Virus record (IMG/VR): IMGVR_UViG_3300035211_000056
Span: 1 to 59,880 of that record
Reading direction: 5' to 3' (one strand)
Length of the DNA: 59,880 bases
From: a virus
In this document: in pieces, positions 1-59,880 of the stretch
Numbering within the stretch: position 1 is the stretch's first letter
How the letters are laid out: every line of letters starts with the position of its first letter
Notes under the pieces: generated by a model
What the model saw: only the letters and a program-made list of their open reading frames with translations
The model's database searches: none
Told to the model about the DNA's origin: nothing
Made by a program: the position numbers and the translations under genes

Positions 1-46
1 GTTTAGTATAAATACCAGTTATATTTGACGGAAGATTAAGTGACAT
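1..46 (-). CDS. baseplate J-like protein (Mu gp47 type), 5' fragment
   Basis: The start codon lies at 46-44 and only the first 15 codons are present before the window edge. They are identical to the start of the complete gene at 56974-58293. The fragment shows that the window begins inside the baseplate operon and that gp47 would be continuous if the ends were joined. Confidence 0.85.
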   Translation of the reverse strand, partial: MSLNLPSNITGIYTK

Positions 47-127
47 ATATCCCTCGCTTAAAAATTCAAACTCGGGATAAATCTATTATAACATATATTA
101 AAAATCAGTGTTAAGCCATAATTGATA
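1..127. repeat. 127-bp terminal direct repeat, left copy
   Basis: Bases 1-127 match 58248-58374 exactly. The first mismatch is at base 128 (C here, T at 58375). The segment covers the first 46 bases of the gp47 coding region, its promoter and leader, and the end of the gp46 gene. Beyond it the two copies are similar but diverged. An exact 127-base overlap is what a de Bruijn assembler run at k=127 leaves at a branch point. Confidence 0.95.
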
Positions 128-541
128 CGTGTAATTATCCGTGATACCATTCGGTTTACTAATTGCTATGTCAAGCTGAATTCCATCATCCGTGAAAGAC
201 GCTTCTGTATTGACTTCTGAGGCATATCCTTTATCAATAAGCCATTGCAGAGCGGTATTACAATATTCAGTTCCGAGATTTAATTTATCCTGGGTTTTCC
301 TGCCGTTTACCAGCCATAAATAAGAAAACTGCATACCCGTGATATTTACAGCCCAGTATCCGCCCCGTTTAAACGGTTGCGGCACTTGTTCCTCAGTTGC
401 CCTTTCGTTTAAGAACAAACTCATTAATATTGCAGTTTCAAGGCCGTCGTCTTGAACGAAATCTCCTGAATCATCGTCAAAATCAATATCAAAGACTCCG
501 TCAGTTTCAACAATTTTTATTTCGCCTGATAAATCGCTCAT
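98..541 (-). CDS. Mu gp46-like baseplate protein
   Basis: This 147-residue protein resembles the phage GP46 family: an acidic start with an FDDDSGD stretch, then GLETAILMSLFLNERA, a GRKTQDKLNLGTEY segment and a C-terminal beta region. In Mu-type tails it forms part of the baseplate wedge beside gp45 and gp47. Its ATG is one base from the end of the spike gene, so the two are translationally coupled. A second copy at 58345-58788 is about 93 % identical (10 differences in 147). The family is recognised by pattern and gene order. Confidence 0.8.
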   Translation of the reverse strand: MSDLSGEIKIVETDGVFDIDFDDDSGDFVQDDGLETAILMSLFLNERATEEQVPQPFKRGGYWAVNITGMQFSYLWLVNGRKTQDKLNLGTEYCNTALQWLIDKGYASEVNTEASFTDDGIQLDIAISKPNGITDNYTYQLWLNTDF

Positions 542-542
542 T

Positions 543-1061
543 TTATTCTGGCTCCTCCGTATTTACGTTAATGCCGGTTACAGCTCCTGTAGGTGGTCCA
601 CCTGGAACAACAGTAACCGATGTCTCTAAATCAGGCAATGGGTGCGTATGTGTTTTTAAACTTATTCCATCTGCCACAACATCGCCACCTGTAACTATTA
701 TATCACAATCTGTTGTTACTTGGTTTGCAGATATAACAACATCTTTTTCAGTTGTTATATTTATGTTTCCGTCTTCATCGAATTTTATAACTGATCCAAC
801 TTTGAAATTACCAGTTTCAAACTCTCCCTCTTTTAGATTTTTATTCCTGTCAAAAGCAGATAATGGAATTATAAATCTATTTGCTTCATTACCATTTAGA
901 CAAAATAATAAACAAGGTGAATTTTTAGGAGGTGATCCGTGCGTACCATAAGATTCACAAACAAGAGAATCAACAAGTTTTTCTAGATATGTTATCTGAA
1001 CATAAGGAAACAAACTATCGTCTTTCATTTCTTTTTTTGTTTTTGCAAGTTTAATCGTCAT
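543..1061 (-). CDS. baseplate spike protein (Mu gp45 / P2 gpV type)
   Basis: This 172-residue protein is the likely central membrane-piercing spike. Near residues 137-140 it has an HTH triplet (His-x-His) in the context SLKTHTHP. In Mu gp45 and P2 gpV, HxH motifs of the trimer coordinate an iron ion at the spike apex. The preceding stretch has alternating beta repeats (INITTEKDVVISANQV). After the HxH motif comes a Pro/Gly-rich tail that differs completely from the second copy (58788-59264). It lies between the hub (gp44) and gp46 genes, as in Mu. Confidence 0.82.
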   Translation of the reverse strand: MTIKLAKTKKEMKDDSLFPYVQITYLEKLVDSLVCESYGTHGSPPKNSPCLLFCLNGNEANRFIIPLSAFDRNKNLKEGEFETGNFKVGSVIKFDEDGNINITTEKDVVISANQVTTDCDIIVTGGDVVADGISLKTHTHPLPDLETSVTVVPGGPPTGAVTGINVNTEEPE

Positions 1062-1062
1062 A

Positions 1063-2172
1063 TCATAATCCTAATTGAGAAAAAATATCGTCTTTCTTGT
1101 TAAATTTTGACTCGATTCCTTTTTGCTGTTCTTCAAGGGTAAACGCATCTTTGTTTACCAAACTTATATCTGTAAACGTACCATCAAGCGATTTTATATA
1201 TCTGCAAGATTTAATTAATAATTCAGCATCAATTCCGAACCTTTCATCAATAACTTGGATTAAATTATTAGGTTCTATTAACACCGTACTTTTTGCATCA
1301 AGATAAAAGCCTCTTATTCTGCAATTATACTGAAATCCTTTTACACGTCTTATGTTTGATTCCCATTTTGCCCGGTCTGAGTTTGTTTGCAGATCACTTG
1401 ATATGTCCGAATTAATAACCATTATGCGGCCGGCCCTTATATTTAAATCCTGTGCTAAACTTTTTTTGGAAACCGTCGAATCATTAAATAACTGGTCTAT
1501 GGGATTTCCCTGAGAGATAACGATATATTCCCGGAATCTTGAAGCGTCATTGTCTTCAAAATCAGAACGCAATATATTATTTTCAGTGCCTCCGATTTCT
1601 TTTTTTAAAATGGTTGTATATTTACCTGATCCTGCCCGTGTTAATATAACATCACCGTCGGAGTTACTTGTTATTAATAATTGCCTCATTCTGCAAAATT
1701 TTTGCAAAAATTCAAACGCATTATCCCCTATTTTCGCACTGGCAAGTTCGGATTTTGAAAATCTGCGGACCGTTAATCCTTGTTGCATTTTTACATTAAT
1801 ACCTGTTATTCCTAAGGATCCGAGAACTCTTTTAAACATTGTAAGTATATCAACAGATGTCTTAAAATCTATGTCACTTTTTATATAGCTATCAACAAGG
1901 TCCTGAACCTTGTCCCTACCTCTTAATCGTATTTCTGTAGTTTCCGGATCAGAATAACCGCCTATGCTATTTGTAAATCCGGTCATTACTTTATTATCAT
2001 CAATCCAGATTTCGCACTCATCACCCTTTGATAACGGAAAAACATCAGCAGCAGTATTGCTTGCCTTAAAATTAAATTCTCCTGCCGCAGAACCTAAGGA
2101 CCGGAAGAATTCCATATAAGTAAAGTTATGATATAGGTTTCCGTTTACGTTTATGCTTAATAAATTACTCAC
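1063..2172 (-). CDS. tail hub protein (Mu gp44 / P2 gpD type)
   Basis: This 369-residue protein has the fold pattern of the phage late-control D/gp44 family: an N-terminal domain with GDECEIWIDDNKVMTGF, then LRGRDKVQDLVDSYIK. It forms the trimeric hub that joins tail tube and spike. Its start overlaps the end of the upstream gp43-like gene by eight bases. The 3' part is repeated in diverged form at 59267-59880. Confidence 0.8.
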   Translation of the reverse strand: MSNLLSINVNGNLYHNFTYMEFFRSLGSAAGEFNFKASNTAADVFPLSKGDECEIWIDDNKVMTGFTNSIGGYSDPETTEIRLRGRDKVQDLVDSYIKSDIDFKTSVDILTMFKRVLGSLGITGINVKMQQGLTVRRFSKSELASAKIGDNAFEFLQKFCRMRQLLITSNSDGDVILTRAGSGKYTTILKKEIGGTENNILRSDFEDNDASRFREYIVISQGNPIDQLFNDSTVSKKSLAQDLNIRAGRIMVINSDISSDLQTNSDRAKWESNIRRVKGFQYNCRIRGFYLDAKSTVLIEPNNLIQVIDERFGIDAELLIKSCRYIKSLDGTFTDISLVNKDAFTLEEQQKGIESKFNKKDDIFSQLGL

Positions 2173-3337
2173 TTAATATTTTAACGCTCCCTTTAATAAA
2201 TCCCGGGTCATACGGCTGATTTAAATAAAATAAATCATCGTATTTATCAATGTCTCCGTAATTATCATATGCAAGCAACAAGATACAAGTCGGCTGTACC
2301 GTTGTTGTTGTCACGTCTGCAAGGTCAAGGCTATCAAGATATGCTAATGTATTTGTCCTTAATGTATCAAGTTCAGCAATTACATCATTATCAAGGTCCT
2401 GCTTAATGTCTTCATATTGATCTTCTATTTCTGCCCTGGCAACCGCAAGCTCATCATCATTTGCAAATTCAATCTGTGATATAGTACCGTATGCCATAGC
2501 AAGAGCATTTACGTTTATGCAATCGTTTATTGCCTTAAATGTTTTTTTACGTTCAATATGGGCCATTGTGTCTTCATTAATTGTATCGTCTTCAGCACCA
2601 AAACTAAACATAGATTTCCATATTTCTAATTGAGATTTATTATCACTTGATGCAAAACTAAATGTATTAAATAGATTTTTTAAAGCAAGTCCTAATGTTG
2701 CTGGAGCTACAGCATAACTTGCAATTTTATCTTGAAAATCAAGTATCCCCTCATTAAGTTCATTTGCCTTATCCGCAACTTTGTATGTCAAAGATGCTGC
2801 ATTATCAAAAGTATCAAATACATCATTTAATTTAGTAGCCGTAAGTATTGCATTATCGCTGAAAACTGCGGTTAGTGAGTCAAAACCATCCTCAATCACG
2901 CCAAGAACTGTATCAATACCTCTTAAAATCAAAGGCTTTGTATTTTCGGAAGTATCAGGATATGACGGGTTGCTGGCCTGTTGAAATGTTACAGTAAATC
3001 CGGAAATACCGAATCTTTTATCCATTTCTTTTAATTCGCAACTTATTGCAGCACATAGTATTTCACCCTGGTACGGGTGTACCAGTTTTCCAAGACTAGG
3101 TTCTTCAAGCTTTTGTTTAAGCCTGTTTCTTTTTTCAAGTAGTGATGGTCCCTTAACATATAAATCAATTTGAAACTGATCTTCTGCCAAACCTAAAAAT
3201 TCAACCTCAGTCCTGTTTGAATCCGGGTATTGATGCGGAACTGTTTTCTGCCCGAACCTGATACTTGAGTTTTCTATCAGTACAGAAACTCCCTTATATT
3301 TTGCTTGTCTTAGTCTTCCTAATAGTGCTAAATCCAT
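2165..3337 (-). CDS. DNA circularisation N-terminus family tail protein (Mu gp43-like)
   Basis: This 390-residue protein starts with LLGRLRQAKYKGVSVLIE and has GKLVHPYQGEILC near residue 100. Both are typical of the DNA_circ_N domain found in Mu gp43 and related tail proteins between tape measure and hub. The middle is helical (residues about 180-340, rich in Asp, Glu and Ala). Position 3' of the tape measure and 5' of gp44 matches Mu. Despite the family name, a structural tail-tip role is most likely. Confidence 0.78.
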   Translation of the reverse strand: MDLALLGRLRQAKYKGVSVLIENSSIRFGQKTVPHQYPDSNRTEVEFLGLAEDQFQIDLYVKGPSLLEKRNRLKQKLEEPSLGKLVHPYQGEILCAAISCELKEMDKRFGISGFTVTFQQASNPSYPDTSENTKPLILRGIDTVLGVIEDGFDSLTAVFSDNAILTATKLNDVFDTFDNAASLTYKVADKANELNEGILDFQDKIASYAVAPATLGLALKNLFNTFSFASSDNKSQLEIWKSMFSFGAEDDTINEDTMAHIERKKTFKAINDCINVNALAMAYGTISQIEFANDDELAVARAEIEDQYEDIKQDLDNDVIAELDTLRTNTLAYLDSLDLADVTTTTVQPTCILLLAYDNYGDIDKYDDLFYLNQPYDPGFIKGSVKILSE

Positions 3338-3351
3338 ATTAAAACCTCTAG

Positions 3352-5040
3352 TTATTGACCCATATTAAAGCCTAAATTAAAAGGCAAACCTTCGTTTGTT
3401 GATGAATAATTTTTAATCATTTTCCCTGGATCGTGAAAATAGATATTAACATCTGATTTCCCTTGATTAACTGGCGTATAATTAATATCTGATTGTTCTT
3501 TTTTCCAAAAATCTCTGTTTCTTATTAGTTTATCCCTCTCTCTAGACTTAACTAGGGATCGTCCACCTTCGTACATTGCTTGTCCTATTACTTTGAAACC
3601 ACCTATTGGTAATGATTTAAGTAAAAATCCTACGTCACGCATTATTTTATAAAATCCTATAGCAAAATTATTCATCAGATCATTTACTCTTTGTATAACC
3701 CAATATACATACATAAATGCACCAGCAATAATAAGAACAGATTTCCCGGCAGTTAATAATACAGTACTACCTAATATTTTAACTATATACGACAAAACTA
3801 ATGCAACAGGCGTTGATATTGCAACAATAGCACCGAATCCAGTTATTAATTTTCTTATATCTGGATCTATATCTTCTAATGTTTTTGAAAGTTCTTTTGT
3901 TTTGTTGTTTATCATTTCTACATATGGAGCCAAATCTTCTCCTAATAATTTACTTATTGCCGAAAAGCTACCTCTTAACATTTTTAATTGCTGATCGGTT
4001 GATTTTAAATTTCTGTTGTATGCGTCTTGTAGTCCAGTGTTTTCTATTGTGTCTTTAGCTATTTTTCTCATTGATCTATCAATTATATCAAGTTTATCAG
4101 AAGATAACGTCATTAATCCTGTAAAAGCTCTTATATTAGGTATTGCTAAATCAAGGGCATCTGGATATTTTTTATTTGCAACAATTACTTGTTCAAGAAC
4201 TTTTCTTAAACCAACAGCCTTTATCTGCGTCCTTCCGTGTGCTATCCCTAATTTTTCTAATATTTTTCGTGCTTGTGTTCCCGGCTTAGATAATGCACTT
4301 AAAGCACCTCTTAAAGCTGTCGTAGCCTCATCAGTGCTTAAACCTCCAAGTGTTACAGCAGACATTGTACTTAATAATTCTTCAAAACCTACGCCTGCGA
4401 CTTTAGCAATAGGAGCAACCTTACCGACGTTATTTGCTAACTCCGATACAGTAGTTTTACCAAATATCTGTGCAGAATAAAAAGCATTTGCTACATCGCT
4501 TGCTTTTGTTGTTTCTCTCCCGTATGCGTTCACAACTGATGTTATACCGTCAAGAGACGTGCTTAATTCAGCATTACCACCTATTGCTAGTTTTTGTGCT
4601 TGTTCATAAGCGTTAAATGCCTGATTGCCTGATCCTAATGCAGATACAGTATCAAATAATCCCTTGTTTGAATCATCAATAGTAAAACCAGTTTTTACAG
4701 CCTGTAATTGTAAAGAATTTAATTTACCTGTATATTTTGTTATTTCATCTTTTTCCATAAGTCCCTGAACATTTAATATACCTCTTTCCATCTTTGCGAA
4801 ATTTCTTACAGATGCTACACCTATTGCAGTCGCAGCTAGTGATGCATATCTCATGTTGTTACCAAAACTTCTTATTTTACTACTTGCCATAGACGTTTTC
4901 TGAGAAAAAGTTTTAGCCTTATTTCCTGCACCTGAAAAAGCACCATCCAGACCCTTAACGTTTTTCTTAATAGTATTAAGATTCTGAGACATCTTGTCTA
5001 TAGCTTCAAAAATATATGCAACTGAATAATTATCGGCCAC
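3352..5040 (-). CDS. tail tape measure protein
   Basis: This 562-residue protein sets tail length and is packed inside the tube. The N-terminus is helical (AIDKMSQNLNTIKKNVKGL). The family core, with ALGSGNQAFNAYEQAQ and TTVSELANNVGKVAPIA, spans about residues 75-340. Strong hydrophobic segments follow at about 395-450. It starts with GTG at 5040, which overlaps the last codons of the chaperone-extension frame (5030-5146). It is short for a myovirus tape measure, so the tail should be short to medium in length. Confidence 0.88.
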   Translation of the reverse strand: MADNYSVAYIFEAIDKMSQNLNTIKKNVKGLDGAFSGAGNKAKTFSQKTSMASSKIRSFGNNMRYASLAATAIGVASVRNFAKMERGILNVQGLMEKDEITKYTGKLNSLQLQAVKTGFTIDDSNKGLFDTVSALGSGNQAFNAYEQAQKLAIGGNAELSTSLDGITSVVNAYGRETTKASDVANAFYSAQIFGKTTVSELANNVGKVAPIAKVAGVGFEELLSTMSAVTLGGLSTDEATTALRGALSALSKPGTQARKILEKLGIAHGRTQIKAVGLRKVLEQVIVANKKYPDALDLAIPNIRAFTGLMTLSSDKLDIIDRSMRKIAKDTIENTGLQDAYNRNLKSTDQQLKMLRGSFSAISKLLGEDLAPYVEMINNKTKELSKTLEDIDPDIRKLITGFGAIVAISTPVALVLSYIVKILGSTVLLTAGKSVLIIAGAFMYVYWVIQRVNDLMNNFAIGFYKIMRDVGFLLKSLPIGGFKVIGQAMYEGGRSLVKSRERDKLIRNRDFWKKEQSDINYTPVNQGKSDVNIYFHDPGKMIKNYSSTNEGLPFNLGFNMGQ

Positions 5041-5146
5041 GATTTTTTACCTTCTCAATTTCTTTTTTCTCTTGGTTAATTATGATATCTGTTTCGTCTA
5101 AGACATCTAAGAATTCAGGTATGCTTAAACTATCCAAGTATTCCAT
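5030..5146 (-). CDS. tail assembly chaperone extension (Mu gp42 / lambda T-like), -1 frame
   Basis: This frame encodes 38 residues from an ATG at 5146 (MEYLDSLSIPEFLDVLDE...). It is open upstream without a stop to the slippery site at 5224-5230, so a -1 shift adds 26 residues plus these 38 to the chaperone. An SD-like GGAGGG sits before the internal ATG, so independent initiation is also possible. It ends inside the start of the tape measure gene. Position, length and frame match the T part of G/GT chaperone pairs. Confidence 0.75.
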   Translation of the reverse strand: MEYLDSLSIPEFLDVLDETDIIINQEKKEIEKVKNRGR

Positions 5147-5158
5147 CGTTAACCCTCC

Positions 5159-5230
5159 GCCGAAGTATTTGATTACTTGAAGTTTAAGACGTAAAAAGTC
5201 TTTTATATACTTCGGCTGATACCTAAAAAA
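5159..5230 (-). promoter_or_regulatory. programmed -1 ribosomal frameshift signal
   Basis: The heptamer T TTT TTA (5230-5224, minus strand) is phased correctly with the chaperone frame (AAT TTT TTA). Seven bases downstream begins a perfect 10-bp stem: GCCGAAGTAT at 5216-5207 pairs with ATACTTCGGC at 5168-5159. A small inner hairpin (AAGAC/GTCTT) lies in the loop. This is the standard layout for -1 frameshifting. The heptamer is the same as that of HIV gag-pol and one base from the P2 E/E' site (TTTTTTG). Confidence 0.85.
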
Positions 5231-5700
5231 TTTATAATATACTTCCCTAAAATTTCTTTAGTATCGATAACCGAAAGTTCGTCAAAGTGTTCTTTTTTCA
5301 TGGGTACAGTGTCTATAAGACAGCTTGCTTTTGTTGTTTGTTTAGTTAGTATTTCTTTTAGAGCATCAAAGCATTTATTCATATCAGCACCGTTTTGTAT
5401 CATTTCGCTTATAATTTCTGAAGGTTCAGGAGTTTTTTCTTTTTCGGAACCTTGCATTTTTTTAAGCTGTTCTATTTTTGATTCGGACATATCTTTTACC
5501 ATGTCCATACTTTTTTGAACTGCGTTTGCTCTTGATTTGTTAAATTCAACATCTATTATGTTTACTTCTTTGTAAACTTTATTTGTAGGAGCAAATATTT
5601 CTACGCTTTGAGCTTCGATAATATCTCCGTCAACAGTTACAGAAACAGGAGATTTTAAATTTACACTTATTGATTTTACGTTTTTTTCTTTTTCACTCAT
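5203..5700 (-). CDS. tail assembly chaperone (Mu gp41 / lambda G-like)
   Basis: This 165-residue protein lies between tube and tape measure, the fixed place of the short chaperone that holds the tape measure during tail assembly. It starts with a lysine-rich segment and a beta-rich part (VNLKSPVSVTVDGDII), then helical regions. The 0-frame stop (5203-5205) lies inside the stem of the frameshift signal, nine codons after the slippery site. Most ribosomes should make this short form and a minority the extended form ending at 5030. Confidence 0.78.
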   Translation of the reverse strand: MSEKEKNVKSISVNLKSPVSVTVDGDIIEAQSVEIFAPTNKVYKEVNIIDVEFNKSRANAVQKSMDMVKDMSESKIEQLKKMQGSEKEKTPEPSEIISEMIQNGADMNKCFDALKEILTKQTTKASCLIDTVPMKKEHFDELSVIDTKEILGKYIINFLGISRSI

Positions 5701-5706
5701 TAAACA

Positions 5707-5726
5707 CCCCGGATATTTTTATTTTA
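5707..5726 (-). promoter_or_regulatory. weak match to the late-promoter motif before the chaperone gene
   Basis: On the minus strand TAAAAT (5726-5721), six bases, then ATCCGGGG (5714-5707). This has the same spacing as the TATAAT-N6-ATCCCGRG motif at 15627-15646, 51170-51189 and 58318-58337, but both boxes are degenerate. It lies just upstream of the chaperone start at 5700. It may be a weak promoter or coincidence. Confidence 0.35.
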
Positions 5727-5735
5727 AAACCGTTT

Positions 5736-6116
5736 TTATTTAGGAAGCGGATCTCCTTCACATTCAACTTCTATAACAGCGTCGTTGCTATCTGGATATT
5801 CCGGATCGTTAATAACACTCATTCTTTTATAATTTTCATAAACACCACCTACAACAAAACGGATGGTATTTGCACCTGTATTAAGTTTCCAATTATCAAC
5901 ATCCCTTGCACTTATGTCAGTTGGCTTTACGGAAAACTTAAAATAACTTTTTGCAGTCTCAAGGTCTGTACTTGCAACTGTTTCAACATTTCCATTTCCA
6001 AGACTTTGAGTCATGACTTTTGTTTCGCCACGTCCTTTTTTTCTTGTTACCGATCCAGGAATTACCGGTATCGGTTTATCATTAACAATGACACTGCCGT
6101 CAATTAAAGATGTCAT
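5736..6116 (-). CDS. tail tube protein (Mu gpM-like)
   Basis: This 126-residue protein lies directly downstream of the sheath gene, as in contractile tails. It has the pattern of the Mu-type tail tube family: GSVIVNDKPIPVIPGSVTRK, GRGETKVMTQ and a conserved acidic C-terminus. It should polymerise as hexameric rings inside the sheath. The start at 6116 follows an SD (GAGGG) 20 bases after the sheath stop. Confidence 0.82.
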   Translation of the reverse strand: MTSLIDGSVIVNDKPIPVIPGSVTRKKGRGETKVMTQSLGNGNVETVASTDLETAKSYFKFSVKPTDISARDVDNWKLNTGANTIRFVVGGVYENYKRMSVINDPEYPDSNDAVIEVECEGDPLPK

Positions 6117-6139
6117 TTTTTTACCCTCCGTACATCATT

Positions 6140-7720
6140 TTAAAAAGATGATGAAAAATTAGTTTTCAACGTGCTTAATACTTCTCTAAGCTGTGTAACA
6201 ATAGGCCATTCGTTACTTGATGTTATACGACCAAGCACAAGACTTATTGTTACGCTCATGTTATCAGTAAAATATTTTGATGCTTCTTTGCTTTTTGGTA
6301 CAAGGGCATAATCCCCAAGTGTTTCAAAATAATCAAGCATCTTAGAAACAAAATCAGCCTCGTCAGTCATGGAATAACCACGCACAAGGTTGCCGCTTGT
6401 TAATCTGCTCTGTGCATAATCTGATTTAATATTATTGAAAATATACTCTGCGCAAACAGACATTGTGTCTACTGTGTTTAAGTATTTCCATGTTGTGTCA
6501 ACGTTTCCGGCTGCATCTGTTTTGTATGTAGTCCTTATCTTGTCAAGGATAACCTGATTTCCTGCGTTGTTATTTCCCATTATACAACCGCCGGCAGTAA
6601 ATAAATCTGATTTTTCAGTATCCGTCCAACCTCTACCATCTGGTTGTATTGGAGATCCGAAAATAGGAGTATTTGCATAAGGTAATGAAGCAATATGCAT
6701 ACCGCCATAACCATCTAAATCACCTCTTATGCTTGCAGGGGTGAAATTAACAATATTTGCATCAGTCATCAATCTTACTGCACGAGTAGCAGCAACACGA
6801 GCCGCAGCAACAAAGTCAAGTTCAAGGTCTTCACCTCCATCGAAATTATCCTCTGCAACTTCTTTATTGCAAAGTATAACAAGATTTTTAGAATTTAAAG
6901 CATCTAGTACAGAAACCAAATCTGCTTTTGCGTCAGTTGCTTTTAGTATAGCAACACCGTCTTTGATTGCATTTGCAACATTAAATCTTGGATCAAGAAA
7001 ATCAGTTGCTAAGTCTGTTCCGTATTCATACGGATATGTCATTGTCTGATATCTTATTTTACTTACAACATCAAGCAGACTTGTTAATGTCGGGTCTGTT
7101 GCCCCTGCAGAAAAAGGAGTTAACGCAACAACCAAAGATCCAAAAACATAATCATCGCCTGATTTTGCAAGTCCGTCTATTTTTATAGTCGCTGTATTAA
7201 AAATTGTACCGCCGTTGTTAGCTTCTATATCAACGGAGCCGTCTTCATTATCTGTAACAGTAACAGGTAATTCAAGCAAATCAACAGCCGCAGCAAAATC
7301 AGCAGCCGTGTCTGTGGATGGGTCATCGTCAACTGCAATAGTAAGTTCAACGTCTTCACCCATTATGTTAAAATTCAAAGTTCCGTTTTTATCTGCGGTT
7401 CCTGAAAAAGTAACAGTTGCTTTTGATTTAGTAGCTCCGCCAGCGTCTTCCAAAGGAATAACGTCAACCCTCGGTAAATTAGGGCTTGGAGCCTGGTCAA
7501 ACACATCAAATACCGCATTAAGAGCAGCACCCAAAGCAGATTGATCATCAAACTTATCGTCTATGTCTGATCTTTCAATATCGGTATAAAGTGTTTTTTC
7601 AATTGCCGAACCTGTAGAAAGTTTCTGACCTATAACAAGTAATTTCTGAGTATCAACACCTGAAGGTAGGCTTGCAGATTGTTTTGTTATTGAAACATAT
7701 GGATTTTTTGCCTGTGACAT
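6140..7720 (-). CDS. tail sheath protein (Mu gpL-like)
   Basis: This 526-residue contractile sheath subunit has the typical start NPYVSITKQSASLPSGVDTQ, an inserted beta domain (about residues 100-195) and a conserved C-terminal half. The C-terminal half has TRAVRLMTDANIVNFTP, GSPIQPDGRGWT and a final helix. It has its own extended -10 promoter (7766-7774) and a leader whose SD sits in a stem (7725-7751). It is followed by the tube gene. Confidence 0.88.
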   Translation of the reverse strand: MSQAKNPYVSITKQSASLPSGVDTQKLLVIGQKLSTGSAIEKTLYTDIERSDIDDKFDDQSALGAALNAVFDVFDQAPSPNLPRVDVIPLEDAGGATKSKATVTFSGTADKNGTLNFNIMGEDVELTIAVDDDPSTDTAADFAAAVDLLELPVTVTDNEDGSVDIEANNGGTIFNTATIKIDGLAKSGDDYVFGSLVVALTPFSAGATDPTLTSLLDVVSKIRYQTMTYPYEYGTDLATDFLDPRFNVANAIKDGVAILKATDAKADLVSVLDALNSKNLVILCNKEVAEDNFDGGEDLELDFVAAARVAATRAVRLMTDANIVNFTPASIRGDLDGYGGMHIASLPYANTPIFGSPIQPDGRGWTDTEKSDLFTAGGCIMGNNNAGNQVILDKIRTTYKTDAAGNVDTTWKYLNTVDTMSVCAEYIFNNIKSDYAQSRLTSGNLVRGYSMTDEADFVSKMLDYFETLGDYALVPKSKEASKYFTDNMSVTISLVLGRITSSNEWPIVTQLREVLSTLKTNFSSSF

Positions 7721-7724
7721 AATT

Positions 7725-7751
7725 AACCCTCCATTTTTCCGTGGGAGGATT
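7725..7751 (-). promoter_or_regulatory. SD-sequestering hairpin in the sheath leader
   Basis: On the minus strand AATCCTCC (7751-7744) pairs with GGAGGGTT (7732-7725), eight pairs including one G-U. The second arm contains the sheath SD (GGAGGG), five bases before the ATG. Translation of the sheath would need this stem opened by the ribosome, a protein or temperature. The pairing is visible in the sequence; the regulatory role is inferred. Confidence 0.5.
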
Positions 7752-7765
7752 AATTATTATGCTTA

Positions 7766-7777
7766 ATTATAACACAA
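7766..7777 (-). promoter_or_regulatory. extended -10 promoter for sheath gene
   Basis: The minus strand reads TTGTGTTATAAT (7777-7766), a perfect TATAAT with a TGT extension. The same 12-mer occurs in the plus-strand promoter at 47452-47463. The -35 region is weak (TTGTGT at 18-base spacing). The predicted start is about 7759, giving a leader of about 40 bases. Confidence 0.65.
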
Positions 7778-7809
7778 TTTATTAAATCAACACAATTTTT
7801 TTAATATAT

Positions 7810-8901
7810 TTATGAAAAGTCCTCATCTTCATTAAGTGTACCATTTACCTGCTTTTTGACTTCTTCGTAATCGTCAAATTCCATTTTAATACCTATCTGG
7901 AAATCCCTAAAAGCTCTTGTTTCACCTATTGGCACGGAATCAGCATTTGTTATATTAAATACATTTTCAAAATCAAATCTGTGGACATAATATGCCTTTG
8001 TGTATGATTCTCCGGCATCACCAGCGAATACAGCACAATATTTTATCCCTTCATCCAAACCGCTATCAAATTCAGCACCATGCAGACATTTTAATATATA
8101 CTTCCTTAATGTATAAATATAGTTTATGGCAGATCTAGGGGTGGTTTCATCCTGAGTAGGTATTAAAACATAGACGCTGAAATCTTCAACGCATTCGGTT
8201 TGCAAATCTTCTTTTGATTGCTTTTTATTTTTTGCATCAGAAAAAATATGACGGTCCGCACTTGCCAGGACATTACCCATGACAACAAATATTGTATACT
8301 TGGTTAATGGTTCTGACTGATTTTCAATATAGTCCATAATATCCTGTTCAGAGCTTAATCCGTCAATTCTTATATTGTTTAATACGGTCCCGGATAAAGA
8401 ATAAGGTTCAAGTTCATATTCAACATCATATTTTACCGTATTATCATCATTATCAATTGTTACCTCTTTTCTGCCAGAATATCCTCTTGATTCCAATAAA
8501 TAAAAAGTCCCGGTCGGCTCAACCGCAGACTGAATTGTTATTTTGTCATTTTCTGGAACTTCTATTAACGTTTTTTCTCCTGAGAAATCACCAACAAAAG
8601 TAACTGTTTTAGTTATGCCGTTTTCCTGTTCAAGTTCTGAATATGTCTGATCATGATCTTCTTCTGTTGTTAAAATCCATTCGTTATCATTATCTCCTGC
8701 CGTAACATCTGTTATTTCAAGTTTGCAATAAATACCTTTTATATTTGCATGAGTATCAGAAACTAAGTCCGCATCAACGGTTAATATAACCTCGTTCCCG
8801 TCAATAACGGCATTAGTAACATTAACAACGTCGCTGAAATCTTCTGTATATTTCGGCAGTTGTGATTGTATTTGAGCGATAATGTCTTCTAATTTTGCGA
8901 T
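7810..8901 (-). CDS. Mu gp37-like tail protein with non-standard start
   Basis: A continuous frame of 363 codons fills the space between the gp10-like and sheath genes. No ATG, GTG or TTG occurs in it before the TTG at 8496, although upstream codons read as normal protein (AKLEDIIAQIQSQLPKYTED...). The best start is ATC at 8901-8899, six bases after AGAGG. The C-terminal part (INYIYTLRKYILKCLHGAEFD, YVHRFDFENVF) and gene position suggest the Mu gp37 / tail-completion family. Alternatives are a sequence error at the first codon or a true TTG start at 8496 giving 228 residues. Confidence 0.65.
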   Translation of the reverse strand: MAKLEDIIAQIQSQLPKYTEDFSDVVNVTNAVIDGNEVILTVDADLVSDTHANIKGIYCKLEITDVTAGDNDNEWILTTEEDHDQTYSELEQENGITKTVTFVGDFSGEKTLIEVPENDKITIQSAVEPTGTFYLLESRGYSGRKEVTIDNDDNTVKYDVEYELEPYSLSGTVLNNIRIDGLSSEQDIMDYIENQSEPLTKYTIFVVMGNVLASADRHIFSDAKNKKQSKEDLQTECVEDFSVYVLIPTQDETTPRSAINYIYTLRKYILKCLHGAEFDSGLDEGIKYCAVFAGDAGESYTKAYYVHRFDFENVFNITNADSVPIGETRAFRDFQIGIKMEFDDYEEVKKQVNGTLNEDEDFS

Positions 8902-8914
8902 ATCACACCTCTTT

Positions 8915-9388
8915 TTATTTACCCTTAATTTGTCTATTAATTTCCTTTATGACAATATTTCTAAATTGCTGATGCATCCTGTTTACAGTATACCCAACTA
9001 ATTTACGTTTTGCCATTTTTCTTGTACCTTCTTCAAGATATTTTGCATAAGTTGTATCAATTCCTTTACTCGGATTTTTTATACCGAAAATCATCTTCTT
9101 ATAAGTAAAAACTTTAAAAGCAACTGCACCCCTTAATGTTCCAAAGATCCTTTGTGGATATTCCCCGGGTGCAGATGAAGTTCTTGTAAAAGAACCGCCG
9201 CCAGGTCTTTTGTGTGTGTATACCTTTCCTGATCGTCCTCCGAATTTTAATCCTTTCTGTAATGATTTTCTCATTACTCTTGCACCTTCAGTGTATCCTC
9301 TTTCTATTGCGTGTCTAACTTCCTGACCCATCATGTCTAACTTAAGAAATACTTTTTTATTTCCAGAGTCCTGTTTTATTCTTATCAT
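8915..9388 (-). CDS. HK97 gp10-like tail completion protein
   Basis: This basic 157-residue protein has the HK97 gp10 family pattern: a helical start (MGQEVRHAIERGYTEGARVM), SAPGEYPQRIFGTLRGAVAF in the middle and KYLEEGTRKMAKR towards the end. These proteins cap the tail or join it to the head. It lies between the head-tail adaptor and the gp37-like gene. Confidence 0.78.
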   Translation of the reverse strand: MIRIKQDSGNKKVFLKLDMMGQEVRHAIERGYTEGARVMRKSLQKGLKFGGRSGKVYTHKRPGGGSFTRTSSAPGEYPQRIFGTLRGAVAFKVFTYKKMIFGIKNPSKGIDTTYAKYLEEGTRKMAKRKLVGYTVNRMHQQFRNIVIKEINRQIKGK

Positions 9389-9404
9389 GATTTTATCACT
9401 CCAT

Positions 9405-9785
9405 TCATGATTTAGACCCGTCCTTTGTATCGCTTCCGGTTTCAGTGCAATAAAGCAACATAAATTGACCTTCGTTTGCTGTTTCTATTGATTCTATTTT
9501 AAATCTATTATTATTAAACTTAACCCAATATTCACTTGTTAATCCTGATATCGTACGTATTTTAAATATATGAGTAATAGCACCATCAACAACAATGCCG
9601 GAAAATTTATCAATCCCGGATCGTGTTTCTATATCAGCCCATACAGTCCATACAGTTTCAAAACTATAAACAGATTGAGTATTTTTATATTCAACAAGTC
9701 TTTTTTGAATTTCTATTCTATTTGACATTGACCCGATGCATAATTTCTTTTTTTTAGAAGATATATATTTACTTCTGCAAGCCAT
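9405..9785 (-). CDS. head-tail adaptor (SPP1 gp16-like)
   Basis: This 126-residue protein carries the head-tail joining pattern NRIEIQKRLVEY...VWTVWADIETRSG followed by beta strands (THIFKIRTISGL). It would sit below the connector ring as the stopper. The first 19 residues (MACRSKYISSKKKKLCIGS) are atypical, so translation may instead begin at MSNRIEIQ, at 9728. It follows the gp6-like gene by one base. Confidence 0.72.
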   Translation of the reverse strand: MACRSKYISSKKKKLCIGSMSNRIEIQKRLVEYKNTQSVYSFETVWTVWADIETRSGIDKFSGIVVDGAITHIFKIRTISGLTSEYWVKFNNNRFKIESIETANEGQFMLLYCTETGSDTKDGSKS

Positions 9786-9786
9786 A

Positions 9787-10377
9787 TCAGTAATGACATC
9801 CAGTATTTATTATTCGGTTATTTTTATATATCAACTGACAAGTTAAGGGCAATAACATCTTTTCAAATTCATTTACGTCGACACAATCGCCTCTGTTTTC
9901 GTATAAATATCCAACATGTGTTTTTATTGCCATTAAAATATCAGCCGGTATGTCGGCTGCGGTAGTACCGTATCCTGCAACAAAAGTAATTTTAATTGCT
10001 TCGGGATGAATATCATAATCTGATTCTGGTAAATCAATTCCATCAATTTTTCCAAAAATACCGCCTTGAGCTAAATCATATTCTGTTGACGCAAGTAAAA
10101 CATAAGAACCATCGACCATATATTCTATCTTTATCAAAGAACTATAGGGACCTCTGCGTAATGTTAAATCTTGATGAATAGAATCCCTGCAATTTTCATA
10201 AGTAGCATTTAATAAATCGCGGTTCATTTGTTTTTCAGCCGTCTTAATAGCTGCGGTTATCATTGCCGCAATTAATGTATCTTCTGTAGACTGATCGACA
10301 CGTAAAAACAATTTCATATCAGATGTTGATATTAACGTAGCTGATGTTTTAGAAATTTGTTTATAGGTATCGTTCAT
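9787..10377 (-). CDS. head-tail connector (HK97 gp6-like)
   Basis: This 196-residue protein has the gp6/QLRG connector pattern: DMKLFLRVDQSTEDTLIAAM near the start, AIKTAEKQMNRDLL next, and a C-terminal helix with IKTHVGYLYENRGD. It forms the ring under the portal. The gene is preceded by a long inverted repeat (10396-10448) separating it from the capsid genes. Confidence 0.8.
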   Translation of the reverse strand: MNDTYKQISKTSATLISTSDMKLFLRVDQSTEDTLIAAMITAAIKTAEKQMNRDLLNATYENCRDSIHQDLTLRRGPYSSLIKIEYMVDGSYVLLASTEYDLAQGGIFGKIDGIDLPESDYDIHPEAIKITFVAGYGTTAADIPADILMAIKTHVGYLYENRGDCVDVNEFEKMLLPLTCQLIYKNNRIINTGCHY

Positions 10378-10395
10378 AATTCCGTCCTTAAACTC

Positions 10396-10448
10396 GAGAG
10401 CCGGAGTTACCTTACATCCCGAGTTTTTTGTAAAGTATTCCGGCTCTC
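10396..10448 (-). promoter_or_regulatory. long inverted repeat between capsid and connector genes
   Basis: GAGAGCCGGA (10396-10405) and TCCGGCTCTC (10439-10448) are perfect 10-bp complements around a 33-base loop. An inner TTACA/TGTAA pair and a copy of ATCCCGAG in plus orientation (10416-10423) lie in the loop. No T-tract follows on the minus strand, so it is not a simple terminator. It may be a processing site, attenuator or mRNA-stabilising 3' structure for the abundant capsid message. Confidence 0.6.
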
Positions 10449-10483
10449 AATATCTCAATCCTCCCACGGATTAAGAAACTTTT

Positions 10484-10882
10484 TTATTCTGCGGTGTAAG
10501 TAGGCTGATGTGCAGCTCTACCTTTATAAGCAATACCAGAAGCGATAACATTTACGCTACCAGCTCCGGCAACTTTTGCCCTGACATATCTTTTGTTACC
10601 AACGTAACCGATATGTGCTGTTTGTGATCCTGTGCTTGAAATAACCAACGCACCTATAAGCTGAGAAGAATCAACTGTGTCTTCATCACTCATGTCTGAT
10701 TCATCACCTTCATAGATTGCGATAGTTATCGACGTTGCTGTTGTTATTTCAAAATTGAAACAAAAATCAAGTGCTTCATAACCTTTAGTATCAATAGTTT
10801 CACCAGTATGTGTATTGGTGTCCGCAATTTCCTGAGAATCTAAAGCACTATCAATGTCGGCTTTTGTCCTTATATCGTACAT
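10484..10882 (-). CDS. putative head decoration or capsid-associated protein
   Basis: This 132-residue acidic, beta-rich protein is encoded directly after the major capsid gene. It has ISSTGSQTAHIGYVGNKRYVRAKV, typical of small beta-sandwich virion proteins. The start has SD GGAGG 11 bases upstream. I do not recognise a named family. Position between capsid and gp6-like connector suggests a decoration protein. Confidence 0.55.
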   Translation of the reverse strand: MYDIRTKADIDSALDSQEIADTNTHTGETIDTKGYEALDFCFNFEITTATSITIAIYEGDESDMSDEDTVDSSQLIGALVISSTGSQTAHIGYVGNKRYVRAKVAGAGSVNVIASGIAYKGRAAHQPTYTAE

Positions 10883-10914
10883 AATTTATCTAACCTCCAT
10901 ATCCCTATTTTTTA

Positions 10915-12258
10915 TTAGGCTGCTGTTTTTAGCACTTTAAATGCTTCGGCTATGGCCACCTGACCGTTATTCCATTGTTTCCATGTGAATTCTACTATTC
11001 CGGTTCTCTTGCTTGTGTAATCATCTCTGATTAGAGAGATTCCAACAGCGTCAAGGATGTAATAACCATAGAAGAAATCACCTACCATAACAGAAAGAGA
11101 GCTCCCTGCAATATCTGCCATGTTTGGCATAATAACAAAAGGCTTACCTGCAATCTGGTTAGGCATTGTTTCACCGCCTGGTCTCCACAAGAAGTTACCG
11201 GCAGTATCTTTTTCAACCCTTAATGTATAAAGGGTGCTTTGGTTCATTGCAAAACGAGCGTTTGGAAGATATCCAGATTTAGGATATTTAAGAAGACCGA
11301 TAACGTCAGCAAGTCCAACAACACCACTTGATGCTGAATCGACTGTGTTATCTGTTATATCAGAATTAACCAAAATTCCTTCAGGCTGTTTCTTTCCAGT
11401 TCCTAAAAGAAAGCAATAGTTTTCTTTCTGTGCAAAACCCATTGCTGCATCTTTTGTAAGCTGAGAAATCATGTCAGTCATTGAGAAGTTTAGAGAATCC
11501 CAGGTTATTTTACTTGTCAAACCTAGCCTGTAGGCTGTAAGTGTTTCAAACCTGTAAGTTGATTCGTCTTCCTGATCTGATTCAGATTCACCCTCGTAAT
11601 ATGCAACTGGCAAAGTAGTCCTGATTGCAACGCTAAGAGACTTCACCTTTGACGCAAACTTTCTGCACAATGCACGTACGGGATCGATTTCTTCAACTTC
11701 TTCCATTATCTGGTTGTACACAGAGTCAGGGACAAGAAAACCACCGTCTGCATTACTGTCAGTCCTGAGATATTTTTTATCTGTAGGAATCTGCTGGTTG
11801 TTAAGAATTTCTCCGTTATTCATCTTTACGATTTCTTCCGGTTCTATTCCTTTCATTACATAGTCTTGCAGACCTTCGTATTCTTTACCAAAATGTTTTT
11901 TGTTTTGTTTTGCATCAGATGGCTTCATGTTGCTAAGATTAGCAATTTCTATTTCCATATCCTTGATGCGTTTTAGGTTTTCCTCACCGTTGTTATCCTT
12001 TATTTCCTTGATTGATTCTTCAAGATGTCGGATTTTTGTTTCGTGAGCGTCTTTTTCTGTTTGAATTTTCTGCAACGTCTTGTCTTTTTCATCAAGCGAT
12101 GCCTCTATTTTTTTTACCTGCTCTTTTGCTTCACTTGATAATGAATTAACCTTATCCTCATAAGTTTTTTTATCATTTTCAGTATTTTTGAGTTTATCCT
12201 GAAGATCCGCAAGTATTTTGTTCGATTCTTCCAATTGTTTTTTAAGTTCTTCGTTCAT
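10915..12258 (-). CDS. major capsid protein (HK97 gp5 type)
   Basis: This 447-residue protein starts at ATG 12258 (MNEELKKQLEESNK), chosen because GGAGG lies eight bases upstream. A TTG start at 12279 would have no SD. Residues 1 to about 115 are a continuous coiled coil, the delta/scaffold domain removed during maturation. The rest has the HK97 capsid pattern: GGFLVPDSVYNQIMEEVEE, FLLGTGKKQPEGIL and VGDFFYGYYILDAVGISLIRD. The gene overlaps the protease gene end by 17 bases. Confidence 0.9.
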   Translation of the reverse strand: MNEELKKQLEESNKILADLQDKLKNTENDKKTYEDKVNSLSSEAKEQVKKIEASLDEKDKTLQKIQTEKDAHETKIRHLEESIKEIKDNNGEENLKRIKDMEIEIANLSNMKPSDAKQNKKHFGKEYEGLQDYVMKGIEPEEIVKMNNGEILNNQQIPTDKKYLRTDSNADGGFLVPDSVYNQIMEEVEEIDPVRALCRKFASKVKSLSVAIRTTLPVAYYEGESESDQEDESTYRFETLTAYRLGLTSKITWDSLNFSMTDMISQLTKDAAMGFAQKENYCFLLGTGKKQPEGILVNSDITDNTVDSASSGVVGLADVIGLLKYPKSGYLPNARFAMNQSTLYTLRVEKDTAGNFLWRPGGETMPNQIAGKPFVIMPNMADIAGSSLSVMVGDFFYGYYILDAVGISLIRDDYTSKRTGIVEFTWKQWNNGQVAIAEAFKVLKTAA

Positions 12259-13348
12259 TAGACGAGACCTCCGATCCAAGTTTTTTTATTCTTTCAAAAA
12301 ACTCATTAAGACCGGCATCTCGCAGGCTGGCTTCTTGATCTTTTTCGTATCCGGTTTGTCCTTCCCGAACAAACTTTTTAATCTTTGATATAATTATATT
12401 ACACTTCTTTGTGGAAAGTCCACAAGTTTTTAAATAATTATCAATTTCTCTTAAATTCGTTATGTCTTCAAGCGATTTTTCAAAAGGGGAAACTATATCC
12501 TCATCATTAAATTCAGAACGCATTTTCGCATAGTATTTATTTATGTTGGTTATTACACCTTTTTTTTCTGAATCAGGAATATTAACTCCGCCTCTTGCTC
12601 CTGACATTGCGCCGGCCGCAGCAAATATAGCACGTGGAACAGCAACAAGTTTTCCATCTATAACATCGGCAATTGGTAGTTTATAAGACCCGAATTTGTC
12701 ATCACTTTCTTTATCATACCAAAGAAAAGCTTTTTTATATTTTGAACTTGGAGAATCTTCTGAATCAGTAAATGATCGTACCCTGCCCAGGGCAGAAGAT
12801 TTATCCCATTCTCTTTCTCTGTCTGCAAGTGGCAAATTCTGGTAAGGCACAACTGATTTCATATCTGTTATCATTGCTTCAGGATTTGCAGGAATAGTAA
12901 CAAGTGAAATTTCCCATAATGTTAATTTCTGCAAATAGCAAATGCCGGAATTTTCATCATAGTTATATTTTTCTATTGAATAACCTATAGACATAGACTT
13001 AACAGATCCGATTTTCATTTGAGGAACTACTCGTCCCCTGACAAAATCATCATCAAGAGGCATTTTTCCTTCTACATATAATCCTTTGTCATCTTCATAA
13101 CATGAAACAAATATACCGATAGGTTCTCCCCAGTTATGCTGCCACAGAAGCATAGGCATGAATTCTTTTAAAGAATCAAGAAACGCACCCCTGACAACAA
13201 CGTCGTCAACACGGTCTAGATTTCCAAAAGTAGAACCATATCCTTTAAATGTAAAATATTTAGTACCGTTTTCTTTTGTTTCTTTTGTCTCTATTATAGA
13301 AAAAGGTACTTTTATATGTTTTACTTCTGCGGATTTTCTATCCTTCAT
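12242..13348 (-). CDS. HK97-family prohead protease
   Basis: This 368-residue serine protease cleaves the capsid scaffold domain. The motif GYGSTFGNLDRVDDVVVRGA lies near residue 36. The catalytic His is in LLWQHN (H71) and the likely nucleophile in VKSMSIGY (S120). The C-terminal half holds an extra conserved domain (AFLWYDKESDDKFGSYKLPI, VAVPRAIFAAAGAMSGARGG) found in the longer phage proteases. It lies between the Mu F-like and capsid genes. Confidence 0.88.
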   Translation of the reverse strand: MKDRKSAEVKHIKVPFSIIETKETKENGTKYFTFKGYGSTFGNLDRVDDVVVRGAFLDSLKEFMPMLLWQHNWGEPIGIFVSCYEDDKGLYVEGKMPLDDDFVRGRVVPQMKIGSVKSMSIGYSIEKYNYDENSGICYLQKLTLWEISLVTIPANPEAMITDMKSVVPYQNLPLADREREWDKSSALGRVRSFTDSEDSPSSKYKKAFLWYDKESDDKFGSYKLPIADVIDGKLVAVPRAIFAAAGAMSGARGGVNIPDSEKKGVITNINKYYAKMRSEFNDEDIVSPFEKSLEDITNLREIDNYLKTCGLSTKKCNIIISKIKKFVREGQTGYEKDQEASLRDAGLNEFFERIKKLGSEVSSNERRT

Positions 13349-13349
13349 T

Positions 13350-14216
13350 TCAAACTCCTTTTGTCACTGTCATTATAGATTCACAGCGACAACGCATTAC
13401 ATTTTTAAGACTTGCTCCATGTCCGGTATCGCCAGGATACATAAGATGTTCACCCCAAACCGTAAATAAACTATTTTGAGGAACCTTTTGACCGTGTGCT
13501 TTTACGTGTTCCGGTCTGGTCTTTTGATCTAATGTTGCAATCCAGGTTTTGTCTAAAGACTGCCCTACTCTTGCAGCTTTTTCAGAAATATAACCGCCCA
13601 TTTCCTGCTTTGTTGCTTGATATATGTTTTGTGTTTCCGTTTCTGCAATTCCTGGTTTTCTGTTTTCTACTCTTTGAGTTAAGTTATCCATTATCAAACT
13701 GTTTCTTTCTTCAAGTGTAACAACTCTTTGAGCTTCATCCAATATGTCATCAACAAACTTAGTAGCTTGTTCAAAATTCCTTTCTGTAGTTGCCAATATT
13801 TCAGGTGATACAAATGTTTCACGTGAAACAATATAGTGGTCCATGTTTGACATTGTTTCATCAATTATTCTTCTTATCTCTGGCTTTGAGAATAACTGAT
13901 TTAAGTATTCATCTTTTTGGAAAAATTCGATAGCTTTTTGCGAACCACGTCTATAATTTATTGTGAGTAAATTATCAAGGTCCTGTTCAAAGGCCTGTAC
14001 AAGACTATTTGTAGAGCTTGCCCTTGTTACTGCCTGCACTGTTTTGGGCAATAGATTTATATCAACGTATCTTAAGACCTTATTAAAGAATTTATCAAGG
14101 TCCCTTAAAAACAAATATTCTACATATAATTTAGCAGCAAGTTCTTCAATTGCCTGTTCGTTTTCTGCGTTTGCAACCTGTTCTGTGTCTTGTTCATTTT
14201 CAATTAGTAATATCAT
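13350..14216 (-). CDS. phage minor head protein (Mu gpF / SPP1 gp7 type)
   Basis: This 288-residue protein is mainly helical and ends in the Mu F-like domain: DKTWIATLDQKTRPEHVKAHG, then GHGASLKNVMRCRCESIMTV. The conserved H, C-R-C pattern is present. These proteins are packaged in the head and may enter with DNA. Its ATG overlaps the portal stop by four bases. Confidence 0.82.
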   Translation of the reverse strand: MILLIENEQDTEQVANAENEQAIEELAAKLYVEYLFLRDLDKFFNKVLRYVDINLLPKTVQAVTRASSTNSLVQAFEQDLDNLLTINYRRGSQKAIEFFQKDEYLNQLFSKPEIRRIIDETMSNMDHYIVSRETFVSPEILATTERNFEQATKFVDDILDEAQRVVTLEERNSLIMDNLTQRVENRKPGIAETETQNIYQATKQEMGGYISEKAARVGQSLDKTWIATLDQKTRPEHVKAHGQKVPQNSLFTVWGEHLMYPGDTGHGASLKNVMRCRCESIMTVTKGV

Positions 14217-15616
14217 AAGTCATCACCGTCATGATAATATTTATTAACCCTTTCTGTTATTTGCTCGTCGGTGAAACCAGCTCTTTTTAATATTTTTGCA
14301 AGATTGTTTTTTGCCTGGTCCGTTACGGTATCAGAAGCACTAGACATGTCCATTCCAACCGGAACAAGATTATAGTTTTGATATAGCACACTATTTTCAG
14401 GACCCATCGGATCACTACCGAACATTTCCCTTATTTCGTTATTTGTATATACGCCTGTTTCTTTTTTGTTTTTAATTTCTTCAATGAACCTTGTTTGTAG
14501 AGCTGGTATTGAGTTCGGATCATATGTTATTTCTTCGTTATCTTTTAATATGCCTCTGCGTCTAAAACCTGCGGTCAATCCAGAAAAGATACTGTTAACG
14601 CAAGGAATAACAGCCATATCAAAAAGAACAAGTCTTGCAGTCTCGTAGTTTGAATACGTTTCTGTTCCCAAGGACCTTAGAGGTGATGGGATTTGGAATC
14701 TGTCATAAATAACTTTTCTTACAGCCTCGCTGTTACCGAGTGCTTCCATGTCTTTATTTGTTGACTGTATCGGCTTAAACTCTATGCCTTTTCCTTTACT
14801 TGCTATATATTTACCTGCATTTGCCGAACCTGCAAAATAATTTCTTGCATCAAGAATAAACTGGTCAACAACTTCTTGGTCTTCTGTGTCTATGCTGAAA
14901 ACTCCAGACAGATTTATACCGTTAAGAAGCATTGATAAATTGTGATTATTTCCTGAGTTTAATACTTCTATTTCGTATAAAATACTATTCAATATTGAGT
15001 TCGCTACATACCCGTTTGTTGTAGTGTAGTTAATAAAGTTATTTATAAAAAACATTTCTGCAAGATTATTTGCAAGATACCTGCCTGTTTTTTCATCAAA
15101 GACATATTCCTTTTCTAAATACTGCAATGCTGGTTGTGGGAATACCTGAAATCTATGATTAAGACCTTCACCCTGTGCAACTATTGTATCGGTTGGTGTT
15201 ACGTATAACTGAGACGGTGCAGATTTAACATTTACGTTACCAAAAGCAGAAATAAATAAATTTCCTGTTAATAGTTTATATATAATACAAGACTCAATAA
15301 ATTCGGGATAGTTTTGCATCTTGTTAGGATTTTTAAGAAGAGTTAATATGTCATGGTCATCGACAAAAGTATCTGCTCTTTTTATTAAAGGTTTTATCGT
15401 TTTTGCATTGTCTTTTATCGTATCAACGGAGTCCGCAACCGCAGAGTTTTTTTCATAAAGTTGCATTGCTAAAGCAGCAGTAACTTTGTACCAACCCTTT
15501 GTCTGCATATAACCAAGAAAATCACTTAAACGGAAAGTCCGTTTAGTTGTGTTAGTCTTTTTTTCTATATTATTTCTGTAAAATTTATTAAAAGGCCACA
15601 AATGAAGATACCCCAT
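14213..15616 (-). CDS. portal protein (HK97 gp3 type)
   Basis: This 467-residue protein forms the dodecameric DNA gate. Recognised features are the core with GKGIEFKPIQSTNKDMEALG, then IPSPLRSLGTETYSNYETAR and ANKKETGVYTNNEIREMFG-like residues near the C-terminus. It begins at ATG 15616 after a short leader from the promoter at 15627-15646. It lies downstream of the large terminase. Confidence 0.88.
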   Translation of the reverse strand: MGYLHLWPFNKFYRNNIEKKTNTTKRTFRLSDFLGYMQTKGWYKVTAALAMQLYEKNSAVADSVDTIKDNAKTIKPLIKRADTFVDDHDILTLLKNPNKMQNYPEFIESCIIYKLLTGNLFISAFGNVNVKSAPSQLYVTPTDTIVAQGEGLNHRFQVFPQPALQYLEKEYVFDEKTGRYLANNLAEMFFINNFINYTTTNGYVANSILNSILYEIEVLNSGNNHNLSMLLNGINLSGVFSIDTEDQEVVDQFILDARNYFAGSANAGKYIASKGKGIEFKPIQSTNKDMEALGNSEAVRKVIYDRFQIPSPLRSLGTETYSNYETARLVLFDMAVIPCVNSIFSGLTAGFRRRGILKDNEEITYDPNSIPALQTRFIEEIKNKKETGVYTNNEIREMFGSDPMGPENSVLYQNYNLVPVGMDMSSASDTVTDQAKNNLAKILKRAGFTDEQITERVNKYYHDGDDL

Positions 15617-15626
15617 ACAATTGTAA

Positions 15627-15646
15627 CCCGGGATGCTTTAATTATA
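15627..15646 (-). promoter_or_regulatory. late promoter with conserved downstream box (portal)
   Basis: The minus strand reads ATGT TATAAT (15646-15641), six bases (TAAAGC), then ATCCCGGG (15634-15627). The TATAAT-N6-ATCCCGRG layout is the same at 51170-51189 and 58318-58337. The expected transcription start is close to the A of ATCCCGGG, so the box would be the initially transcribed sequence. The -35 region is weak. Confidence 0.65.
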
Positions 15647-15691
15647 ACATAAAATAAGTAATATAAAGCAAAAAAATAAATTTATGGGATA

Positions 15692-16942
15692 TCACACGAA
15701 ACCGTAATGGATTTTATCCACAACTTTTAAGTGTGCAAGCAGGAATGAATCGGCATGGTCAGGGGATCTATAACCTCTTTTTTTATAATTGTCCTTTGAT
15801 TCGACCTGGTATCTGCCGTATTTATCAACTTTATATTTTCTTGTAGTTAATTCTTTTTTAAGTCTGTCCGTAGGTGTAATATGCGATTCTCCTATTATTT
15901 TTTTAAATTCAAACCACATTTCGGATATTATATCTGCGTATTTATCCGGGAATTGAGATTTGCCTCCGAAATTAATTTCTTTTACGTTATATTTATGGTC
16001 CTTTAATGTGTCATATGTCCCGGCTCCTAGTCCTCCGATATCTATTTTTATCGGAACTTTTTTATCCTGCCCGACTTCATGCATAACTATCCTTGCAAGT
16101 TCGGTTGTTGATTTTTTGTTGTATTCTTTGGTCCAGACGTGATTAAGTCCTTTGATTTTGGTTATACTGCTTGAATCGTTGCCATACCTGGCACAGTCAA
16201 CCCCGTATTGAATTGCTCCGAGATTTTCTATTTCACGTCTTACAGCCTTGTTATATTCCAGCGACGATATAATGATGTCATCACCAATTTTTCTAAGTTC
16301 ACCCATGTATATATTCAAATAATCTTCAAAGCTTGCTTCCATAAGCCTGTTTATTTCTGCCTGTAGCTCCGGACTGACGTAAGGATTGTTTTTATAATTT
16401 GTGTATAAATAATAAGTATCATCCCTTTGTGGCAACATGAAATCATCCCATACCGGATCTGTTTCTTCATTAGGGTTTATCGTAAAAATAATTTTTGGTT
16501 TTTTATTTCTTAAAATAGTTGGAATTAATACGTCAAGCGATTCTTTTGAAACCGCTTCTGCCTGTTCTATCCATGCGATATTTACGTCGTCCATTGATTT
16601 AATTTTATCAAGGTTTCTATAAAGACCGCCAAAAATAAATGTAGTACCGGTATAAGGATTTTGTATATACCGGTCCGTAATTATATAAGGGAATTTATAT
16701 CGCTCTATCAGCGTCTTAAGCATCGAATGAACGGAATCGCTCAAAGAATTATATATTTCTCTTAAACATAATATTTTTAATTTTTCATTACACCCCAAAA
16801 TAAGTAAAAGCAAAGCAGTAGTCCATGACTTACCAGAACCTCGGCCGCCATAAATAAAATGAAAAACAAATTTATAAAATTCTGTTTTTACCCAGTCTTG
16901 ATAAACTTTTGGGAAAGATATTTTTAATCTGTTTTCTTGCAT
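15692..16942 (-). CDS. terminase large subunit
   Basis: This 416-residue protein is the ATP-driven packaging motor and nuclease. Walker A is IYGGRGSGKSW near residue 31 and the Walker B region is NIAWIEQAEAV. RNase H-fold nuclease acidic residues are visible in YGVDCARYGNDSS, IKIDIGGLGAGTYD and RSPDHADSFLLAH. The length suits the PBSX-like Terminase_3 group. The start overlaps the small subunit gene end by 19 bases. Confidence 0.92.
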   Translation of the reverse strand: MQENRLKISFPKVYQDWVKTEFYKFVFHFIYGGRGSGKSWTTALLLLILGCNEKLKILCLREIYNSLSDSVHSMLKTLIERYKFPYIITDRYIQNPYTGTTFIFGGLYRNLDKIKSMDDVNIAWIEQAEAVSKESLDVLIPTILRNKKPKIIFTINPNEETDPVWDDFMLPQRDDTYYLYTNYKNNPYVSPELQAEINRLMEASFEDYLNIYMGELRKIGDDIIISSLEYNKAVRREIENLGAIQYGVDCARYGNDSSSITKIKGLNHVWTKEYNKKSTTELARIVMHEVGQDKKVPIKIDIGGLGAGTYDTLKDHKYNVKEINFGGKSQFPDKYADIISEMWFEFKKIIGESHITPTDRLKKELTTRKYKVDKYGRYQVESKDNYKKRGYRSPDHADSFLLAHLKVVDKIHYGFV

Positions 16943-17352
16943 TTATTTTCGTCGTCCGTGCCGCCTATTTTGTCATCAGATTCGTTATCAATAAAACAAA
17001 TATCTATCCCTGTTATATTCGCATCAATATCAAGTTTCTTAACTGGCATTTCTCCTGCGGTGTCACGGACAGCACAGAAACTATTTAAATCTCCATTAAA
17101 AGCTTTTTCAATCTGCTTAGCAAGCATTGCCGATCTATATGTCATTTCTTCAATATCAATTTCCGGCATTATTTCTTTTAGCAGTTCTTTTTTGTCTTCA
17201 GGTAAATTGTGATTTAACATCATCTTAGCGAGTGATTCAAAGGTCTGCTTTTTGCGTTTTGCCTTGACTGATGCCTTCCCTCCTTTCTTGCCGAATTCCG
17301 TAGCTTGTTCATGGGTTAATTTAATTGGTCTTAAGTTCTGATTATTTGCCAT
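16924..17352 (-). CDS. terminase small subunit (putative)
   Basis: This 142-residue protein is encoded immediately before the large terminase. It has a basic N-terminal segment (EFGKKGGKASVKAKRKKQTF) followed by helices, as in DNA-recognising small subunits. No SD precedes the ATG. The -10 box at 17362-17367 is so close that the mRNA would be leaderless or nearly so. Assignment rests mainly on position. Confidence 0.65.
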   Translation of the reverse strand: MANNQNLRPIKLTHEQATEFGKKGGKASVKAKRKKQTFESLAKMMLNHNLPEDKKELLKEIMPEIDIEEMTYRSAMLAKQIEKAFNGDLNSFCAVRDTAGEMPVKKLDIDANITGIDICFIDNESDDKIGGTDDENKCKKTD

Positions 17353-18261
17353 AGCTTGATAATTATATCATTTTTTCATTTATTTTGGCAAGAGTGAGTT
17401 TTAAAACGGATGTGTGTTAATATGTCATTACTGTTTCAATTAATCAAGTAATGCTATTTTTAAATCAGGAAACAATAAATTATAACAACAAATAAAACCA
17501 AAAAGTCAATATTGATATTGTTATTATATATGTAAGTATAAAAACATATCAATATAAAATTAACATTTTTATAAAACCACATTTATCTTTATTGTTGATA
17601 TTATTGATTTTGTAAAGATATGTAAGAATGTCCAGAAAACAAACCATCCATAAAAAGAGATAAAAACATTTATAAAACAAGTGAATATTGATTTTGATAA
17701 TTATACGAAACATATTTTATTAATCATACCTTTACACAGAAAAGCATAGTTTGTAATGAAAAAGTTCCGATTTGTAACATAAAGAATCAATATAATAAAT
17801 ATAATAAATAAAATAAAATAAAATAAATATATATATAATAAGGACTTATATACATTGCATTATATGCTAAATTTAGCTGATTACATATCAAGTTACAAAT
17901 TACGTGCCGCATCCGTTTATATTTTTATTTTTGTTTATTAGTTTATATTAAACACAAATATATGGTAAAATATATCCGGTATAACGTGTGTAACTTTTGT
18001 AATTCGGCTGTAAAGCTTAACAGTAAAGGGTTTGATGGGTTACAGGGCTTGTAATACTTGGTATTCGGTGTAATGATTTTTTGATTTTATTTATTTTTTT
18101 TAATGACAAATCTGTATTTTTAATACAAAATAATTTTAGAAAGTTTTTAAAGTTGTAATCAGATAGTTTTTTTATTGTATTTAAAGAAATAGTGTTTAAA
18201 AAAAGATTATTAAAAAAAACAATTTGATGCATAACTTGAATCTTAACACAAAGGGGTATTT
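17353..18261. other. AT-rich divergent control region, possible replication origin
   Basis: No convincing gene is seen in these 909 bases between the divergent late and early operons. TGTAA or its complement TTACA occurs about 15 times, for example at 17531, 17611, 17621, 17752, 17773, 17881, 17893, 17989, 17998, 18009, 18040, 18050, 18069 and 18154. I would expect three or four by chance at this composition. A run of TAAAA/TATAA simple repeats lies at about 17790-17845. A plus-strand extended -10 (TGGTAAAAT, 17963-17971) may serve the early operon. The region could be an origin, an operator array or both. Confidence 0.5.
17362..17391 (-). promoter_or_regulatory. late operon promoter before terminase
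   Basis: On the minus strand TTGCCA (17391-17386), 18 bases, then TATAAT (17367-17362) with TGA just before it. The predicted start is about 17355, only about three bases before the ATG at 17352. It heads the packaging and head operon. Confidence 0.65.
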
Positions 18262-18786
18262 ATGTCAGTTAAAATTTTAATCGAATTAAAAAAAGAACAC
18301 TCGGATATAATAAGAACATTAAAAGCAACATACTTAAAGGATTTATCATCAGAAGAAATTATCGGGTATTGCCTGGCAGATACAAAAAAGAGACTTATTC
18401 AAAATAAAGAAATAGACATAAATAAAGATATTTTCTGTAGAGTTCTTGATACTATTATTGAATTATCAGATTTTTCAAAGATGCAAATACGAGATATGAT
18501 AAAAAGCATTAGAAAAGAAGATAAATTTAAAGAGTTTTTCCGGAAAGAATTAATAAAAAATGGTATCTATATACATAAAAACGAATATAAAGGTATTGTT
18601 CTTTTGCCTGGTAATAGTTTTTTGAATTCATTTTCTATAAGAAAAAAATATTTAAAAGATTTTGAAAACAGTTTGTTTTATAAAAAACAATCGGTAGTTG
18701 TTCCTACCGGGAAGAAATATCCGAATCCAAGTTCTGTTAGAGGTTTATTGTTTGATACGGATTTTGAAATAGATTCACGGATTTAA
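18262..18786 (+). CDS. hypothetical early protein
   Basis: This 174-residue, lysine-rich, mostly helical protein is the first gene of the rightward operon. The ATG follows GGGGTATTT, the same leader that precedes 36780. First position in the early operon suggests a regulator or host-takeover protein, but no known motif was recognised. Confidence 0.6.
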   Translation: MSVKILIELKKEHSDIIRTLKATYLKDLSSEEIIGYCLADTKKRLIQNKEIDINKDIFCRVLDTIIELSDFSKMQIRDMIKSIRKEDKFKEFFRKELIKNGIYIHKNEYKGIVLLPGNSFLNSFSIRKKYLKDFENSLFYKKQSVVVPTGKKYPNPSSVRGLLFDTDFEIDSRI

Positions 18787-18867
18787 AATTTGATACAAGA
18801 CAAAAATAAATCAAAATCAAGTTTTTTAAATCGAAATAACAAAAATTAAAAATAAATTTATTTTTTG

Positions 18868-18894
18868 TTGACATGATTTGGATTTGTGTAAAAA
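18868..18894 (+). promoter_or_regulatory. possible promoter upstream of small Cys-rich gene
   Basis: TTGACA at 18868-18873 is a perfect -35. The -10 candidate TAAAAA at 18889-18894 is poor and the spacing is 15 bases. It lies in the 318-base gap 18787-19104. Confidence 0.3.
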
Positions 18895-18903
18895 TGGTTT
18901 TTA

Positions 18904-19050
18904 ATGAAAGGTCGGATAAGATGGAAGAAAAAGCTTAACAGGTTTTTTAAACACACGAAATCGAATGTCTGCCGTTTGTGTGAGTCCTGCAGGCAACCTT
19001 TCAAGCAGTTGAAATGTGAGACCGGTATTTATTTGCTTAGCGGTAAATAA
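18904..19050 (+). CDS. small basic Cys-rich protein
   Basis: This 48-residue reading frame has a basic start (MKGRIRWKKKLNRFF) and a CRLCESC motif that could bind zinc. No clear SD precedes the ATG, which lowers confidence. It occupies most of the gap between 18786 and the YqaJ gene. Confidence 0.4.
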   Translation: MKGRIRWKKKLNRFFKHTKSNVCRLCESCRQPFKQLKCETGIYLLSGK

Positions 19051-19104
19051 TTAATCTATTGAATTGGGCCGGCTCACACTGTTAAAAATCATGGGGGTGA
19101 CTGG

Positions 19105-20139
19105 ATGGGGTCAAATCCTGTAGGTATTATATCAGGTTTTAGAAAAATATCTGGCAGCAGAATCGCCGCAATCCTGGGAGAATCAGAATATAAGACAGAG
19201 GTTGATATCTGGCTTGATATATTATCAGAAATAGATCCGGAATTTGTCAAAAAATATAATTACGAAAAATTTGAGGGAAATGCATCAACAAGATTCGGGA
19301 CCGCATTTGAGGATTCGTTAATTTCATTAACTCAGAAAAAATTAAGCTGCGAAATAAAAGACCGGGAAAAGTTTTTTTGTGTTGGAAATAGAACGTGTCA
19401 TATAGATGGCATAATTTCTGGTGAAAAATTATACGAAGGGAATAAATTATACGAAGGGAAAACTTCTTTTGAAATGGCGTTTAGAAATAAATTCGGAACT
19501 CCGGACACGGATAGGATTCCAAGGGAATATATGATTCAAGTTCAGCACAACTTAGATTTGTGCGGATTAAAAGAATCGGTCATGTCAGTGCTAGTATTTC
19601 CTAAAAGTCCAGAAGAATGGGAAGAAATGGGCTGGCAGGTTGAATGGTGTGCTGAAGGTTATATTTTGAAAAGATATAATGAAGACAAAACTGTGAAAAA
19701 TTGCTTAAGTCCTGGTTTTTGGGCTGATGTATTATTCCAAATGGGATACTTCCATAATTACTATATCCAGGAAAATAAAGACGTTCAGAAAATGCTAAAA
19801 GAATTATCAGAAGAATGGTGGCAAAAGCATATAATTGAACGTAAAGAGCCGGAACCGAAAAATTATGAAGACTTAAAAATGTTAATCCCTGAACCGGTTG
19901 GAACTATTTTAGCAGATGATGAACTCGAAAAATGGGCTGTCGAATATAGAGAGATAACAAAAGAGATAGGAAAATCCGGCCGGCTTGAGAAAAGAAAAGA
20001 AACATTGAAATTTAACATATTAAACAAGATGCGATCAATGGATAAACATATTGATAATGACACAAGGGAACGGACGAAGTTGGTCGGGCAAGACGGGAAA
20101 AGGTTGATAACTTGGAATGGAAAAATGTTTAGGGCGTGA
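19105..20139 (+). CDS. YqaJ-family viral recombinase (exonuclease)
   Basis: This 344-residue protein has the lambda-exonuclease-like YqaJ pattern. SGSRIAAILGESEYKTEVD starts the domain and GTAFEDSLISL follows. The catalytic acidic set is in HIDGII and LYEGKTSF, with YMIQVQHNLDLCG after it. It would degrade one strand of duplex ends to feed single-strand annealing recombination. A partner protein could be the Gp3-like product at 21655. The ATG follows GGGGGTGACTGG. Confidence 0.85.
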   Translation: MGSNPVGIISGFRKISGSRIAAILGESEYKTEVDIWLDILSEIDPEFVKKYNYEKFEGNASTRFGTAFEDSLISLTQKKLSCEIKDREKFFCVGNRTCHIDGIISGEKLYEGNKLYEGKTSFEMAFRNKFGTPDTDRIPREYMIQVQHNLDLCGLKESVMSVLVFPKSPEEWEEMGWQVEWCAEGYILKRYNEDKTVKNCLSPGFWADVLFQMGYFHNYYIQENKDVQKMLKELSEEWWQKHIIERKEPEPKNYEDLKMLIPEPVGTILADDELEKWAVEYREITKEIGKSGRLEKRKETLKFNILNKMRSMDKHIDNDTRERTKLVGQDGKRLITWNGKMFRA

Positions 20140-20327
20140 TGATGGATAAAGAAATAAAAAAAACATATTCTATTGATGATAAATATATTTATGTTTTAGA
20201 TGGTGTTTGTCAATACTGGAAAAGCAAAGAAGGTAAAATGTATAAAGAAAACTTACAGACCGGTCTTGCTTTTCCTTTAAGAAGTTATGAGCTACCGATT
20301 AGTTTTAATATGTTAATAAGGCGATAA
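20139..20327 (+). CDS. hypothetical protein
   Basis: This product of about 62 residues overlaps the YqaJ stop (start cluster GTG 20136, ATG 20139, ATG 20142). It has DDKYIYVLDGVCQYWKSKEG, suggesting a small beta protein. No family is recognised. Confidence 0.5.
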   Translation: MMDKEIKKTYSIDDKYIYVLDGVCQYWKSKEGKMYKENLQTGLAFPLRSYELPISFNMLIRR

Positions 20328-20328
20328 A

Positions 20329-20592
20329 ATGAAAATGACAGAAATTGAAAAAATATTAAATAAAATCAGAAATTATTTACCATATCATATAAACAAAATT
20401 GTAAAACCAAATACAAATATTCATTATCTTCTGATTCTAACGTCCATAATAATTTTAGATTTAGAAAATTATTATAATACTATAGAACATAAATTAGATG
20501 AAAGAGATAAATTTCAGTTGTCAAAAATTATAAACAAACTAGAAACTTTACCATCAGAAGTAATAAGAAAAATATTAAGGAATGAGTTTTAA
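20329..20592 (+). CDS. hypothetical helical protein
   Basis: This 87-residue protein is predicted mostly helical, with a central hydrophobic helix (YLLILTSIIILDLENYY). It is one base after the preceding gene and is directly followed by 20593. No function is recognised. Confidence 0.55.
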   Translation: MKMTEIEKILNKIRNYLPYHINKIVKPNTNIHYLLILTSIIILDLENYYNTIEHKLDERDKFQLSKIINKLETLPSEVIRKILRNEF

Positions 20593-20802
20593 ATGTCAGT
20601 ATTAGATATTAAAATGGAAAGCTGTGGCGACACTGTAATATTAGAGTTTGGAGACCGCAATAGAACATTCATAACAACAAAAAGGTACATTATGTTTAAT
20701 TTTATTACAAACACATTAGAAGAAACTGACGACATATCTGTTAGTAATATTAAATGGACTAACTGTAAAGAAGTATCTGATATAGAAATTAAAAAGGCGT
20801 GA
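20593..20802 (+). CDS. small paralogous protein A
   Basis: This 69-residue protein is closely related to 20999-21226. Both have GDTVILxFGDRxRTFITTKRY and a C-terminal W-T-x-CKEV-x-D-x-EIKK. The pattern looks like a compact beta fold with a conserved Cys at each end. The two copies flank one unrelated gene, implying a local duplication. Function unknown. Confidence 0.6.
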   Translation: MSVLDIKMESCGDTVILEFGDRNRTFITTKRYIMFNFITNTLEETDDISVSNIKWTNCKEVSDIEIKKA

Positions 20803-20996
20803 AAATGAAAAGATATAGAGTGACAGGCACAGAAACAAGATATTTAGAAGAAAAAATAATAGAATCTAAAAGCCATGACAAGGCAATGGAAAAAGCATAT
20901 AAAATCCACGAAGATGACTTTTGGGAAGAAACAGACACGATAACAGAGTTTAAGATTGAAGAAATAAAAAACAAAATAGGTTTTAAAACGAAATAA
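20799..20996 (+). CDS. hypothetical protein
   Basis: This 65-residue protein overlaps the preceding stop by four bases (ATGA). The sequence KRYRVTGTETRYLEEKIIES looks like a small alpha/beta protein. It lies between the two duplicated genes. Confidence 0.55.
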   Translation: MKMKRYRVTGTETRYLEEKIIESKSHDKAMEKAYKIHEDDFWEETDTITEFKIEEIKNKIGFKTK

Positions 20997-20998
20997 TA

Positions 20999-21226
20999 AT
21001 GGATATTAAAATGGATATTAAAATGGAATGTTGCGGCGATACTGTAATATTAAAATTTGGAGATCGCAAAAGGACATTTATAACCACAAAAAGGTATATT
21101 AGATATAATTTTATAAAAAAAGTATTAGAAGAATCAGACGACACAAATAATGAACCTGATAAATGGACTGACTGTAAAGAAGTAACTGATTTAGAAATTA
21201 AAAAGGAGAAGGAGAAAAATGTATGA
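20999..21226 (+). CDS. small paralogous protein B
   Basis: This 75-residue paralog of 20593-20802 shares the GDTVILKFGDRKRTFITTKRY block and the WTDCKEV block. Its start contains a short in-frame repeat (MDIKMDIKM), so the true ATG could be either. The last codons overlap the next start. Confidence 0.6.
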   Translation: MDIKMDIKMECCGDTVILKFGDRKRTFITTKRYIRYNFIKKVLEESDDTNNEPDKWTDCKEVTDLEIKKEKEKNV

Positions 21227-21642
21227 GTAATTTATTTTTAGTAATTTGGTTGAGTGAGTGTATAAAAAGTTTTTTTATTAATCCGTTTTTTATTGCTATT
21301 ATTGTTTTGTATTCTATAGCTTTAATTATCTTTTTTACTTTCTTTATCGCTTCAAAATGTGAAGATATTGATAAGGACGATATCGAAAAACTAAATAACT
21401 TTAGAAAATATATCAAAATTAAAACATATATATTTTCTGTTCTCTTTTTGATTTTTATATCGTCTTTTATGCCAAGTAAAGCAACAATCATAACCTTTGC
21501 ATCATTATATCAAATAGACAAATATAACGAAAAAAACACGACATCAAAACTCAACCCAGAGGAAATGATTAAGACAATAGACATGACAATTAAAAAAGTT
21601 GATGAGTACTTGAAACCAAAAGAAATTGAAAAAAAGGAATAA
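21223..21642 (+). CDS. membrane protein
   Basis: This 139-residue protein has two predicted membrane segments, about residues 15-42 and 67-85, with a charged linker and a soluble C-terminus. The start overlaps the previous stop (ATGA). It could be a host-envelope early effector. No family recognised. Confidence 0.55.
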   Translation: MSNLFLVIWLSECIKSFFINPFFIAIIVLYSIALIIFFTFFIASKCEDIDKDDIEKLNNFRKYIKIKTYIFSVLFLIFISSFMPSKATIITFASLYQIDKYNEKNTTSKLNPEEMIKTIDMTIKKVDEYLKPKEIEKKE

Positions 21643-21654
21643 AGGAGAAAAACG

Positions 21655-22617
21655 ATGTCAATTAAAAACCTAACGCCTCGATTAGCCGAGGTTGGAAAAA
21701 TTAAGATAGGCGGATTAGGAGAAGAAAGGACAGCAAAGAATGGAAATAAATACCGCCTACCTGTAAGGTATAATCACTTTGTTGTCACTACTACCGAAAG
21801 AGACGCAACAGGTAATTTAATACCAGACAAAGATATTATGAAACAACTTGGAAAAGATCCGACCGAGATTCCTATTAAGCTTTTATTTGATAGTATAGAT
21901 ATGAATTTTTATACATCATATCAGTATTATCATGGCAAAAAGTGTTTGTGCAAAGGCGACGGCGAAAAAGCTCAGCGTTGGGTTACTAAAGACAAAAAAG
22001 AACCTGAATTGACAGAGATAGAATGTAATCCTGATAAATGCGAGTATGCAGTATCAGGGAAATGTAAAGTCTCGGGAATTTTGTCTTGCTTATTAACTCA
22101 TTTCCCTACTTTTGGAGGCTGTTATAGATACAGAACTCATGGGTGGAACGCTGTTAATAATATATTGGCAGCACTTGAATTTTTTAAATCAAATACAAAT
22201 GGGGTTTTGCAGGGTTTACCTCTTAAATTAGTAATGCTTAAAAAAGCAACTGCGGAACATGGGAATATTAACACTGTGTCTTTAGTTTTGGATAATATCG
22301 AAATTGCAAAAATGAGACAACTTGCATTACAGGAATATAAAAACAGAAAAGCTCTTGGTGTTAATATGGTTGACTACGAAACAAAAGTAAAAGCTTTAGA
22401 TTTCCATAAAGACACAGATCCAGAAGATATAGTTCAAGAAGAATTTTATCCAGAAATAGAAGACGCTGAATATACCGAGCCTGAAAAGGGTGTCAGTGCG
22501 GACGATTTAAAAAAGGATTTGGAAAAGAAATCAGAAACAGAAAAAAAGCCGGAACAGGAGAAAAAAACGGAACCTGAAAAAAAGGACGAGAAGAAAAAAG
22601 CAGAGGATTTGTTTTAA
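21655..22617 (+). CDS. Gp3-like recombination directionality factor family protein
   Basis: This 320-residue protein has the pattern of the phage Gp3-like family, often labelled recombination directionality factor or hydrolase/metal-binding protein. Cues are RYNHFVVTTTERDATGNLIP, four cysteines in CNPDKCEYAVSGKCKVSG, and FPTFGGCYRYRTHGWNAVNN. The last 60 residues are a Lys/Glu-rich tail. Its neighbourhood with YqaJ and primase suggests a DNA-binding role in recombination. It has a strong SD (AAAGGAG). Confidence 0.65.
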   Translation: MSIKNLTPRLAEVGKIKIGGLGEERTAKNGNKYRLPVRYNHFVVTTTERDATGNLIPDKDIMKQLGKDPTEIPIKLLFDSIDMNFYTSYQYYHGKKCLCKGDGEKAQRWVTKDKKEPELTEIECNPDKCEYAVSGKCKVSGILSCLLTHFPTFGGCYRYRTHGWNAVNNILAALEFFKSNTNGVLQGLPLKLVMLKKATAEHGNINTVSLVLDNIEIAKMRQLALQEYKNRKALGVNMVDYETKVKALDFHKDTDPEDIVQEEFYPEIEDAEYTEPEKGVSADDLKKDLEKKSETEKKPEQEKKTEPEKKDEKKKAEDLF

Positions 22618-22628
22618 TTAAATGTATG

Positions 22629-22726
22629 GCACGGTTGCAATAAAGGGTAATTTCCCGACCTTTGTCGGTGAGGGTAATAGGGACGCTGAATAACCTCAGT
22701 GTTGGGTTCGATTCCCAACCCGTGTC
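22629..22726 (+). ncRNA. tRNA-like structured segment (possible degenerate tRNA or att core)
   Basis: A canonical T-arm is present: TTGGG (22702-22706), loop TTCGATT, CCCAA (22714-22718). The following CCCGTGT can pair with GCACGGT (22629-22635) as an acceptor stem with one G-U and one mismatch. A D-loop-like AAAGGGTA follows at 22643-22650. The centre is too long (about 46 bases) and has no standard anticodon arm; it forms hairpins CCGA/TCGG and CGCTGA/TCAGTG. No CCA is encoded. It may be a decayed tRNA, a tRNA-derived attachment core or another structured RNA. Confidence 0.35.
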
Positions 22727-22754
22727 TCTTTTAAAAAAAAGGAGGTAACCTATT

Positions 22755-23123
22755 TTGACAATTAGTATAAAAAACATTATAGATGTGAAAATTGAAGAAA
22801 AAATATTAGAGTTTAATAACTTAAAAGATTTTTTTGATTTTCTTATAAAAAGAAGGGATGATTTATCAAAACAAGTTGAAGAGAATAGATTTACTAATAG
22901 TTTTGATGCGCAAATATTAAGCACAAGATTGTCAGAAGTTCATAATCTTATATTACAAATAGAACATAACGAACATCGTCTTGATAATTTTAATGGTTTA
23001 TTAAAGTTCTCAAAAATTTTATCAGAATTAGAAAGTAATAAAATAATAACTAGATCAATTTCTGATATTATAATGGATAAAGTAAAAAAAGAATTACAAA
23101 TATGCACTACTTCAGATTTTTAA
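22755..23123 (+). CDS. hypothetical coiled-coil protein
   Basis: This 122-residue protein is translated from TTG 22755, chosen because a strong AAGGAGGT precedes it. The sequence is helical with heptad-like leucines (SKQVEENRFTNSFDAQILS, LILQIEHNEHRL). No family is recognised. It is placed just before the primase-helicase. Confidence 0.6.
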   Translation: MTISIKNIIDVKIEEKILEFNNLKDFFDFLIKRRDDLSKQVEENRFTNSFDAQILSTRLSEVHNLILQIEHNEHRLDNFNGLLKFSKILSELESNKIITRSISDIIMDKVKKELQICTTSDF

Positions 23124-23144
23124 AATAAAACATAAGGATATTTA

Positions 23145-25796
23145 ATGTCAAAAATAGACAAACAAGAATACAAGTACCGCATCAGAGAATATCTTGAATA
23201 TAAAAACGTAGATTTTAATACCCGTGTTAATCCTCCGGTTATGCGGTGCTTGATTCCTGGTCATGATGATAGAAATCCATCGGCTGTTATTTATGAAGAT
23301 AAAGTATGGTGTCCTGTGTGCAATGAATCGTACGATATATTTAAATGTGCAGGGTTTTTAATTGCATCTGATGATTTTAAATTGCAAGTAAAAGATATTC
23401 AGGAAACATTAAATATAACTCAACGTGATGATAATAGATTAATTTCTTTATCAAAAACAGAGGCCGAAACCATATTTAATAATGATAAAAATTATGAGTG
23501 GTTTTTAAAAGACAAAAAAGACTGCCAAATTACTGGTAAATGGTTTTATTATAATAAATACAACGACGTTGATATTTGCGATGTCAGATTTGATTATATA
23601 GATGATAAGGATAAAAAAAGAAAAGACATAATTTCGTTTTATTATAACGGCGAATATGTAAAATGCAAAAATTATCCTGTTTTGATTTATAATCGTCATT
23701 TAATAGAACAGGAACCTGACACACCAATATTAATTGTTGAAGGTCCTAAGTGTGCCGATGCTGCTTTAAAATTAAAAAAATATATCCCTATTACATGGAA
23801 CGGCGGATGTAAGAAATATAAAAAACCTGACTGGTCGGTTATTAAAAACAGAACAATATATATATGGCCTGATGATGACGAACCTGGGATTGATACATCT
23901 TTTGGTCTTAAAAAAATACTTCAAAAAAACAATGAAGTAAAAGTTTTAAAACCAATGCCGGAATTAAGAAAATTAAAAACAAAAGGTGCGGATATTATCG
24001 AAGCATTTCAGATATATGATATAGATGCTTTGATTGACTATATTGATAATTCTCTTGAGTTTGTTCAGGAAAATCCAGATGCTCCCACCTGTAGGAGCAA
24101 CGCCGGCGGTGCTGTCGTTCCATCCAAACGCAGTACCGCCGGCAATACCAAAAAAAACGATACATATAGTAATAAAATATTCCCTTTTGAAATACTTGGA
24201 GTTGCCGATGACGGAAAAGCTTATTTTATAGACAGATCTGACAGATTACAAAAATATAATTTATGCGGAATCGCAAAGCCTCAATTATTAATGCTTGCTC
24301 AGCGTGCCTGGTGGATAATGTCTGATTTCGGAAATGGTGAATCAAAAGTTTATTGGGATATGGCAATAGATTCTTTAATTGAAGAATCAAATAAAATTGA
24401 TTTTAATCTTGACAATCTGCGTGGTCGTGGTGCATGGAAGGATAACGATAATCTCATATATAACGACGGTAAAATAGTAAATGGAAAAACAGAAGAAAAA
24501 GGCGTTATATATTTAAGAAAAAGTCAAGTTGATATTGGCATTAATGATAATCCGCTTGATTATGATACAAGACGGGCTATGAGAGATTTAATATTTAAAC
24601 TATCCTTTGAAACTCCGGCTGATGCTATACGCTGTATTGCATGGGCAACACTTGCACCTTTTGGAGGGTGCTTGTATTGGCGGCCCGCAATACTTATAAC
24701 AGGACCTTCAGGATCTGGTAAAACAACAATTGCAAATAATGTAATACGTAAAATTGCAAATCCAGTTTGGCTTGATGGGTCTGAATCAACACCAGCCGGA
24801 GTTAGGGGGCTGATTCAAAATGATACATGCTCAATTGTTTTTGAAGAAGCCGAAACCGATACCGTAAAAAAACGTGAGAACAGGAAAAATTTATTTTCTT
24901 TAATGAGAACAAACACAAGCGACGACTCACCTGACACAGCAAAAGGTACTTCTGAAGGTGGTGTCAGAAGTTATAAAATGCGTAATATGTTTTGCTTTAT
25001 TGCAATAAGTCCTGAAATTGATAGTATTGCCGATGAAAACAGAATATTTAAAATAAATCTTAAAATACCAGCAAAGTCAAAATGGCAAGATACGCAATCA
25101 TTATTAAATAGAATTATGACAGTTAGAAACTGTAGAGGATTGAGATCTTTTGTGTGGAAAAATTTAGAGAATATAATTAAAAAAATAAATTTAATTATTC
25201 CTTTTGTTCAGACAAAAAACGATATGGATTTTAGATATTGCTATGCAGAAAGTTTATTACTCAGTGCATATTTTAATGTATGGTCTGATAAAGAATTAAC
25301 AGATGAATATTTAGAGGCTGCAATTGACCAGTTTTATAAATGGCTTCCGACATCAGGAGCAAGAGACGAGACAGACGAGATTATTGATAGATTAATGGAT
25401 CAATTAGTACCGGTAACAGGGTACAACGACAAACAAACCATAAGAGAAATAATACAAACAATTTATACGGGTAAAGAAACATCTGTTAGCATGGGAACCG
25501 AAACAGAAACAGACATAGAACCAAAAAAAATAATAACAATGCGTCAGGTATTGCACCGTTACGGTATAGACGTAAACAGCGACGGAGAAATAGCAATTGC
25601 AAATAATCATCATGAAATAATGAACATAATAGAAAAAGGAAAAGGTTATCACATGCAGTTGGTCAGGCATAAAAACTGTGTAGATAAATCAAGAGTAGTA
25701 TCAATTGCAAAGAAATCAAGACGCTGTGTTGTATTAAAAGATATAATTGAATATGGAATTATAAAGGATATAAATGATAGTGAGGTTCCGTTTTGA
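23145..25796 (+). CDS. primase-helicase
   Basis: This 883-residue replication protein has three visible parts. An N-terminal zinc-binding primase domain has CLIPGHDDRNPSA near residue 31 and CPVC near 54. A Toprim-like domain has ILIVEGPKCADA near 197 and IWPDDDEPG near 241. A P-loop domain has GPSGSGKTT near 520. Between Toprim and ATPase, residues about 313-333 are encoded by a GC-rich palindrome (24081-24143). It should prime and unwind DNA at the phage fork. The gene overlaps the next start by four bases. Confidence 0.8.
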   Translation: MSKIDKQEYKYRIREYLEYKNVDFNTRVNPPVMRCLIPGHDDRNPSAVIYEDKVWCPVCNESYDIFKCAGFLIASDDFKLQVKDIQETLNITQRDDNRLISLSKTEAETIFNNDKNYEWFLKDKKDCQITGKWFYYNKYNDVDICDVRFDYIDDKDKKRKDIISFYYNGEYVKCKNYPVLIYNRHLIEQEPDTPILIVEGPKCADAALKLKKYIPITWNGGCKKYKKPDWSVIKNRTIYIWPDDDEPGIDTSFGLKKILQKNNEVKVLKPMPELRKLKTKGADIIEAFQIYDIDALIDYIDNSLEFVQENPDAPTCRSNAGGAVVPSKRSTAGNTKKNDTYSNKIFPFEILGVADDGKAYFIDRSDRLQKYNLCGIAKPQLLMLAQRAWWIMSDFGNGESKVYWDMAIDSLIEESNKIDFNLDNLRGRGAWKDNDNLIYNDGKIVNGKTEEKGVIYLRKSQVDIGINDNPLDYDTRRAMRDLIFKLSFETPADAIRCIAWATLAPFGGCLYWRPAILITGPSGSGKTTIANNVIRKIANPVWLDGSESTPAGVRGLIQNDTCSIVFEEAETDTVKKRENRKNLFSLMRTNTSDDSPDTAKGTSEGGVRSYKMRNMFCFIAISPEIDSIADENRIFKINLKIPAKSKWQDTQSLLNRIMTVRNCRGLRSFVWKNLENIIKKINLIIPFVQTKNDMDFRYCYAESLLLSAYFNVWSDKELTDEYLEAAIDQFYKWLPTSGARDETDEIIDRLMDQLVPVTGYNDKQTIREIIQTIYTGKETSVSMGTETETDIEPKKIITMRQVLHRYGIDVNSDGEIAIANNHHEIMNIIEKGKGYHMQLVRHKNCVDKSRVVSIAKKSRRCVVLKDIIEYGIIKDINDSEVPF
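24081..24143 (+). repeat. GC-rich palindromic element inserted in frame
   Basis: Two adjacent hairpins lie here: GCTCC/GGAGC (24081-24085 and 24094-24098), then GCCGGCGGT/ACCGCCGGC (24102-24110 and 24135-24143). The longer arm extends inward with a mismatch and a bulge to CGTT/AACG. G+C is about 60 %, far above its surroundings, and the codons read as a linker (TCRSNAGGAVVPSKRSTAGN). It looks like an interspersed palindrome of the REP type that landed between two domains. Confidence 0.65.
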
Positions 25797-26062
25797 AGAT
25801 AATAGAGAGAGTTATTAATGACAAAATAGAAAAAGAAAAAGGATATCTATATTTCATAGATAAAGAAGGTGATGTATCAAGAATATGTATGGGGCGACAG
25901 GTTCCTTTGTTTAATACATGTAAAGATATCCCAAAAGAAAAAAACAAACCAGAAAAAGTATTATTGCTTAAATTAAAAATAGAACCTAGTTTTTTATACT
26001 ACATAGACAAAGGAGGTTATATTTGCAAAACAAAAATGGCGAGGGGAGGTAAGAAAAAATGA
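25793..26062 (+). CDS. hypothetical protein
   Basis: This 89-residue protein contains two related segments, GYLYFIDKEGDVSRICM and SFLYYIDKGGYICKTKM, suggesting an internal duplication of a beta-hairpin unit. It starts inside the primase-helicase stop. TTG at 25793 is the candidate start. Function unknown. Confidence 0.5.
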   Translation: MKIIERVINDKIEKEKGYLYFIDKEGDVSRICMGRQVPLFNTCKDIPKEKNKPEKVLLLKLKIEPSFLYYIDKGGYICKTKMARGGKKK

Positions 26063-26142
26063 TAAACGGTAAAAAAATAAACAAAAATGACGAATGGATC
26101 ACCCCTGAAAGGAAATTATATATGAGGTGTGAAGATGATTAA
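26059..26142 (+). CDS. 27-residue small protein
   Basis: A short frame starts at ATG 26059 with a near-perfect SD (GGGGAGGTAA) upstream and overlaps both neighbours by a few bases. The product (MINGKKINKNDEWITPERK...) is hydrophilic. The SD strength and tiling between genes support real translation. Confidence 0.5.
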   Translation: MINGKKINKNDEWITPERKLYMRCEDD

Positions 26143-26449
26143 AAATCCAATTATATTAATTAAAAATTTAGATGATATTGAAATGCTTATAAAAACGAAA
26201 AAAATTTACATAGATGGTTTGCTAAATCATGCAAAACAAATAATGGCAAAAAGGGTTTGTAATTATGAAATTAACTCATCAATTAAATCAATACTGGAAC
26301 CGCAAGAAGGTGATATTGTTTATCGTATTGATTTTGAACGTGATGAACAAGTAAAGCGTAATGATGAATATGATAAAACAATTGCTGAATTTATTTATAT
26401 AAAAGAAAGTGGAGATGTAAGGTTTATTACTTATAAACCAGAAATCTAA
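26135..26449 (+). CDS. hypothetical protein
   Basis: This product of about 104 residues uses ATG 26135 after GAGGTG; GTG 26129 is an alternative. The first half is helical (LDDIEMLIKTKKIYIDGLLN) and the second beta-rich (GDIVYRIDFERDEQ). No family recognised. Confidence 0.55.
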   Translation: MIKNPIILIKNLDDIEMLIKTKKIYIDGLLNHAKQIMAKRVCNYEINSSIKSILEPQEGDIVYRIDFERDEQVKRNDEYDKTIAEFIYIKESGDVRFITYKPEI

Positions 26450-26470
26450 AGCTTTTTATAGAGGTGTAAA

Positions 26471-26845
26471 ATGGATAAAATTTTTAAATTATGGGACGAC
26501 ACACAAAAAAAAATGCACGAGGTTTCAACAATAGAAGAAATTATTGATGGATGTATACCTTACGGACTTATGTATACACATGTATCACAATTCACCGGAC
26601 TTCACGACAAGAACAACACCCCTATTTATGAAAATGATTTATTACAATTCGATGATGACGCCGATCTTCCTTATGAATACGAAGGGAATCAAATTGTAAA
26701 AGTTGAATGGTCTATTGAACTTTGTGGATTTCTTCCTTTTTGTGATCATGATTCAGATTGTGGTGTTTATGTAAAAACAGAAGAATGTTTAATTGTTGGA
26801 AATATTTTTGAAACACCAGAATTATATAAAAATATTAAAACATGA
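26471..26845 (+). CDS. YopX-family protein
   Basis: This 124-residue protein has the YopX domain pattern: VSQFTGLHDKNNTPIYENDL and later VGNIFETPEL. YopX proteins are common in phages and prophages; their role is not established. The start follows AGAGGTGTAAA. Confidence 0.8.
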   Translation: MDKIFKLWDDTQKKMHEVSTIEEIIDGCIPYGLMYTHVSQFTGLHDKNNTPIYENDLLQFDDDADLPYEYEGNQIVKVEWSIELCGFLPFCDHDSDCGVYVKTEECLIVGNIFETPELYKNIKT

Positions 26846-26854
26846 GGCTTTTAA

Positions 26855-28498
26855 ATGGAACTCCGAGACTACCAAACAAGAATGAAAGACGAAATTAGAA
26901 CGTCATTAAGAAATAATCAGGCTGTTTTATGCAACATGAAAACAGGACTTGGCAAAACTGTTTTTGCAACTGATATAATGCGTTCTGTTTATCTCAATAA
27001 TTTATCAAGCTGGTTTGGAGTTCCGAGAAATGAGTTATTAAAGCAGACATCGAAACATCTTTTTAAATATAAAGTACCGCATAATTTTATTAATCCAAAA
27101 TCGAATGAGTCAAAGGCTTTTACTTGTCATGTTGTAAGTATCGATACTCTTTTAAGAAGATTAAAAAATAAAAAGATAAATAAATTTCCAGATTTATTCT
27201 TTTGGGACGAAGCACATTTAAGGTTACAACAGCAACTAGATATAAAAGCCATGATGCCTAATACAAAATTTATAGGATTAACAGCAACACCGGAACGAGC
27301 AGACACAAAAGGTTTATCTGAAATGTATGACGATATTATATATGGCCCGACATTTAGAGAATCTATTGAAAATGGTTATCTTACAAATTTTAAATACTTT
27401 GCAGTTCCGCTTGAAGGCTTAAACGAACTACACAGGCAAGGAACAGAGTTTGACGCTGATGAATTAAATACATTATTAGAACAAAGAAAAATATTCGGAT
27501 CAGCAATAGAGCATTACGGAGATATCGCACAAGGCAAAACATCAATTATTTTCACAAGAGATATTAAATCCGCAGAAGAAACAGCATATAGATTTAGTAA
27601 TGCCGGATTTAGATTTGAAGCCATACACGGGAAAATGAACATGAAAAAACGTAATGCTCTAACTGAAGCATTAAATAATAAAAAAATAGATGGTTTATGC
27701 TCGGCTGAAATTTTAACGTACGGATTCGACTGTCCGAAAGTAGAATGTATAATAATGCTAAGACCGACGCTGTCAAGGACTTTATATTTTCAGGTTTTAG
27801 GACGTGGAATAAGACCATATAGTTTATATAATATAGACGGTATTAATGTTGAAAATCCTTTTAATCCAGATGATAACGCAAGGTTAGTTTATAAAAAAGA
27901 AAACTGCATAGTATTAGATCATGTAAACAATATTACAATTCATGTTCCAATGACTAGCGATAATTTAATAGATAGTTTTGACGATATTGAATGGAATTTT
28001 AGAGGACGTAAAAAGAAAATAATTAATAATGATAATTCTGCTATTAAGTTAAAAATATGTACAACCTGCTTTATGTATTATGAAGGTGATGTATGTCCTA
28101 ACTGCGGAACAGCAAGAGAAATAAAAGAGCGTGGTAATTTAGAGGTTGTTGACGGTAGACTTGTCGAAATAAAAACACCTGAAATTGTAAAACTAAAAGA
28201 CAGACCACGAGAAGAAAAAAGAGATATAACAGACAGGATAAATGTTAATATAATGAATTTCAAAATGGCAGAAAAAAGAGGGGAATTTGACGAGCATAGT
28301 GTTGAACAATTATTAAATATAGCAAAAGAAGTAGGACGGCAACCATTATCTGTATACTGGCAATTATCACACTATAAGCACGCTGTAGATGTAACATTAT
28401 TATATTGCATACAAAGATTGTCGGGATACAAAAACGGATGGGCTTATTTTAAAAAGCAGGAGATAGAAAAGAGACTTGATGAGAGGAGGGCAGGGTGA
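26855..28498 (+). CDS. superfamily II DNA helicase (ResIII/DEAD-like)
   Basis: This 547-residue helicase has Walker A TGLGKT near residue 30, DEAH near 117 and TATPERAD near 141. A helicase C domain follows with QVLGRGIRPY near 315. A zinc cluster (CTTCFMYYEGDVCPNC) lies near residue 402, and the C-terminus is charged. It probably remodels forks or recombination intermediates beside the YqaJ and VRR-NUC genes. The stop overlaps the next start. Confidence 0.85.
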   Translation: MELRDYQTRMKDEIRTSLRNNQAVLCNMKTGLGKTVFATDIMRSVYLNNLSSWFGVPRNELLKQTSKHLFKYKVPHNFINPKSNESKAFTCHVVSIDTLLRRLKNKKINKFPDLFFWDEAHLRLQQQLDIKAMMPNTKFIGLTATPERADTKGLSEMYDDIIYGPTFRESIENGYLTNFKYFAVPLEGLNELHRQGTEFDADELNTLLEQRKIFGSAIEHYGDIAQGKTSIIFTRDIKSAEETAYRFSNAGFRFEAIHGKMNMKKRNALTEALNNKKIDGLCSAEILTYGFDCPKVECIIMLRPTLSRTLYFQVLGRGIRPYSLYNIDGINVENPFNPDDNARLVYKKENCIVLDHVNNITIHVPMTSDNLIDSFDDIEWNFRGRKKKIINNDNSAIKLKICTTCFMYYEGDVCPNCGTAREIKERGNLEVVDGRLVEIKTPEIVKLKDRPREEKRDITDRINVNIMNFKMAEKRGEFDEHSVEQLLNIAKEVGRQPLSVYWQLSHYKHAVDVTLLYCIQRLSGYKNGWAYFKKQEIEKRLDERRAG

Positions 28499-28713
28499 CC
28501 AGAGCAGAATTTGAAAAATATATGAATGATAATGGAATTGAATATTTATATAACGAAGAAATATTATCTCCTACTCTTAATATATTAACACTTAAAAAGC
28601 ATAAAAATAAAATCGAAGAATTCAAATATAATTTTTTACCAGTTAACATTTTACTTAACGTTGTTTACGTTGATGATTTGTTACCTTACAAAAAACAGAA
28701 GGTGATATCATGA
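28495..28713 (+). CDS. hypothetical protein
   Basis: This 72-residue protein is translated from GTG 28495, overlapping the helicase stop. SD AGGAGGGCAG lies upstream. It has a short helical start and a hydrophobic C-terminal half. No family. Confidence 0.5.
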   Translation: MTRAEFEKYMNDNGIEYLYNEEILSPTLNILTLKKHKNKIEEFKYNFLPVNILLNVVYVDDLLPYKKQKVIS

Positions 28714-28904
28714 CCCAAAAATCATACTGGTACAACGAAAGCAAAAAAACTTATGTCGAAATAATTTCTTCTGATAATGAAATAAAGACTATAACAACTA
28801 TTAACGGTCAACGTACAGAGAACACATTTACAGACTTAAAAAATCTTGTAAAGGTTTTAAAACAAAAACAGTACGAAAATTACATGGTGACTCGTGGGTT
28901 ATAA
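28710..28904 (+). CDS. hypothetical protein
   Basis: This 64-residue protein starts with SYWYNESKKTYVEIISSDNE, a short beta meander. It overlaps both neighbours, so the three genes are translationally coupled. No function seen. Confidence 0.5.
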   Translation: MTQKSYWYNESKKTYVEIISSDNEIKTITTINGQRTENTFTDLKNLVKVLKQKQYENYMVTRGL

Positions 28905-29244
28905 AGAAAACATAAAAATAAAAGAAATTTTATCAGAATTAAAACTTAACGAAAGACTATTCCGTGTAAATTGCGGCATGGCGTGGACCGGTAAGGTTAT
29001 TAATAAAATAAAAAACAAAATAGTTTTAGAAAATCCAAGACCTTTTTACGGTATGCCAGAGGGAACATCTGACTTAATCGGTTTTACATCAATAGAGATA
29101 ACAAAAGAAATGGTCGGTAACAAAATAGCAGTTTTCACAGCTATAGAAGTAAAAACAAAAAATGTTACAACGTCAGAAGAACAAAATAATTTCATAAAGA
29201 TGGTTCAAGATTTAGGCGGTATAGCAAAGATTGTTAAGGGGTGA
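28894..29244 (+). CDS. VRR-NUC domain nuclease
   Basis: This 116-residue protein has the VRR-NUC pattern: GTSDLIGFTSIEI, the catalytic EVKTKN, and EEQNNFIKMVQDLGGIAKIV. Stand-alone VRR-NUC proteins of phages act on branched DNA such as Holliday junctions. It starts with GTG 28894 overlapping the previous gene. Proximity to the helicase supports a recombination role. Confidence 0.85.
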   Translation: MGYKENIKIKEILSELKLNERLFRVNCGMAWTGKVINKIKNKIVLENPRPFYGMPEGTSDLIGFTSIEITKEMVGNKIAVFTAIEVKTKNVTTSEEQNNFIKMVQDLGGIAKIVKG

Positions 29245-29247
29245 TTT

Positions 29248-29529
29248 ATGAAAGTATTAATTTTGTTTTTGGTTTTAGTTTTTATTGGTGTTTTTGTAAT
29301 CAAAAAACAAGAAAACGAAATATTTTCTGATTACAAAACAAAACTAGGCAAACAAGAACGTGACACAAAGATAAAATCAGCCCGGATTAGAAAGTTGATA
29401 AACATATTAATAAACGAAAAAAAAGCTGAAATTAACGACTATGCAAGACATGAAAAAATAACGCCGTTAGAAGCTTGCGAAATATTAAACAAAGACAAAT
29501 ATTTATGTGATGAATTTTATGGAGGGTGA
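29248..29529 (+). CDS. membrane-anchored small protein
   Basis: This 93-residue protein has one N-terminal membrane helix (VLILFLVLVFIGVFVI) and a charged helical cytoplasmic tail. No family. Confidence 0.5.
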   Translation: MKVLILFLVLVFIGVFVIKKQENEIFSDYKTKLGKQERDTKIKSARIRKLINILINEKKAEINDYARHEKITPLEACEILNKDKYLCDEFYGG

Positions 29530-29533
29530 CAGA

Positions 29534-29731
29534 ATGATTTTCAAAAGATGCAAACATGACTGGAAAGTGATTATCAACCAAAAGGAGTTGTCACAATATG
29601 AAAAAATGATGCAAAGCACAAAAAACTTCTCCGCAGAAAGGTTATCTCCTTCTTTTTTTAAGGGGAAAAGAATTATTATCCTGCAATGTGTTAAATGTGG
29701 GAAGCTAGATAAAACCATAGAGGAGTGTTAA
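29534..29731 (+). CDS. zinc-ribbon-like small protein
   Basis: This 65-residue protein starts at ATG 29534, chosen for its SD (GGAGGGTGACAG). It has CKHDW near the start and CVKCGKLDKTIEEC at the end, a likely zinc site. Function unknown. Confidence 0.55.
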   Translation: MIFKRCKHDWKVIINQKELSQYEKMMQSTKNFSAERLSPSFFKGKRIIILQCVKCGKLDKTIEEC

Positions 29732-29735
29732 AAAA

Positions 29736-29867
29736 ATGTACAAAGACTATGAATCAGCCTACGACTGGGAATATACAGAGGAGCAACAGGAGTACGCTGA
29801 CAGGCAGGCAGAGGCTTTAATTGATACATATCAGGAAGAAAAGGAGAAATACGATGAAAACAATTAA
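29736..29867 (+). CDS. 43-residue acidic small protein
   Basis: ATG 29736 follows AGAGGAGTGTT. The product is very acidic (YDWEYTEEQQEYADRQAEAL). The end overlaps the next gene by 14 bases. Supported by SD and tight packing. Confidence 0.5.
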   Translation: MYKDYESAYDWEYTEEQQEYADRQAEALIDTYQEEKEKYDENN

Positions 29868-30339
29868 AATAAAAATTGAATGTCCATCATGTAACGGTAC
29901 TGGATTATATCAAGGTATGGCAGAATCTAAGGATGTAGCAGTAGTATGTCGCAAGTGTAACGGTACAGGAGCCTACAACTACGAATATCATTACAATGAT
30001 TTTAAAGGTCGGAAAAAAAGAAAAGATATAAAAAGAGTCTATTTGTCAGGTAGCAGGTATAAACTAGGACTTGGAGTAATAGACTTTGACGGAATTGGTA
30101 AAGTAGACATGGATAAAGAGGGTGTAAGTTATAAAGAATTTCTCGACGGGGAAATACCAAAACCAATAAAGCAACTTGAATGTCCTATGACTCATGACCA
30201 GTCTACTTGTACCTCTGAATTTAAAGACGTATGTAATGATTTACATGGTGGTTGGCTTTCATATATACCGTCATGCAAAAACTTTAAAAACAGGCAGGAA
30301 TGCTGGAAAAGGTTTGAAAAGGAGCAAGACGATGAGTAA
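29854..30339 (+). CDS. DnaJ-type zinc finger protein
   Basis: This 161-residue protein starts at ATG 29854 (SD AAGGAG). It has two CxxCxGxG units, CPSCNGTG and CRKCNGTG, like the zinc domain of DnaJ, and later cysteines (CPMTHDQSTC). It could bind protein or RNA. No further family assignment. Confidence 0.6.
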   Translation: MKTIKIKIECPSCNGTGLYQGMAESKDVAVVCRKCNGTGAYNYEYHYNDFKGRKKRKDIKRVYLSGSRYKLGLGVIDFDGIGKVDMDKEGVSYKEFLDGEIPKPIKQLECPMTHDQSTCTSEFKDVCNDLHGGWLSYIPSCKNFKNRQECWKRFEKEQDDE

Positions 30340-30817
30340 GCTAATAAGCGTGGACAGGGTTAAGGAGATAATTCAAGAAACATGTAACGCCGAATATGAA
30401 CCTGATTACAATAACGAAACACCAGACGATTATGACATATATTTAGGATCATGGGGTGAAGAATCCGCATTACTTAATGCAATAGACGCAGAGCCAGCCC
30501 AAGAGTTTTTCTGTTCTCAGTGTGGTAAACAAATACCGACTAATATATGTAGTGATTGCTGGTATGGACAAAGAGAGTGTAAGAGGTGCAAGGAATTAGA
30601 ACAACAACTAACCGACTACTTGCACACGTCAAGTCATAAGATAAAGGACAAAAGGATTAGGGAACTTGAGGACAAGATAAAGGAGCTTGAGGGGTTGCTG
30701 AGGGAAGTATTAGAAATATTTGAAATTGATGAGGAATGCACTTTTTCAGCGGATACCTACAAGGAACTACAACGACAATTTATTAACAAAATCAAGCAAG
30801 CTTTGGAGGGGAAATAA
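30332..30817 (+). CDS. zinc-ribbon coiled-coil protein
   Basis: This 161-residue protein starts at ATG 30332 (SD AAGGAGCAAG). A Cys cluster (CSQCGK, CSDCW, CKRCKE) lies at residues about 67-93, followed by a coiled coil (KDKRIRELEDKIKELEGLL). Function unknown. Confidence 0.6.
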   Translation: MSKLISVDRVKEIIQETCNAEYEPDYNNETPDDYDIYLGSWGEESALLNAIDAEPAQEFFCSQCGKQIPTNICSDCWYGQRECKRCKELEQQLTDYLHTSSHKIKDKRIRELEDKIKELEGLLREVLEIFEIDEECTFSADTYKELQRQFINKIKQALEGK

Positions 30818-31188
30818 TGATTAAATTTATAAAGAAAATAATAAAAATAATTAAAGAATTTGATAGTGTTCAGCAAAGAGCCGATCATGCCGTGCATTGT
30901 TCTGAAATGGCATTAAAAAATACAGAATTAGCAAGAAAATATATAAAGAAAGCAACAACTGTAAATGCAGATTTATCACCTTTTGGACATGATCCTAATA
31001 TTATTTTTATTGCTGGCAGGTATAGAAATGTTGATTATGTTCAATGTTATTCTATTCAACACAGAGAATTTGAACACATAGTTAGCGAGTTACAATCAAT
31101 GAAAAAATTTGCAAGAATAGAAAGGATTGATGCACCAAAAGGTTTTGAAATAGCCGTTAGACAAGAATTAAAAAAAGAAAATGATTAG
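30817..31188 (+). CDS. hypothetical protein
   Basis: This 123-residue protein has a basic helical start (MIKFIKKIIKIIKEF) and a C-terminal part with FIAGRYRNVDYVQCYSIQHR. SD GGAGGGG. No family recognised. Confidence 0.55.
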   Translation: MIKFIKKIIKIIKEFDSVQQRADHAVHCSEMALKNTELARKYIKKATTVNADLSPFGHDPNIIFIAGRYRNVDYVQCYSIQHREFEHIVSELQSMKKFARIERIDAPKGFEIAVRQELKKEND

Positions 31189-31241
31189 CGTTGGGGAGGG
31201 GAAACAATGAGATACAATCCTGTTGTGCTGGAGGTGGAGGG

Positions 31242-31460
31242 GTGAGTAATATACAAATAAATCAATCAAAAGGTAATAGTATCTCTGTTGATTCAAAAAA
31301 AAGAGTAGTTATTAAAAACGGAAAGGAATATCCATTTTTGAAAAAAATGAGGGGTTGGAGTCAAACAATGGTTAATGATACTGTTTATGTTGACGGTTTT
31401 AAATTAACAGAAAAAGGATGGAAAAGAACTTTTTGGTCTTTTTTACATTTAATATTTTAA
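31242..31460 (+). CDS. hypothetical beta protein
   Basis: This product of about 72 residues begins at GTG 31242 (MSNIQINQSKG), chosen because GGAGGTGGAGG precedes it. It contains VVIKNGKEYPFLKKMRGWSQ and VYVDGFKLTEKGWKRTFW, a compact beta pattern seen in many small phage proteins. Function unknown. Confidence 0.5.
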   Translation: MSNIQINQSKGNSISVDSKKRVVIKNGKEYPFLKKMRGWSQTMVNDTVYVDGFKLTEKGWKRTFWSFLHLIF

Positions 31461-31473
31461 AGGACGGTGACTT

Positions 31474-31650
31474 ATGAAATGCCCGAAATGCAAAACTCCT
31501 AATTTAGAAGTAGAAAACAAGGCTGGTATACTTATAAGATATACAGATAAAAAGAAACCATATTATAAAGCTAAGTGTTCCATGTGTGGATATTTCGACA
31601 TAGAAAAAGATAAGTTTATGCGTGAGGCAAGAAAACAAAAATTGATATAA
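31474..31650 (+). CDS. 58-residue zinc ribbon protein
   Basis: This product has a CPKC pair near the start (MKCPKCKTPN) and CSMCG about 30 residues later, a classical zinc ribbon. SD AAGGACGGTGA lies upstream, the same as for the next gene. Confidence 0.6.
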   Translation: MKCPKCKTPNLEVENKAGILIRYTDKKKPYYKAKCSMCGYFDIEKDKFMREARKQKLI

Positions 31651-31664
31651 AAGGACGGTGAGTA

Positions 31665-31817
31665 ATGAAAAAGAAAGTAAAAAGATTTATGATAAGAACT
31701 TTATGTCTTGTACCAGTTTTGGTCATTATCTTGACAGCAATAATTTTGTATTGGTTTACTGGCAAGTATGTGACAGGACACTTAAACTTTTTTAATTATA
31801 ATTTATTAGGTAACTAA
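31665..31817 (+). CDS. 50-residue single-pass membrane protein
   Basis: The basic start (MKKKVKRFMIR) is followed by one membrane helix (LVPVLVIILTAIILYWF). SD AAGGACGGTGAG repeats that of the preceding gene. Small membrane proteins in early regions often target the host envelope, but nothing specific is seen. Confidence 0.55.
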   Translation: MKKKVKRFMIRTLCLVPVLVIILTAIILYWFTGKYVTGHLNFFNYNLLGN

Positions 31818-31832
31818 GCAGGGGGTGAGAGA

Positions 31833-32027
31833 GTGAGAATTAAGGATTTAAAAGAGCAAATAAAAGATTATAACGACGACTTAGAGGTTTATATTAGATG
31901 CGTTCATAATCCTTGTGGAAACATAAAGGAAGCTGGTAAAGCAAATAAAGACACTTACGGTTTTTTCGGGGAAAGCATACCTTGTGTAATTATTGAACCT
32001 GAAAAATATGACGAGGACGGTGAGTGA
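31833..32027 (+). CDS. hypothetical protein
   Basis: This 64-residue protein starts at GTG 31833 after GGGGGTGAGA. It begins KDLKEQIKDYNDDLEVYIR, resembling small phage proteins of this type. No function known. Confidence 0.55.
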   Translation: MRIKDLKEQIKDYNDDLEVYIRCVHNPCGNIKEAGKANKDTYGFFGESIPCVIIEPEKYDEDGE

Positions 32028-32055
32028 TGAAGATAGTAAAGAAAGGAGAAGGGCG

Positions 32056-32202
32056 ATGAGTAAACTATTTAGAAAATTCCCTTGTTGTAAAACAAAATAT
32101 GTCGGCTTGGGTATATTAAGTAATTCCAAATATGGTTATATGTGGATTTATAGAAAAATAACAGGTTCTTTATATTTAAGGATTCACGGGGAGAAAAGAT
32201 GA
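32056..32202 (+). CDS. small basic protein
   Basis: This 48-residue protein starts at ATG 32056 (SD AAGGAGAAGG). It begins MSKLFRKFPCCKTKYVG and contains many aromatic residues. The end overlaps the next start by four bases. Confidence 0.5.
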   Translation: MSKLFRKFPCCKTKYVGLGILSNSKYGYMWIYRKITGSLYLRIHGEKR

Positions 32203-32573
32203 CTAAACTAGAATCACTGGCAGACAGGCCAGCTAAAAAAAGAGATATAGGAAAAAAGATATTTTATATCTCATCAGATTATAACAGACCTTATTCAATC
32301 AGGGAGTACGAAATATCAGATATACAACATAGAACTATATACAGCTACGTTGAAGAATATGACAAAATGATGTATGTAGGACACAAAGACAGTCCTGGTT
32401 TATTTTGGCAAAAGCCCGTCATAATCTCAGAATCAGAACTTACCAAACTGAGGGACTTGGTCGAGAGGGCGAAATTAATATTTGTTGTTGATAATAAATT
32501 TAACTATTGTATCGACAAAGAACAATGGCTCAAGGAAGCTAAGGAGGTACAAGATGGAAAGACTAGTAAATGA
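32199..32573 (+). CDS. hypothetical protein
   Basis: This 124-residue alpha/beta protein has KKIFYISSDYNRPYSIREYE and a C-terminal helical part. It overlaps its neighbours at both ends. No family. Confidence 0.55.
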   Translation: MTKLESLADRPAKKRDIGKKIFYISSDYNRPYSIREYEISDIQHRTIYSYVEEYDKMMYVGHKDSPGLFWQKPVIISESELTKLRDLVERAKLIFVVDNKFNYCIDKEQWLKEAKEVQDGKTSK

Positions 32574-32880
32574 TGCTGTAATTGATAGATGTGGAAAGTG
32601 CAACCATTGCTTTGATAGTTATGCTGGTGAATACGATAAACCTTTTGTAATAACACCAGAGGACTATAAACATCCAGAATGTGATAATTTACCAATGACT
32701 AACGACGGTACATTTCCAGAGGTTGATGTTAATAAATTAAGACCAGACTGCCCGTTGCATACGGTTGAGGTAATCACAGACGAAGAAACTATTGGTCTAT
32801 TTGAAGAAGCTTTTTTCTATGATGAATTTGGAGTTGATTCCATTATATTAGTAAAAAAGGATAAGGAGGTGTCGGAGTGA
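32554..32880 (+). CDS. Cys-containing hypothetical protein
   Basis: This 108-residue protein starts at ATG 32554 with a strong SD (AGGAGGTACAAG). CGKCNHC near residue 12 and two later cysteines could bind metal. The C-terminus is acidic. Confidence 0.55.
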   Translation: MERLVNDAVIDRCGKCNHCFDSYAGEYDKPFVITPEDYKHPECDNLPMTNDGTFPEVDVNKLRPDCPLHTVEVITDEETIGLFEEAFFYDEFGVDSIILVKKDKEVSE

Positions 32881-33344
32881 GTAGAATATTAGGAAAAATA
32901 TGCAATGAGTTTAATACAAGATTTATTATTGAATTAAAGCTCGAAGACCCATGTTTAAAACCTAAGTTATGTAATGAAATAATAAGTCAGTATAATTACT
33001 TACACATTAATGAAGGATTCGTGATTTCTATAGACAAACGTAGTAAAAGTTACGAAGCTTTAATCAATTATTTTAAGAAACTAGGCAGGACAAATGACAA
33101 AGAGCCAACAGCCTCAGAACTTTTTGAATGGGCTAGGGATAGATGCTATACTTGTTCAAAGTGTATTTTATACAGATCAGAAAATCTTGAAAATTCATAT
33201 ACAGGATGTTCCTTAACTCCCAAAAATTTTCAAAAAGCTATAGAGATATATAAATCAAAACAGTCTTCTTTTAAATGGCTAAATGCAGAACACACTTCTT
33301 TTTCACTAACAATAAATAAGGAGGCAGACAGTGAGCGAGCTTAA
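32877..33344 (+). CDS. hypothetical protein
   Basis: This 155-residue protein has a Cys cluster in RCYTCSKCILYR near residues 85-95. GTG 32877 overlaps the preceding stop. No family. Confidence 0.55.
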   Translation: MSRILGKICNEFNTRFIIELKLEDPCLKPKLCNEIISQYNYLHINEGFVISIDKRSKSYEALINYFKKLGRTNDKEPTASELFEWARDRCYTCSKCILYRSENLENSYTGCSLTPKNFQKAIEIYKSKQSSFKWLNAEHTSFSLTINKEADSERA

Positions 33345-33870
33345 GAAGTTTGAATTTATAAAATGGTACAACAATGAATTTAAAGAAAAACAGCCTGATT
33401 ATGTTAAATCTTCTCAGCGTGTTGTTATGCAAAATATGTTTATAGCTTGTCAAGCAGCACATGAGCATTACGAAAAGCAATGGAACACCAGACCAGAATA
33501 TAATTCTGTTGAGTGTAACACGAAACTAGATGGCGAGTACGTTAGAAAAAGTGATGTCGAAAAAGAATTTGATATTATGTATAATAAACTAATATACACA
33601 TGTCCTAATTTTGGCTTTACACAAAAAGCTTTAGAAACATTCTTGGATTTTAAAAAACATATCAACACCCTCGAAACCCACAGCGTGCCGAGTGAGGGGT
33701 TAAAAGTTGGGGATAACATTTATGATTTAAGAGGAGATAAATATAAAATAACTTCTATTTCAATTGATTACGAATTACAAAATGACACAGGAGATTACTC
33801 TTATCATGACACCCTGTATGATTTCTGTAGAACAAAAGAGCAGGCACTAGCCGAGAGCAAGGGGGAGTGA
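33331..33870 (+). CDS. hypothetical protein
   Basis: This 179-residue protein starts at GTG 33331 (SD AAGGAGGCAGA). The C-terminal third (LKVGDNIYDLRGDKYKITSI) looks like a small SH3-like beta barrel. The N-terminal part is helical. Function unknown. Confidence 0.55.
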   Translation: MSELKKFEFIKWYNNEFKEKQPDYVKSSQRVVMQNMFIACQAAHEHYEKQWNTRPEYNSVECNTKLDGEYVRKSDVEKEFDIMYNKLIYTCPNFGFTQKALETFLDFKKHINTLETHSVPSEGLKVGDNIYDLRGDKYKITSISIDYELQNDTGDYSYHDTLYDFCRTKEQALAESKGE

Positions 33871-33873
33871 GGG

Positions 33874-34083
33874 ATGAGCAAAATACTATTTATCACATTT
33901 ACACTATTTATTTCAGGCTGTGGCAACTTCAGCGAATTACCAGAAGAAGACATAGAACGATGCTTTAATTATTGTAAGCGTAATGAGCAGAAAATAAGCA
34001 CTCTGGTTTGCAACGAAAACGGTGACGTAAGGTGCTATTGTGATGATAGTTTTCTTGGGTACAAAAAGGAGGGTGCAAATTGA
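33874..34083 (+). CDS. small lipoprotein
   Basis: This 69-residue protein has a short signal and a lipobox-like LFISGC, cleaved before Cys15. The mature part has five further cysteines (CFNYCKR, CNENGD, CYCDD) that may form disulfides. Export to the envelope suggests a superinfection-exclusion or surface role. It ends overlapping a TTG start. Confidence 0.6.
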   Translation: MSKILFITFTLFISGCGNFSELPEEDIERCFNYCKRNEQKISTLVCNENGDVRCYCDDSFLGYKKEGAN

Positions 34084-34451
34084 AACAGGTGAGGTTGAAA
34101 ATAGCAGTATTCTTTGATTTTAGCAAATATGACAAGCGTAAAAGAGTATATGTCGATATTGAAACAGATGAGTATAATAACCTTACAGACGAGATACACA
34201 AAGTTTTAGAAACCAAGATAGATATATATGCAAGTAAATGTAGTCTATGGGGATTAAATGCACTAAAACCAGGCGAAACATTCGAGAGCGTGTTAGAGGC
34301 ACTCTGGGAGTATCAATTAAGTCTTATACCAAATAAATATGGAGTAGGAGTGTTTAAATTTATTTATAACGAGAACAGGGAAGCGATAGCTTGTTTCTAC
34401 GACCCTGAAACTCGAATCATAACTATCACAAGCTGGGAGGGGGAAGCATGA
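34080..34451 (+). CDS. hypothetical protein
   Basis: This 123-residue protein starts at TTG 34080 after AAGGAGGGTG. It is an alpha/beta protein with VYVDIETDEYNNLTDEIHKV. The end overlaps the RtcB start. Confidence 0.5.
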   Translation: MKQVRLKIAVFFDFSKYDKRKRVYVDIETDEYNNLTDEIHKVLETKIDIYASKCSLWGLNALKPGETFESVLEALWEYQLSLIPNKYGVGVFKFIYNENREAIACFYDPETRIITITSWEGEA

Positions 34452-35593
34452 AAGTATTTAATTTCGATAAAAAAATAGTAAAAAGCTGGTGTAATGAGCC
34501 GGAAGATGGAGCTATAGAACAAGCAAAGAGCTTAGCTAATTTACCATTTATTTATAAGCATGTTGCATTGATGCCTGATACGCATCAGGGATATGGTATG
34601 CCTATTGGTGGGGTAATAGCGTGCAAAGAAGTGATAATTCCTAACGCTGTAGGTGTCGATATAGGTTGCGGTATGTTGGCTGTTAGAACCAGTTTAACAA
34701 ATTTAGAAACTAATAAATTGAAATCAATAATGAATGAAATAAGAAAGCTTATACCTGTTGGATTTGAACACCAAAAAGAAGCTCAAAAAGAATCATTAAT
34801 GCCTGATGAAAGATATGCAGGTAAAATTGTAAAAGAACAATATAATTCTGCATTAAAACAACTAGGAACGCTAGGCGGTGGGAATCATTTTATAGAGATA
34901 CAAAAAGGATCGGATGGTTTTGTTTGGTTTATGTTACATTCAGGTAGTAGAAATTTAGGCAAAAAAGTAGCTGATTGGTATAATAATGAGGCTAAATGTA
35001 ATAATGATATGTATTTTTCTTCTGTTCCCAAAGAATGGGATTTAGCATTTTTGCCACTTGAAGATGCAGGAAATTATTTAGACGAAATGAGATATTGCTT
35101 AGATTTTGCTCTTGCAAATAGAAAACTTATTTCTGAAAGAGTACAAGAGGCATTTATTAATATTTTACCAGATGTATCTTTTAAAGACGAAATAAATATA
35201 CATCATAATTATTGCCGAATAGAAAACCACTTTAATCAAAACGTATGGATACACAGAAAGGGTGCTACTTCTGCGAAAAAAGGAGAATTAGGAATTATTC
35301 CGGGAAGCCAAGGAACTAAATCGTATATAGTTGAAGGATTAGGAAATCCAGACAGCTTTATGTCTTGTTCACACGGTGCTGGTCGTAAAATGGGAAGAAA
35401 ACAGGCTCAAAGAAGTCTAAACTTGTTAGAAGAACAGAAAAAATTAGACGGGATATTACACTCAGTAAGAACACAAAAAGACCTTGATGAAGCAAGTGGA
35501 GCATACAAAGATATTAGTGTAGTGATGGAAGAACAAAAAGATTTAGTAAAAATAGTTACAGAACTAACGCCACTAGGAGTTATTAAGGGATAA
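34448..35593 (+). CDS. rtcB: RtcB-type RNA ligase
   Basis: This 381-residue enzyme joins RNA 2',3'-cyclic phosphate or 3'-phosphate ends to 5'-OH ends using GTP and Mn2+. The metal and guanylylation residues are visible: Cys in GVDIGCGM, His in GGGNHF, His in HSGSRNLG, HH in IHHNYC and the GMP-accepting His in SCSHGAGRKMGR. The start has MPDTHQGYGMPIGG. All key residues are kept, so it is likely active. In a phage it could repair tRNAs cut by host anticodon nucleases. Confidence 0.93.
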   Translation: MKVFNFDKKIVKSWCNEPEDGAIEQAKSLANLPFIYKHVALMPDTHQGYGMPIGGVIACKEVIIPNAVGVDIGCGMLAVRTSLTNLETNKLKSIMNEIRKLIPVGFEHQKEAQKESLMPDERYAGKIVKEQYNSALKQLGTLGGGNHFIEIQKGSDGFVWFMLHSGSRNLGKKVADWYNNEAKCNNDMYFSSVPKEWDLAFLPLEDAGNYLDEMRYCLDFALANRKLISERVQEAFINILPDVSFKDEINIHHNYCRIENHFNQNVWIHRKGATSAKKGELGIIPGSQGTKSYIVEGLGNPDSFMSCSHGAGRKMGRKQAQRSLNLLEEQKKLDGILHSVRTQKDLDEASGAYKDISVVMEEQKDLVKIVTELTPLGVIKG

Positions 35594-35622
35594 CAAGCCA
35601 ACCCAAGAAGGAGGGCAGGGGA

Positions 35623-36192
35623 ATGAAAGAAATATTTAACGTTTATAAAATACCAAATAAAAAAATAAGCATATTTGAAATTAGTGAATTTGAAATTAAA
35701 AACAGAAACGAAAACATGGAATTGTTAAGATTAAGTTTTTCAAGAAGGGGTATAAAACCGGGAAAATATAAAAGACTCCTAAGAGGGACTACGTTAGTTA
35801 TGAGCAATACACCAGCAGAACTCAATGATGCTTGGAATTTTATTCGACAGGCAACAGGAAATGTTTTAATTAATGGACTTGGTCTAGGGGCTGTCCTATC
35901 AGAAATTCTTAAAAAAGAAGAAGTTACCAAGGTTACGATAATTGAGAAACATAAAGAAGTTATAGAACTTGTACAACCATATATAAATGACGAGAGGGTC
36001 AATATAATTCATTGTGATTGTTTTGAATATCATCCACCCAAAAACGAACAATATGACATAGTTTGGCATGACATATGGGACTATATTTGTTCTGATAATA
36101 TACCTGAGATGAAAAAGCTACATCGTAAATATGGTAAAAGAGCTAAAAAACAATTAAGTTGGTGCAGAGAGGAATGCGAAAGGCTTCGATAA
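35623..36192 (+). CDS. class I SAM-fold protein (methyltransferase or spermidine-synthase-like)
   Basis: This 189-residue protein has a Rossmann nucleotide-binding core: NVLINGLGLGAVLSEIL, then VTIIEKHKEVIELV and RVNIIHCDCFEY. This is as in spermidine-synthase-like and methyltransferase folds. The substrate cannot be read. It follows rtcB by 29 bases with SD GGAGGGCAGGGG, so RNA is one possible substrate. Confidence 0.65.
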   Translation: MKEIFNVYKIPNKKISIFEISEFEIKNRNENMELLRLSFSRRGIKPGKYKRLLRGTTLVMSNTPAELNDAWNFIRQATGNVLINGLGLGAVLSEILKKEEVTKVTIIEKHKEVIELVQPYINDERVNIIHCDCFEYHPPKNEQYDIVWHDIWDYICSDNIPEMKKLHRKYGKRAKKQLSWCREECERLR

Positions 36193-36215
36193 ATATAAAA
36201 ATAAGGAGACCCAAG

Positions 36216-36473
36216 ATGAAGAATAAAATAATTGAGCTGATAGATGAACTTGAAGATGCAGTTGAAGTTTACGATTGTCACAAGCTTAATCAATTAAAAG
36301 CCAAGATACAGGACATGGAGTTTCCTTTGACGTTGGAGGAAGTGAAAGACTGCTGTAACAAAAACAATAAACTATGCCCATTAAAAAAGGGTATGTTTAA
36401 ATGTCAGATAAGCGAAGACCCTAGAGACTGGGACATTGAAGAAATAACTAAGGCGGTGAGGCATGAACATTAA
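36216..36473 (+). CDS. hypothetical protein
   Basis: This 85-residue protein starts at ATG 36216 (SD AAGGAGACCC). It is helical with a cysteine pattern CCNKNNKLCPLKKGMFKC that may bind metal. It overlaps the next start. Confidence 0.5.
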   Translation: MKNKIIELIDELEDAVEVYDCHKLNQLKAKIQDMEFPLTLEEVKDCCNKNNKLCPLKKGMFKCQISEDPRDWDIEEITKAVRHEH

Positions 36474-36702
36474 GGAATTGATAAACAAATACAAGAACAT
36501 GAATCAAGCATACTTAACGAGGACAGATGTCATATACTCTTTAGAGCAGTGCCTAGCATCCTGCGAGGCTGAGGTTGAGAGGGAGATAAAGAAAAGATTA
36601 GACATAATATCTGATGAAGTTTGCTTACCAGAAGATTTTTACGTTAATCAAAATCATAGATTAGGATTAGAGCAAGCAAAGAAAATATTCGGAGGGGAGT
36701 AA
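36463..36702 (+). CDS. hypothetical helical protein
   Basis: This 79-residue protein is predicted all-helical. It is the last gene of the small-gene array before the internal promoter at 36721. No family. Confidence 0.5.
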   Translation: MNIKELINKYKNMNQAYLTRTDVIYSLEQCLASCEAEVEREIKKRLDIISDEVCLPEDFYVNQNHRLGLEQAKKIFGGE

Positions 36703-36720
36703 ATATTTTTTAAATTTAAT

Positions 36721-36748
36721 TTGACTTTTTATAATCGTGGTATAAAAT
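36721..36748 (+). promoter_or_regulatory. internal promoter ahead of the glycan module
   Basis: TTGACT at 36721-36726 is followed by TGGTATAAAAT (TGG extension at 36738-36740). The -10 can be read as TATAAA at 36741 (14-base spacing) or TAAAAT at 36743 (16-base spacing). This 77-base gap is one of few in the rightward operon, so a separate transcript for the downstream module is plausible. Confidence 0.55.
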
Positions 36749-36779
36749 TTGAAAATAAAATATATTTTTTGGGGTATTT

Positions 36780-37076
36780 ATGAATCATGAAATTGAGATA
36801 AATAATAATACATTTATCATTCCTAACATATCTGGTTATTCCAGAGTTGCAAATCACGGGCTGAACGGTAAGCCAGGATTTTTTGTTTTCCATTCCGGCA
36901 GAGCAACACTTATTGAATTTGATGACGATAAATCAGCAAATCTTAAACGTCAGGAATTAATAACTTCTATCGGTAATTTCTGGAACAGCAATGATAAATT
37001 TAATTCCGTTAATAAAGAAACTGGATTTAATGAACAAAATAAAGGATTTTTTAATAAAAATGCCAACAGACGATAA
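36780..37076 (+). CDS. hypothetical protein
   Basis: This 98-residue protein starts MNHEIEINNNTFIIPNISGY and has a beta-rich first half, then an Asn-rich tail. It shares the leader GGGGTATTT-ATG with the first early gene at 18262. The 3' end overlaps the HTH gene. Confidence 0.5.
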   Translation: MNHEIEINNNTFIIPNISGYSRVANHGLNGKPGFFVFHSGRATLIEFDDDKSANLKRQELITSIGNFWNSNDKFNSVNKETGFNEQNKGFFNKNANRR

Positions 37077-37293
37077 AAAAATAAATAAAGAAAAAGGATT
37101 TTATATACCTGAAATACTTACACCTTCTGAAGTTGCTGAAATTCTTAAATGCGAATTAAAAACAATACACGGTTTAATGAATCAAAGGAAAATAGCTACA
37201 ATAAAAGTAGGTAAATCAAGACGTATTAAACGAAATGATTTGCAGGAATTTATTAATAAACTTGGAGTAAAAGAGGCCCTGATTGAAAAGTGA
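37060..37293 (+). CDS. excisionase-family HTH DNA-binding protein
   Basis: This 77-residue protein from ATG 37060 has the helix-turn-helix_17/excisionase pattern: LTPSEVAEILKCELKTIHGL, then KVGKSRRIKRNDLQEFI. No integrase was found, so it is more likely a transcription regulator of the adjacent module than an Xis. ATG 37030 is an alternative start. Confidence 0.7.
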   Translation: MPTDDKKINKEKGFYIPEILTPSEVAEILKCELKTIHGLMNQRKIATIKVGKSRRIKRNDLQEFINKLGVKEALIEK

Positions 37294-37489
37294 AAAAGTA
37301 ATAGATATTATATTAAGCTGTGGTTTTTGTGGATATCGAATTACAGAAACAGAAAAAACTCTTTTATCTGCTGGTGATGTATTATGTCCTCGATGTTCAA
37401 AAATGAAATTATCTAATTTTAATATAAAACAAATAATAAAAGACAAAACAGAGCGCAACTTTACTATAATAAATGGTGACAAATCATGA
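37283..37489 (+). CDS. zinc-ribbon small protein
   Basis: This 68-residue protein starts at TTG 37283 overlapping the HTH gene. It has CGFCGYR and CPRCSKM, a zinc ribbon. The end overlaps the glycosyltransferase start. Confidence 0.5.
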   Translation: MKSEKVIDIILSCGFCGYRITETEKTLLSAGDVLCPRCSKMKLSNFNIKQIIKDKTERNFTIINGDKS

Positions 37490-38553
37490 GAAAAATTAAT
37501 CTAGGCTTATACTGTTATCTTGAAAACTCCGCAGTTAGTTATTATCGCTGGTACGGTGTTATAAAAGAACTTTGCAAGGTAACTGACGATATTAATGTAA
37601 TAGAGGTTCAAGATGCTCAGTGGTGTACTTTATCAGGTTTAGACGCTGTGTTTTTAAGTAAACCATATATGAAAAATCTTAAACTAAATGATGGCAGAAC
37701 AGCCGATCACGAAGTAGTAATGAATATAATTCAAAACAATAACAAAAAACTTATTGTTGATTATGATGATCTTCTTTCTGAGATACCGGAAGATTCAAAT
37801 TTTCATAAACAAAATATCGAATATGATTATAAATCAAATTTTCTTAAATTTATTAATATGGCTGACGGTGTTATCTTTTCAACTAGATATATGTCAGACT
37901 ATTTAAAAGACAACCAACATTTAAAACATGATAACTACACTATAATAAATAATGCATTTAATGATTACATATTCGATTTAAGTTATGATAACTTTTCAAA
38001 TTATAATAAAACAATTTTATGGCGAGGCTGTTCTACGCACTTCCCTGATTTTGAAAACTACATTGATAATCTTATCGAAGTTATAAAAGACAACAAAGAT
38101 TTTACTTTTATATTTCTTGGAATATGCCCGGATAGAAGGTTACAGTCACTAAGCAATACTAAAATTATAAACAAATCTATCGACGTTATAGAATATCATT
38201 ATTACATAAAAACTATAAAGCCATCTATGGTTTTTGTTCCACTTACCGACAATCATTTTAATAGGTCAAAATCTAATTGCTCTAAGCTAGAAGCTACATT
38301 TGCCGGAGCAATTACATTAAGCCCAAGATTTGAAGAATTTGACTGGAATCATGAATCAGATATAGAATACTTCACCCCTGAGACTTTTGGATCACAAATT
38401 GATTCTGCACTTGATTTAATAAGGAAAAAAGATCCAATAATAAAACAATTATATGAATATAATGTTGATTATATAAAAGAAAAATATCTTCTGAGCAACA
38501 TAAACAAAAAACGTGCGTCATTTATAAAAGATATTGTATTAAATAGAGGGTGA
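37486..38553 (+). CDS. GT-B glycosyltransferase (GT4-like)
   Basis: This 355-residue protein resembles phage and cell-surface GT-B glycosyltransferases. It has an N-terminal acceptor domain with VDYDDLLSEIPEDSNFH and a C-terminal domain with VPLTDNHFNRSKSNCSKLEA, the nucleotide-sugar-binding region. It would transfer a sugar from an activated donor to an unknown acceptor. It opens the surface-chemistry module and overlaps the methyltransferase gene. Confidence 0.75.
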   Translation: MRKINLGLYCYLENSAVSYYRWYGVIKELCKVTDDINVIEVQDAQWCTLSGLDAVFLSKPYMKNLKLNDGRTADHEVVMNIIQNNNKKLIVDYDDLLSEIPEDSNFHKQNIEYDYKSNFLKFINMADGVIFSTRYMSDYLKDNQHLKHDNYTIINNAFNDYIFDLSYDNFSNYNKTILWRGCSTHFPDFENYIDNLIEVIKDNKDFTFIFLGICPDRRLQSLSNTKIINKSIDVIEYHYYIKTIKPSMVFVPLTDNHFNRSKSNCSKLEATFAGAITLSPRFEEFDWNHESDIEYFTPETFGSQIDSALDLIRKKDPIIKQLYEYNVDYIKEKYLLSNINKKRASFIKDIVLNRG

Positions 38554-38555
38554 CA

Positions 38556-39230
38556 ATGATAAAAGAAGCACTTGAAGAAATAAGAAATACTAATTTTGAA
38601 AGAAGTTTAGATGCTCCTGTTGACGTTGACAGAATTGAAGGTCTTAAAAAAGTTTTAAATTTATGTGACTTATCCGTGATCGAAGTTGGATCTCTCGACG
38701 GTTATCACACAGTACAGCTTGCTAAAACAGTATGTAACCTAACAACAAGCGATATAAGACCGGATAATTTAAAGAAAACACTTTATCGTTGTCTTTATGA
38801 AGATATTAAATATATAAAATTTAGATTATTAGATGTTGAAGATATGCATAATAAAATTGAAGAAGACGAATTTGATTTACTTTTTTGCTCAGGTCTTATC
38901 TATCATTTACATCACCCTGAAGAATTTATCTATAATATAAAACATCTTTTTAAATACATATTACTTGAAGGGCATATTGCTAATCCTGTTAAATATGGCC
39001 CATTACATAATATGATATTTATGGGACGTGAATTAGTATATACAGAATATTCAGAGGTAGGATTTGCAGACCCTCAATCATCAAAAGACAATAAAAAGTC
39101 AAAATGGTTTACAGAAGAATCATGGTTTAAAATATTTGATATATGTAAATTAAATTTAAGAAATATAATTTACAATGACATAGCTAACGAACACGGACGA
39201 CGAGTTTGTTATTTGCTGGAACGTAATTAA
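38556..39230 (+). CDS. SAM-dependent methyltransferase
   Basis: This 224-residue protein has motif I VIEVGSLDGYHTVQLAK and a motif IV region FDLLFCSGLIYHLHHPEEF, resembling CmoB/DUF1698-like enzymes. ATG 38556 is preferred (SD AGAGGGTGAC); GTG 38550 is possible. Sandwiched between glycosyltransferases, it may methylate a glycan. Confidence 0.75.
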   Translation: MIKEALEEIRNTNFERSLDAPVDVDRIEGLKKVLNLCDLSVIEVGSLDGYHTVQLAKTVCNLTTSDIRPDNLKKTLYRCLYEDIKYIKFRLLDVEDMHNKIEEDEFDLLFCSGLIYHLHHPEEFIYNIKHLFKYILLEGHIANPVKYGPLHNMIFMGRELVYTEYSEVGFADPQSSKDNKKSKWFTEESWFKIFDICKLNLRNIIYNDIANEHGRRVCYLLERN

Positions 39231-39251
39231 TTTATTGGAGAAAATGAATAT

Positions 39252-41180
39252 ATGAAATTTAGCTATATAGTTCCTACTTACAGGCAAGTAGAATTAAACG
39301 AAACATGCTTAAAATCTTTAAGAGAATTTCACCCTCATTCTGATGTAATATTAGTTTCTGACGGTGACAATAAAAACACACAATTAAAATTAAAAAAGAT
39401 ATGTGATAAATATGGTGCAAAATTATTATGTTCTTTTTGGAATAATTATTTTGCACATTCTGTAAATAGAGGTATGGACGCTGCCGTTGATTCTGATGTT
39501 GTTGTCTTATGTAATAACGATATTATTTTTACTCAAAACATTGAAGAAGAAACACAAAACATATTTGAAAATGACCCGTTAATCGGAGTTGTCGGATATT
39601 TATTGTATTACCCAAACGGCAGAATACAGCACGGCGGTATGAAGCGATTAACGCATACTCATTTATTTGCACATCACGATCACGGAAGCCAGGTAAACGA
39701 AGCTGATAAATCATTGATATCAAGATACTCAATAGGTTGCACAGGAGCATTGTTGTCTATACGCAGGGATTTAATTAACGAAATAGGAGTTATGAAAACT
39801 GGTGGCGGTATAGCAAATGAAGACACTGAATTTTGTTTAAGAACCTGGCATTGTGGATATAGAATATATTATACCGCAGATGTTTCAGCAATACATGCAG
39901 AAGGATATACAAGAGGACGTACACCTACAGAGAAAAAGAAAACAGGACTAGATCAGGCAGAAATACTTTCAGGGCAACAATTAAAAGAAGATTGCAAAAG
40001 ATTTGATATTGATAATATCGAAAAAAGGATTTCTGAACTTAATGGTGATGAATACACGAAACATGAATCTGATATTAATTTTAAAAAGAAAAGAATAGGA
40101 CTGACAAGAACTAACGCACTAGGAGATTGTATTTGTCTTACCGGGATAATAAACAAATTAAAAACCGATAATCCTAATTCAGAAATATATGTTGCTACAA
40201 AAGAGCCGTGGCCATTTGAAAACAATCCTACTATAAAAGGAATAGTTGACGATAAAAAATATATAAAAAACCACGCTGATGAAATAATTGATCTTGATTT
40301 GTGTTATGAAAAAGAACCGCATAAACCTATTTGGAAATCATATGCCGATAAAGTTTTTGGTGAAAATAACTATAATGAATTTGATATTAAACCATATCTT
40401 TTTACTGAACGTAAAGACAGGATGAGTTTATTAATTAAACTTAAAAAAGAAAAGGCTTTTATCGGAAGCAATTATGTTGTTATACATGCTGGCGGTAATA
40501 CTTGGGAAGAGAGAATTATTGATAAAGATATATGGACAGAGGTTTTTGATTATCTTATCGTAGAAAAAAAATACAAAGTCGTTGTAGTAGGAAAAAAAGG
40601 AGATTTAGAATATCAATCTTTTTTATTTGCTAAAGAAAAAACACAACAAGGATTTAATCTTATAGATAAATTAACGCTTACAGAAATACATCAGTTAATA
40701 ATTAATGCTGAAATGTTTATCGGTATTGATTCAGGTATTTTACACATAGCACAATGCACGAATACAAAACTAATAGGTATATTTACTGTTGCTGATCCAA
40801 CAAAGAGAATACATCGTCAACATTTTACAAAAGTTGTTGAGCCGGTATCAGAATGTAAATACTGCTTAACATACAAGATCAAACCTCCAGTTACAACAAT
40901 GAAATGTGAGACAGGAAACATGGAATGTAAAAAAAGCATAACGGCTGATATGATTATCGAAGCTGTGAAAAGTTTTGATATTGAAGATAATAACGCTGAT
41001 GGTTTTGCTATACCTAAAGAGTTATATAAAGAACTCATGGGAAACAAATATTTAGTTGGATATTCACCAGATGATTCAATAAAACTAGATACAGAATATT
41101 TTTATCCGACTAACACACCAGAAGAAAGAGAACAAGCATACAAAGAAATAATAGAAAATGATAAAAACAACAAGGAATAA
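39252..41180 (+). CDS. GT2-GT9 fusion glycosyltransferase
   Basis: This 642-residue protein contains two glycosyltransferase domains. Residues 1 to about 250 are a GT2 (GT-A) domain: FSYIVPTYRQVELNETCLKS, VVVLCNNDIIF near 85 and ANEDTEFCLRTWHCGYR. From about 277 to 580 is a GT9/heptosyltransferase domain: IGLTRTNALGDCICLTGI, VVIHAGGNTWEERI and MFIGIDSGILHIAQCT. The fusion suggests two successive sugar additions by one polypeptide. Confidence 0.82.
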   Translation: MKFSYIVPTYRQVELNETCLKSLREFHPHSDVILVSDGDNKNTQLKLKKICDKYGAKLLCSFWNNYFAHSVNRGMDAAVDSDVVVLCNNDIIFTQNIEEETQNIFENDPLIGVVGYLLYYPNGRIQHGGMKRLTHTHLFAHHDHGSQVNEADKSLISRYSIGCTGALLSIRRDLINEIGVMKTGGGIANEDTEFCLRTWHCGYRIYYTADVSAIHAEGYTRGRTPTEKKKTGLDQAEILSGQQLKEDCKRFDIDNIEKRISELNGDEYTKHESDINFKKKRIGLTRTNALGDCICLTGIINKLKTDNPNSEIYVATKEPWPFENNPTIKGIVDDKKYIKNHADEIIDLDLCYEKEPHKPIWKSYADKVFGENNYNEFDIKPYLFTERKDRMSLLIKLKKEKAFIGSNYVVIHAGGNTWEERIIDKDIWTEVFDYLIVEKKYKVVVVGKKGDLEYQSFLFAKEKTQQGFNLIDKLTLTEIHQLIINAEMFIGIDSGILHIAQCTNTKLIGIFTVADPTKRIHRQHFTKVVEPVSECKYCLTYKIKPPVTTMKCETGNMECKKSITADMIIEAVKSFDIEDNNADGFAIPKELYKELMGNKYLVGYSPDDSIKLDTEYFYPTNTPEEREQAYKEIIENDKNNKE

Positions 41181-41184
41181 AATA

Positions 41185-41352
41185 ATGAATGATGATAAAA
41201 TAATTTACGATATAACAGTATTTAAAGACAGTTCTGTTATAAACAAATATGTTGCTAATAGTAAAGAAGAAATACTAAAAGAAATGAAAAAAGTTATAGA
41301 AGAAAACAAAGAATTTGATGAAATCTTAATTTTTGAATTAATAATGGACTAA
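41185..41352 (+). CDS. small acidic protein
   Basis: This 55-residue protein starts at ATG 41185 (SD AAGGAATAA). Alpha/beta pattern with KEEILKEMKKVIEENKEFDE. No family. Confidence 0.5.
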   Translation: MNDDKIIYDITVFKDSSVINKYVANSKEEILKEMKKVIEENKEFDEILIFELIMD

Positions 41353-41363
41353 GGAGTTGATTA

Positions 41364-41954
41364 ATGGCTTGGAAACTACAATTTGACCAAAAGATTCAAG
41401 AATATTTTTTGCACGGCAAGGATAATTTACGACGTCTTGAACTCCATCACACAATAATTGAAGAAGCTACAAACAAAAAAGATGTTGTAAATTTACAAGT
41501 CGGTGTTGCTCATAACGTAGATCACAAATATGGTGCGAACTGGTTGTCTATTGACTTATATGACAAACGTCCTTGTATTGATTACAATATGGATTTATCA
41601 AATCTTAAATTTCCGAGTGATATGTTTAATCTAATAATTTGTAACGCTGTACTAGAACATTGTAAAAATCCTTTTTTATGTGCATCTGAATTATACAGAG
41701 TATGCAAACCAGGCGGTAAGATATGGGTTGAAGTTCCGTATGTGCAATATTATCATCCGTTCAAAAACTATAACGAAGAAAGGGACGGCATATTGTGCGA
41801 TTTGCAAAGCGATTTAAAAGACGACCAGGAACACGGCGGTCATTACTTTAATTTCACCCCTCAAGGGATTACAGAAGTTATGAAACCATTTAAAATGGAA
41901 GAAATATTATTGATTAACGAGGGTGGAATAGCTTATTTAGGAGTTAAGGAATGA
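41364..41954 (+). CDS. SAM-dependent methyltransferase
   Basis: This 196-residue protein has ICNAVLEHCKNPFLCASELY and RVCKPGGKIWVEVPYVQYYH, typical of Methyltransf_11-like enzymes of surface polysaccharide clusters. It overlaps the following methyltransferase gene by four bases. Confidence 0.78.
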   Translation: MAWKLQFDQKIQEYFLHGKDNLRRLELHHTIIEEATNKKDVVNLQVGVAHNVDHKYGANWLSIDLYDKRPCIDYNMDLSNLKFPSDMFNLIICNAVLEHCKNPFLCASELYRVCKPGGKIWVEVPYVQYYHPFKNYNEERDGILCDLQSDLKDDQEHGGHYFNFTPQGITEVMKPFKMEEILLINEGGIAYLGVKE

Positions 41955-42472
41955 ATAACAAACCACAAAATTTCAAATCAGAATGTGCAAAACTAAGACC
42001 TTACTTAGAGAAATATTGTCAGGGATGCGGACTTGATTTAGGTAGCGGAGGCGATAAGATTACTCCATCTGCAATTTCAGTTGATTTAGTCGATCCTTAT
42101 GCTGATGTTGGTAGTTATCCAGTGCAATTAAAAGGTGATGCAAGATATTTAATATGGTTTAAATCAAATACTCTTGATTACGTTCATTCGAGCCATTTGT
42201 TAGAAGATTTCCCGAACACAATAGAGATAATGATCGAATGGTCAAGAGTCCTAAAACAAGGCGGTTATCTAGTTTTAAATTTACCTCACGAGATAAAATA
42301 TCGTGAACATTGTAAAAAGACAGGACAGCCCTACAACCAACATCATACAATACTTGAAATGAGTGCAGATTATATTAAAAAATGTGCTGAACAAATACCG
42401 AATTTAAAATTTATATATAACACAAAAGTTTTATATGATTATAGTTTTGGTATTGTTTTTGAGAAGGTATAA
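41951..42472 (+). CDS. SAM-dependent methyltransferase-like protein
   Basis: This 173-residue protein has GLDLGSGGDKITPSAISVDL as motif I/II and LDYVHSSHLLEDF as the post-II region. VLKQGGYLVLNLPHE follows. Substrate unknown; arranged as a pair with the preceding methyltransferase. Confidence 0.75.
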   Translation: MNNKPQNFKSECAKLRPYLEKYCQGCGLDLGSGGDKITPSAISVDLVDPYADVGSYPVQLKGDARYLIWFKSNTLDYVHSSHLLEDFPNTIEIMIEWSRVLKQGGYLVLNLPHEIKYREHCKKTGQPYNQHHTILEMSADYIKKCAEQIPNLKFIYNTKVLYDYSFGIVFEKV

Positions 42473-42943
42473 ATGAAAGTACACGCAGGTAGCATTATTT
42501 TTGTAACTAGATATAATAATGACACAGGAGAATTAGAAGAAAGTACTACGATGTGCGGAAAAAGATATTTAGACGTATTGAAAGATAAAGAATTCATACA
42601 GGATGTTGCATCACCTAATTTATTGGAAAAAGTCACATGTAAAGAATGTTTAAGAATACTAAAAAAGGAGAAAAAAATGATTAAATTAGGACAAACTGTC
42701 AAAGAAGTAGTTACAGGAATTAAAGGTATAGCAATGGCAAGAACTCAGTATTATACAGGTTGTTCTCATATAGGTATATGTCCTAGAGAGCCAGTGAAAA
42801 AAGATGGTAAAATAGAAATTCCAGATTGGGTATGGGTTGATGAAACACGCTGTATTATTATAGATGAAAACATATTGCAACTAGGACAACCTGAAATAAA
42901 AGATTCCGTAAGTGGAAGTTTTCCGCACGCACCGAGTAATTAA
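42473..42943 (+). CDS. hypothetical protein with C-terminal phage beta domain
   Basis: This 156-residue protein has an N-terminal part with two Cys groups (TMCGKRY, CKECLRILKKE). The C-terminal half (MIKLGQTVKEVVTGIKGIAM, IPDWVWVDETRCII) resembles a widespread small phage protein. An SD (AAGGAG) before the internal ATG at 42677 suggests the C-terminal half may also be made alone, or that this is a fusion of two small genes. Confidence 0.55.
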   Translation: MKVHAGSIIFVTRYNNDTGELEESTTMCGKRYLDVLKDKEFIQDVASPNLLEKVTCKECLRILKKEKKMIKLGQTVKEVVTGIKGIAMARTQYYTGCSHIGICPREPVKKDGKIEIPDWVWVDETRCIIIDENILQLGQPEIKDSVSGSFPHAPSN

Positions 42944-43762
42944 ATGAAAATGTCACAGCGTATAAAAAAATCTGTTCAGGTTCAGGAAGAAAAGAACAAA
43001 GATAATAATACAGTTTTTTATGACATAAAAGGATATGAAGGTTATTATAAAATAAATAAAAAAGGTGATGTTATTTCATTGCCAAGACAAGGAGTGAAGG
43101 AAGTAAAAACAAAAAAAACAATACTTAGCAAAGATGGATATTTAAAAATATCTTTGAACAAAAAAAGAAAAAAAAGATATACATCAGTACATAGAATTTT
43201 AGCAGAAACATTTATACCAAAACCTTATGACAATGATAAATTACAGGTTAATCATAAAAACGGAATAAAACTAGACAACAGATTAGAAAATTTAGAATGG
43301 GTAACACAGAGTCAAAATGCTCAACATTCTTTTGATAATGGTTTACAAATACCACTAAAAGGAGAAAAAAATCCAGCTAGCAAATTAACCAAAGAAAAAG
43401 TTAGAGAAATTATTTTATTAATAAACAACAAAGAAAAAACAGATAAAGAAATAGCTGAAATATATAATGTTTCAAGAAATGTTATAACAAGCATAGCACA
43501 AAATAGAACATGGAAAGAAATAAAAAGAGAAAAAAGAGAATCAAAAACTTTTTATAATAAAGAATTCCAAAAAGAATTAGCGATAAAAAGAAAAAATAAT
43601 GGTTCTACAAAAGGTTCAAAAAATTATAGATATATAAACTTAGACATAAATAAAATAATAGAATTAAGAAAACAAAAATATAGTCATAGAAAAATAGCTG
43701 ATATTTTTAATTGTTCATTTACTGTTATAAGGAATAGATTAAAAGAGGTTGGTTTAAAATGA
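42944..43762 (+). CDS. NUMOD4/HNH homing endonuclease
   Basis: This 272-residue free-standing homing endonuclease has a NUMOD4 motif (FYDIKGYEGYYKINKKGDVI). The HNH core is VHRILAETFIPKP, VNHKNGIKLDNRLENLEWVT. C-terminal helix-turn-helix repeats include KEIAEIYNVSRNVITSIAQN. It is very lysine/AT-rich compared with its neighbours, suggesting independent arrival. It probably cuts phage DNA lacking this insertion. Confidence 0.88.
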   Translation: MKMSQRIKKSVQVQEEKNKDNNTVFYDIKGYEGYYKINKKGDVISLPRQGVKEVKTKKTILSKDGYLKISLNKKRKKRYTSVHRILAETFIPKPYDNDKLQVNHKNGIKLDNRLENLEWVTQSQNAQHSFDNGLQIPLKGEKNPASKLTKEKVREIILLINNKEKTDKEIAEIYNVSRNVITSIAQNRTWKEIKREKRESKTFYNKEFQKELAIKRKNNGSTKGSKNYRYINLDINKIIELRKQKYSHRKIADIFNCSFTVIRNRLKEVGLK

Positions 43763-44412
43763 TAATTATTTGTGGCTTGCCACGAACTGCCAGCTCGTTC
43801 CTATGCCAATGGTTTAAAACCGAAGGGTCACAAATGACTCCGAAATGCTATTCGGATCATTTACCGACTGATTATACGCAACAAAAAAATATTAAATATC
43901 AATTATGCGAACCGCTTAGATTAACTCACGAAATGACATTTAACAGAAATTACGTACACGATCAGATAATTGAAGAAATTAATTTTATAGAAAAACACAA
44001 TGTAAAGTTAGCAGAAGGAAAAGAACAGATATTAAAACTGGCCCCTATGGTTTTTTATAAATACTGTCTGCATAGATTCGATACTGTAATAATATGTATA
44101 CGTGATCAAGAATCATGGATTCAATCAGCAAAGAATCATGGTACATTTAATTGGATTTATAAAGTAAAGCCTAACTGGATACCGGATAATATTTATTTTC
44201 GTATTATAAATTCGATTAATCCAGAACTATTATTTTATGAATATTGGCGTCACGAGAGTAAAAAAACATTAAGTTATTGCGTTAGAAATAAAATTAATTG
44301 TCTTATTTATAGATACTCAGACGATGAATCATTTGCAGAACTGCATAAGTTTTTTGGGCTTGAACCTAAGAAGCATGAAGATTACAGTTATTGGTTAAGT
44401 AGGCGGTTTTGA
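43759..44412 (+). CDS. sulfotransferase-like P-loop protein
   Basis: This 217-residue protein resembles PAPS-dependent sulfotransferases. A 5'-phosphosulfate loop LPRTASSF lies at residues 5-12 and a 3'-phosphate-binding motif IRDQESWIQSAKNHG near 115-129, with the expected Arg and Ser. It would move sulfate from PAPS to a glycan or protein. The next gene encodes an APS kinase, the enzyme that makes PAPS. It overlaps the homing endonuclease stop by four bases. Confidence 0.68.
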   Translation: MIIICGLPRTASSFLCQWFKTEGSQMTPKCYSDHLPTDYTQQKNIKYQLCEPLRLTHEMTFNRNYVHDQIIEEINFIEKHNVKLAEGKEQILKLAPMVFYKYCLHRFDTVIICIRDQESWIQSAKNHGTFNWIYKVKPNWIPDNIYFRIINSINPELLFYEYWRHESKKTLSYCVRNKINCLIYRYSDDESFAELHKFFGLEPKKHEDYSYWLSRRF

Positions 44413-44414
44413 TT

Positions 44415-45329
44415 ATGGCAAAATGCTATTTCTTCACAGGCTTATCAGGTTCAGGAAAAACAACTCTTGCAAGAGAATTAAACAACCGTATACATGCTGT
44501 TTGGTTAGATGGTGACGACATAAGAAACACCCCTATCGTTGAAAATCCGCAAGATTTCAGTTTTGAAGCCAGAGCAAAACATATCAGGCGATTAGGTTAT
44601 ATTGCCAAAATGTTTATTGACCAGAATATAAATGTAATTATAAGTTGTATAGCTCCTGACCGTTCAGTCAGAAACGAAGTAAGAGGATATTTTAAGGCTG
44701 ATGAATTTGTCGAAATATATGTAAAAACACCGCTTGAAATATGCGAACAAAGAGACTGTAAGGGATTATATAAGCGTGCCAGAAACGGAGAAATACAAGA
44801 TTTTACAGGTATTGGATCAAGATATGAGGAGCCTTTGAATCCTGAATTTGTTGTTGATTATGAAAAGTTAGAAAAAGGATCAACGATAGGAAGATTACCG
44901 CTTGTTATAGCTAGTCAGTTTATAAACGTAATACCAAGACCTATTTGTTTCCTTATCGGACGTTTTCAACCTCTAACACTAGGTCATATTGAATTAATAA
45001 ACAAAGCACTAGAAACTTATCATGTGATAATAGGTGTTAAATTTACAACAATAAATATGAATAATCCTTTTACACCAAATCAAATAAAAAAACTTATACG
45101 TTCAGTATATCCAGATATTGAAATTCAAGTAATACCAGATTTTGATTTCATCGGTCATGGACGTAATACAGGCTATTCAATGAAAATGATTGATGTTGAT
45201 AATTACATTAAAAATATTTCTGCAACGCATGTAAGAAATTTAATAAGAGAGAATAATCGTTATTGGAAATTATATGTGCCAGAACAAGCTATACCTATTA
45301 TGGAGGAGGTAATTAAATGCAAGAAATGA
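44415..45329 (+). CDS. APS kinase / nucleotidyltransferase fusion
   Basis: This 304-residue protein has two domains. Residues 1 to about 170 match adenylylsulfate kinase closely: P-loop GLSGSGKTT (9-17), WLDGDDIR, then RDCKGLYKRARNGEIQDFTG and SRYEEP. Residues about 178-300 form a small nucleotidyltransferase: GRFQPLTLGH near 182 and ISATHVR near 268, like NMNAT/NadM or cytidylyltransferases. APS kinase makes PAPS. The second domain could be an adenylyl- or cytidylyltransferase and is far shorter than ATP sulfurylase. Some APS-kinase homologues act on other nucleotides, so the substrate is inferred. Confidence 0.85.
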   Translation: MAKCYFFTGLSGSGKTTLARELNNRIHAVWLDGDDIRNTPIVENPQDFSFEARAKHIRRLGYIAKMFIDQNINVIISCIAPDRSVRNEVRGYFKADEFVEIYVKTPLEICEQRDCKGLYKRARNGEIQDFTGIGSRYEEPLNPEFVVDYEKLEKGSTIGRLPLVIASQFINVIPRPICFLIGRFQPLTLGHIELINKALETYHVIIGVKFTTINMNNPFTPNQIKKLIRSVYPDIEIQVIPDFDFIGHGRNTGYSMKMIDVDNYIKNISATHVRNLIRENNRYWKLYVPEQAIPIMEEVIKCKK

Positions 45330-45472
45330 TAAAACAATCTTTTTTGTGTGTATGTTTAATATGCGGTGTCTTTTTTTTGGTTAAGTCAAATTGCGAAATT
45401 AGTATTAAATACATAATCGGATTAATTTTTTTATCGATATACGCAAATATAACATATATGAGAGGTAATTAA
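45317..45472 (+). CDS. 51-residue membrane protein
   Basis: This short product has two hydrophobic stretches (FLCVCLICGVFFLVK, YIIGLIFLSIYANI). The start region GAGGTAATTAAATGCAAG is repeated exactly at the start of the next gene, suggesting the gene arrived by a duplication at its borders. SD GGAGGAGGT. Confidence 0.5.
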   Translation: MQEMIKQSFLCVCLICGVFFLVKSNCEISIKYIIGLIFLSIYANITYMRGN

Positions 45473-46192
45473 ATGCAAGTAGTAGCCAGCACCAGACCCA
45501 ACCGACCTTATCTTAAAAACGCTGATATTATCAGAGTAAATGGAGCTTATATATTTTCTGATGAGTTAATTAAAATGTGCGAGATGTACAGAGACAAACC
45601 TTTATTTGTTGACATACCTACAAAAAGAGAAAAAGTTAATATATCAAATATTAACGTAGCTGATGTTATTTCTATATTAAAAACAAAACATGAATTAAAT
45701 CCAGAGATAAAAGATATAATAGCTTTTTCAAAAGTAGAAACTCATGTTGAATTATTATTAGGTAGTCACTTTCTTGCATGTGCAAAAATAGAATCAATAT
45801 CAGGTGTATTTGGTATGCATGCAATAGCAAAAGAGGCTGACATTATTTGCATTGACAGAATAGATCTTATGAATGAAATAAAAGACATCAAATCATATTT
45901 CGCTTATGAAGATGCAATAATAAATATCGCTCAACAACACAACAAACAAGTTTTTATAGCAAGCGATATTTTACCAACAATGATAAAAGAAAAAAACATA
46001 ACATTCCCTGAAATGACACAGCTTAAATATTACAGAGATAAAAACATAGACGCTGTAATACTTGCAGAAGAAACGGCAGTCGGTTTTTATCCTTATCACA
46101 CAATTGATATTGTAAAAAAGATTGTTAAGAAGAAATTAAAGGTACATTTTTCAACAAAAATGACGGAGGTAAGTAATGGCCAAAAAGTATAG
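45473..46192 (+). CDS. shortened pyruvate-kinase-like barrel protein
   Basis: This 239-residue protein matches the pyruvate kinase catalytic barrel but lacks the B and C domains (usual length about 470). Retained landmarks are DIIRVNGAYI (cf. RMNFSH), AKIESISGV with catalytic Lys and metal-binding Glu, and RIDL in place of RGDL. ASDILPTM and LAEETAVGFYP are also present. It may act on phosphoenolpyruvate or a related substrate, or have another function. It lies two genes after the sulfotransferase-like gene. Confidence 0.78.
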   Translation: MQVVASTRPNRPYLKNADIIRVNGAYIFSDELIKMCEMYRDKPLFVDIPTKREKVNISNINVADVISILKTKHELNPEIKDIIAFSKVETHVELLLGSHFLACAKIESISGVFGMHAIAKEADIICIDRIDLMNEIKDIKSYFAYEDAIINIAQQHNKQVFIASDILPTMIKEKNITFPEMTQLKYYRDKNIDAVILAEETAVGFYPYHTIDIVKKIVKKKLKVHFSTKMTEVSNGQKV

Positions 46193-46424
46193 GAAAAAAC
46201 CTGTAGTAATTGAGGCTATAATTGCAGAAAGTGCAAAAACTAATCCTAATAATGTAATTCTCTGGGTTCCAAATGCTTGTCGCAAAGGAAGTGATATTTA
46301 TATTAAAACCCTAGAAGGTGAAATGTCAGTTAATGAAGGTGATTACGTTATTAAAGGTGTTAATGGGGAATTTTATCCTTGTAAACCTGATATTTTTAAA
46401 AAGACTTACGAAGAAGTGATTTAA
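46176..46424 (+). CDS. PGDYG-domain phage protein
   Basis: This 82-residue protein starts MAKKYRKKPVVIEAIIAES and contains EGDYVIKGVNGEFYPCKPDIF, the pattern of small PGDYG phage proteins. Function not established. It overlaps the pyruvate-kinase-like gene by 17 bases. Confidence 0.75.
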   Translation: MAKKYRKKPVVIEAIIAESAKTNPNNVILWVPNACRKGSDIYIKTLEGEMSVNEGDYVIKGVNGEFYPCKPDIFKKTYEEVI

Positions 46425-46439
46425 TATAGGAGGTAAACA

Positions 46440-46667
46440 ATGTCATTATTTGACAGTAAAACAAACGATGAAAAAATATGCTACATTTACGATATAGATA
46501 CAGAAATGTTGCACGAATTAGCCGAAGTAAATGACTACTGGGAAAAAGCTTTAAAGTTTTTTATTGATGTAAAAGATAAAACTATTGATGAATTAACCTC
46601 TAGTCAAGTTGACTGGCTAGACCGTATATCAAACGAATATGTAAAACAATGGGAGAGGCTTTGTTAA
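46440..46667 (+). CDS. hypothetical acidic helical protein
   Basis: This 75-residue acidic protein is mainly helical (TEMLHELAEVNDYWEKALKF). SD AGGAGGTAAAC. No family. Confidence 0.5.
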   Translation: MSLFDSKTNDEKICYIYDIDTEMLHELAEVNDYWEKALKFFIDVKDKTIDELTSSQVDWLDRISNEYVKQWERLC

Positions 46668-46668
46668 T

Positions 46669-47193
46669 ATGGCACACGCTGAACAAAGACAATTCTGCGA
46701 ATACGTAAAAAATAAATTTCCTATTTATTTTAAAAATAAGTTAGTGCTAGATTGCGGATCTCTTGATATTAACGGAAATAATAGATATTTATTTACAAAA
46801 TGTGATTATATCGGTGTTGATGTTATCGCAGGAAAAAACGTAGACGTAATATCTCCGGTGCATCAATTAACATACTGCCCTGAAATTTTTGATGTTATTA
46901 TATCAACAGAAATGCTTGAGCATGATAAATACTATCAATTAAGCTTGAAAAAAATGATTGGATTATTATTCCCTGGCGGTTTATTATTTTTTACTTGTGC
47001 AACAGAAGGAAGACAAGAACACGGAACAACTGACAAACACCCTGCTTGCTCTCCTGGTACATTGGATTATTACAAAAACATAACTGAACAAGATATTAGA
47101 TTTTGTCTTAATATAGATAAAATCTTCAAGGAATACGAGTTTAAGCTTAATACAGACACACACGATCTTTATTTCTGGGGGATCAAGAAATGA
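46669..47193 (+). CDS. SAM-dependent methyltransferase-like protein
   Basis: This 174-residue protein has [31 protein letters not shown] and [20 protein letters not shown], then [13 protein letters not shown]. It is the last of the methyltransferases in the module. Overlaps the SEC-C gene. Confidence 0.75.
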
Positions 47194-47426
47194 TAGTATA
47201 CAAACCAAAGCCCGGATTTACACATAATCCACTTTTGAATAATATCGGCCGTAACGATGCCTGCCCGTGTGGGTCCGGCAAGAAGTACAAAAAATGCTGC
47301 CTCGGCCTAATGATGCGATATATTCCAGTTTATACAGCCGAAAAGATGAAAGGTAAGCCAATCGAGAAACAGATTGATATCTTTACTGAATATGTCAAGG
47401 ACTTCAATCACGCTAATTCTAAATAA
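47190..47426 (+). CDS. SEC-C motif protein
   Basis: This 78-residue protein carries the zinc-binding SEC-C motif [18 protein letters not shown], found at the C-terminus of SecA and in many stand-alone proteins. The rest is short and helical. Role in the phage unknown; it closes the module before the promoter at 47435. Confidence 0.85.
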
Positions 47427-47434
47427 CAAACTTG

Positions 47435-47463
47435 TTGCATATCTGTTATTCTTGTGTTATAAT
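47435..47463 (+). promoter_or_regulatory. sigma70-type promoter
   Basis: TTGCAT (47435-47440), 17 bases, then TATAAT (47458-47463) with a TGT extension. The 12-mer TTGTGTTATAAT is shared with the sheath promoter (7766-7777). It lies in the 66-base gap before 47493 and should drive the last three genes of this strand. Confidence 0.75.
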
Positions 47464-47504
47464 AGTAAATTACAATAAACAAAAAATCGGGGGTGATTGA
47501 AAAA

Positions 47505-47753
47505 ATGAAGATCACAAACCAGATAAGAAAACTATCTAGCGACGAAAGGTTTGCCTGCTTGAATTATGTATATCTTGATATGAAACTTTTTGAAAACAAA
47601 TCAGAGTTTAAAAACTTTTTAAAAAAATTAATAAGGATTTCTTTAAAAAACGATAATTATAATCATCAAAACAACATGGTAGCACGATGTATATATTGCC
47701 TAGCTGTAGTATCTCAATATCCCATGATCCCAAAATTAAGATACAGGAGTTAG
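47505..47753 (+). CDS. hypothetical protein
   Basis: This 82-residue protein starts at ATG 47505 (SD GGGGGTGA); GTG 47493 in the same frame is an alternative. It is helical with FKNFLKKLIRISLKN. No family. Confidence 0.5.
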   Translation: MKITNQIRKLSSDERFACLNYVYLDMKLFENKSEFKNFLKKLIRISLKNDNYNHQNNMVARCIYCLAVVSQYPMIPKLRYRS

Positions 47754-47755
47754 AC

Positions 47756-48091
47756 ATGAAAAATAACAACTTTGAAGACAACAAAAAAGCAAGAATTATC
47801 GGAGCATTATTTTATTTATTTATTATTATAATGATATTATTTATATTAATAATTAATAATCCAAAAGCACATGCAGAATTCACAGAGGAACAATATCAGT
47901 ATCGTATATTATATAATATTGCTCCGACTATTGATAACCAGGAAAAAAGCCTTTTTGAAAATTGCGAATCGCAGTATCAATATGTGCTGTGTATATCATA
48001 TGACTGGACCGGTGAGATCTGCCGGACAAAGATATATAACGAAAATCTGATATTAACTGAATGTTTGGAGGAAAAAAATAATGAAAACTAA
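47756..48091 (+). CDS. exported or signal-anchored protein
   Basis: This 111-residue protein starts at ATG 47756. A hydrophobic segment (IIGALFYLFIIIMILFILII) is followed by PKAHAEF, a possible signal peptidase site. The outside part has several cysteines. Function unknown. Confidence 0.55.
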   Translation: MKNNNFEDNKKARIIGALFYLFIIIMILFILIINNPKAHAEFTEEQYQYRILYNIAPTIDNQEKSLFENCESQYQYVLCISYDWTGEICRTKIYNENLILTECLEEKNNEN

Positions 48092-48284
48092 ATACATCGA
48101 AACAACACAGCCTCACGTCTATTGTGACAAGAATCTTTATCGGGAATACCGAAACAAGCTTAAAGCTCTTGGGAGAGACCTCATGCAATATAACAGGCTT
48201 GTTTTTGAACGTGCAATAAAAAAAGAATTAGAGGCTCTTAAAAAATTAGATAATAAAACTGAAAAATTAATATCTGAGTTATAA
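48081..48284 (+). CDS. hypothetical protein
   Basis: This 67-residue charged helical protein (RLVFERAIKKELEALKKLDN) is the last gene of the rightward transcript. The terminator follows seven bases after the stop. Confidence 0.5.
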   Translation: MKTKYIETTQPHVYCDKNLYREYRNKLKALGRDLMQYNRLVFERAIKKELEALKKLDNKTEKLISEL

Positions 48285-48290
48285 AAAATA

Positions 48291-48311
48291 GGCCCGACTA
48301 GTTGACGGGCC
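48291..48311. terminator. bidirectional intrinsic terminator
   Basis: GGCCCG (48291-48296) and CGGGCC (48306-48311) form a perfect 6-bp stem with a 9-base loop. On the plus strand TTATATAGG follows; on the minus strand TATTTTTTAT follows. It separates the converging early and lysis operons. Confidence 0.85.
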
Positions 48312-48359
48312 TTATATAGGTTTATATACGTTTTTGTTTTATTTCTCTATTGAATCAGT

Positions 48360-48707
48360 TCAAGGCGGTTTTTGTTTTATATATTCAAAAAATATTTTCT
48401 TATTCCAAAAAACGGCAGATTCTAACAAAGCACAAATCTCAAGATAATCTTCAACAGACATTAATATATACTTTGAGTCTATCTCAGTATATTTAATTGT
48501 TGATTTATCCGCAGCAATAAATAGTTCTTTATCAGGTATAGGCTTATATAACTTAATGCCATCCCATCCACTTTCACCCTGTACCGGCTTTGTTGTAGAG
48601 CAACCCGAAACGATAAATAAACATGCCGTAATTATTATTAATCCGGCCATAACCGATAAACTACTTATTGATAATATCTTCAAGAATAGTAATATCCCCT
48701 GTTTCAT
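48360..48707 (-). CDS. lipoprotein of the lysis cassette (possible o-spanin)
   Basis: This 115-residue protein has a long hydrophobic start and a lipobox-like FIVSGC (Cys36). Start 48707 has SD AAGGA; the in-frame ATG 48650 would give a more normal 17-residue signal. It overlaps the preceding gene by 47 bases in another frame. Overlapping lipoprotein genes after an endolysin are typical of outer-membrane spanins, but no inner-membrane partner is obvious. Confidence 0.55.
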   Translation of the reverse strand: MKQGILLFLKILSISSLSVMAGLIIITACLFIVSGCSTTKPVQGESGWDGIKLYKPIPDKELFIAADKSTIKYTEIDSKYILMSVEDYLEICALLESAVFWNKKIFFEYIKQKPP

Positions 48708-48861
48708 TATATTTTTTCCTTGCTTCTATTAATTTAGTTACCTTAGATTTACCGTCTGTGATGTAATAAATAAGTACCGTAAATAATGACCGGCAAATAT
48801 CTATAAATTTACCTGCACCCTCTGACTTTATGAAATCTAAAATAGCTTTTATTGTTGTCAT
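48661..48861 (-). CDS. hypothetical small protein of lysis cassette
   Basis: This 66-residue protein is amphipathic and helical (LDFIKSEGAGKFIDICRSLF). SD AGGTAAAG precedes the ATG. It lies between holin-like and lipoprotein genes. Role unknown. Confidence 0.5.
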   Translation of the reverse strand: MTTIKAILDFIKSEGAGKFIDICRSLFTVLIYYITDGKSKVTKLIEARKKYNETGDITILEDIINK

Positions 48862-48876
48862 TTCTTTACCTATAAA

Positions 48877-49278
48877 TTATTTTTTATCAGTAAAACCATT
48901 TATAACATGGTGAAAAGCAATAGATATTGATCCCGTACCTAAGGCCCCTGTAGCAATAATGTTTAAAAATCCAGACCAGGTAAAAGGACTAGGCAAATTC
49001 ATTATAAGTTCAACTACAGCACCAATAAACATCACAAGTAAAAATTTCCAGTTTCCGAATTTATCGAAAAATGTTTTTAATTTAGTCAACTTTAATATGC
49101 CAATGACAACCGTCATTGCGAAAGCAGTTATAATCATCCATCCCGATCCTGCGGTCGGCATTGATGCGAAAAACCAGTTTAAAAAACCTGATGTATCCTC
49201 TGGTGGCCCTGAAAAATTTGTATAACCTAAACACATTACAGGAAAAATAATCAATAAAAATAAAATAAATTTTTTCAT
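48877..49278 (-). CDS. holin-like membrane protein with signal peptide
   Basis: This 133-residue protein starts at ATG 49278, chosen because GGAGG lies nearby; an earlier in-frame ATG at 49314 has weaker support. A signal peptide (MKKFILFLLIIFPVMCLG) is followed by three membrane segments, about residues 47-65, 80-98 and 105-127. Position after the amidase gene and topology suit a holin. Confidence 0.6.
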   Translation of the reverse strand: MKKFILFLLIIFPVMCLGYTNFSGPPEDTSGFLNWFFASMPTAGSGWMIITAFAMTVVIGILKLTKLKTFFDKFGNWKFLLVMFIGAVVELIMNLPSPFTWSGFLNIIATGALGTGSISIAFHHVINGFTDKK

Positions 49279-49300
49279 GCTAAAAACCTCCATTAAAATA

Positions 49301-49732
49301 TTAAAAACCTCCAAAAGTTTTTCTTACATTAAAATTAGGACATGTTTTTTTATCATCTAAATCACAGTGTCCACAAAGTATAAAGTCTCCGTACTTAAGC
49401 CGGAGTTCTTTTATTAAAGTCATCAAGGACCCTATCTGTTTATGAGTAAATTCATCAAGTCCTGCAAGGCAAATACTTATACTACAATCATTATAACCTA
49501 TGCAATGCGCACCTTGAACATTATCATGTCTGCCTTTTTTTATTTCTCCGGATCTTTCAATGTAGTAATGATAACCGATATCAGACCAGCCGTTGCCTCT
49601 TGTATCGTAATTTCCCCATTTAATTTCTTCCTCTGGTGATGCTGTATGTAAATGCTTGACAGCATCAAAAGATAATTGTTCTGGCTTATTAGTTGCCGAA
49701 CAATGTATTACTGCATATTTAATCTTATTCAT
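49301..49732 (-). CDS. N-acetylmuramoyl-L-alanine amidase (endolysin)
   Basis: This 143-residue protein is an Amidase_2/T7-lysozyme-type enzyme. Zinc ligands are visible: His10 in AVIHCSAT, His122 in CGHCDLDD and Cys131 in KKTCPNFNV. Other motifs are WSDIGYHYYIERSG and NDCSISICLAG. It cleaves the sugar-peptide bond of peptidoglycan for lysis. It has no signal peptide, so it needs a holin. A promoter lies 11 bases upstream. Confidence 0.92.
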   Translation of the reverse strand: MNKIKYAVIHCSATNKPEQLSFDAVKHLHTASPEEEIKWGNYDTRGNGWSDIGYHYYIERSGEIKKGRHDNVQGAHCIGYNDCSISICLAGLDEFTHKQIGSLMTLIKELRLKYGDFILCGHCDLDDKKTCPNFNVRKTFGGF

Positions 49733-49742
49733 AATTAACGTA

Positions 49743-49751
49743 ATTATAACA
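49743..49751 (-). promoter_or_regulatory. extended -10 promoter before the endolysin gene
   Basis: The minus strand reads TGTTATAAT at 49751-49743. The ATG is at 49732, so the mRNA would have only a few leader bases. No good -35 is seen. Confidence 0.5.
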
Positions 49752-49754
49752 CAT

Positions 49755-50024
49755 TTATTTAATAATATATACAGTAATTAATGTAATAAAAACAGCAACA
49801 AGGATACCCCATTGAATTTTTATATGACGCCAGACAGATTGTTTTTCGCATGCAGGAATTTTGTTTATTATTTTTTCAAGCTTTTCATTGTTGCTGCTTT
49901 GTATTTCATCAAGCTTGCTAAAAGTATAATCGAAGGCATCAAGCGTGTAATTATTCATAGTCGCCTGATCCTTTATCATTAACTTTTTTGTTTCATCACT
50001 CAGAAATACTTTGTCTTTTGTCAT
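49755..50024 (-). CDS. XhlA-like tail-anchored protein
   Basis: This 89-residue protein has a coiled N-terminal region (FSKLDEIQSSNNEKLEKIIN) and one C-terminal membrane helix (WGILVAVFITLITVYIIK). This is the layout of XhlA-type lysis accessory proteins. It lies just upstream of the amidase gene. Confidence 0.55.
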   Translation of the reverse strand: MTKDKVFLSDETKKLMIKDQATMNNYTLDAFDYTFSKLDEIQSSNNEKLEKIINKIPACEKQSVWRHIKIQWGILVAVFITLITVYIIK

Positions 50025-50033
50025 TTTAAATCC

Positions 50034-51143
50034 TTATAAAACGAAAGTTGGTTTTTCTTCAAGTTCTGCTTTACCACTAATCCAAGTTGAAGTTGCTGCT
50101 ACTTCAGCCTCAGCTAAAATATCATCAGTATTAGGATTACAATATGCGCTATTACCTTTTCCTCCTCCATACCAACAATTTATAGGTTGATAGTAAGTTG
50201 CAATATTTTTATATATAATTCCAGATGTTGTTATAGTTTGAGTTGAACTATTACTATGAGTTCCTACAATCATTTGCCATATATACCAATTTCCTGACAA
50301 AGTTTTAGTAACTTCACCAATAGCTTTAGTAGTGACCCAACTATTAGTACCAGTAACAGTTAAAGTATATTGAGGATTAGGTATATAATGATTCATCAAG
50401 ATCCAGCTAGTCCCGTCACTTACAATAGTTACGGCTTCATGATAAAAATCTAAACTAGGATTACTAACTCCGTTTATTGTTCCAGTTATTTGTGAGGCTG
50501 TATTTGTGCTTACGTTTTTGATTATTGTTATTGGTCTGTTTGTATTATTAGACGCATCCGGCAATGTTATTGCCACTCCTGCGGTATCTATTAATACAGT
50601 TCTTACCCTGTCCGTATCTGTTATTACGTAATTTGTTGATTTAGTAACGGCAAGATTGTTTTTCGATTGATCTATTATAGTTGCAAACAATGTAAAATTA
50701 GCTAATAGTATAAAACGATCATTTGATGAATCATAGCCAATTTTTACATAATCGTATTGTGTTATATCTCCGGCAGAAAGTGCATTGCCGTCTTGGTCTA
50801 CAATCGCTTTTGCCGTTAGTCCATCAACAGCAACGGTGCTTGCACCGGTATTAGTATTACCAACCTGAAATATAAATGTCTGTCCGTTCATTAATGCTGT
50901 TGCACGTTTTTGGTTTCCGGTCGGCTCTAAAACGTAAGCATCAGCAGCACCGGAATCACCCCTGAAATTACCTTTTGCTACAAGATTTGAAACGGCTTTT
51001 GATTGCTGTTCTCTGTCTGTGTCGTCAAATACAAGTTCGGCATCTTCTATTAAATTTTTCTGCTCAAGGTTAAATCCGTTAAGGTCGGCAGCGACTAAAT
51101 CAGGAGTTGTTCCGTCTACAAATACGCTATCAGTTGCACCCAA
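50034..51143 (-). CDS. tail fibre protein 1
   Basis: This 369-residue protein starts at TTG 51143 (SD AGAGG). The first 140 residues (DLNGFNLEQKNLIEDAELVF, NTGASTVAVDGL) are related to the fibre at 55362-56306 and probably attach to the baseplate. The C-terminal region has short beta repeats (TKSTNYVITDTDRVRTVLID) and a Gly/aromatic-rich tip, a likely receptor-binding part. Confidence 0.75.
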   Translation of the reverse strand: MGATDSVFVDGTTPDLVAADLNGFNLEQKNLIEDAELVFDDTDREQQSKAVSNLVAKGNFRGDSGAADAYVLEPTGNQKRATALMNGQTFIFQVGNTNTGASTVAVDGLTAKAIVDQDGNALSAGDITQYDYVKIGYDSSNDRFILLANFTLFATIIDQSKNNLAVTKSTNYVITDTDRVRTVLIDTAGVAITLPDASNNTNRPITIIKNVSTNTASQITGTINGVSNPSLDFYHEAVTIVSDGTSWILMNHYIPNPQYTLTVTGTNSWVTTKAIGEVTKTLSGNWYIWQMIVGTHSNSSTQTITTSGIIYKNIATYYQPINCWYGGGKGNSAYCNPNTDDILAEAEVAATSTWISGKAELEEKPTFVL

Positions 51144-51169
51144 ATTAATATACCTCTTTTAATATATTA

Positions 51170-51189
51170 CTCGGGATATTTTAATTATA
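51170..51189 (-). promoter_or_regulatory. late promoter with conserved downstream box (fibre 1)
   Basis: The minus strand reads ATGC TATAAT (51189-51184), six bases (TAAAAT), then ATCCCGAG (51177-51170). Spacing and boxes match those at 15627-15646 and 58318-58337. It lies in the 56-base gap before the fibre gene. Confidence 0.7.
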
Positions 51190-51199
51190 GCATAAAATA

Positions 51200-51595
51200 T
51201 TATTTTTCAGTTTTATTTTCTGGATTTTGTACCGGTTTAATGTGCTTTTTATTTCTTACTTCTTTTTTAAGCTCATTAAATACATCAAAATCATGCCCAA
51301 ATTCAATGATGCCTTGTTCAAGTCCGATTACTATTCGTTTCCGGTTCCCTTGTCCATAAAGGGTTAATTCGATTGCCCTTAATGATTCCCATTCAGCGAC
51401 TATTGGTTGTCCTTGTTCGTTTGCTAATATCTGCCCTTGATTATTCATTAAAAAACGTCTTGGAGATTTCAAATAGGAATGCTCAGCAACTTTATATTCA
51501 ATAGGTTCAGCCCCATTAATAGGTATAAAAGTTACCGTATAATAATCCGGAATTTTCATATTTTCTTTTTTAAGAATTACAGGAGATACGCTCAT
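51200..51595 (-). CDS. hypothetical virion or fibre-associated protein
   Basis: This product of about 131 residues is read from ATG 51595 (MSVSPVILKK); GTG 51649 and ATG 51643 in the same frame are alternatives. The core has VTFIPINGAEPIEYKVAEHS and a repeated NNQGQILANEQGQP hairpin. The end is lysine-rich. No family is recognised. Placement next to the fibre suggests a late function. Confidence 0.5.
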   Translation of the reverse strand: MSVSPVILKKENMKIPDYYTVTFIPINGAEPIEYKVAEHSYLKSPRRFLMNNQGQILANEQGQPIVAEWESLRAIELTLYGQGNRKRIVIGLEQGIIEFGHDFDVFNELKKEVRNKKHIKPVQNPENKTEK

Positions 51596-51698
51596 ACATA
51601 TAATATACCACAAATTTAAAAAAATAAAAGGGCGGTCATCCATAGCCACCCCAAATTAAGGAGAAATGCAAAAATAAAGAAACAAGCAATGCATATAT

Positions 51699-51707
51699 AT
51701 TATACCA
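51699..51707 (-). promoter_or_regulatory. extended -10 promoter, minus strand
   Basis: The minus strand reads TGGTATAAT at 51707-51699. The -35 is weak. It would start the 51200-51649 transcript, back to back with the plus-strand promoter at 51799. Confidence 0.5.
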
Positions 51708-51774
51708 CAATCAATTTTTAAGAAAATATTAATTTATTAAATATCCTAACTTGTTGATATTATTGTAATAAAAA

Positions 51775-51827
51775 TGTTGCAAATATGTTATTTTTTTGTT
51801 GCAAATATATACGGGGTGTGTTACAAT
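51775..51827 (+). promoter_or_regulatory. promoter with 12-bp tandem operator-like repeats
   Basis: TTGCAA (51799-51804), 17 bases, then TACAAT (51822-51827) with a TGT extension. TGTTGCAAATAT occurs twice, at 51775-51786 and 51797-51808, 22 bases apart (about two helical turns). The second copy contains the -35. A regulator bound to both would control this accessory operon. Confidence 0.7.
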
Positions 51828-51860
51828 GTATATATCAGGTCGAAAAAAGGAGAAAAAAAG

Positions 51861-52046
51861 ATGAATCTAAGAATAGCACATAAAACAAAAAGGATTGAAG
51901 ATTTACAAATTGATACTACTGACAACCTATACCAAGTGGACAAGAATTATTTTGTAGAAACAATAAAACAAAACGATTACCCAACTGGCAGATACATAGC
52001 TTATTTTGACAATGAGTCTGTTGAGTTTGAAGTAAAGGAGGGATGA
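51861..52046 (+). CDS. hypothetical small protein
   Basis: This 61-residue protein starts at ATG 51861 (SD AAGGAG). Contains YQVDKNYFVETIKQNDYPTG. First gene of the plus-strand accessory operon; overlaps the next start. Confidence 0.5.
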   Translation: MNLRIAHKTKRIEDLQIDTTDNLYQVDKNYFVETIKQNDYPTGRYIAYFDNESVEFEVKEG

Positions 52047-52261
52047 AGATGATTATTGAAATTAACGAAAAAACACTAGTTGTAAAAGCCAACACAGAAA
52101 GTAAACACTGGCAAATAGCAAAGAATGCTTATGCTGGATTGTTACTGCAAGAAGTACACCGATTAATAAATGAAAAAATTTACCGACAGCAAAAAATAGA
52201 TATGGATATCAAAGAAAAAATCAGAAAAAACAATAACAAAGCATTTTTTGAGGTCGCTTAA
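52043..52261 (+). CDS. hypothetical small protein
   Basis: This 72-residue basic alpha/beta protein (SD AGGAGGG) starts MKMIIEINEKTLVVKANTES. No family. Confidence 0.5.
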   Translation: MKMIIEINEKTLVVKANTESKHWQIAKNAYAGLLLQEVHRLINEKIYRQQKIDMDIKEKIRKNNNKAFFEVA

Positions 52262-52270
52262 TTCCCTGAG

Positions 52271-52293
52271 CCTAGCCGGTACTGCCGGCCTGG
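52271..52293 (+). repeat. GC-rich intergenic hairpin
   Basis: GCCGG (52275-52279) pairs with CCGGC (52285-52289) around TACTG, flanked by CC and GG. It lies between two small genes, just before an SD, and is much richer in G+C than its surroundings. No T-tract follows. Confidence 0.45.
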
Positions 52294-52322
52294 TTGAGCG
52301 AATTAATAAAAGGAGAAAAAAG

Positions 52323-52499
52323 ATGAAAAAGCAATGCAAAGTATGCGGCAAGACTGTCGATACAAAAACAGCAAAGTTTATTGGCGTACAAGAAGGATAT
52401 GGTTATGATCTTTATCTATATAACTGCACTTGCAATGGTACTGTATCTTTTAAAATTATGCACAAGAACAACAAAACAGAGGTGTTTTATGCTAGATAA
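52323..52499 (+). CDS. zinc-ribbon small protein
   Basis: This 58-residue protein starts at ATG 52323 (SD AAGGAG). CKVCGKT and CTCNG form a likely zinc site. Overlaps the next gene by 11 bases. Confidence 0.55.
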   Translation: MKKQCKVCGKTVDTKTAKFIGVQEGYGYDLYLYNCTCNGTVSFKIMHKNNKTEVFYAR

Positions 52500-52707
52500 A
52501 AAGATAAAAATAGTAAACGATTTATTAGAGTCATGTAACGAATCAATTGAATTTTTAAATGAGAGAAAAGAAATTATAGAAGATGCATTAACAAGCATTA
52601 AAAATCATGATCGTGAATTGACGCTTTTAAAATTAAATAAAATAAAAAACAACTTAGATATTCTTGAAAAAGAAATTCAAAAATCGCTCAGTTGTTACAA
52701 GGGGTGA
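52489..52707 (+). CDS. coiled-coil small protein
   Basis: This 72-residue protein starts at ATG 52489 (SD AGAGGTG). Helical throughout, with IEFLNERKEIIEDALTSIKN. No family. Confidence 0.5.
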   Translation: MLDKKIKIVNDLLESCNESIEFLNERKEIIEDALTSIKNHDRELTLLKLNKIKNNLDILEKEIQKSLSCYKG

Positions 52708-52714
52708 CAAATAA

Positions 52715-53074
52715 ATGCGTATGTGGATGGTAAATCCTGAGATATTATGCAATGTACATCTCGGTGGAGAATATTGCGAATTTTATAAGCATAGATGGAC
52801 ATTTGAACGCAAATTTAGAAAAGATGGATATATTAAAAATAATTGCTTAGAACCTAAATCAATGCAAGCCAGGCATGACGAATTAGTTATTGAACGCAGG
52901 AAAAGAGGTTTAAAAGCAAAGGGCACATTTATAGCACCTGATATTTCTTATTTACCGGAATGGCAACAGAATTATAAAGTAGATGTAAAGAAAAACTTAA
53001 AGAAATTACTAGCCAGGTGTGAAAAATGCAGGGAACGATATAATTTGATAATTATTAAAGGAGGTAAATCTTGA
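52715..53074 (+). CDS. pyrimidine-dimer glycosylase-like protein (putative)
   Basis: This 119-residue protein begins MRMWMVNPEILCNVHLGGEY and has EPKSMQARHDELVIERRKRG. This start and the RHD motif are common in phage proteins annotated as pyrimidine dimer DNA glycosylase-like. It may act in DNA repair. The C-terminal half is basic with CEKC. Identification is from pattern memory only. Confidence 0.5.
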   Translation: MRMWMVNPEILCNVHLGGEYCEFYKHRWTFERKFRKDGYIKNNCLEPKSMQARHDELVIERRKRGLKAKGTFIAPDISYLPEWQQNYKVDVKKNLKKLLARCEKCRERYNLIIIKGGKS

Positions 53075-53262
53075 TGAAAGTTGAAGACATGGAAAAGGCA
53101 AACAATCTCATTAAAGAAATTCAGAAGCTTGAGAAAGAGATTGAAGCTATTAAGACACGTAAGTTTAAAAAGATTCAAGCCGTTGAAGACAATTTTGCTG
53201 AAAAACTTGCAGAAAAACAAGAACTACTTGAACAGAAAAAGAAAGAATTTGAGGAAATGTAA
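53074..53262 (+). CDS. coiled-coil small protein
   Basis: This 62-residue protein (ATG 53074, SD AAGGAGGTAA) forms one long charged helix (LIKEIQKLEKEIEAIKTRKF). No family. Confidence 0.5.
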   Translation: MKVEDMEKANNLIKEIQKLEKEIEAIKTRKFKKIQAVEDNFAEKLAEKQELLEQKKKEFEEM

Positions 53263-53277
53263 ACGTAACGTAGACCG

Positions 53278-53301
53278 GGCGGTCTGGGATGGCAGGCCGC
53301 C
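53278..53301 (+). repeat. GC-rich intergenic hairpin
   Basis: GGCGGTCT (53278-53285) pairs with AGGCCGCC (53294-53301), eight pairs with one G-U, loop GGGATGGC. Like the hairpin at 52271 it is a GC-rich island just before an SD, without a T-tract. Confidence 0.5.
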
Positions 53302-53325
53302 AATTTAAAAAGGAGGAAAGCCATA

Positions 53326-53952
53326 ATGGATAACGTCGTAGAATTAATCTTATGTAAAGTAATAAGAAAAATTAAGTATTTTTTACACATAAACATTAAG
53401 TATTTTTTATATAATTCCGATAATTCATTCATGGCAAATTTTATCATGAAGAAATTATTTTTAATGTTAGTTTTAGTTATCGTTGGGGTTGGGTGCGGAA
53501 AAGATCCTGTTCAGGTAATTAAGGAATGCGAGATTGATGAAGCTTTTAAATCTCATGCTGAACTGTTTTATAGTTACTCTTATAAACAAGATTGTGTACC
53601 TATTAAATTTACAGAAGGATTAAGTCAAGGAACAAATGAAGTCAGGGGAATATGTGATTATGAAAACAAGATTGTAGAGATTAATCCTGATCTTTACAAT
53701 GAGGCATCTGAACTTAGACAAGAAATGATAATTTTGCATGAACTAGGTCATTGTGTCTTAAACCTTATGCATAATAATACAACTATTTATTTCAGAGATG
53801 AAAATAATGAGTTGATAGTCACTGGAATAAGCTTAATGCATGAGTCATTATTTATTGATGAAAGATACTATGAAAAAAACAAAGACAAATATTTATCTGA
53901 GTTTTCTACACCTAAAAAAAGAGAAGACGGAGTAATTGAATTTTCATTATAG
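53326..53952 (+). CDS. lipoprotein with HELGH zinc-peptidase motif
   Basis: This 208-residue frame starts at ATG 53326 after a strong SD (AAGGAGG). A lipoprotein signal (MKKLFLMLVLVIVGVGCG) begins only at residue 41, so either a 40-residue extension precedes it or translation starts at 53431 or 53446. The extension encodes two similar units (KYFLHIN, KYFLYN). The mature part has ILHELGHCVLN, a zincin HExxH motif near residue 140. It may be an envelope peptidase. Confidence 0.7.
   Translation: MDNVVELILCKVIRKIKYFLHINIKYFLYNSDNSFMANFIMKKLFLMLVLVIVGVGCGKDPVQVIKECEIDEAFKSHAELFYSYSYKQDCVPIKFTEGLSQGTNEVRGICDYENKIVEINPDLYNEASELRQEMIILHELGHCVLNLMHNNTTIYFRDENNELIVTGISLMHESLFIDERYYEKNKDKYLSEFSTPKKREDGVIEFSL
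53343..53362 (+). repeat. 20-bp repeat shared with 55177-55196
   Basis: The sequence attaatcttatgtaaagtaa occurs here, inside the start of the lipoprotein gene, and again at 55177-55196 in the noncoding region. Within the gene a second direct repeat, attaagtatttttta, lies at 53371 and 53395. Confidence 0.7.
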
Positions 53953-53971
53953 ATAAAGGAAAGGAGTTTTT

Positions 53972-54364
53972 ATGAACAAAAATTTATTAATCAAGATTTT
54001 TTTCAGTGTGTCTATGTTGTTTTTTGTTTTTATGATTTCTTTTGCCGTAATGACAGAAAAAAAGAATAACACAATAAAACAAAAGAAAGAAATTAAACAT
54101 TATTCAGACACAGTTAACGAAGGATATTTTGCGTGTCTGTTAGAAACAGATTATGATACTATTCTTACTTTTTCAGCAAACAAGGATAAGAGAGGTATAA
54201 AATCAATGCTAAAGTCAGGTGTTTGTATAATAACAAAAGGTGGTTTAAATTATTCTATAATAGATTCTGGTATCTTTACATATAAAATAAGAATATATAC
54301 TAATACAGGTGAATATTTAGATTTTTGGGTTCCTTTTGAGGCTATCAAAAACAATAAAAATTAA
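53972..54364 (+). CDS. membrane-anchored protein
   Basis: This 130-residue protein has one N-terminal membrane helix (KIFFSVSMLFFVFMISFAVM) and a beta-rich exterior part. SD AAGGAG. Last gene of the accessory operon; the terminator follows. Confidence 0.5.
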   Translation: MNKNLLIKIFFSVSMLFFVFMISFAVMTEKKNNTIKQKKEIKHYSDTVNEGYFACLLETDYDTILTFSANKDKRGIKSMLKSGVCIITKGGLNYSIIDSGIFTYKIRIYTNTGEYLDFWVPFEAIKNNKN

Positions 54365-54375
54365 CTAATTAACAT

Positions 54376-54407
54376 GGCCCGGCTATCTGTCGGGTCTTCC
54401 TTTTTTA
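54376..54407 (+). terminator. intrinsic terminator of the accessory operon
   Basis: GGCCCG (54376-54381) pairs with CGGGTC (54391-54396, one G-U) around a 9-base loop, then TTCCTTTTTTAT. It ends the plus-strand transcript from 51822. Confidence 0.8.
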
Positions 54408-54521
54408 TAATGACAATTTTTTTCTTGTAGAGTAATGTTTCTATATGTCCAGTTTAAATAAAGAAACGAGACCAGAACCTACACCTAACGACAACGGTGA
54501 CAACACAGGAACAAAAGGACG

Positions 54522-55037
54522 CTAGATTATAAGCATTATTATCATCAAAATAAATGATATTATAAAACCAACAAAAATACTATTAAGTGCCCTATTTATA
54601 TTTAAACCTATCTTGGCATTAGTTTTTAAATTATTACTTATGCGTTCGTCATATGATAATAATTCACATTCTATCATATATAAAAAATCGTGTTTATTTT
54701 CATCTTTTCTGTTTAATAATATTTTTGTAGGACTATTACCGACATGATGGAAACTACCTGTTTTTGTAGCTTTTAACAAAAAGAAAAAACCTATTAAAAA
54801 ACTAGTAAGTAAGATGAAAGCTATTAATTTTTGTAATATATCAACCGATTCGTTCATGAATATAAAAGAACTTAACCCACCTATAAAAAGAATAAATATA
54901 TTAAATAATGATGATGCTTTTTTGAATAATCCATCACAAAAATCTGATGTTTGATTTAATCTTAATCTAGCCTCACCAAAAGCAAACATTGCATCTTTTT
55001 CGTCTATTGATTTCCAGTCTATTTTTTTATTTTCCAT
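54522..55037 (-). CDS. membrane protein, three membrane segments
   Basis: This 171-residue protein has a soluble helical start (EKDAMFAFGEARLRLNQTSD), two adjacent membrane helices (about residues 44-85) and one at the C-terminus. The layout resembles small SLATT/4TM-type membrane effectors of defence systems, but no family is certain. It stands alone with SD GGTGAG. A superinfection-exclusion role is a guess. Confidence 0.5.
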   Translation of the reverse strand: MENKKIDWKSIDEKDAMFAFGEARLRLNQTSDFCDGLFKKASSLFNIFILFIGGLSSFIFMNESVDILQKLIAFILLTSFLIGFFFLLKATKTGSFHHVGNSPTKILLNRKDENKHDFLYMIECELLSYDERISNNLKTNAKIGLNINRALNSIFVGFIISFILMIIMLII

Positions 55038-55361
55038 AACTCACCATTATTATATATAGTTTTTTCAATTTATACATATAAAAGTTATTTTAATAATTTT
55101 TTGTATAGTGTTTTTGTTTGATTTGTTTTTATCATTTTATCGACGCTGTGCCCTACCCTTTTTATACAGTCTCGTAATTAATCTTATGTAAAGTAAAGTT
55201 TTATTATAAACATATTAATAACTTATAATACATAAAGTAACTTGTAAACTATTAACTCAAATTTGTAATAAACAGCTTAAAGTTTATGCAAAAACATAAA
55301 GTAAAATATTATGTTTACGATGTAAGTAATTAATATAACACAAGCACCTTGTATAATATAA
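55038..55361. other. noncoding region with short repeats
   Basis: No gene is seen in these 324 bases. They contain the second copy of the 20-bp repeat (55177-55196) and two ACATAAAGTAA units, near 55230 and 55284. There are also several TGTAA words like those of the main control region. ACAAG/CTTGT near 55342 could be a weak terminator for fibre 2 on the minus strand. Confidence 0.45.
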
Positions 55362-56306
55362 TTACTTGATTCTAATTATGAAACGACAAGGTATACTCCT
55401 TGGCTGTATGCTCTGTGTTGTTGATAACTGATTGTCTGTACCAGGTGTCGCACCAGTTGATGTATCAGAAAAAGTATGTGTATGTACAGTACAAACAGAA
55501 ACACCGCCTGATGAAGTAACTAAAACCGATGCTTCACCCGAACTTGTTGTGCCAGATACATCATGGGTATGACTATCAACAGTATGACTATGCTCCAAGT
55601 CAACCGTATGCCCTGCGTTACCGACCGGACTAACAGACCATAACGCAGTATCAATATCTTCCCCTCCGTCAGTACCGAATCCTACTAAGTACCGCCCGGA
55701 TAAATCAGTTAACGTTTCACCGTTTAGTGGACTATCAGAATCACTTAATACTGAACCATCCATGTAAGCCCAGTAGTTAGAATCAAAAGCAACCGCATCA
55801 TTATAATCCATAAATGGAATTACCGTACCGACTGGCACTACAAGAGATAACAAAGAACCTCTATTTACAAGCCGCCACTCATCTGACCCAGATATATAAA
55901 TTATAGTTACGATTTCACCAGCTACTAACTCACTACCTACAAGAGCCGATCCGTCCCAATTTTTTAAATTCTTAGCACCCAACGAATTAACATTTACCGT
56001 ACTTGCTCCGGTATTTGTAGCAGGTACTACAAACCTTATTTGCGCTCCGTTTATAAGTGACGGTATACCGTAAAAATCACCCACAGGATTAGCAGCATAC
56101 GTATTAGCAGAGCCAGAGCCAGTATAGAAATTACCAACAGAAGAATACGCAGAAACCGCCTCGCCTGTCTGGTCATGGTCTTCGTCATCTAATGTCATTC
56201 CCACACTTTCAATTAAATTATTGTTCTCTAACTTAAAACCGTTTAAATCTTCTGCCGCACAAGTCGGAGTCTCTCCGTTTACCCATTCTTTTTCTGAACC
56301 TGCCAT
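55362..56306 (-). CDS. tail fibre protein 2 (tail-collar domain)
   Basis: This 314-residue protein has an N-terminal part related to fibre 1 (DLNGFKLENNNLIESVGMTL, NTGASTVNVNSL). It is followed by a tail-collar region (VPVGTVIPFMDY, LSGRYLVGFG) and a His-rich metal-binding tip (HTVDLEHSHTVDSHTHDVSG, CTVHTHTF). It should be a receptor-binding fibre. It follows the gp48-like gene, the usual place. Confidence 0.85.
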   Translation of the reverse strand: MAGSEKEWVNGETPTCAAEDLNGFKLENNNLIESVGMTLDDEDHDQTGEAVSAYSSVGNFYTGSGSANTYAANPVGDFYGIPSLINGAQIRFVVPATNTGASTVNVNSLGAKNLKNWDGSALVGSELVAGEIVTIIYISGSDEWRLVNRGSLLSLVVPVGTVIPFMDYNDAVAFDSNYWAYMDGSVLSDSDSPLNGETLTDLSGRYLVGFGTDGGEDIDTALWSVSPVGNAGHTVDLEHSHTVDSHTHDVSGTTSSGEASVLVTSSGGVSVCTVHTHTFSDTSTGATPGTDNQLSTTQSIQPRSIPCRFIIRIK

Positions 56307-56326
56307 ATTTTTAATCCTCCATTAAT

Positions 56327-56932
56327 TTACATACTATGCGGAATACTGTACGGCAAATGCTCGTCGTAAACCACGCTTGTATCTATTTCTAAAACACCGA
56401 CATTAATCGGTAGTAATTTAGTAAAAAAATCAATTATCCCTGCAATATCTGTATCGCTATAATCAGCCTCTATTGCTACCATGAATTTTGATGTCAATGC
56501 ACTTTGTGGAATAAACGGAACGTCATACGGAGGGAATCTATAATTTTCCATATTATAAAACGTAACATCAAAATCAAGTCTGTCTGCAATGTCCTGAAAT
56601 TCATCTATTCCGATTAAATTTAATCCTGATTTTTTAAGTAAGATATTATTACGTCTTTCTGCCAGTGTTCCGGCAATATCAATTGTTTCATCAGGTAAAC
56701 CAAATTCAGACTCCCATCGTGTGATCAATGTTTCTGTTGTTTCAACTCCAAGTTCATCAATTACTTTTGACCAGTCTGATTCTATCAAGACAAAATACAT
56801 TGCAACAGCTTTCCACCATTTATAATGATTTGTAGTGCTATCGTATTTATCCTTCATGAGATAACCACGAGGCATTAAATCAAGAAATTTTCTTGCGTGC
56901 TGGTCTGCGTTATGTTTCTGTCCTGTACTCAT
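56327..56932 (-). CDS. Mu gp48-like tail protein (DUF2313/YmfQ)
   Basis: This 201-residue protein has LDLMPRGYLMKDKYDS near the start and LITRWESEFGLPDETIDIAG in the middle, as in the YmfQ/gp48 baseplate-fibre connectors. The leader has two ATGAGGTT units 17 bases apart, so two SD-like sites precede the ATG. Confidence 0.8.
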   Translation of the reverse strand: MSTGQKHNADQHARKFLDLMPRGYLMKDKYDSTTNHYKWWKAVAMYFVLIESDWSKVIDELGVETTETLITRWESEFGLPDETIDIAGTLAERRNNILLKKSGLNLIGIDEFQDIADRLDFDVTFYNMENYRFPPYDVPFIPQSALTSKFMVAIEADYSDTDIAGIIDFFTKLLPINVGVLEIDTSVVYDEHLPYSIPHSM

Positions 56933-56973
56933 ATATTAAATAACCTCATTTATAAAACAACCTCATATATAAA

Positions 56974-58293
56974 TTAAATACTCCACGTAGTGCCGTCATA
57001 AGTTGATAATTCATCATCGTCAGGGTCGATATCTCCTGACGGTGAATCTAATGTAAATGTACTTACTCTTTCTAAAGTGCTTGGATCTACTGTATTTGCT
57101 ATTACTCCTAAATAAGCAGCCTCGGTAATTGTTTCTCCAACTTCTGAACGTTCTAAAAATAAAGCCTCCAAATTTGCCTCAATTGCTGCCCTCATTGTAG
57201 ATGTATCAGGATCTAAAGCACTGAACGTAAAAGCAATTGCATTTTCGCTAGGTGCTGAAACTATTATAATTGTAAAATCACAATTTATTGGTAAATAAGG
57301 TTCAAAAAAAGCTTTAGCAGTTGTTATTTCTCCTGCACTTGGTATTCCGTTATCTTCTTTTACAAGATATATAGTTGCATTTCCAACAGCAGGGGTGACA
57401 CGTTTTATAAAAACTCTTTTTACCCAGGATAAAGTTAGAAATCTAGCTTCAACTTCTGCAGAATTAAAAAAGGATGATGGGTTTTTCTTTCTTTGTTGTA
57501 GTCTTGGTCTTAAATCTGTGTCACTTTCTTCATCTGTTCCACCTGTTATTTCTGTATATACAACAACAGCCTCGTTATCTATGTTTTCTAATGATGCACC
57601 AATTGTAAGAACTTCACCAGAACCAAGATTATAATCTTCTCCGAACCCATCACTTGTTACAGCAACAACAGCATTACTATATGTAGATATACCTGAATCA
57701 GATCCCGATCCCGCTATATCAGCAGTATATGATAATGTTGTTGCAGATAATACACTGACTTCAAAATCTCCATTAAGTTCAGAATTGCTCATCCCTGATA
57801 CTGTTATTTCCTGACCTGTTCCTAATCCATGAGCAACCAATGTTTTATGATCTTCATCAGAATAAAAAGTTAATGTAACAACTCCATCGTCATAAGCTGC
57901 TACAACATAATACGATTTTTCGCTAATATCAGTATCGGTATCAACGGTATAAACTAAAGAGTTAATAATAAATTCTGTGCCTAACGGGACGGTTTCCCCT
58001 GCCGTACCCATGACGCTGATATTTCCTTTTGCTACCGTTGCAGAATTTCTTGTAATACCATAATCTGCACATTCTCTTTCAAGATAAATACCGGTTCTTG
58101 TATCGTCAAACATCTGATCGATAAATGCTTCAACCTGTTTATAGTAATCCCATACACGGCCAGCAAACGATACCAGTATTGCTTTTGTTAAAGAATTTTT
58201 CTTAAAAGGATTTGCTTTTGTGATTAAAGACTTAACATCATTTGCAAGTTTAGTATAAATACCAGTTATATTTGACGGAAGATTAAGTGACAT
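56974..58293 (-). CDS. baseplate J-like protein (Mu gp47 type)
   Basis: This 439-residue baseplate wedge protein starts LNLPSNITGIYTKLANDVKS. FDDTRTGIYLERECADYGIT, typical of the J family, lies near residue 63. A beta insertion (about 130-210) has NAVVAVTSDGFGEDYNLGSG after it. The conserved core has GGTDEESDTDLRPRLQQRKK. The first 15 codons are repeated at 1-46. Confidence 0.88.
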   Translation of the reverse strand: MSLNLPSNITGIYTKLANDVKSLITKANPFKKNSLTKAILVSFAGRVWDYYKQVEAFIDQMFDDTRTGIYLERECADYGITRNSATVAKGNISVMGTAGETVPLGTEFIINSLVYTVDTDTDISEKSYYVVAAYDDGVVTLTFYSDEDHKTLVAHGLGTGQEITVSGMSNSELNGDFEVSVLSATTLSYTADIAGSGSDSGISTYSNAVVAVTSDGFGEDYNLGSGEVLTIGASLENIDNEAVVVYTEITGGTDEESDTDLRPRLQQRKKNPSSFFNSAEVEARFLTLSWVKRVFIKRVTPAVGNATIYLVKEDNGIPSAGEITTAKAFFEPYLPINCDFTIIIVSAPSENAIAFTFSALDPDTSTMRAAIEANLEALFLERSEVGETITEAAYLGVIANTVDPSTLERVSTFTLDSPSGDIDPDDDELSTYDGTTWSI

Positions 58294-58374
58294 ATATCCC
58301 TCGCTTAAAAATTCAAACTCGGGATAAATCTATTATAACATATATTAAAAATCAGTGTTAAGCCATAATTGATA
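58248..58374. repeat. 127-bp terminal direct repeat, right copy
   Basis: Identical to bases 1-127. Here it lies inside the continuing contig: the gp47 gene enters from the left, and a diverged gp46-gp45-gp44 copy follows to the right. The repeat length is exactly 127 bases. Confidence 0.95.
58318..58337 (-). promoter_or_regulatory. late promoter with conserved downstream box (gp47)
   Basis: The minus strand reads ATGT TATAAT (58337-58332), six bases (AGATTT), then ATCCCGAG (58325-58318). It is the same layout as the portal and fibre promoters. It is present also at 71-90. It would start the baseplate gp47-gp48-fibre 2 transcript. Confidence 0.7.
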
Positions 58375-58788
58375 TGTATAATTATCCGTGATACCATTCG
58401 GTTTACTAATTGCTATATCAAGCTGAATTTCCTCATCCGTGAAAGATGCATCTGTATTGACCTCTGTGGCATATCCTTTATCAATAAGCCATTGCAGGGC
58501 AGTATTGCAATATTCAGTTCCGAGATTTAATTTATCCTGGGTTTTCCTGCCGTTAACAAGCCAAAGATGTGAAAATTGCATACCCGTGATATTTACAAAT
58601 AAGTATCCTCCACGTTTAAACGGTTGCGGAACCTGTTCCTCTGTTGCCCTTTCGTTCAGAAATAAACTCATTAATATTGCGGTTTCAAGTCCGTCATCTT
58701 GAACGAGATCGCCGGAATCGTCGTCAAAATTAATATCAAAGACTCCGTCTGTTTCGACAATTTTTATTTCACCTGATAATTCACTCAT
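58345..58788 (-). CDS. Mu gp46-like baseplate protein, second allele
   Basis: This 147-residue protein differs from the copy at 98-541 in 10 positions, for example YLFVN for YWAVN and DEEIQ for DDGIQ. Length and all landmarks are kept. Many DNA differences are silent, as expected for purifying selection between two functional strains. Confidence 0.8.
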   Translation of the reverse strand: MSELSGEIKIVETDGVFDINFDDDSGDLVQDDGLETAILMSLFLNERATEEQVPQPFKRGGYLFVNITGMQFSHLWLVNGRKTQDKLNLGTEYCNTALQWLIDKGYATEVNTDASFTDEEIQLDIAISKPNGITDNYTYQLWLNTDF

Positions 58789-59264
58789 TAACTTGGGACC
58801 TCCGTCTCTGCTTCGGTATTGCCTCCGCTATCTGCGGCTTGTGCGTGCGTATGTGTTTTTAAACTTATTCCATCTGCCACAACATCGCCACCGGTCACTA
58901 TTATATCACAATCTGTGGTTACTTGGTTTGCAGAAATAATAACATCTTTTTCAGTCGTTATATTTATGTTGCCATCTTCATCAAATTTTATTACTGACCT
59001 GACCTTAAAATTCCCGGTAACAAACTCGCCCTCTTTTAAATTTTTTGTCCTATCAAAAGCAGATAAAGGAATTATAAATCTGTTTGCTTCATCTCCGTTT
59101 ATGCAAAACAAAAGGCATGGTGAATCTTTTGGAGGCGATCCGTGTGTTCCGTATTGTTCACAAATAAGAGCATCAACAAGTTTTTCAAGATAGGTTATTT
59201 GAACATATGGAAACAAACTATCGTCTTTCATTTCCTTTTTTGTTTTTGCCAGTTTAATCGTCAT
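58788..59264 (-). CDS. baseplate spike protein, second allele
   Basis: This 158-residue copy is close to the spike at 543-1061 up to the HTH motif (SLKTHTHA) and then diverges completely. It has a short tail (AQAADSGGNTEAETEVPS) instead of a Pro/Gly-rich one. The tip after the metal site is thus the variable part. Confidence 0.8.
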   Translation of the reverse strand: MTIKLAKTKKEMKDDSLFPYVQITYLEKLVDALICEQYGTHGSPPKDSPCLLFCINGDEANRFIIPLSAFDRTKNLKEGEFVTGNFKVRSVIKFDEDGNINITTEKDVIISANQVTTDCDIIVTGGDVVADGISLKTHTHAQAADSGGNTEAETEVPS

Positions 59265-59266
59265 AT

Positions 59267-59880
59267 TTATAATCCTAATTGAGAAAAAATATCATCTTTT
59301 TTATTAAAAGAGTTTTCGATCGCTTTCTGCTGTTCTTCAAGAGTAAATGCGTCACGATTTACAAGTGTTATGTCGGTGAAAGTGCCATCTAGTGACTTAA
59401 TATATCTGCACGACTTTATCAATAGTTCAGCATCAATACCAAACCTTTCATCAATGACTTGAATTAAATTATTAGGCTCTATTAACGTAGTCCCTTTTGC
59501 ATCAAGATAAAAACCTCTAATCCTGCAATTATACTGGAATCCTTTTACACGCCTTATATTTGATTCCCATTTTGCCCGGTCTGAGTTTGTCTGTAAATCA
59601 CTTGATATGTCAGAATTTATAACCATTATTCGGCCTGATCTTATATTTAAATCCTGTGCTATGCTTTTTTTTGAAACTGTAGAATCATTAAATAACTGGT
59701 CTATGGGATTTCCCTGCGAGATAACAATATATTCCCTGAATCTTGAAGCGTCATTATCTTCAAAATCAGAACGCAATATATTATTTTCAGTACCTCCGAT
59801 TTCTTTTTTTAAAATTGTTGTATATTTACCTGACCCTGCCCGTGTTAATATAACATCACCGTCGGAGTTACTTGTTATTA
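59267..59880 (-). CDS. tail hub protein (gp44-like), second allele, truncated by window end
   Basis: Only the 3' part (about 204 codons) is present. It is open to the window edge and closely matches the C-terminal part of the protein at 1063-2172, with few substitutions (for example RSGRIMVINS for RAGRIMVINS). The end at 59880 corresponds to about position 1677 in the first copy. Confidence 0.8.
   Translation of the reverse strand, partial: ITSNSDGDVILTRAGSGKYTTILKKEIGGTENNILRSDFEDNDASRFREYIVISQGNPIDQLFNDSTVSKKSIAQDLNIRSGRIMVINSDISSDLQTNSDRAKWESNIRRVKGFQYNCRIRGFYLDAKGTTLIEPNNLIQVIDERFGIDAELLIKSCRYIKSLDGTFTDITLVNRDAFTLEEQQKAIENSFNKKDDIFSQLGL

What the first reader, a model, noticed from the sequence alone, without database searches (positions are those of the whole stretch)
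58248..59880. Window ends are one locus: exact 127-base overlap followed by a diverged allele
Bases 1-127 equal 58248-58374 exactly, then the copies diverge (gp46 about 93 % identical in protein, gp45 with a different C-terminus, gp44 with few changes). An overlap of exactly 127 bases is the signature of a k=127 assembly-graph branch. The gp47 gene spans the joint. The simplest reading is a circular or permuted phage genome of about 58,247 bp from a sample with two strains; 58375-59880 is then a second allele, not a second gene set. A real tandem duplication is less likely.
Basis: partly seen in the sequence, partly recalled or inferred. Interest (0 to 1): 0.65.

Follow-up and report, generated by a model that had tools for sequence, protein, structure and literature searches.

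The report
Circular phage assembly, two baseplate alleles
The record of this bacterial virus runs slightly more than once around a circular genome map, and on the second pass it picked up a different strain's version of three tail genes, so the apparent gene duplication is an assembly artefact, though it shows that two versions of the tail-spike genes exist in the sample.

Summary
Bases 1-127 equal 58248-58374 exactly. The copies then diverge and stay alignable to the record's end (1-1676 against 58248-59880). The window is a whole 59,880-base virus record. It carries a Mu/P2-type contractile-tail module, and the joint 58247→1 falls in the middle of it. Closing the circle there gives a 58,247-bp unit with the gene order 43-44-45-46-47-48, the order found in relatives, none of which duplicates gp44, gp45 or gp46. 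A toy k=127 de Bruijn graph of one circle plus one diverging branch reproduces the record base for base; k=99, 119, 126, 128 and 141 do not. Among 40 other records of the collection, end overlaps of assembler-k length (127, 141, 123, 103) are common. One, from a relative, has a 2,516-bp end overlap whose only mismatch follows 126 identical bases. Both alleles look functional; gp45 has an exchanged C-terminal tip. Raw reads were not available, so coverage and physical linkage remain untested. As biology this is ordinary; practically, such near-circular genomes escape exact terminal-repeat detection.

The parts
1..127 (.). first copy of the exact 127-base overlap: first 46 bases hold the gp47 start, then the gp47-gp46 gap, then the last 30 bases of gp46
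   Evidence: exact match to 58248-58374
58248..58374 (.). second copy of the 127-base overlap (branch vertex of a k=127 graph)
98..541 (-). gp46 (baseplate wedge, Pfam GP46), allele 1
   Evidence: PF07409 E=3.3e-15; PHROG 180
543..1061 (-). gp45-like spike, allele 1, 172 aa, C-terminus unrelated to allele 2 after THTH
   Evidence: position between gp44 and gp46 and match to the iterated gp45 profile of relatives; alignment of alleles; no Pfam or convincing PDB hit
1063..2172 (-). gp44-like baseplate hub, allele 1, complete
   Evidence: Pfam GpP-like and Gp44-like domains; PHROG 177 E=7e-58
56974..58293 (-). gp47 / baseplate J-like protein; reads through the joint, start codon inside the overlap
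   Evidence: PF04865 E=3.5e-31; coordinates
58345..58788 (-). gp46, allele 2 (93.2% identical)
58788..59264 (-). gp45-like spike, allele 2, 158 aa with a different C-terminal tip
59267..59878 (-). gp44, allele 2, C-terminal 203 codons only; truncated by the record end
   Evidence: last 46 bases of the record identical to 1631-1676

Best explanation
The record is a short-read de Bruijn contig of a phage genome that assembles as a circle of 58,247 bp. The assembler, at k=127, started at the vertex where two alleles part (bases 1-127). 58375-59880 is therefore an alternative form of gp46, gp45 and the 3' part of gp44 from a co-occurring strain, not a second gene set in the same genome. Shown: the exact k-length overlap, restoration of gene order at the joint, single copy in relatives, the same signature in a relative's record, and exact reproduction by a k=127 graph. 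Inferred: that k=127 was used, that two strains were present, and that allele 2 is the minor form.
For: The overlap is exactly 127 bases and starts at base 1. The loop unitig of 58,374 bases plus a branch of 1,633 bases, merged over 127, equals the record; the other k values tried fail. Relatives found by tail sheath: gp44 single in 32, gp45 in 25, gp46 in 24, in the order 43-44-45-46-47-48. In L004 the genes are contiguous from hub to gp48. Of 40 other records of at least 22 kb, exact end-to-end overlaps were 127 (G021, G031, G045, G051), 141 (G038, G044), 123 (G024, G035), 103 (G020), 91, 64 and 29. G015 (55,324 bp, the best gp44 match) has a 2,516-bp end overlap with one mismatch, at overlap position 127. 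CheckV's authors describe repeats of k-mer length left by assembling circular templates (PMC8116208). Both alleles show pN much smaller than pS (gp46 0.034 vs 0.37; gp44 0.034 vs 0.46), as expected of two working alleles.
Against: No reads, coverage or sample name were available. Allele 2 ends 46 bases after its last difference, not at a 127-base rejoin, so its far end is unexplained except as a coverage break. Silent divergence of dS about 0.5-0.7 is large for strains of one population.
Confidence: 0.93

Rival explanations
1. A real tandem duplication of the baseplate spike cassette (start of gp47, gp46, gp45, gp44) in one phage genome, with diverged copies that could supply alternative spike tips.
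For: Both copies are under purifying selection and differ in the spike tip. A graph branch at a genomic repeat would also break contigs.
Against: None of the relatives has the duplication. A genomic repeat longer than k would give an overlap equal to the repeat length; exactly 127, starting at base 1, would be a coincidence. The left copy has only 46 bases of gp47 and the right copy a cut gp44, so no junction between the copies is seen.
Confidence: 0.04
2. A linear genome with terminal redundancy, whose two ends carry different alleles (a classical terminal-redundancy heterozygote).
For: Same-direction repeats at both ends with different alleles.
Against: Such molecules are individual particles with permuted ends and would not dominate an assembly. 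The ends cut gp47 and gp44 in mid-gene. The exact part has a k-mer length.
Confidence: 0.02
3. A programmed variation cassette (inversion or shuffling) switching the spike tip.
For: The difference is strongest around gp45 and the adjoining end of gp44, and falls at both sides.
Against: No inverted repeat of 25 bases or more anywhere in the window. Differences are spread over many synonymous sites, as in long-diverged alleles, not a switched segment.
Confidence: 0.01

Closest known systems
Direct terminal repeats of k-mer length in metagenomic viral contigs (CheckV paper, PMC8116208, Extended Data Fig. 3b)
   Same: overlap length equals an assembler k; arises from breaking a circular template at a random place
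   Different: here the contig continues past the overlap into a second allele, so the ends are not exact repeats over their whole length and an exact terminal-repeat test fails
IMG/VR record G015 (IMGVR_UViG_3300031673_000055, 55,324 bp)
   Same: relative by tail module; more than one lap, identity over 126 bases then a variant
   Different: a single substitution rather than a diverged 1.5-kb allele; the overlap runs on identically for 2,389 bases
Mu/P2-type contractile-tail baseplate module (gp44-gp48)
   Same: Pfam GP46, GpP/Gp44-like, Baseplate_J and Gp48 domains in Mu order
   Different: gp45 is too diverged for Pfam or PDB sequence search; whole genome 58 kb with no near named relative

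Membership tests
k-mer-length circular-assembly overlap | terminal overlap length equals a common assembler k | tested here: met
   exactly 127; 127 also in four other records
k-mer-length circular-assembly overlap | the joint restores a continuous gene and the usual gene order | tested here: met
   gp47 reads through the joint; order as in relatives
k-mer-length circular-assembly overlap | reads connect the end to the start | not testable with these tools
   no raw reads held
exact direct terminal repeat (DTR) genome | the record's last bases repeat its first bases exactly (20 bp or more) | tested here: not met
   the overlap is internal at the right end; 1,506 further bases follow
strain allele (second haplotype) | both copies look functional and diverge mostly at silent sites | tested here: met
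   pN/pS values
strain allele (second haplotype) | allele 2 lies in another molecule than allele 1 | not testable with these tools
   needs reads or long reads
tandem gene duplication | two complete or joined copies in one molecule | tested here: inconclusive
   no junction between copies is present in the record; no duplication in relatives

The most novel reading that the evidence does not exclude
A spike cassette (gp46, gp45 with its exchanged tip, end of gp44) moves by recombination between otherwise near-identical co-occurring phages, so that two tip forms segregate in one population. Divergence peaks around gp45 and the adjoining part of gp44 and falls to near zero on both sides.
Probability: 0.3. 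Interest if true: 0.35.

Novelty: not a real feature. Interest (0 to 1): 0.15.

Why it matters
It prevents a false report of duplicated baseplate genes and gives a complete-length estimate (58,247 bp) for a record that an exact end-repeat test would leave as a fragment. The signature (start of contig found again for about k bases, then a variant) was seen in this record and, with a single variant, in G015, among 41 examined. A tolerant circularity test could recover such genomes.

Tried and rejected
Near and distant searches for the phage itself: no DNA match of 1-5000 in the phage records and no protein match of the sheath there. gp44 gave no relatives in viral or genome contigs by single-sequence search, nor did the portal. 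A 40-base exact probe from the overlap found no other viral contig, so allele 2 could not be found elsewhere. A PDB search with gp45 gave only weak, unconvincing acetyltransferase matches. Several literature searches for '127 bp' repeats or assembler settings found nothing usable; the CheckV paper gave the statement needed. The gp45 profile hit the reverse strand in about nine relatives; these were treated as artefacts of a repetitive sequence. G040 (126 identical bases, then mismatches at 127, 129 and 135, ending at 141) was first taken as a second parallel, but its total of 141 is itself a common k, so it is not counted as one. Metagenome contigs could not be searched.

Full report
What was checked. 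Bases 1-127 equal 58248-58374 and the next base differs. From there the two segments stay alignable to the record's end: 1-542 with 58248-58789 at 91.7% and 639-1676 with 58842-59880 at 87.4%. The stretch between them (about 543-638) is the part of gp45 that codes for different C-termini. The window is the complete record, 59,880 bases, so both ends are ends of a contig and not of a cut-out.

What the genes are. All genes concerned lie on the minus strand. gp46 has Pfam GP46, gp44 has GpP-like and Gp44-like domains, gp47 is Baseplate_J, gp48 is Phage_Mu_Gp48, and the gene after gp44 (2165-3337) is DNA_circ_N. Tape measure, sheath, capsid, protease, portal and terminase follow at 3-17 kb. GC skew and gene direction show one rightward block (about 18-48 kb) and a leftward structural block; the structural block is split by the record ends, with its two parts at 55-59.9 kb and 1-17 kb. 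The joint 58247->1 therefore falls inside the late region, in the 5' end of gp47.

Relatives. A search with three sheath sequences gave 62 loci. Profiles for gp43 to gp48 and the sheath were built from the window, L003 and L004 and iterated. gp44 occurs once in each of 32 relatives, gp45 once in each of 25, gp46 once in each of 24, in the order 43-44-45-46-47-48 where the contig is long enough. Only the window has two. Closing the window at the joint gives that order with one set. The weak second gp47 hits upstream of the sheath in several relatives are a different gene.

The overlap length. The ends of 40 other records of at least 22 kb from the same collection were fetched and compared. Exact overlaps reaching both ends had lengths 127 (four records), 141 (two), 123 (two), 103, 91, 64 and 29; two more had 126 exact bases at a small offset from the start (G029, G036). 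Lengths such as 127, 141, 123 and 103 recur and look like assembler k values. The CheckV paper describes this: terminal repeats occur at specific odd lengths that likely correspond to k-mer lengths, because assemblers break a circular template at a random place and leave a repeat of that length (PMC8116208, Extended Data Fig. 3 legend). That metaSPAdes commonly runs up to k=127 is general knowledge and was not confirmed in a held paper.

A parallel case. G015, the relative with the best gp44 match, has 55,324 bases of which the last 2,516 repeat the first 2,516 with one mismatch. The mismatch is at position 127 of the overlap, after 126 identical bases. This is again a contig that starts about k bases before a variant, goes once around, and takes the other variant.

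A model. A k=127 graph was built from a circle (1-58247) and a side branch carrying 58375-59880 with shared sequence upstream. It has two branch vertices (the fork and the artificial end) and two unitigs, of 58,374 and 1,633 bases. Joined over 127 bases they equal the record letter for letter. k = 99, 119, 126, 128 and 141 do not. This shows sufficiency, not proof: the inputs come from the record.

The second allele. gp46 has 33 silent and 12 amino-acid-changing differences, and the gp44 part about 59 and 16. Both copies are thus constrained at the protein level. Third-position differences are dense at about 700-1300 and sparse towards both sides; centre against flanks differs with permutation p = 1.5e-4, and the last 196 bases are poorer in differences than the rest (Fisher p = 1.7e-4). 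The centre and flank limits were chosen after seeing the profile, so these p values are optimistic. The left side is biased by where the fork must lie; the right side is not. This fits a cassette of older divergence within more similar genomes, but one short segment cannot separate that from uneven constraint. After the shared THTH motif, gp45 ends in unrelated residues, a longer tail in allele 1 than in allele 2. In Mu- and P2-type spikes an HxH motif near the tip binds a metal ion (general knowledge); here that role is inference only.

Remaining doubt. Allele 2 stops 46 bases after its last difference. If it were a full bubble that rejoined, the contig should end with 127 shared bases. So the branch must have ended early, most simply through low coverage. 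Reads would settle this and the tandem-duplication rival.

Noticed in passing
34448-35593: An RtcB RNA ligase gene (Pfam RtcB, E=1.5e-110) in the phage's rightward block.
   Followed up: no
39252-41180: A 642-aa protein with a family-2 glycosyltransferase domain at the front and a family-9 (heptosyltransferase-like) domain behind it.
   Followed up: no
44409-46192: Neighbouring genes with an adenylylsulphate-kinase domain (followed by a weak cytidylyltransferase-like match) and with the C-terminal part of a pyruvate-kinase barrel domain; unusual metabolic-looking genes for a phage.
   Followed up: no
53326-53952: A likely secreted lipoprotein with a weak SprT-like match and an HELGH zinc-protease motif, next to a small membrane protein (53972-54364).
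   Followed up: no
52715-53074: Small protein matching the pyrimidine-dimer DNA glycosylase family (Pyr_excise).
   Followed up: no
G015 = record of L052 (55,324 bp), ends L128 and L129: The record has a 2,516-bp end overlap with one mismatch at overlap position 127; its circular unit is probably 52,808 bp.
   Followed up: yes
G041, G047, G040, G027 ends (L228/L229, L240/L241, L226/L227, L132/L133): Near-exact end overlaps (246, 122, 141 and 126 bases) with one to nine mismatches, which a test for exact terminal repeats could miss or shorten.
   Followed up: partly
relatives, e.g. L003 4178-5278, L035 7351-8685: A gene just upstream of the tail sheath shares a weakly similar stretch with gp47, probably a small domain common to both.
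   Followed up: no
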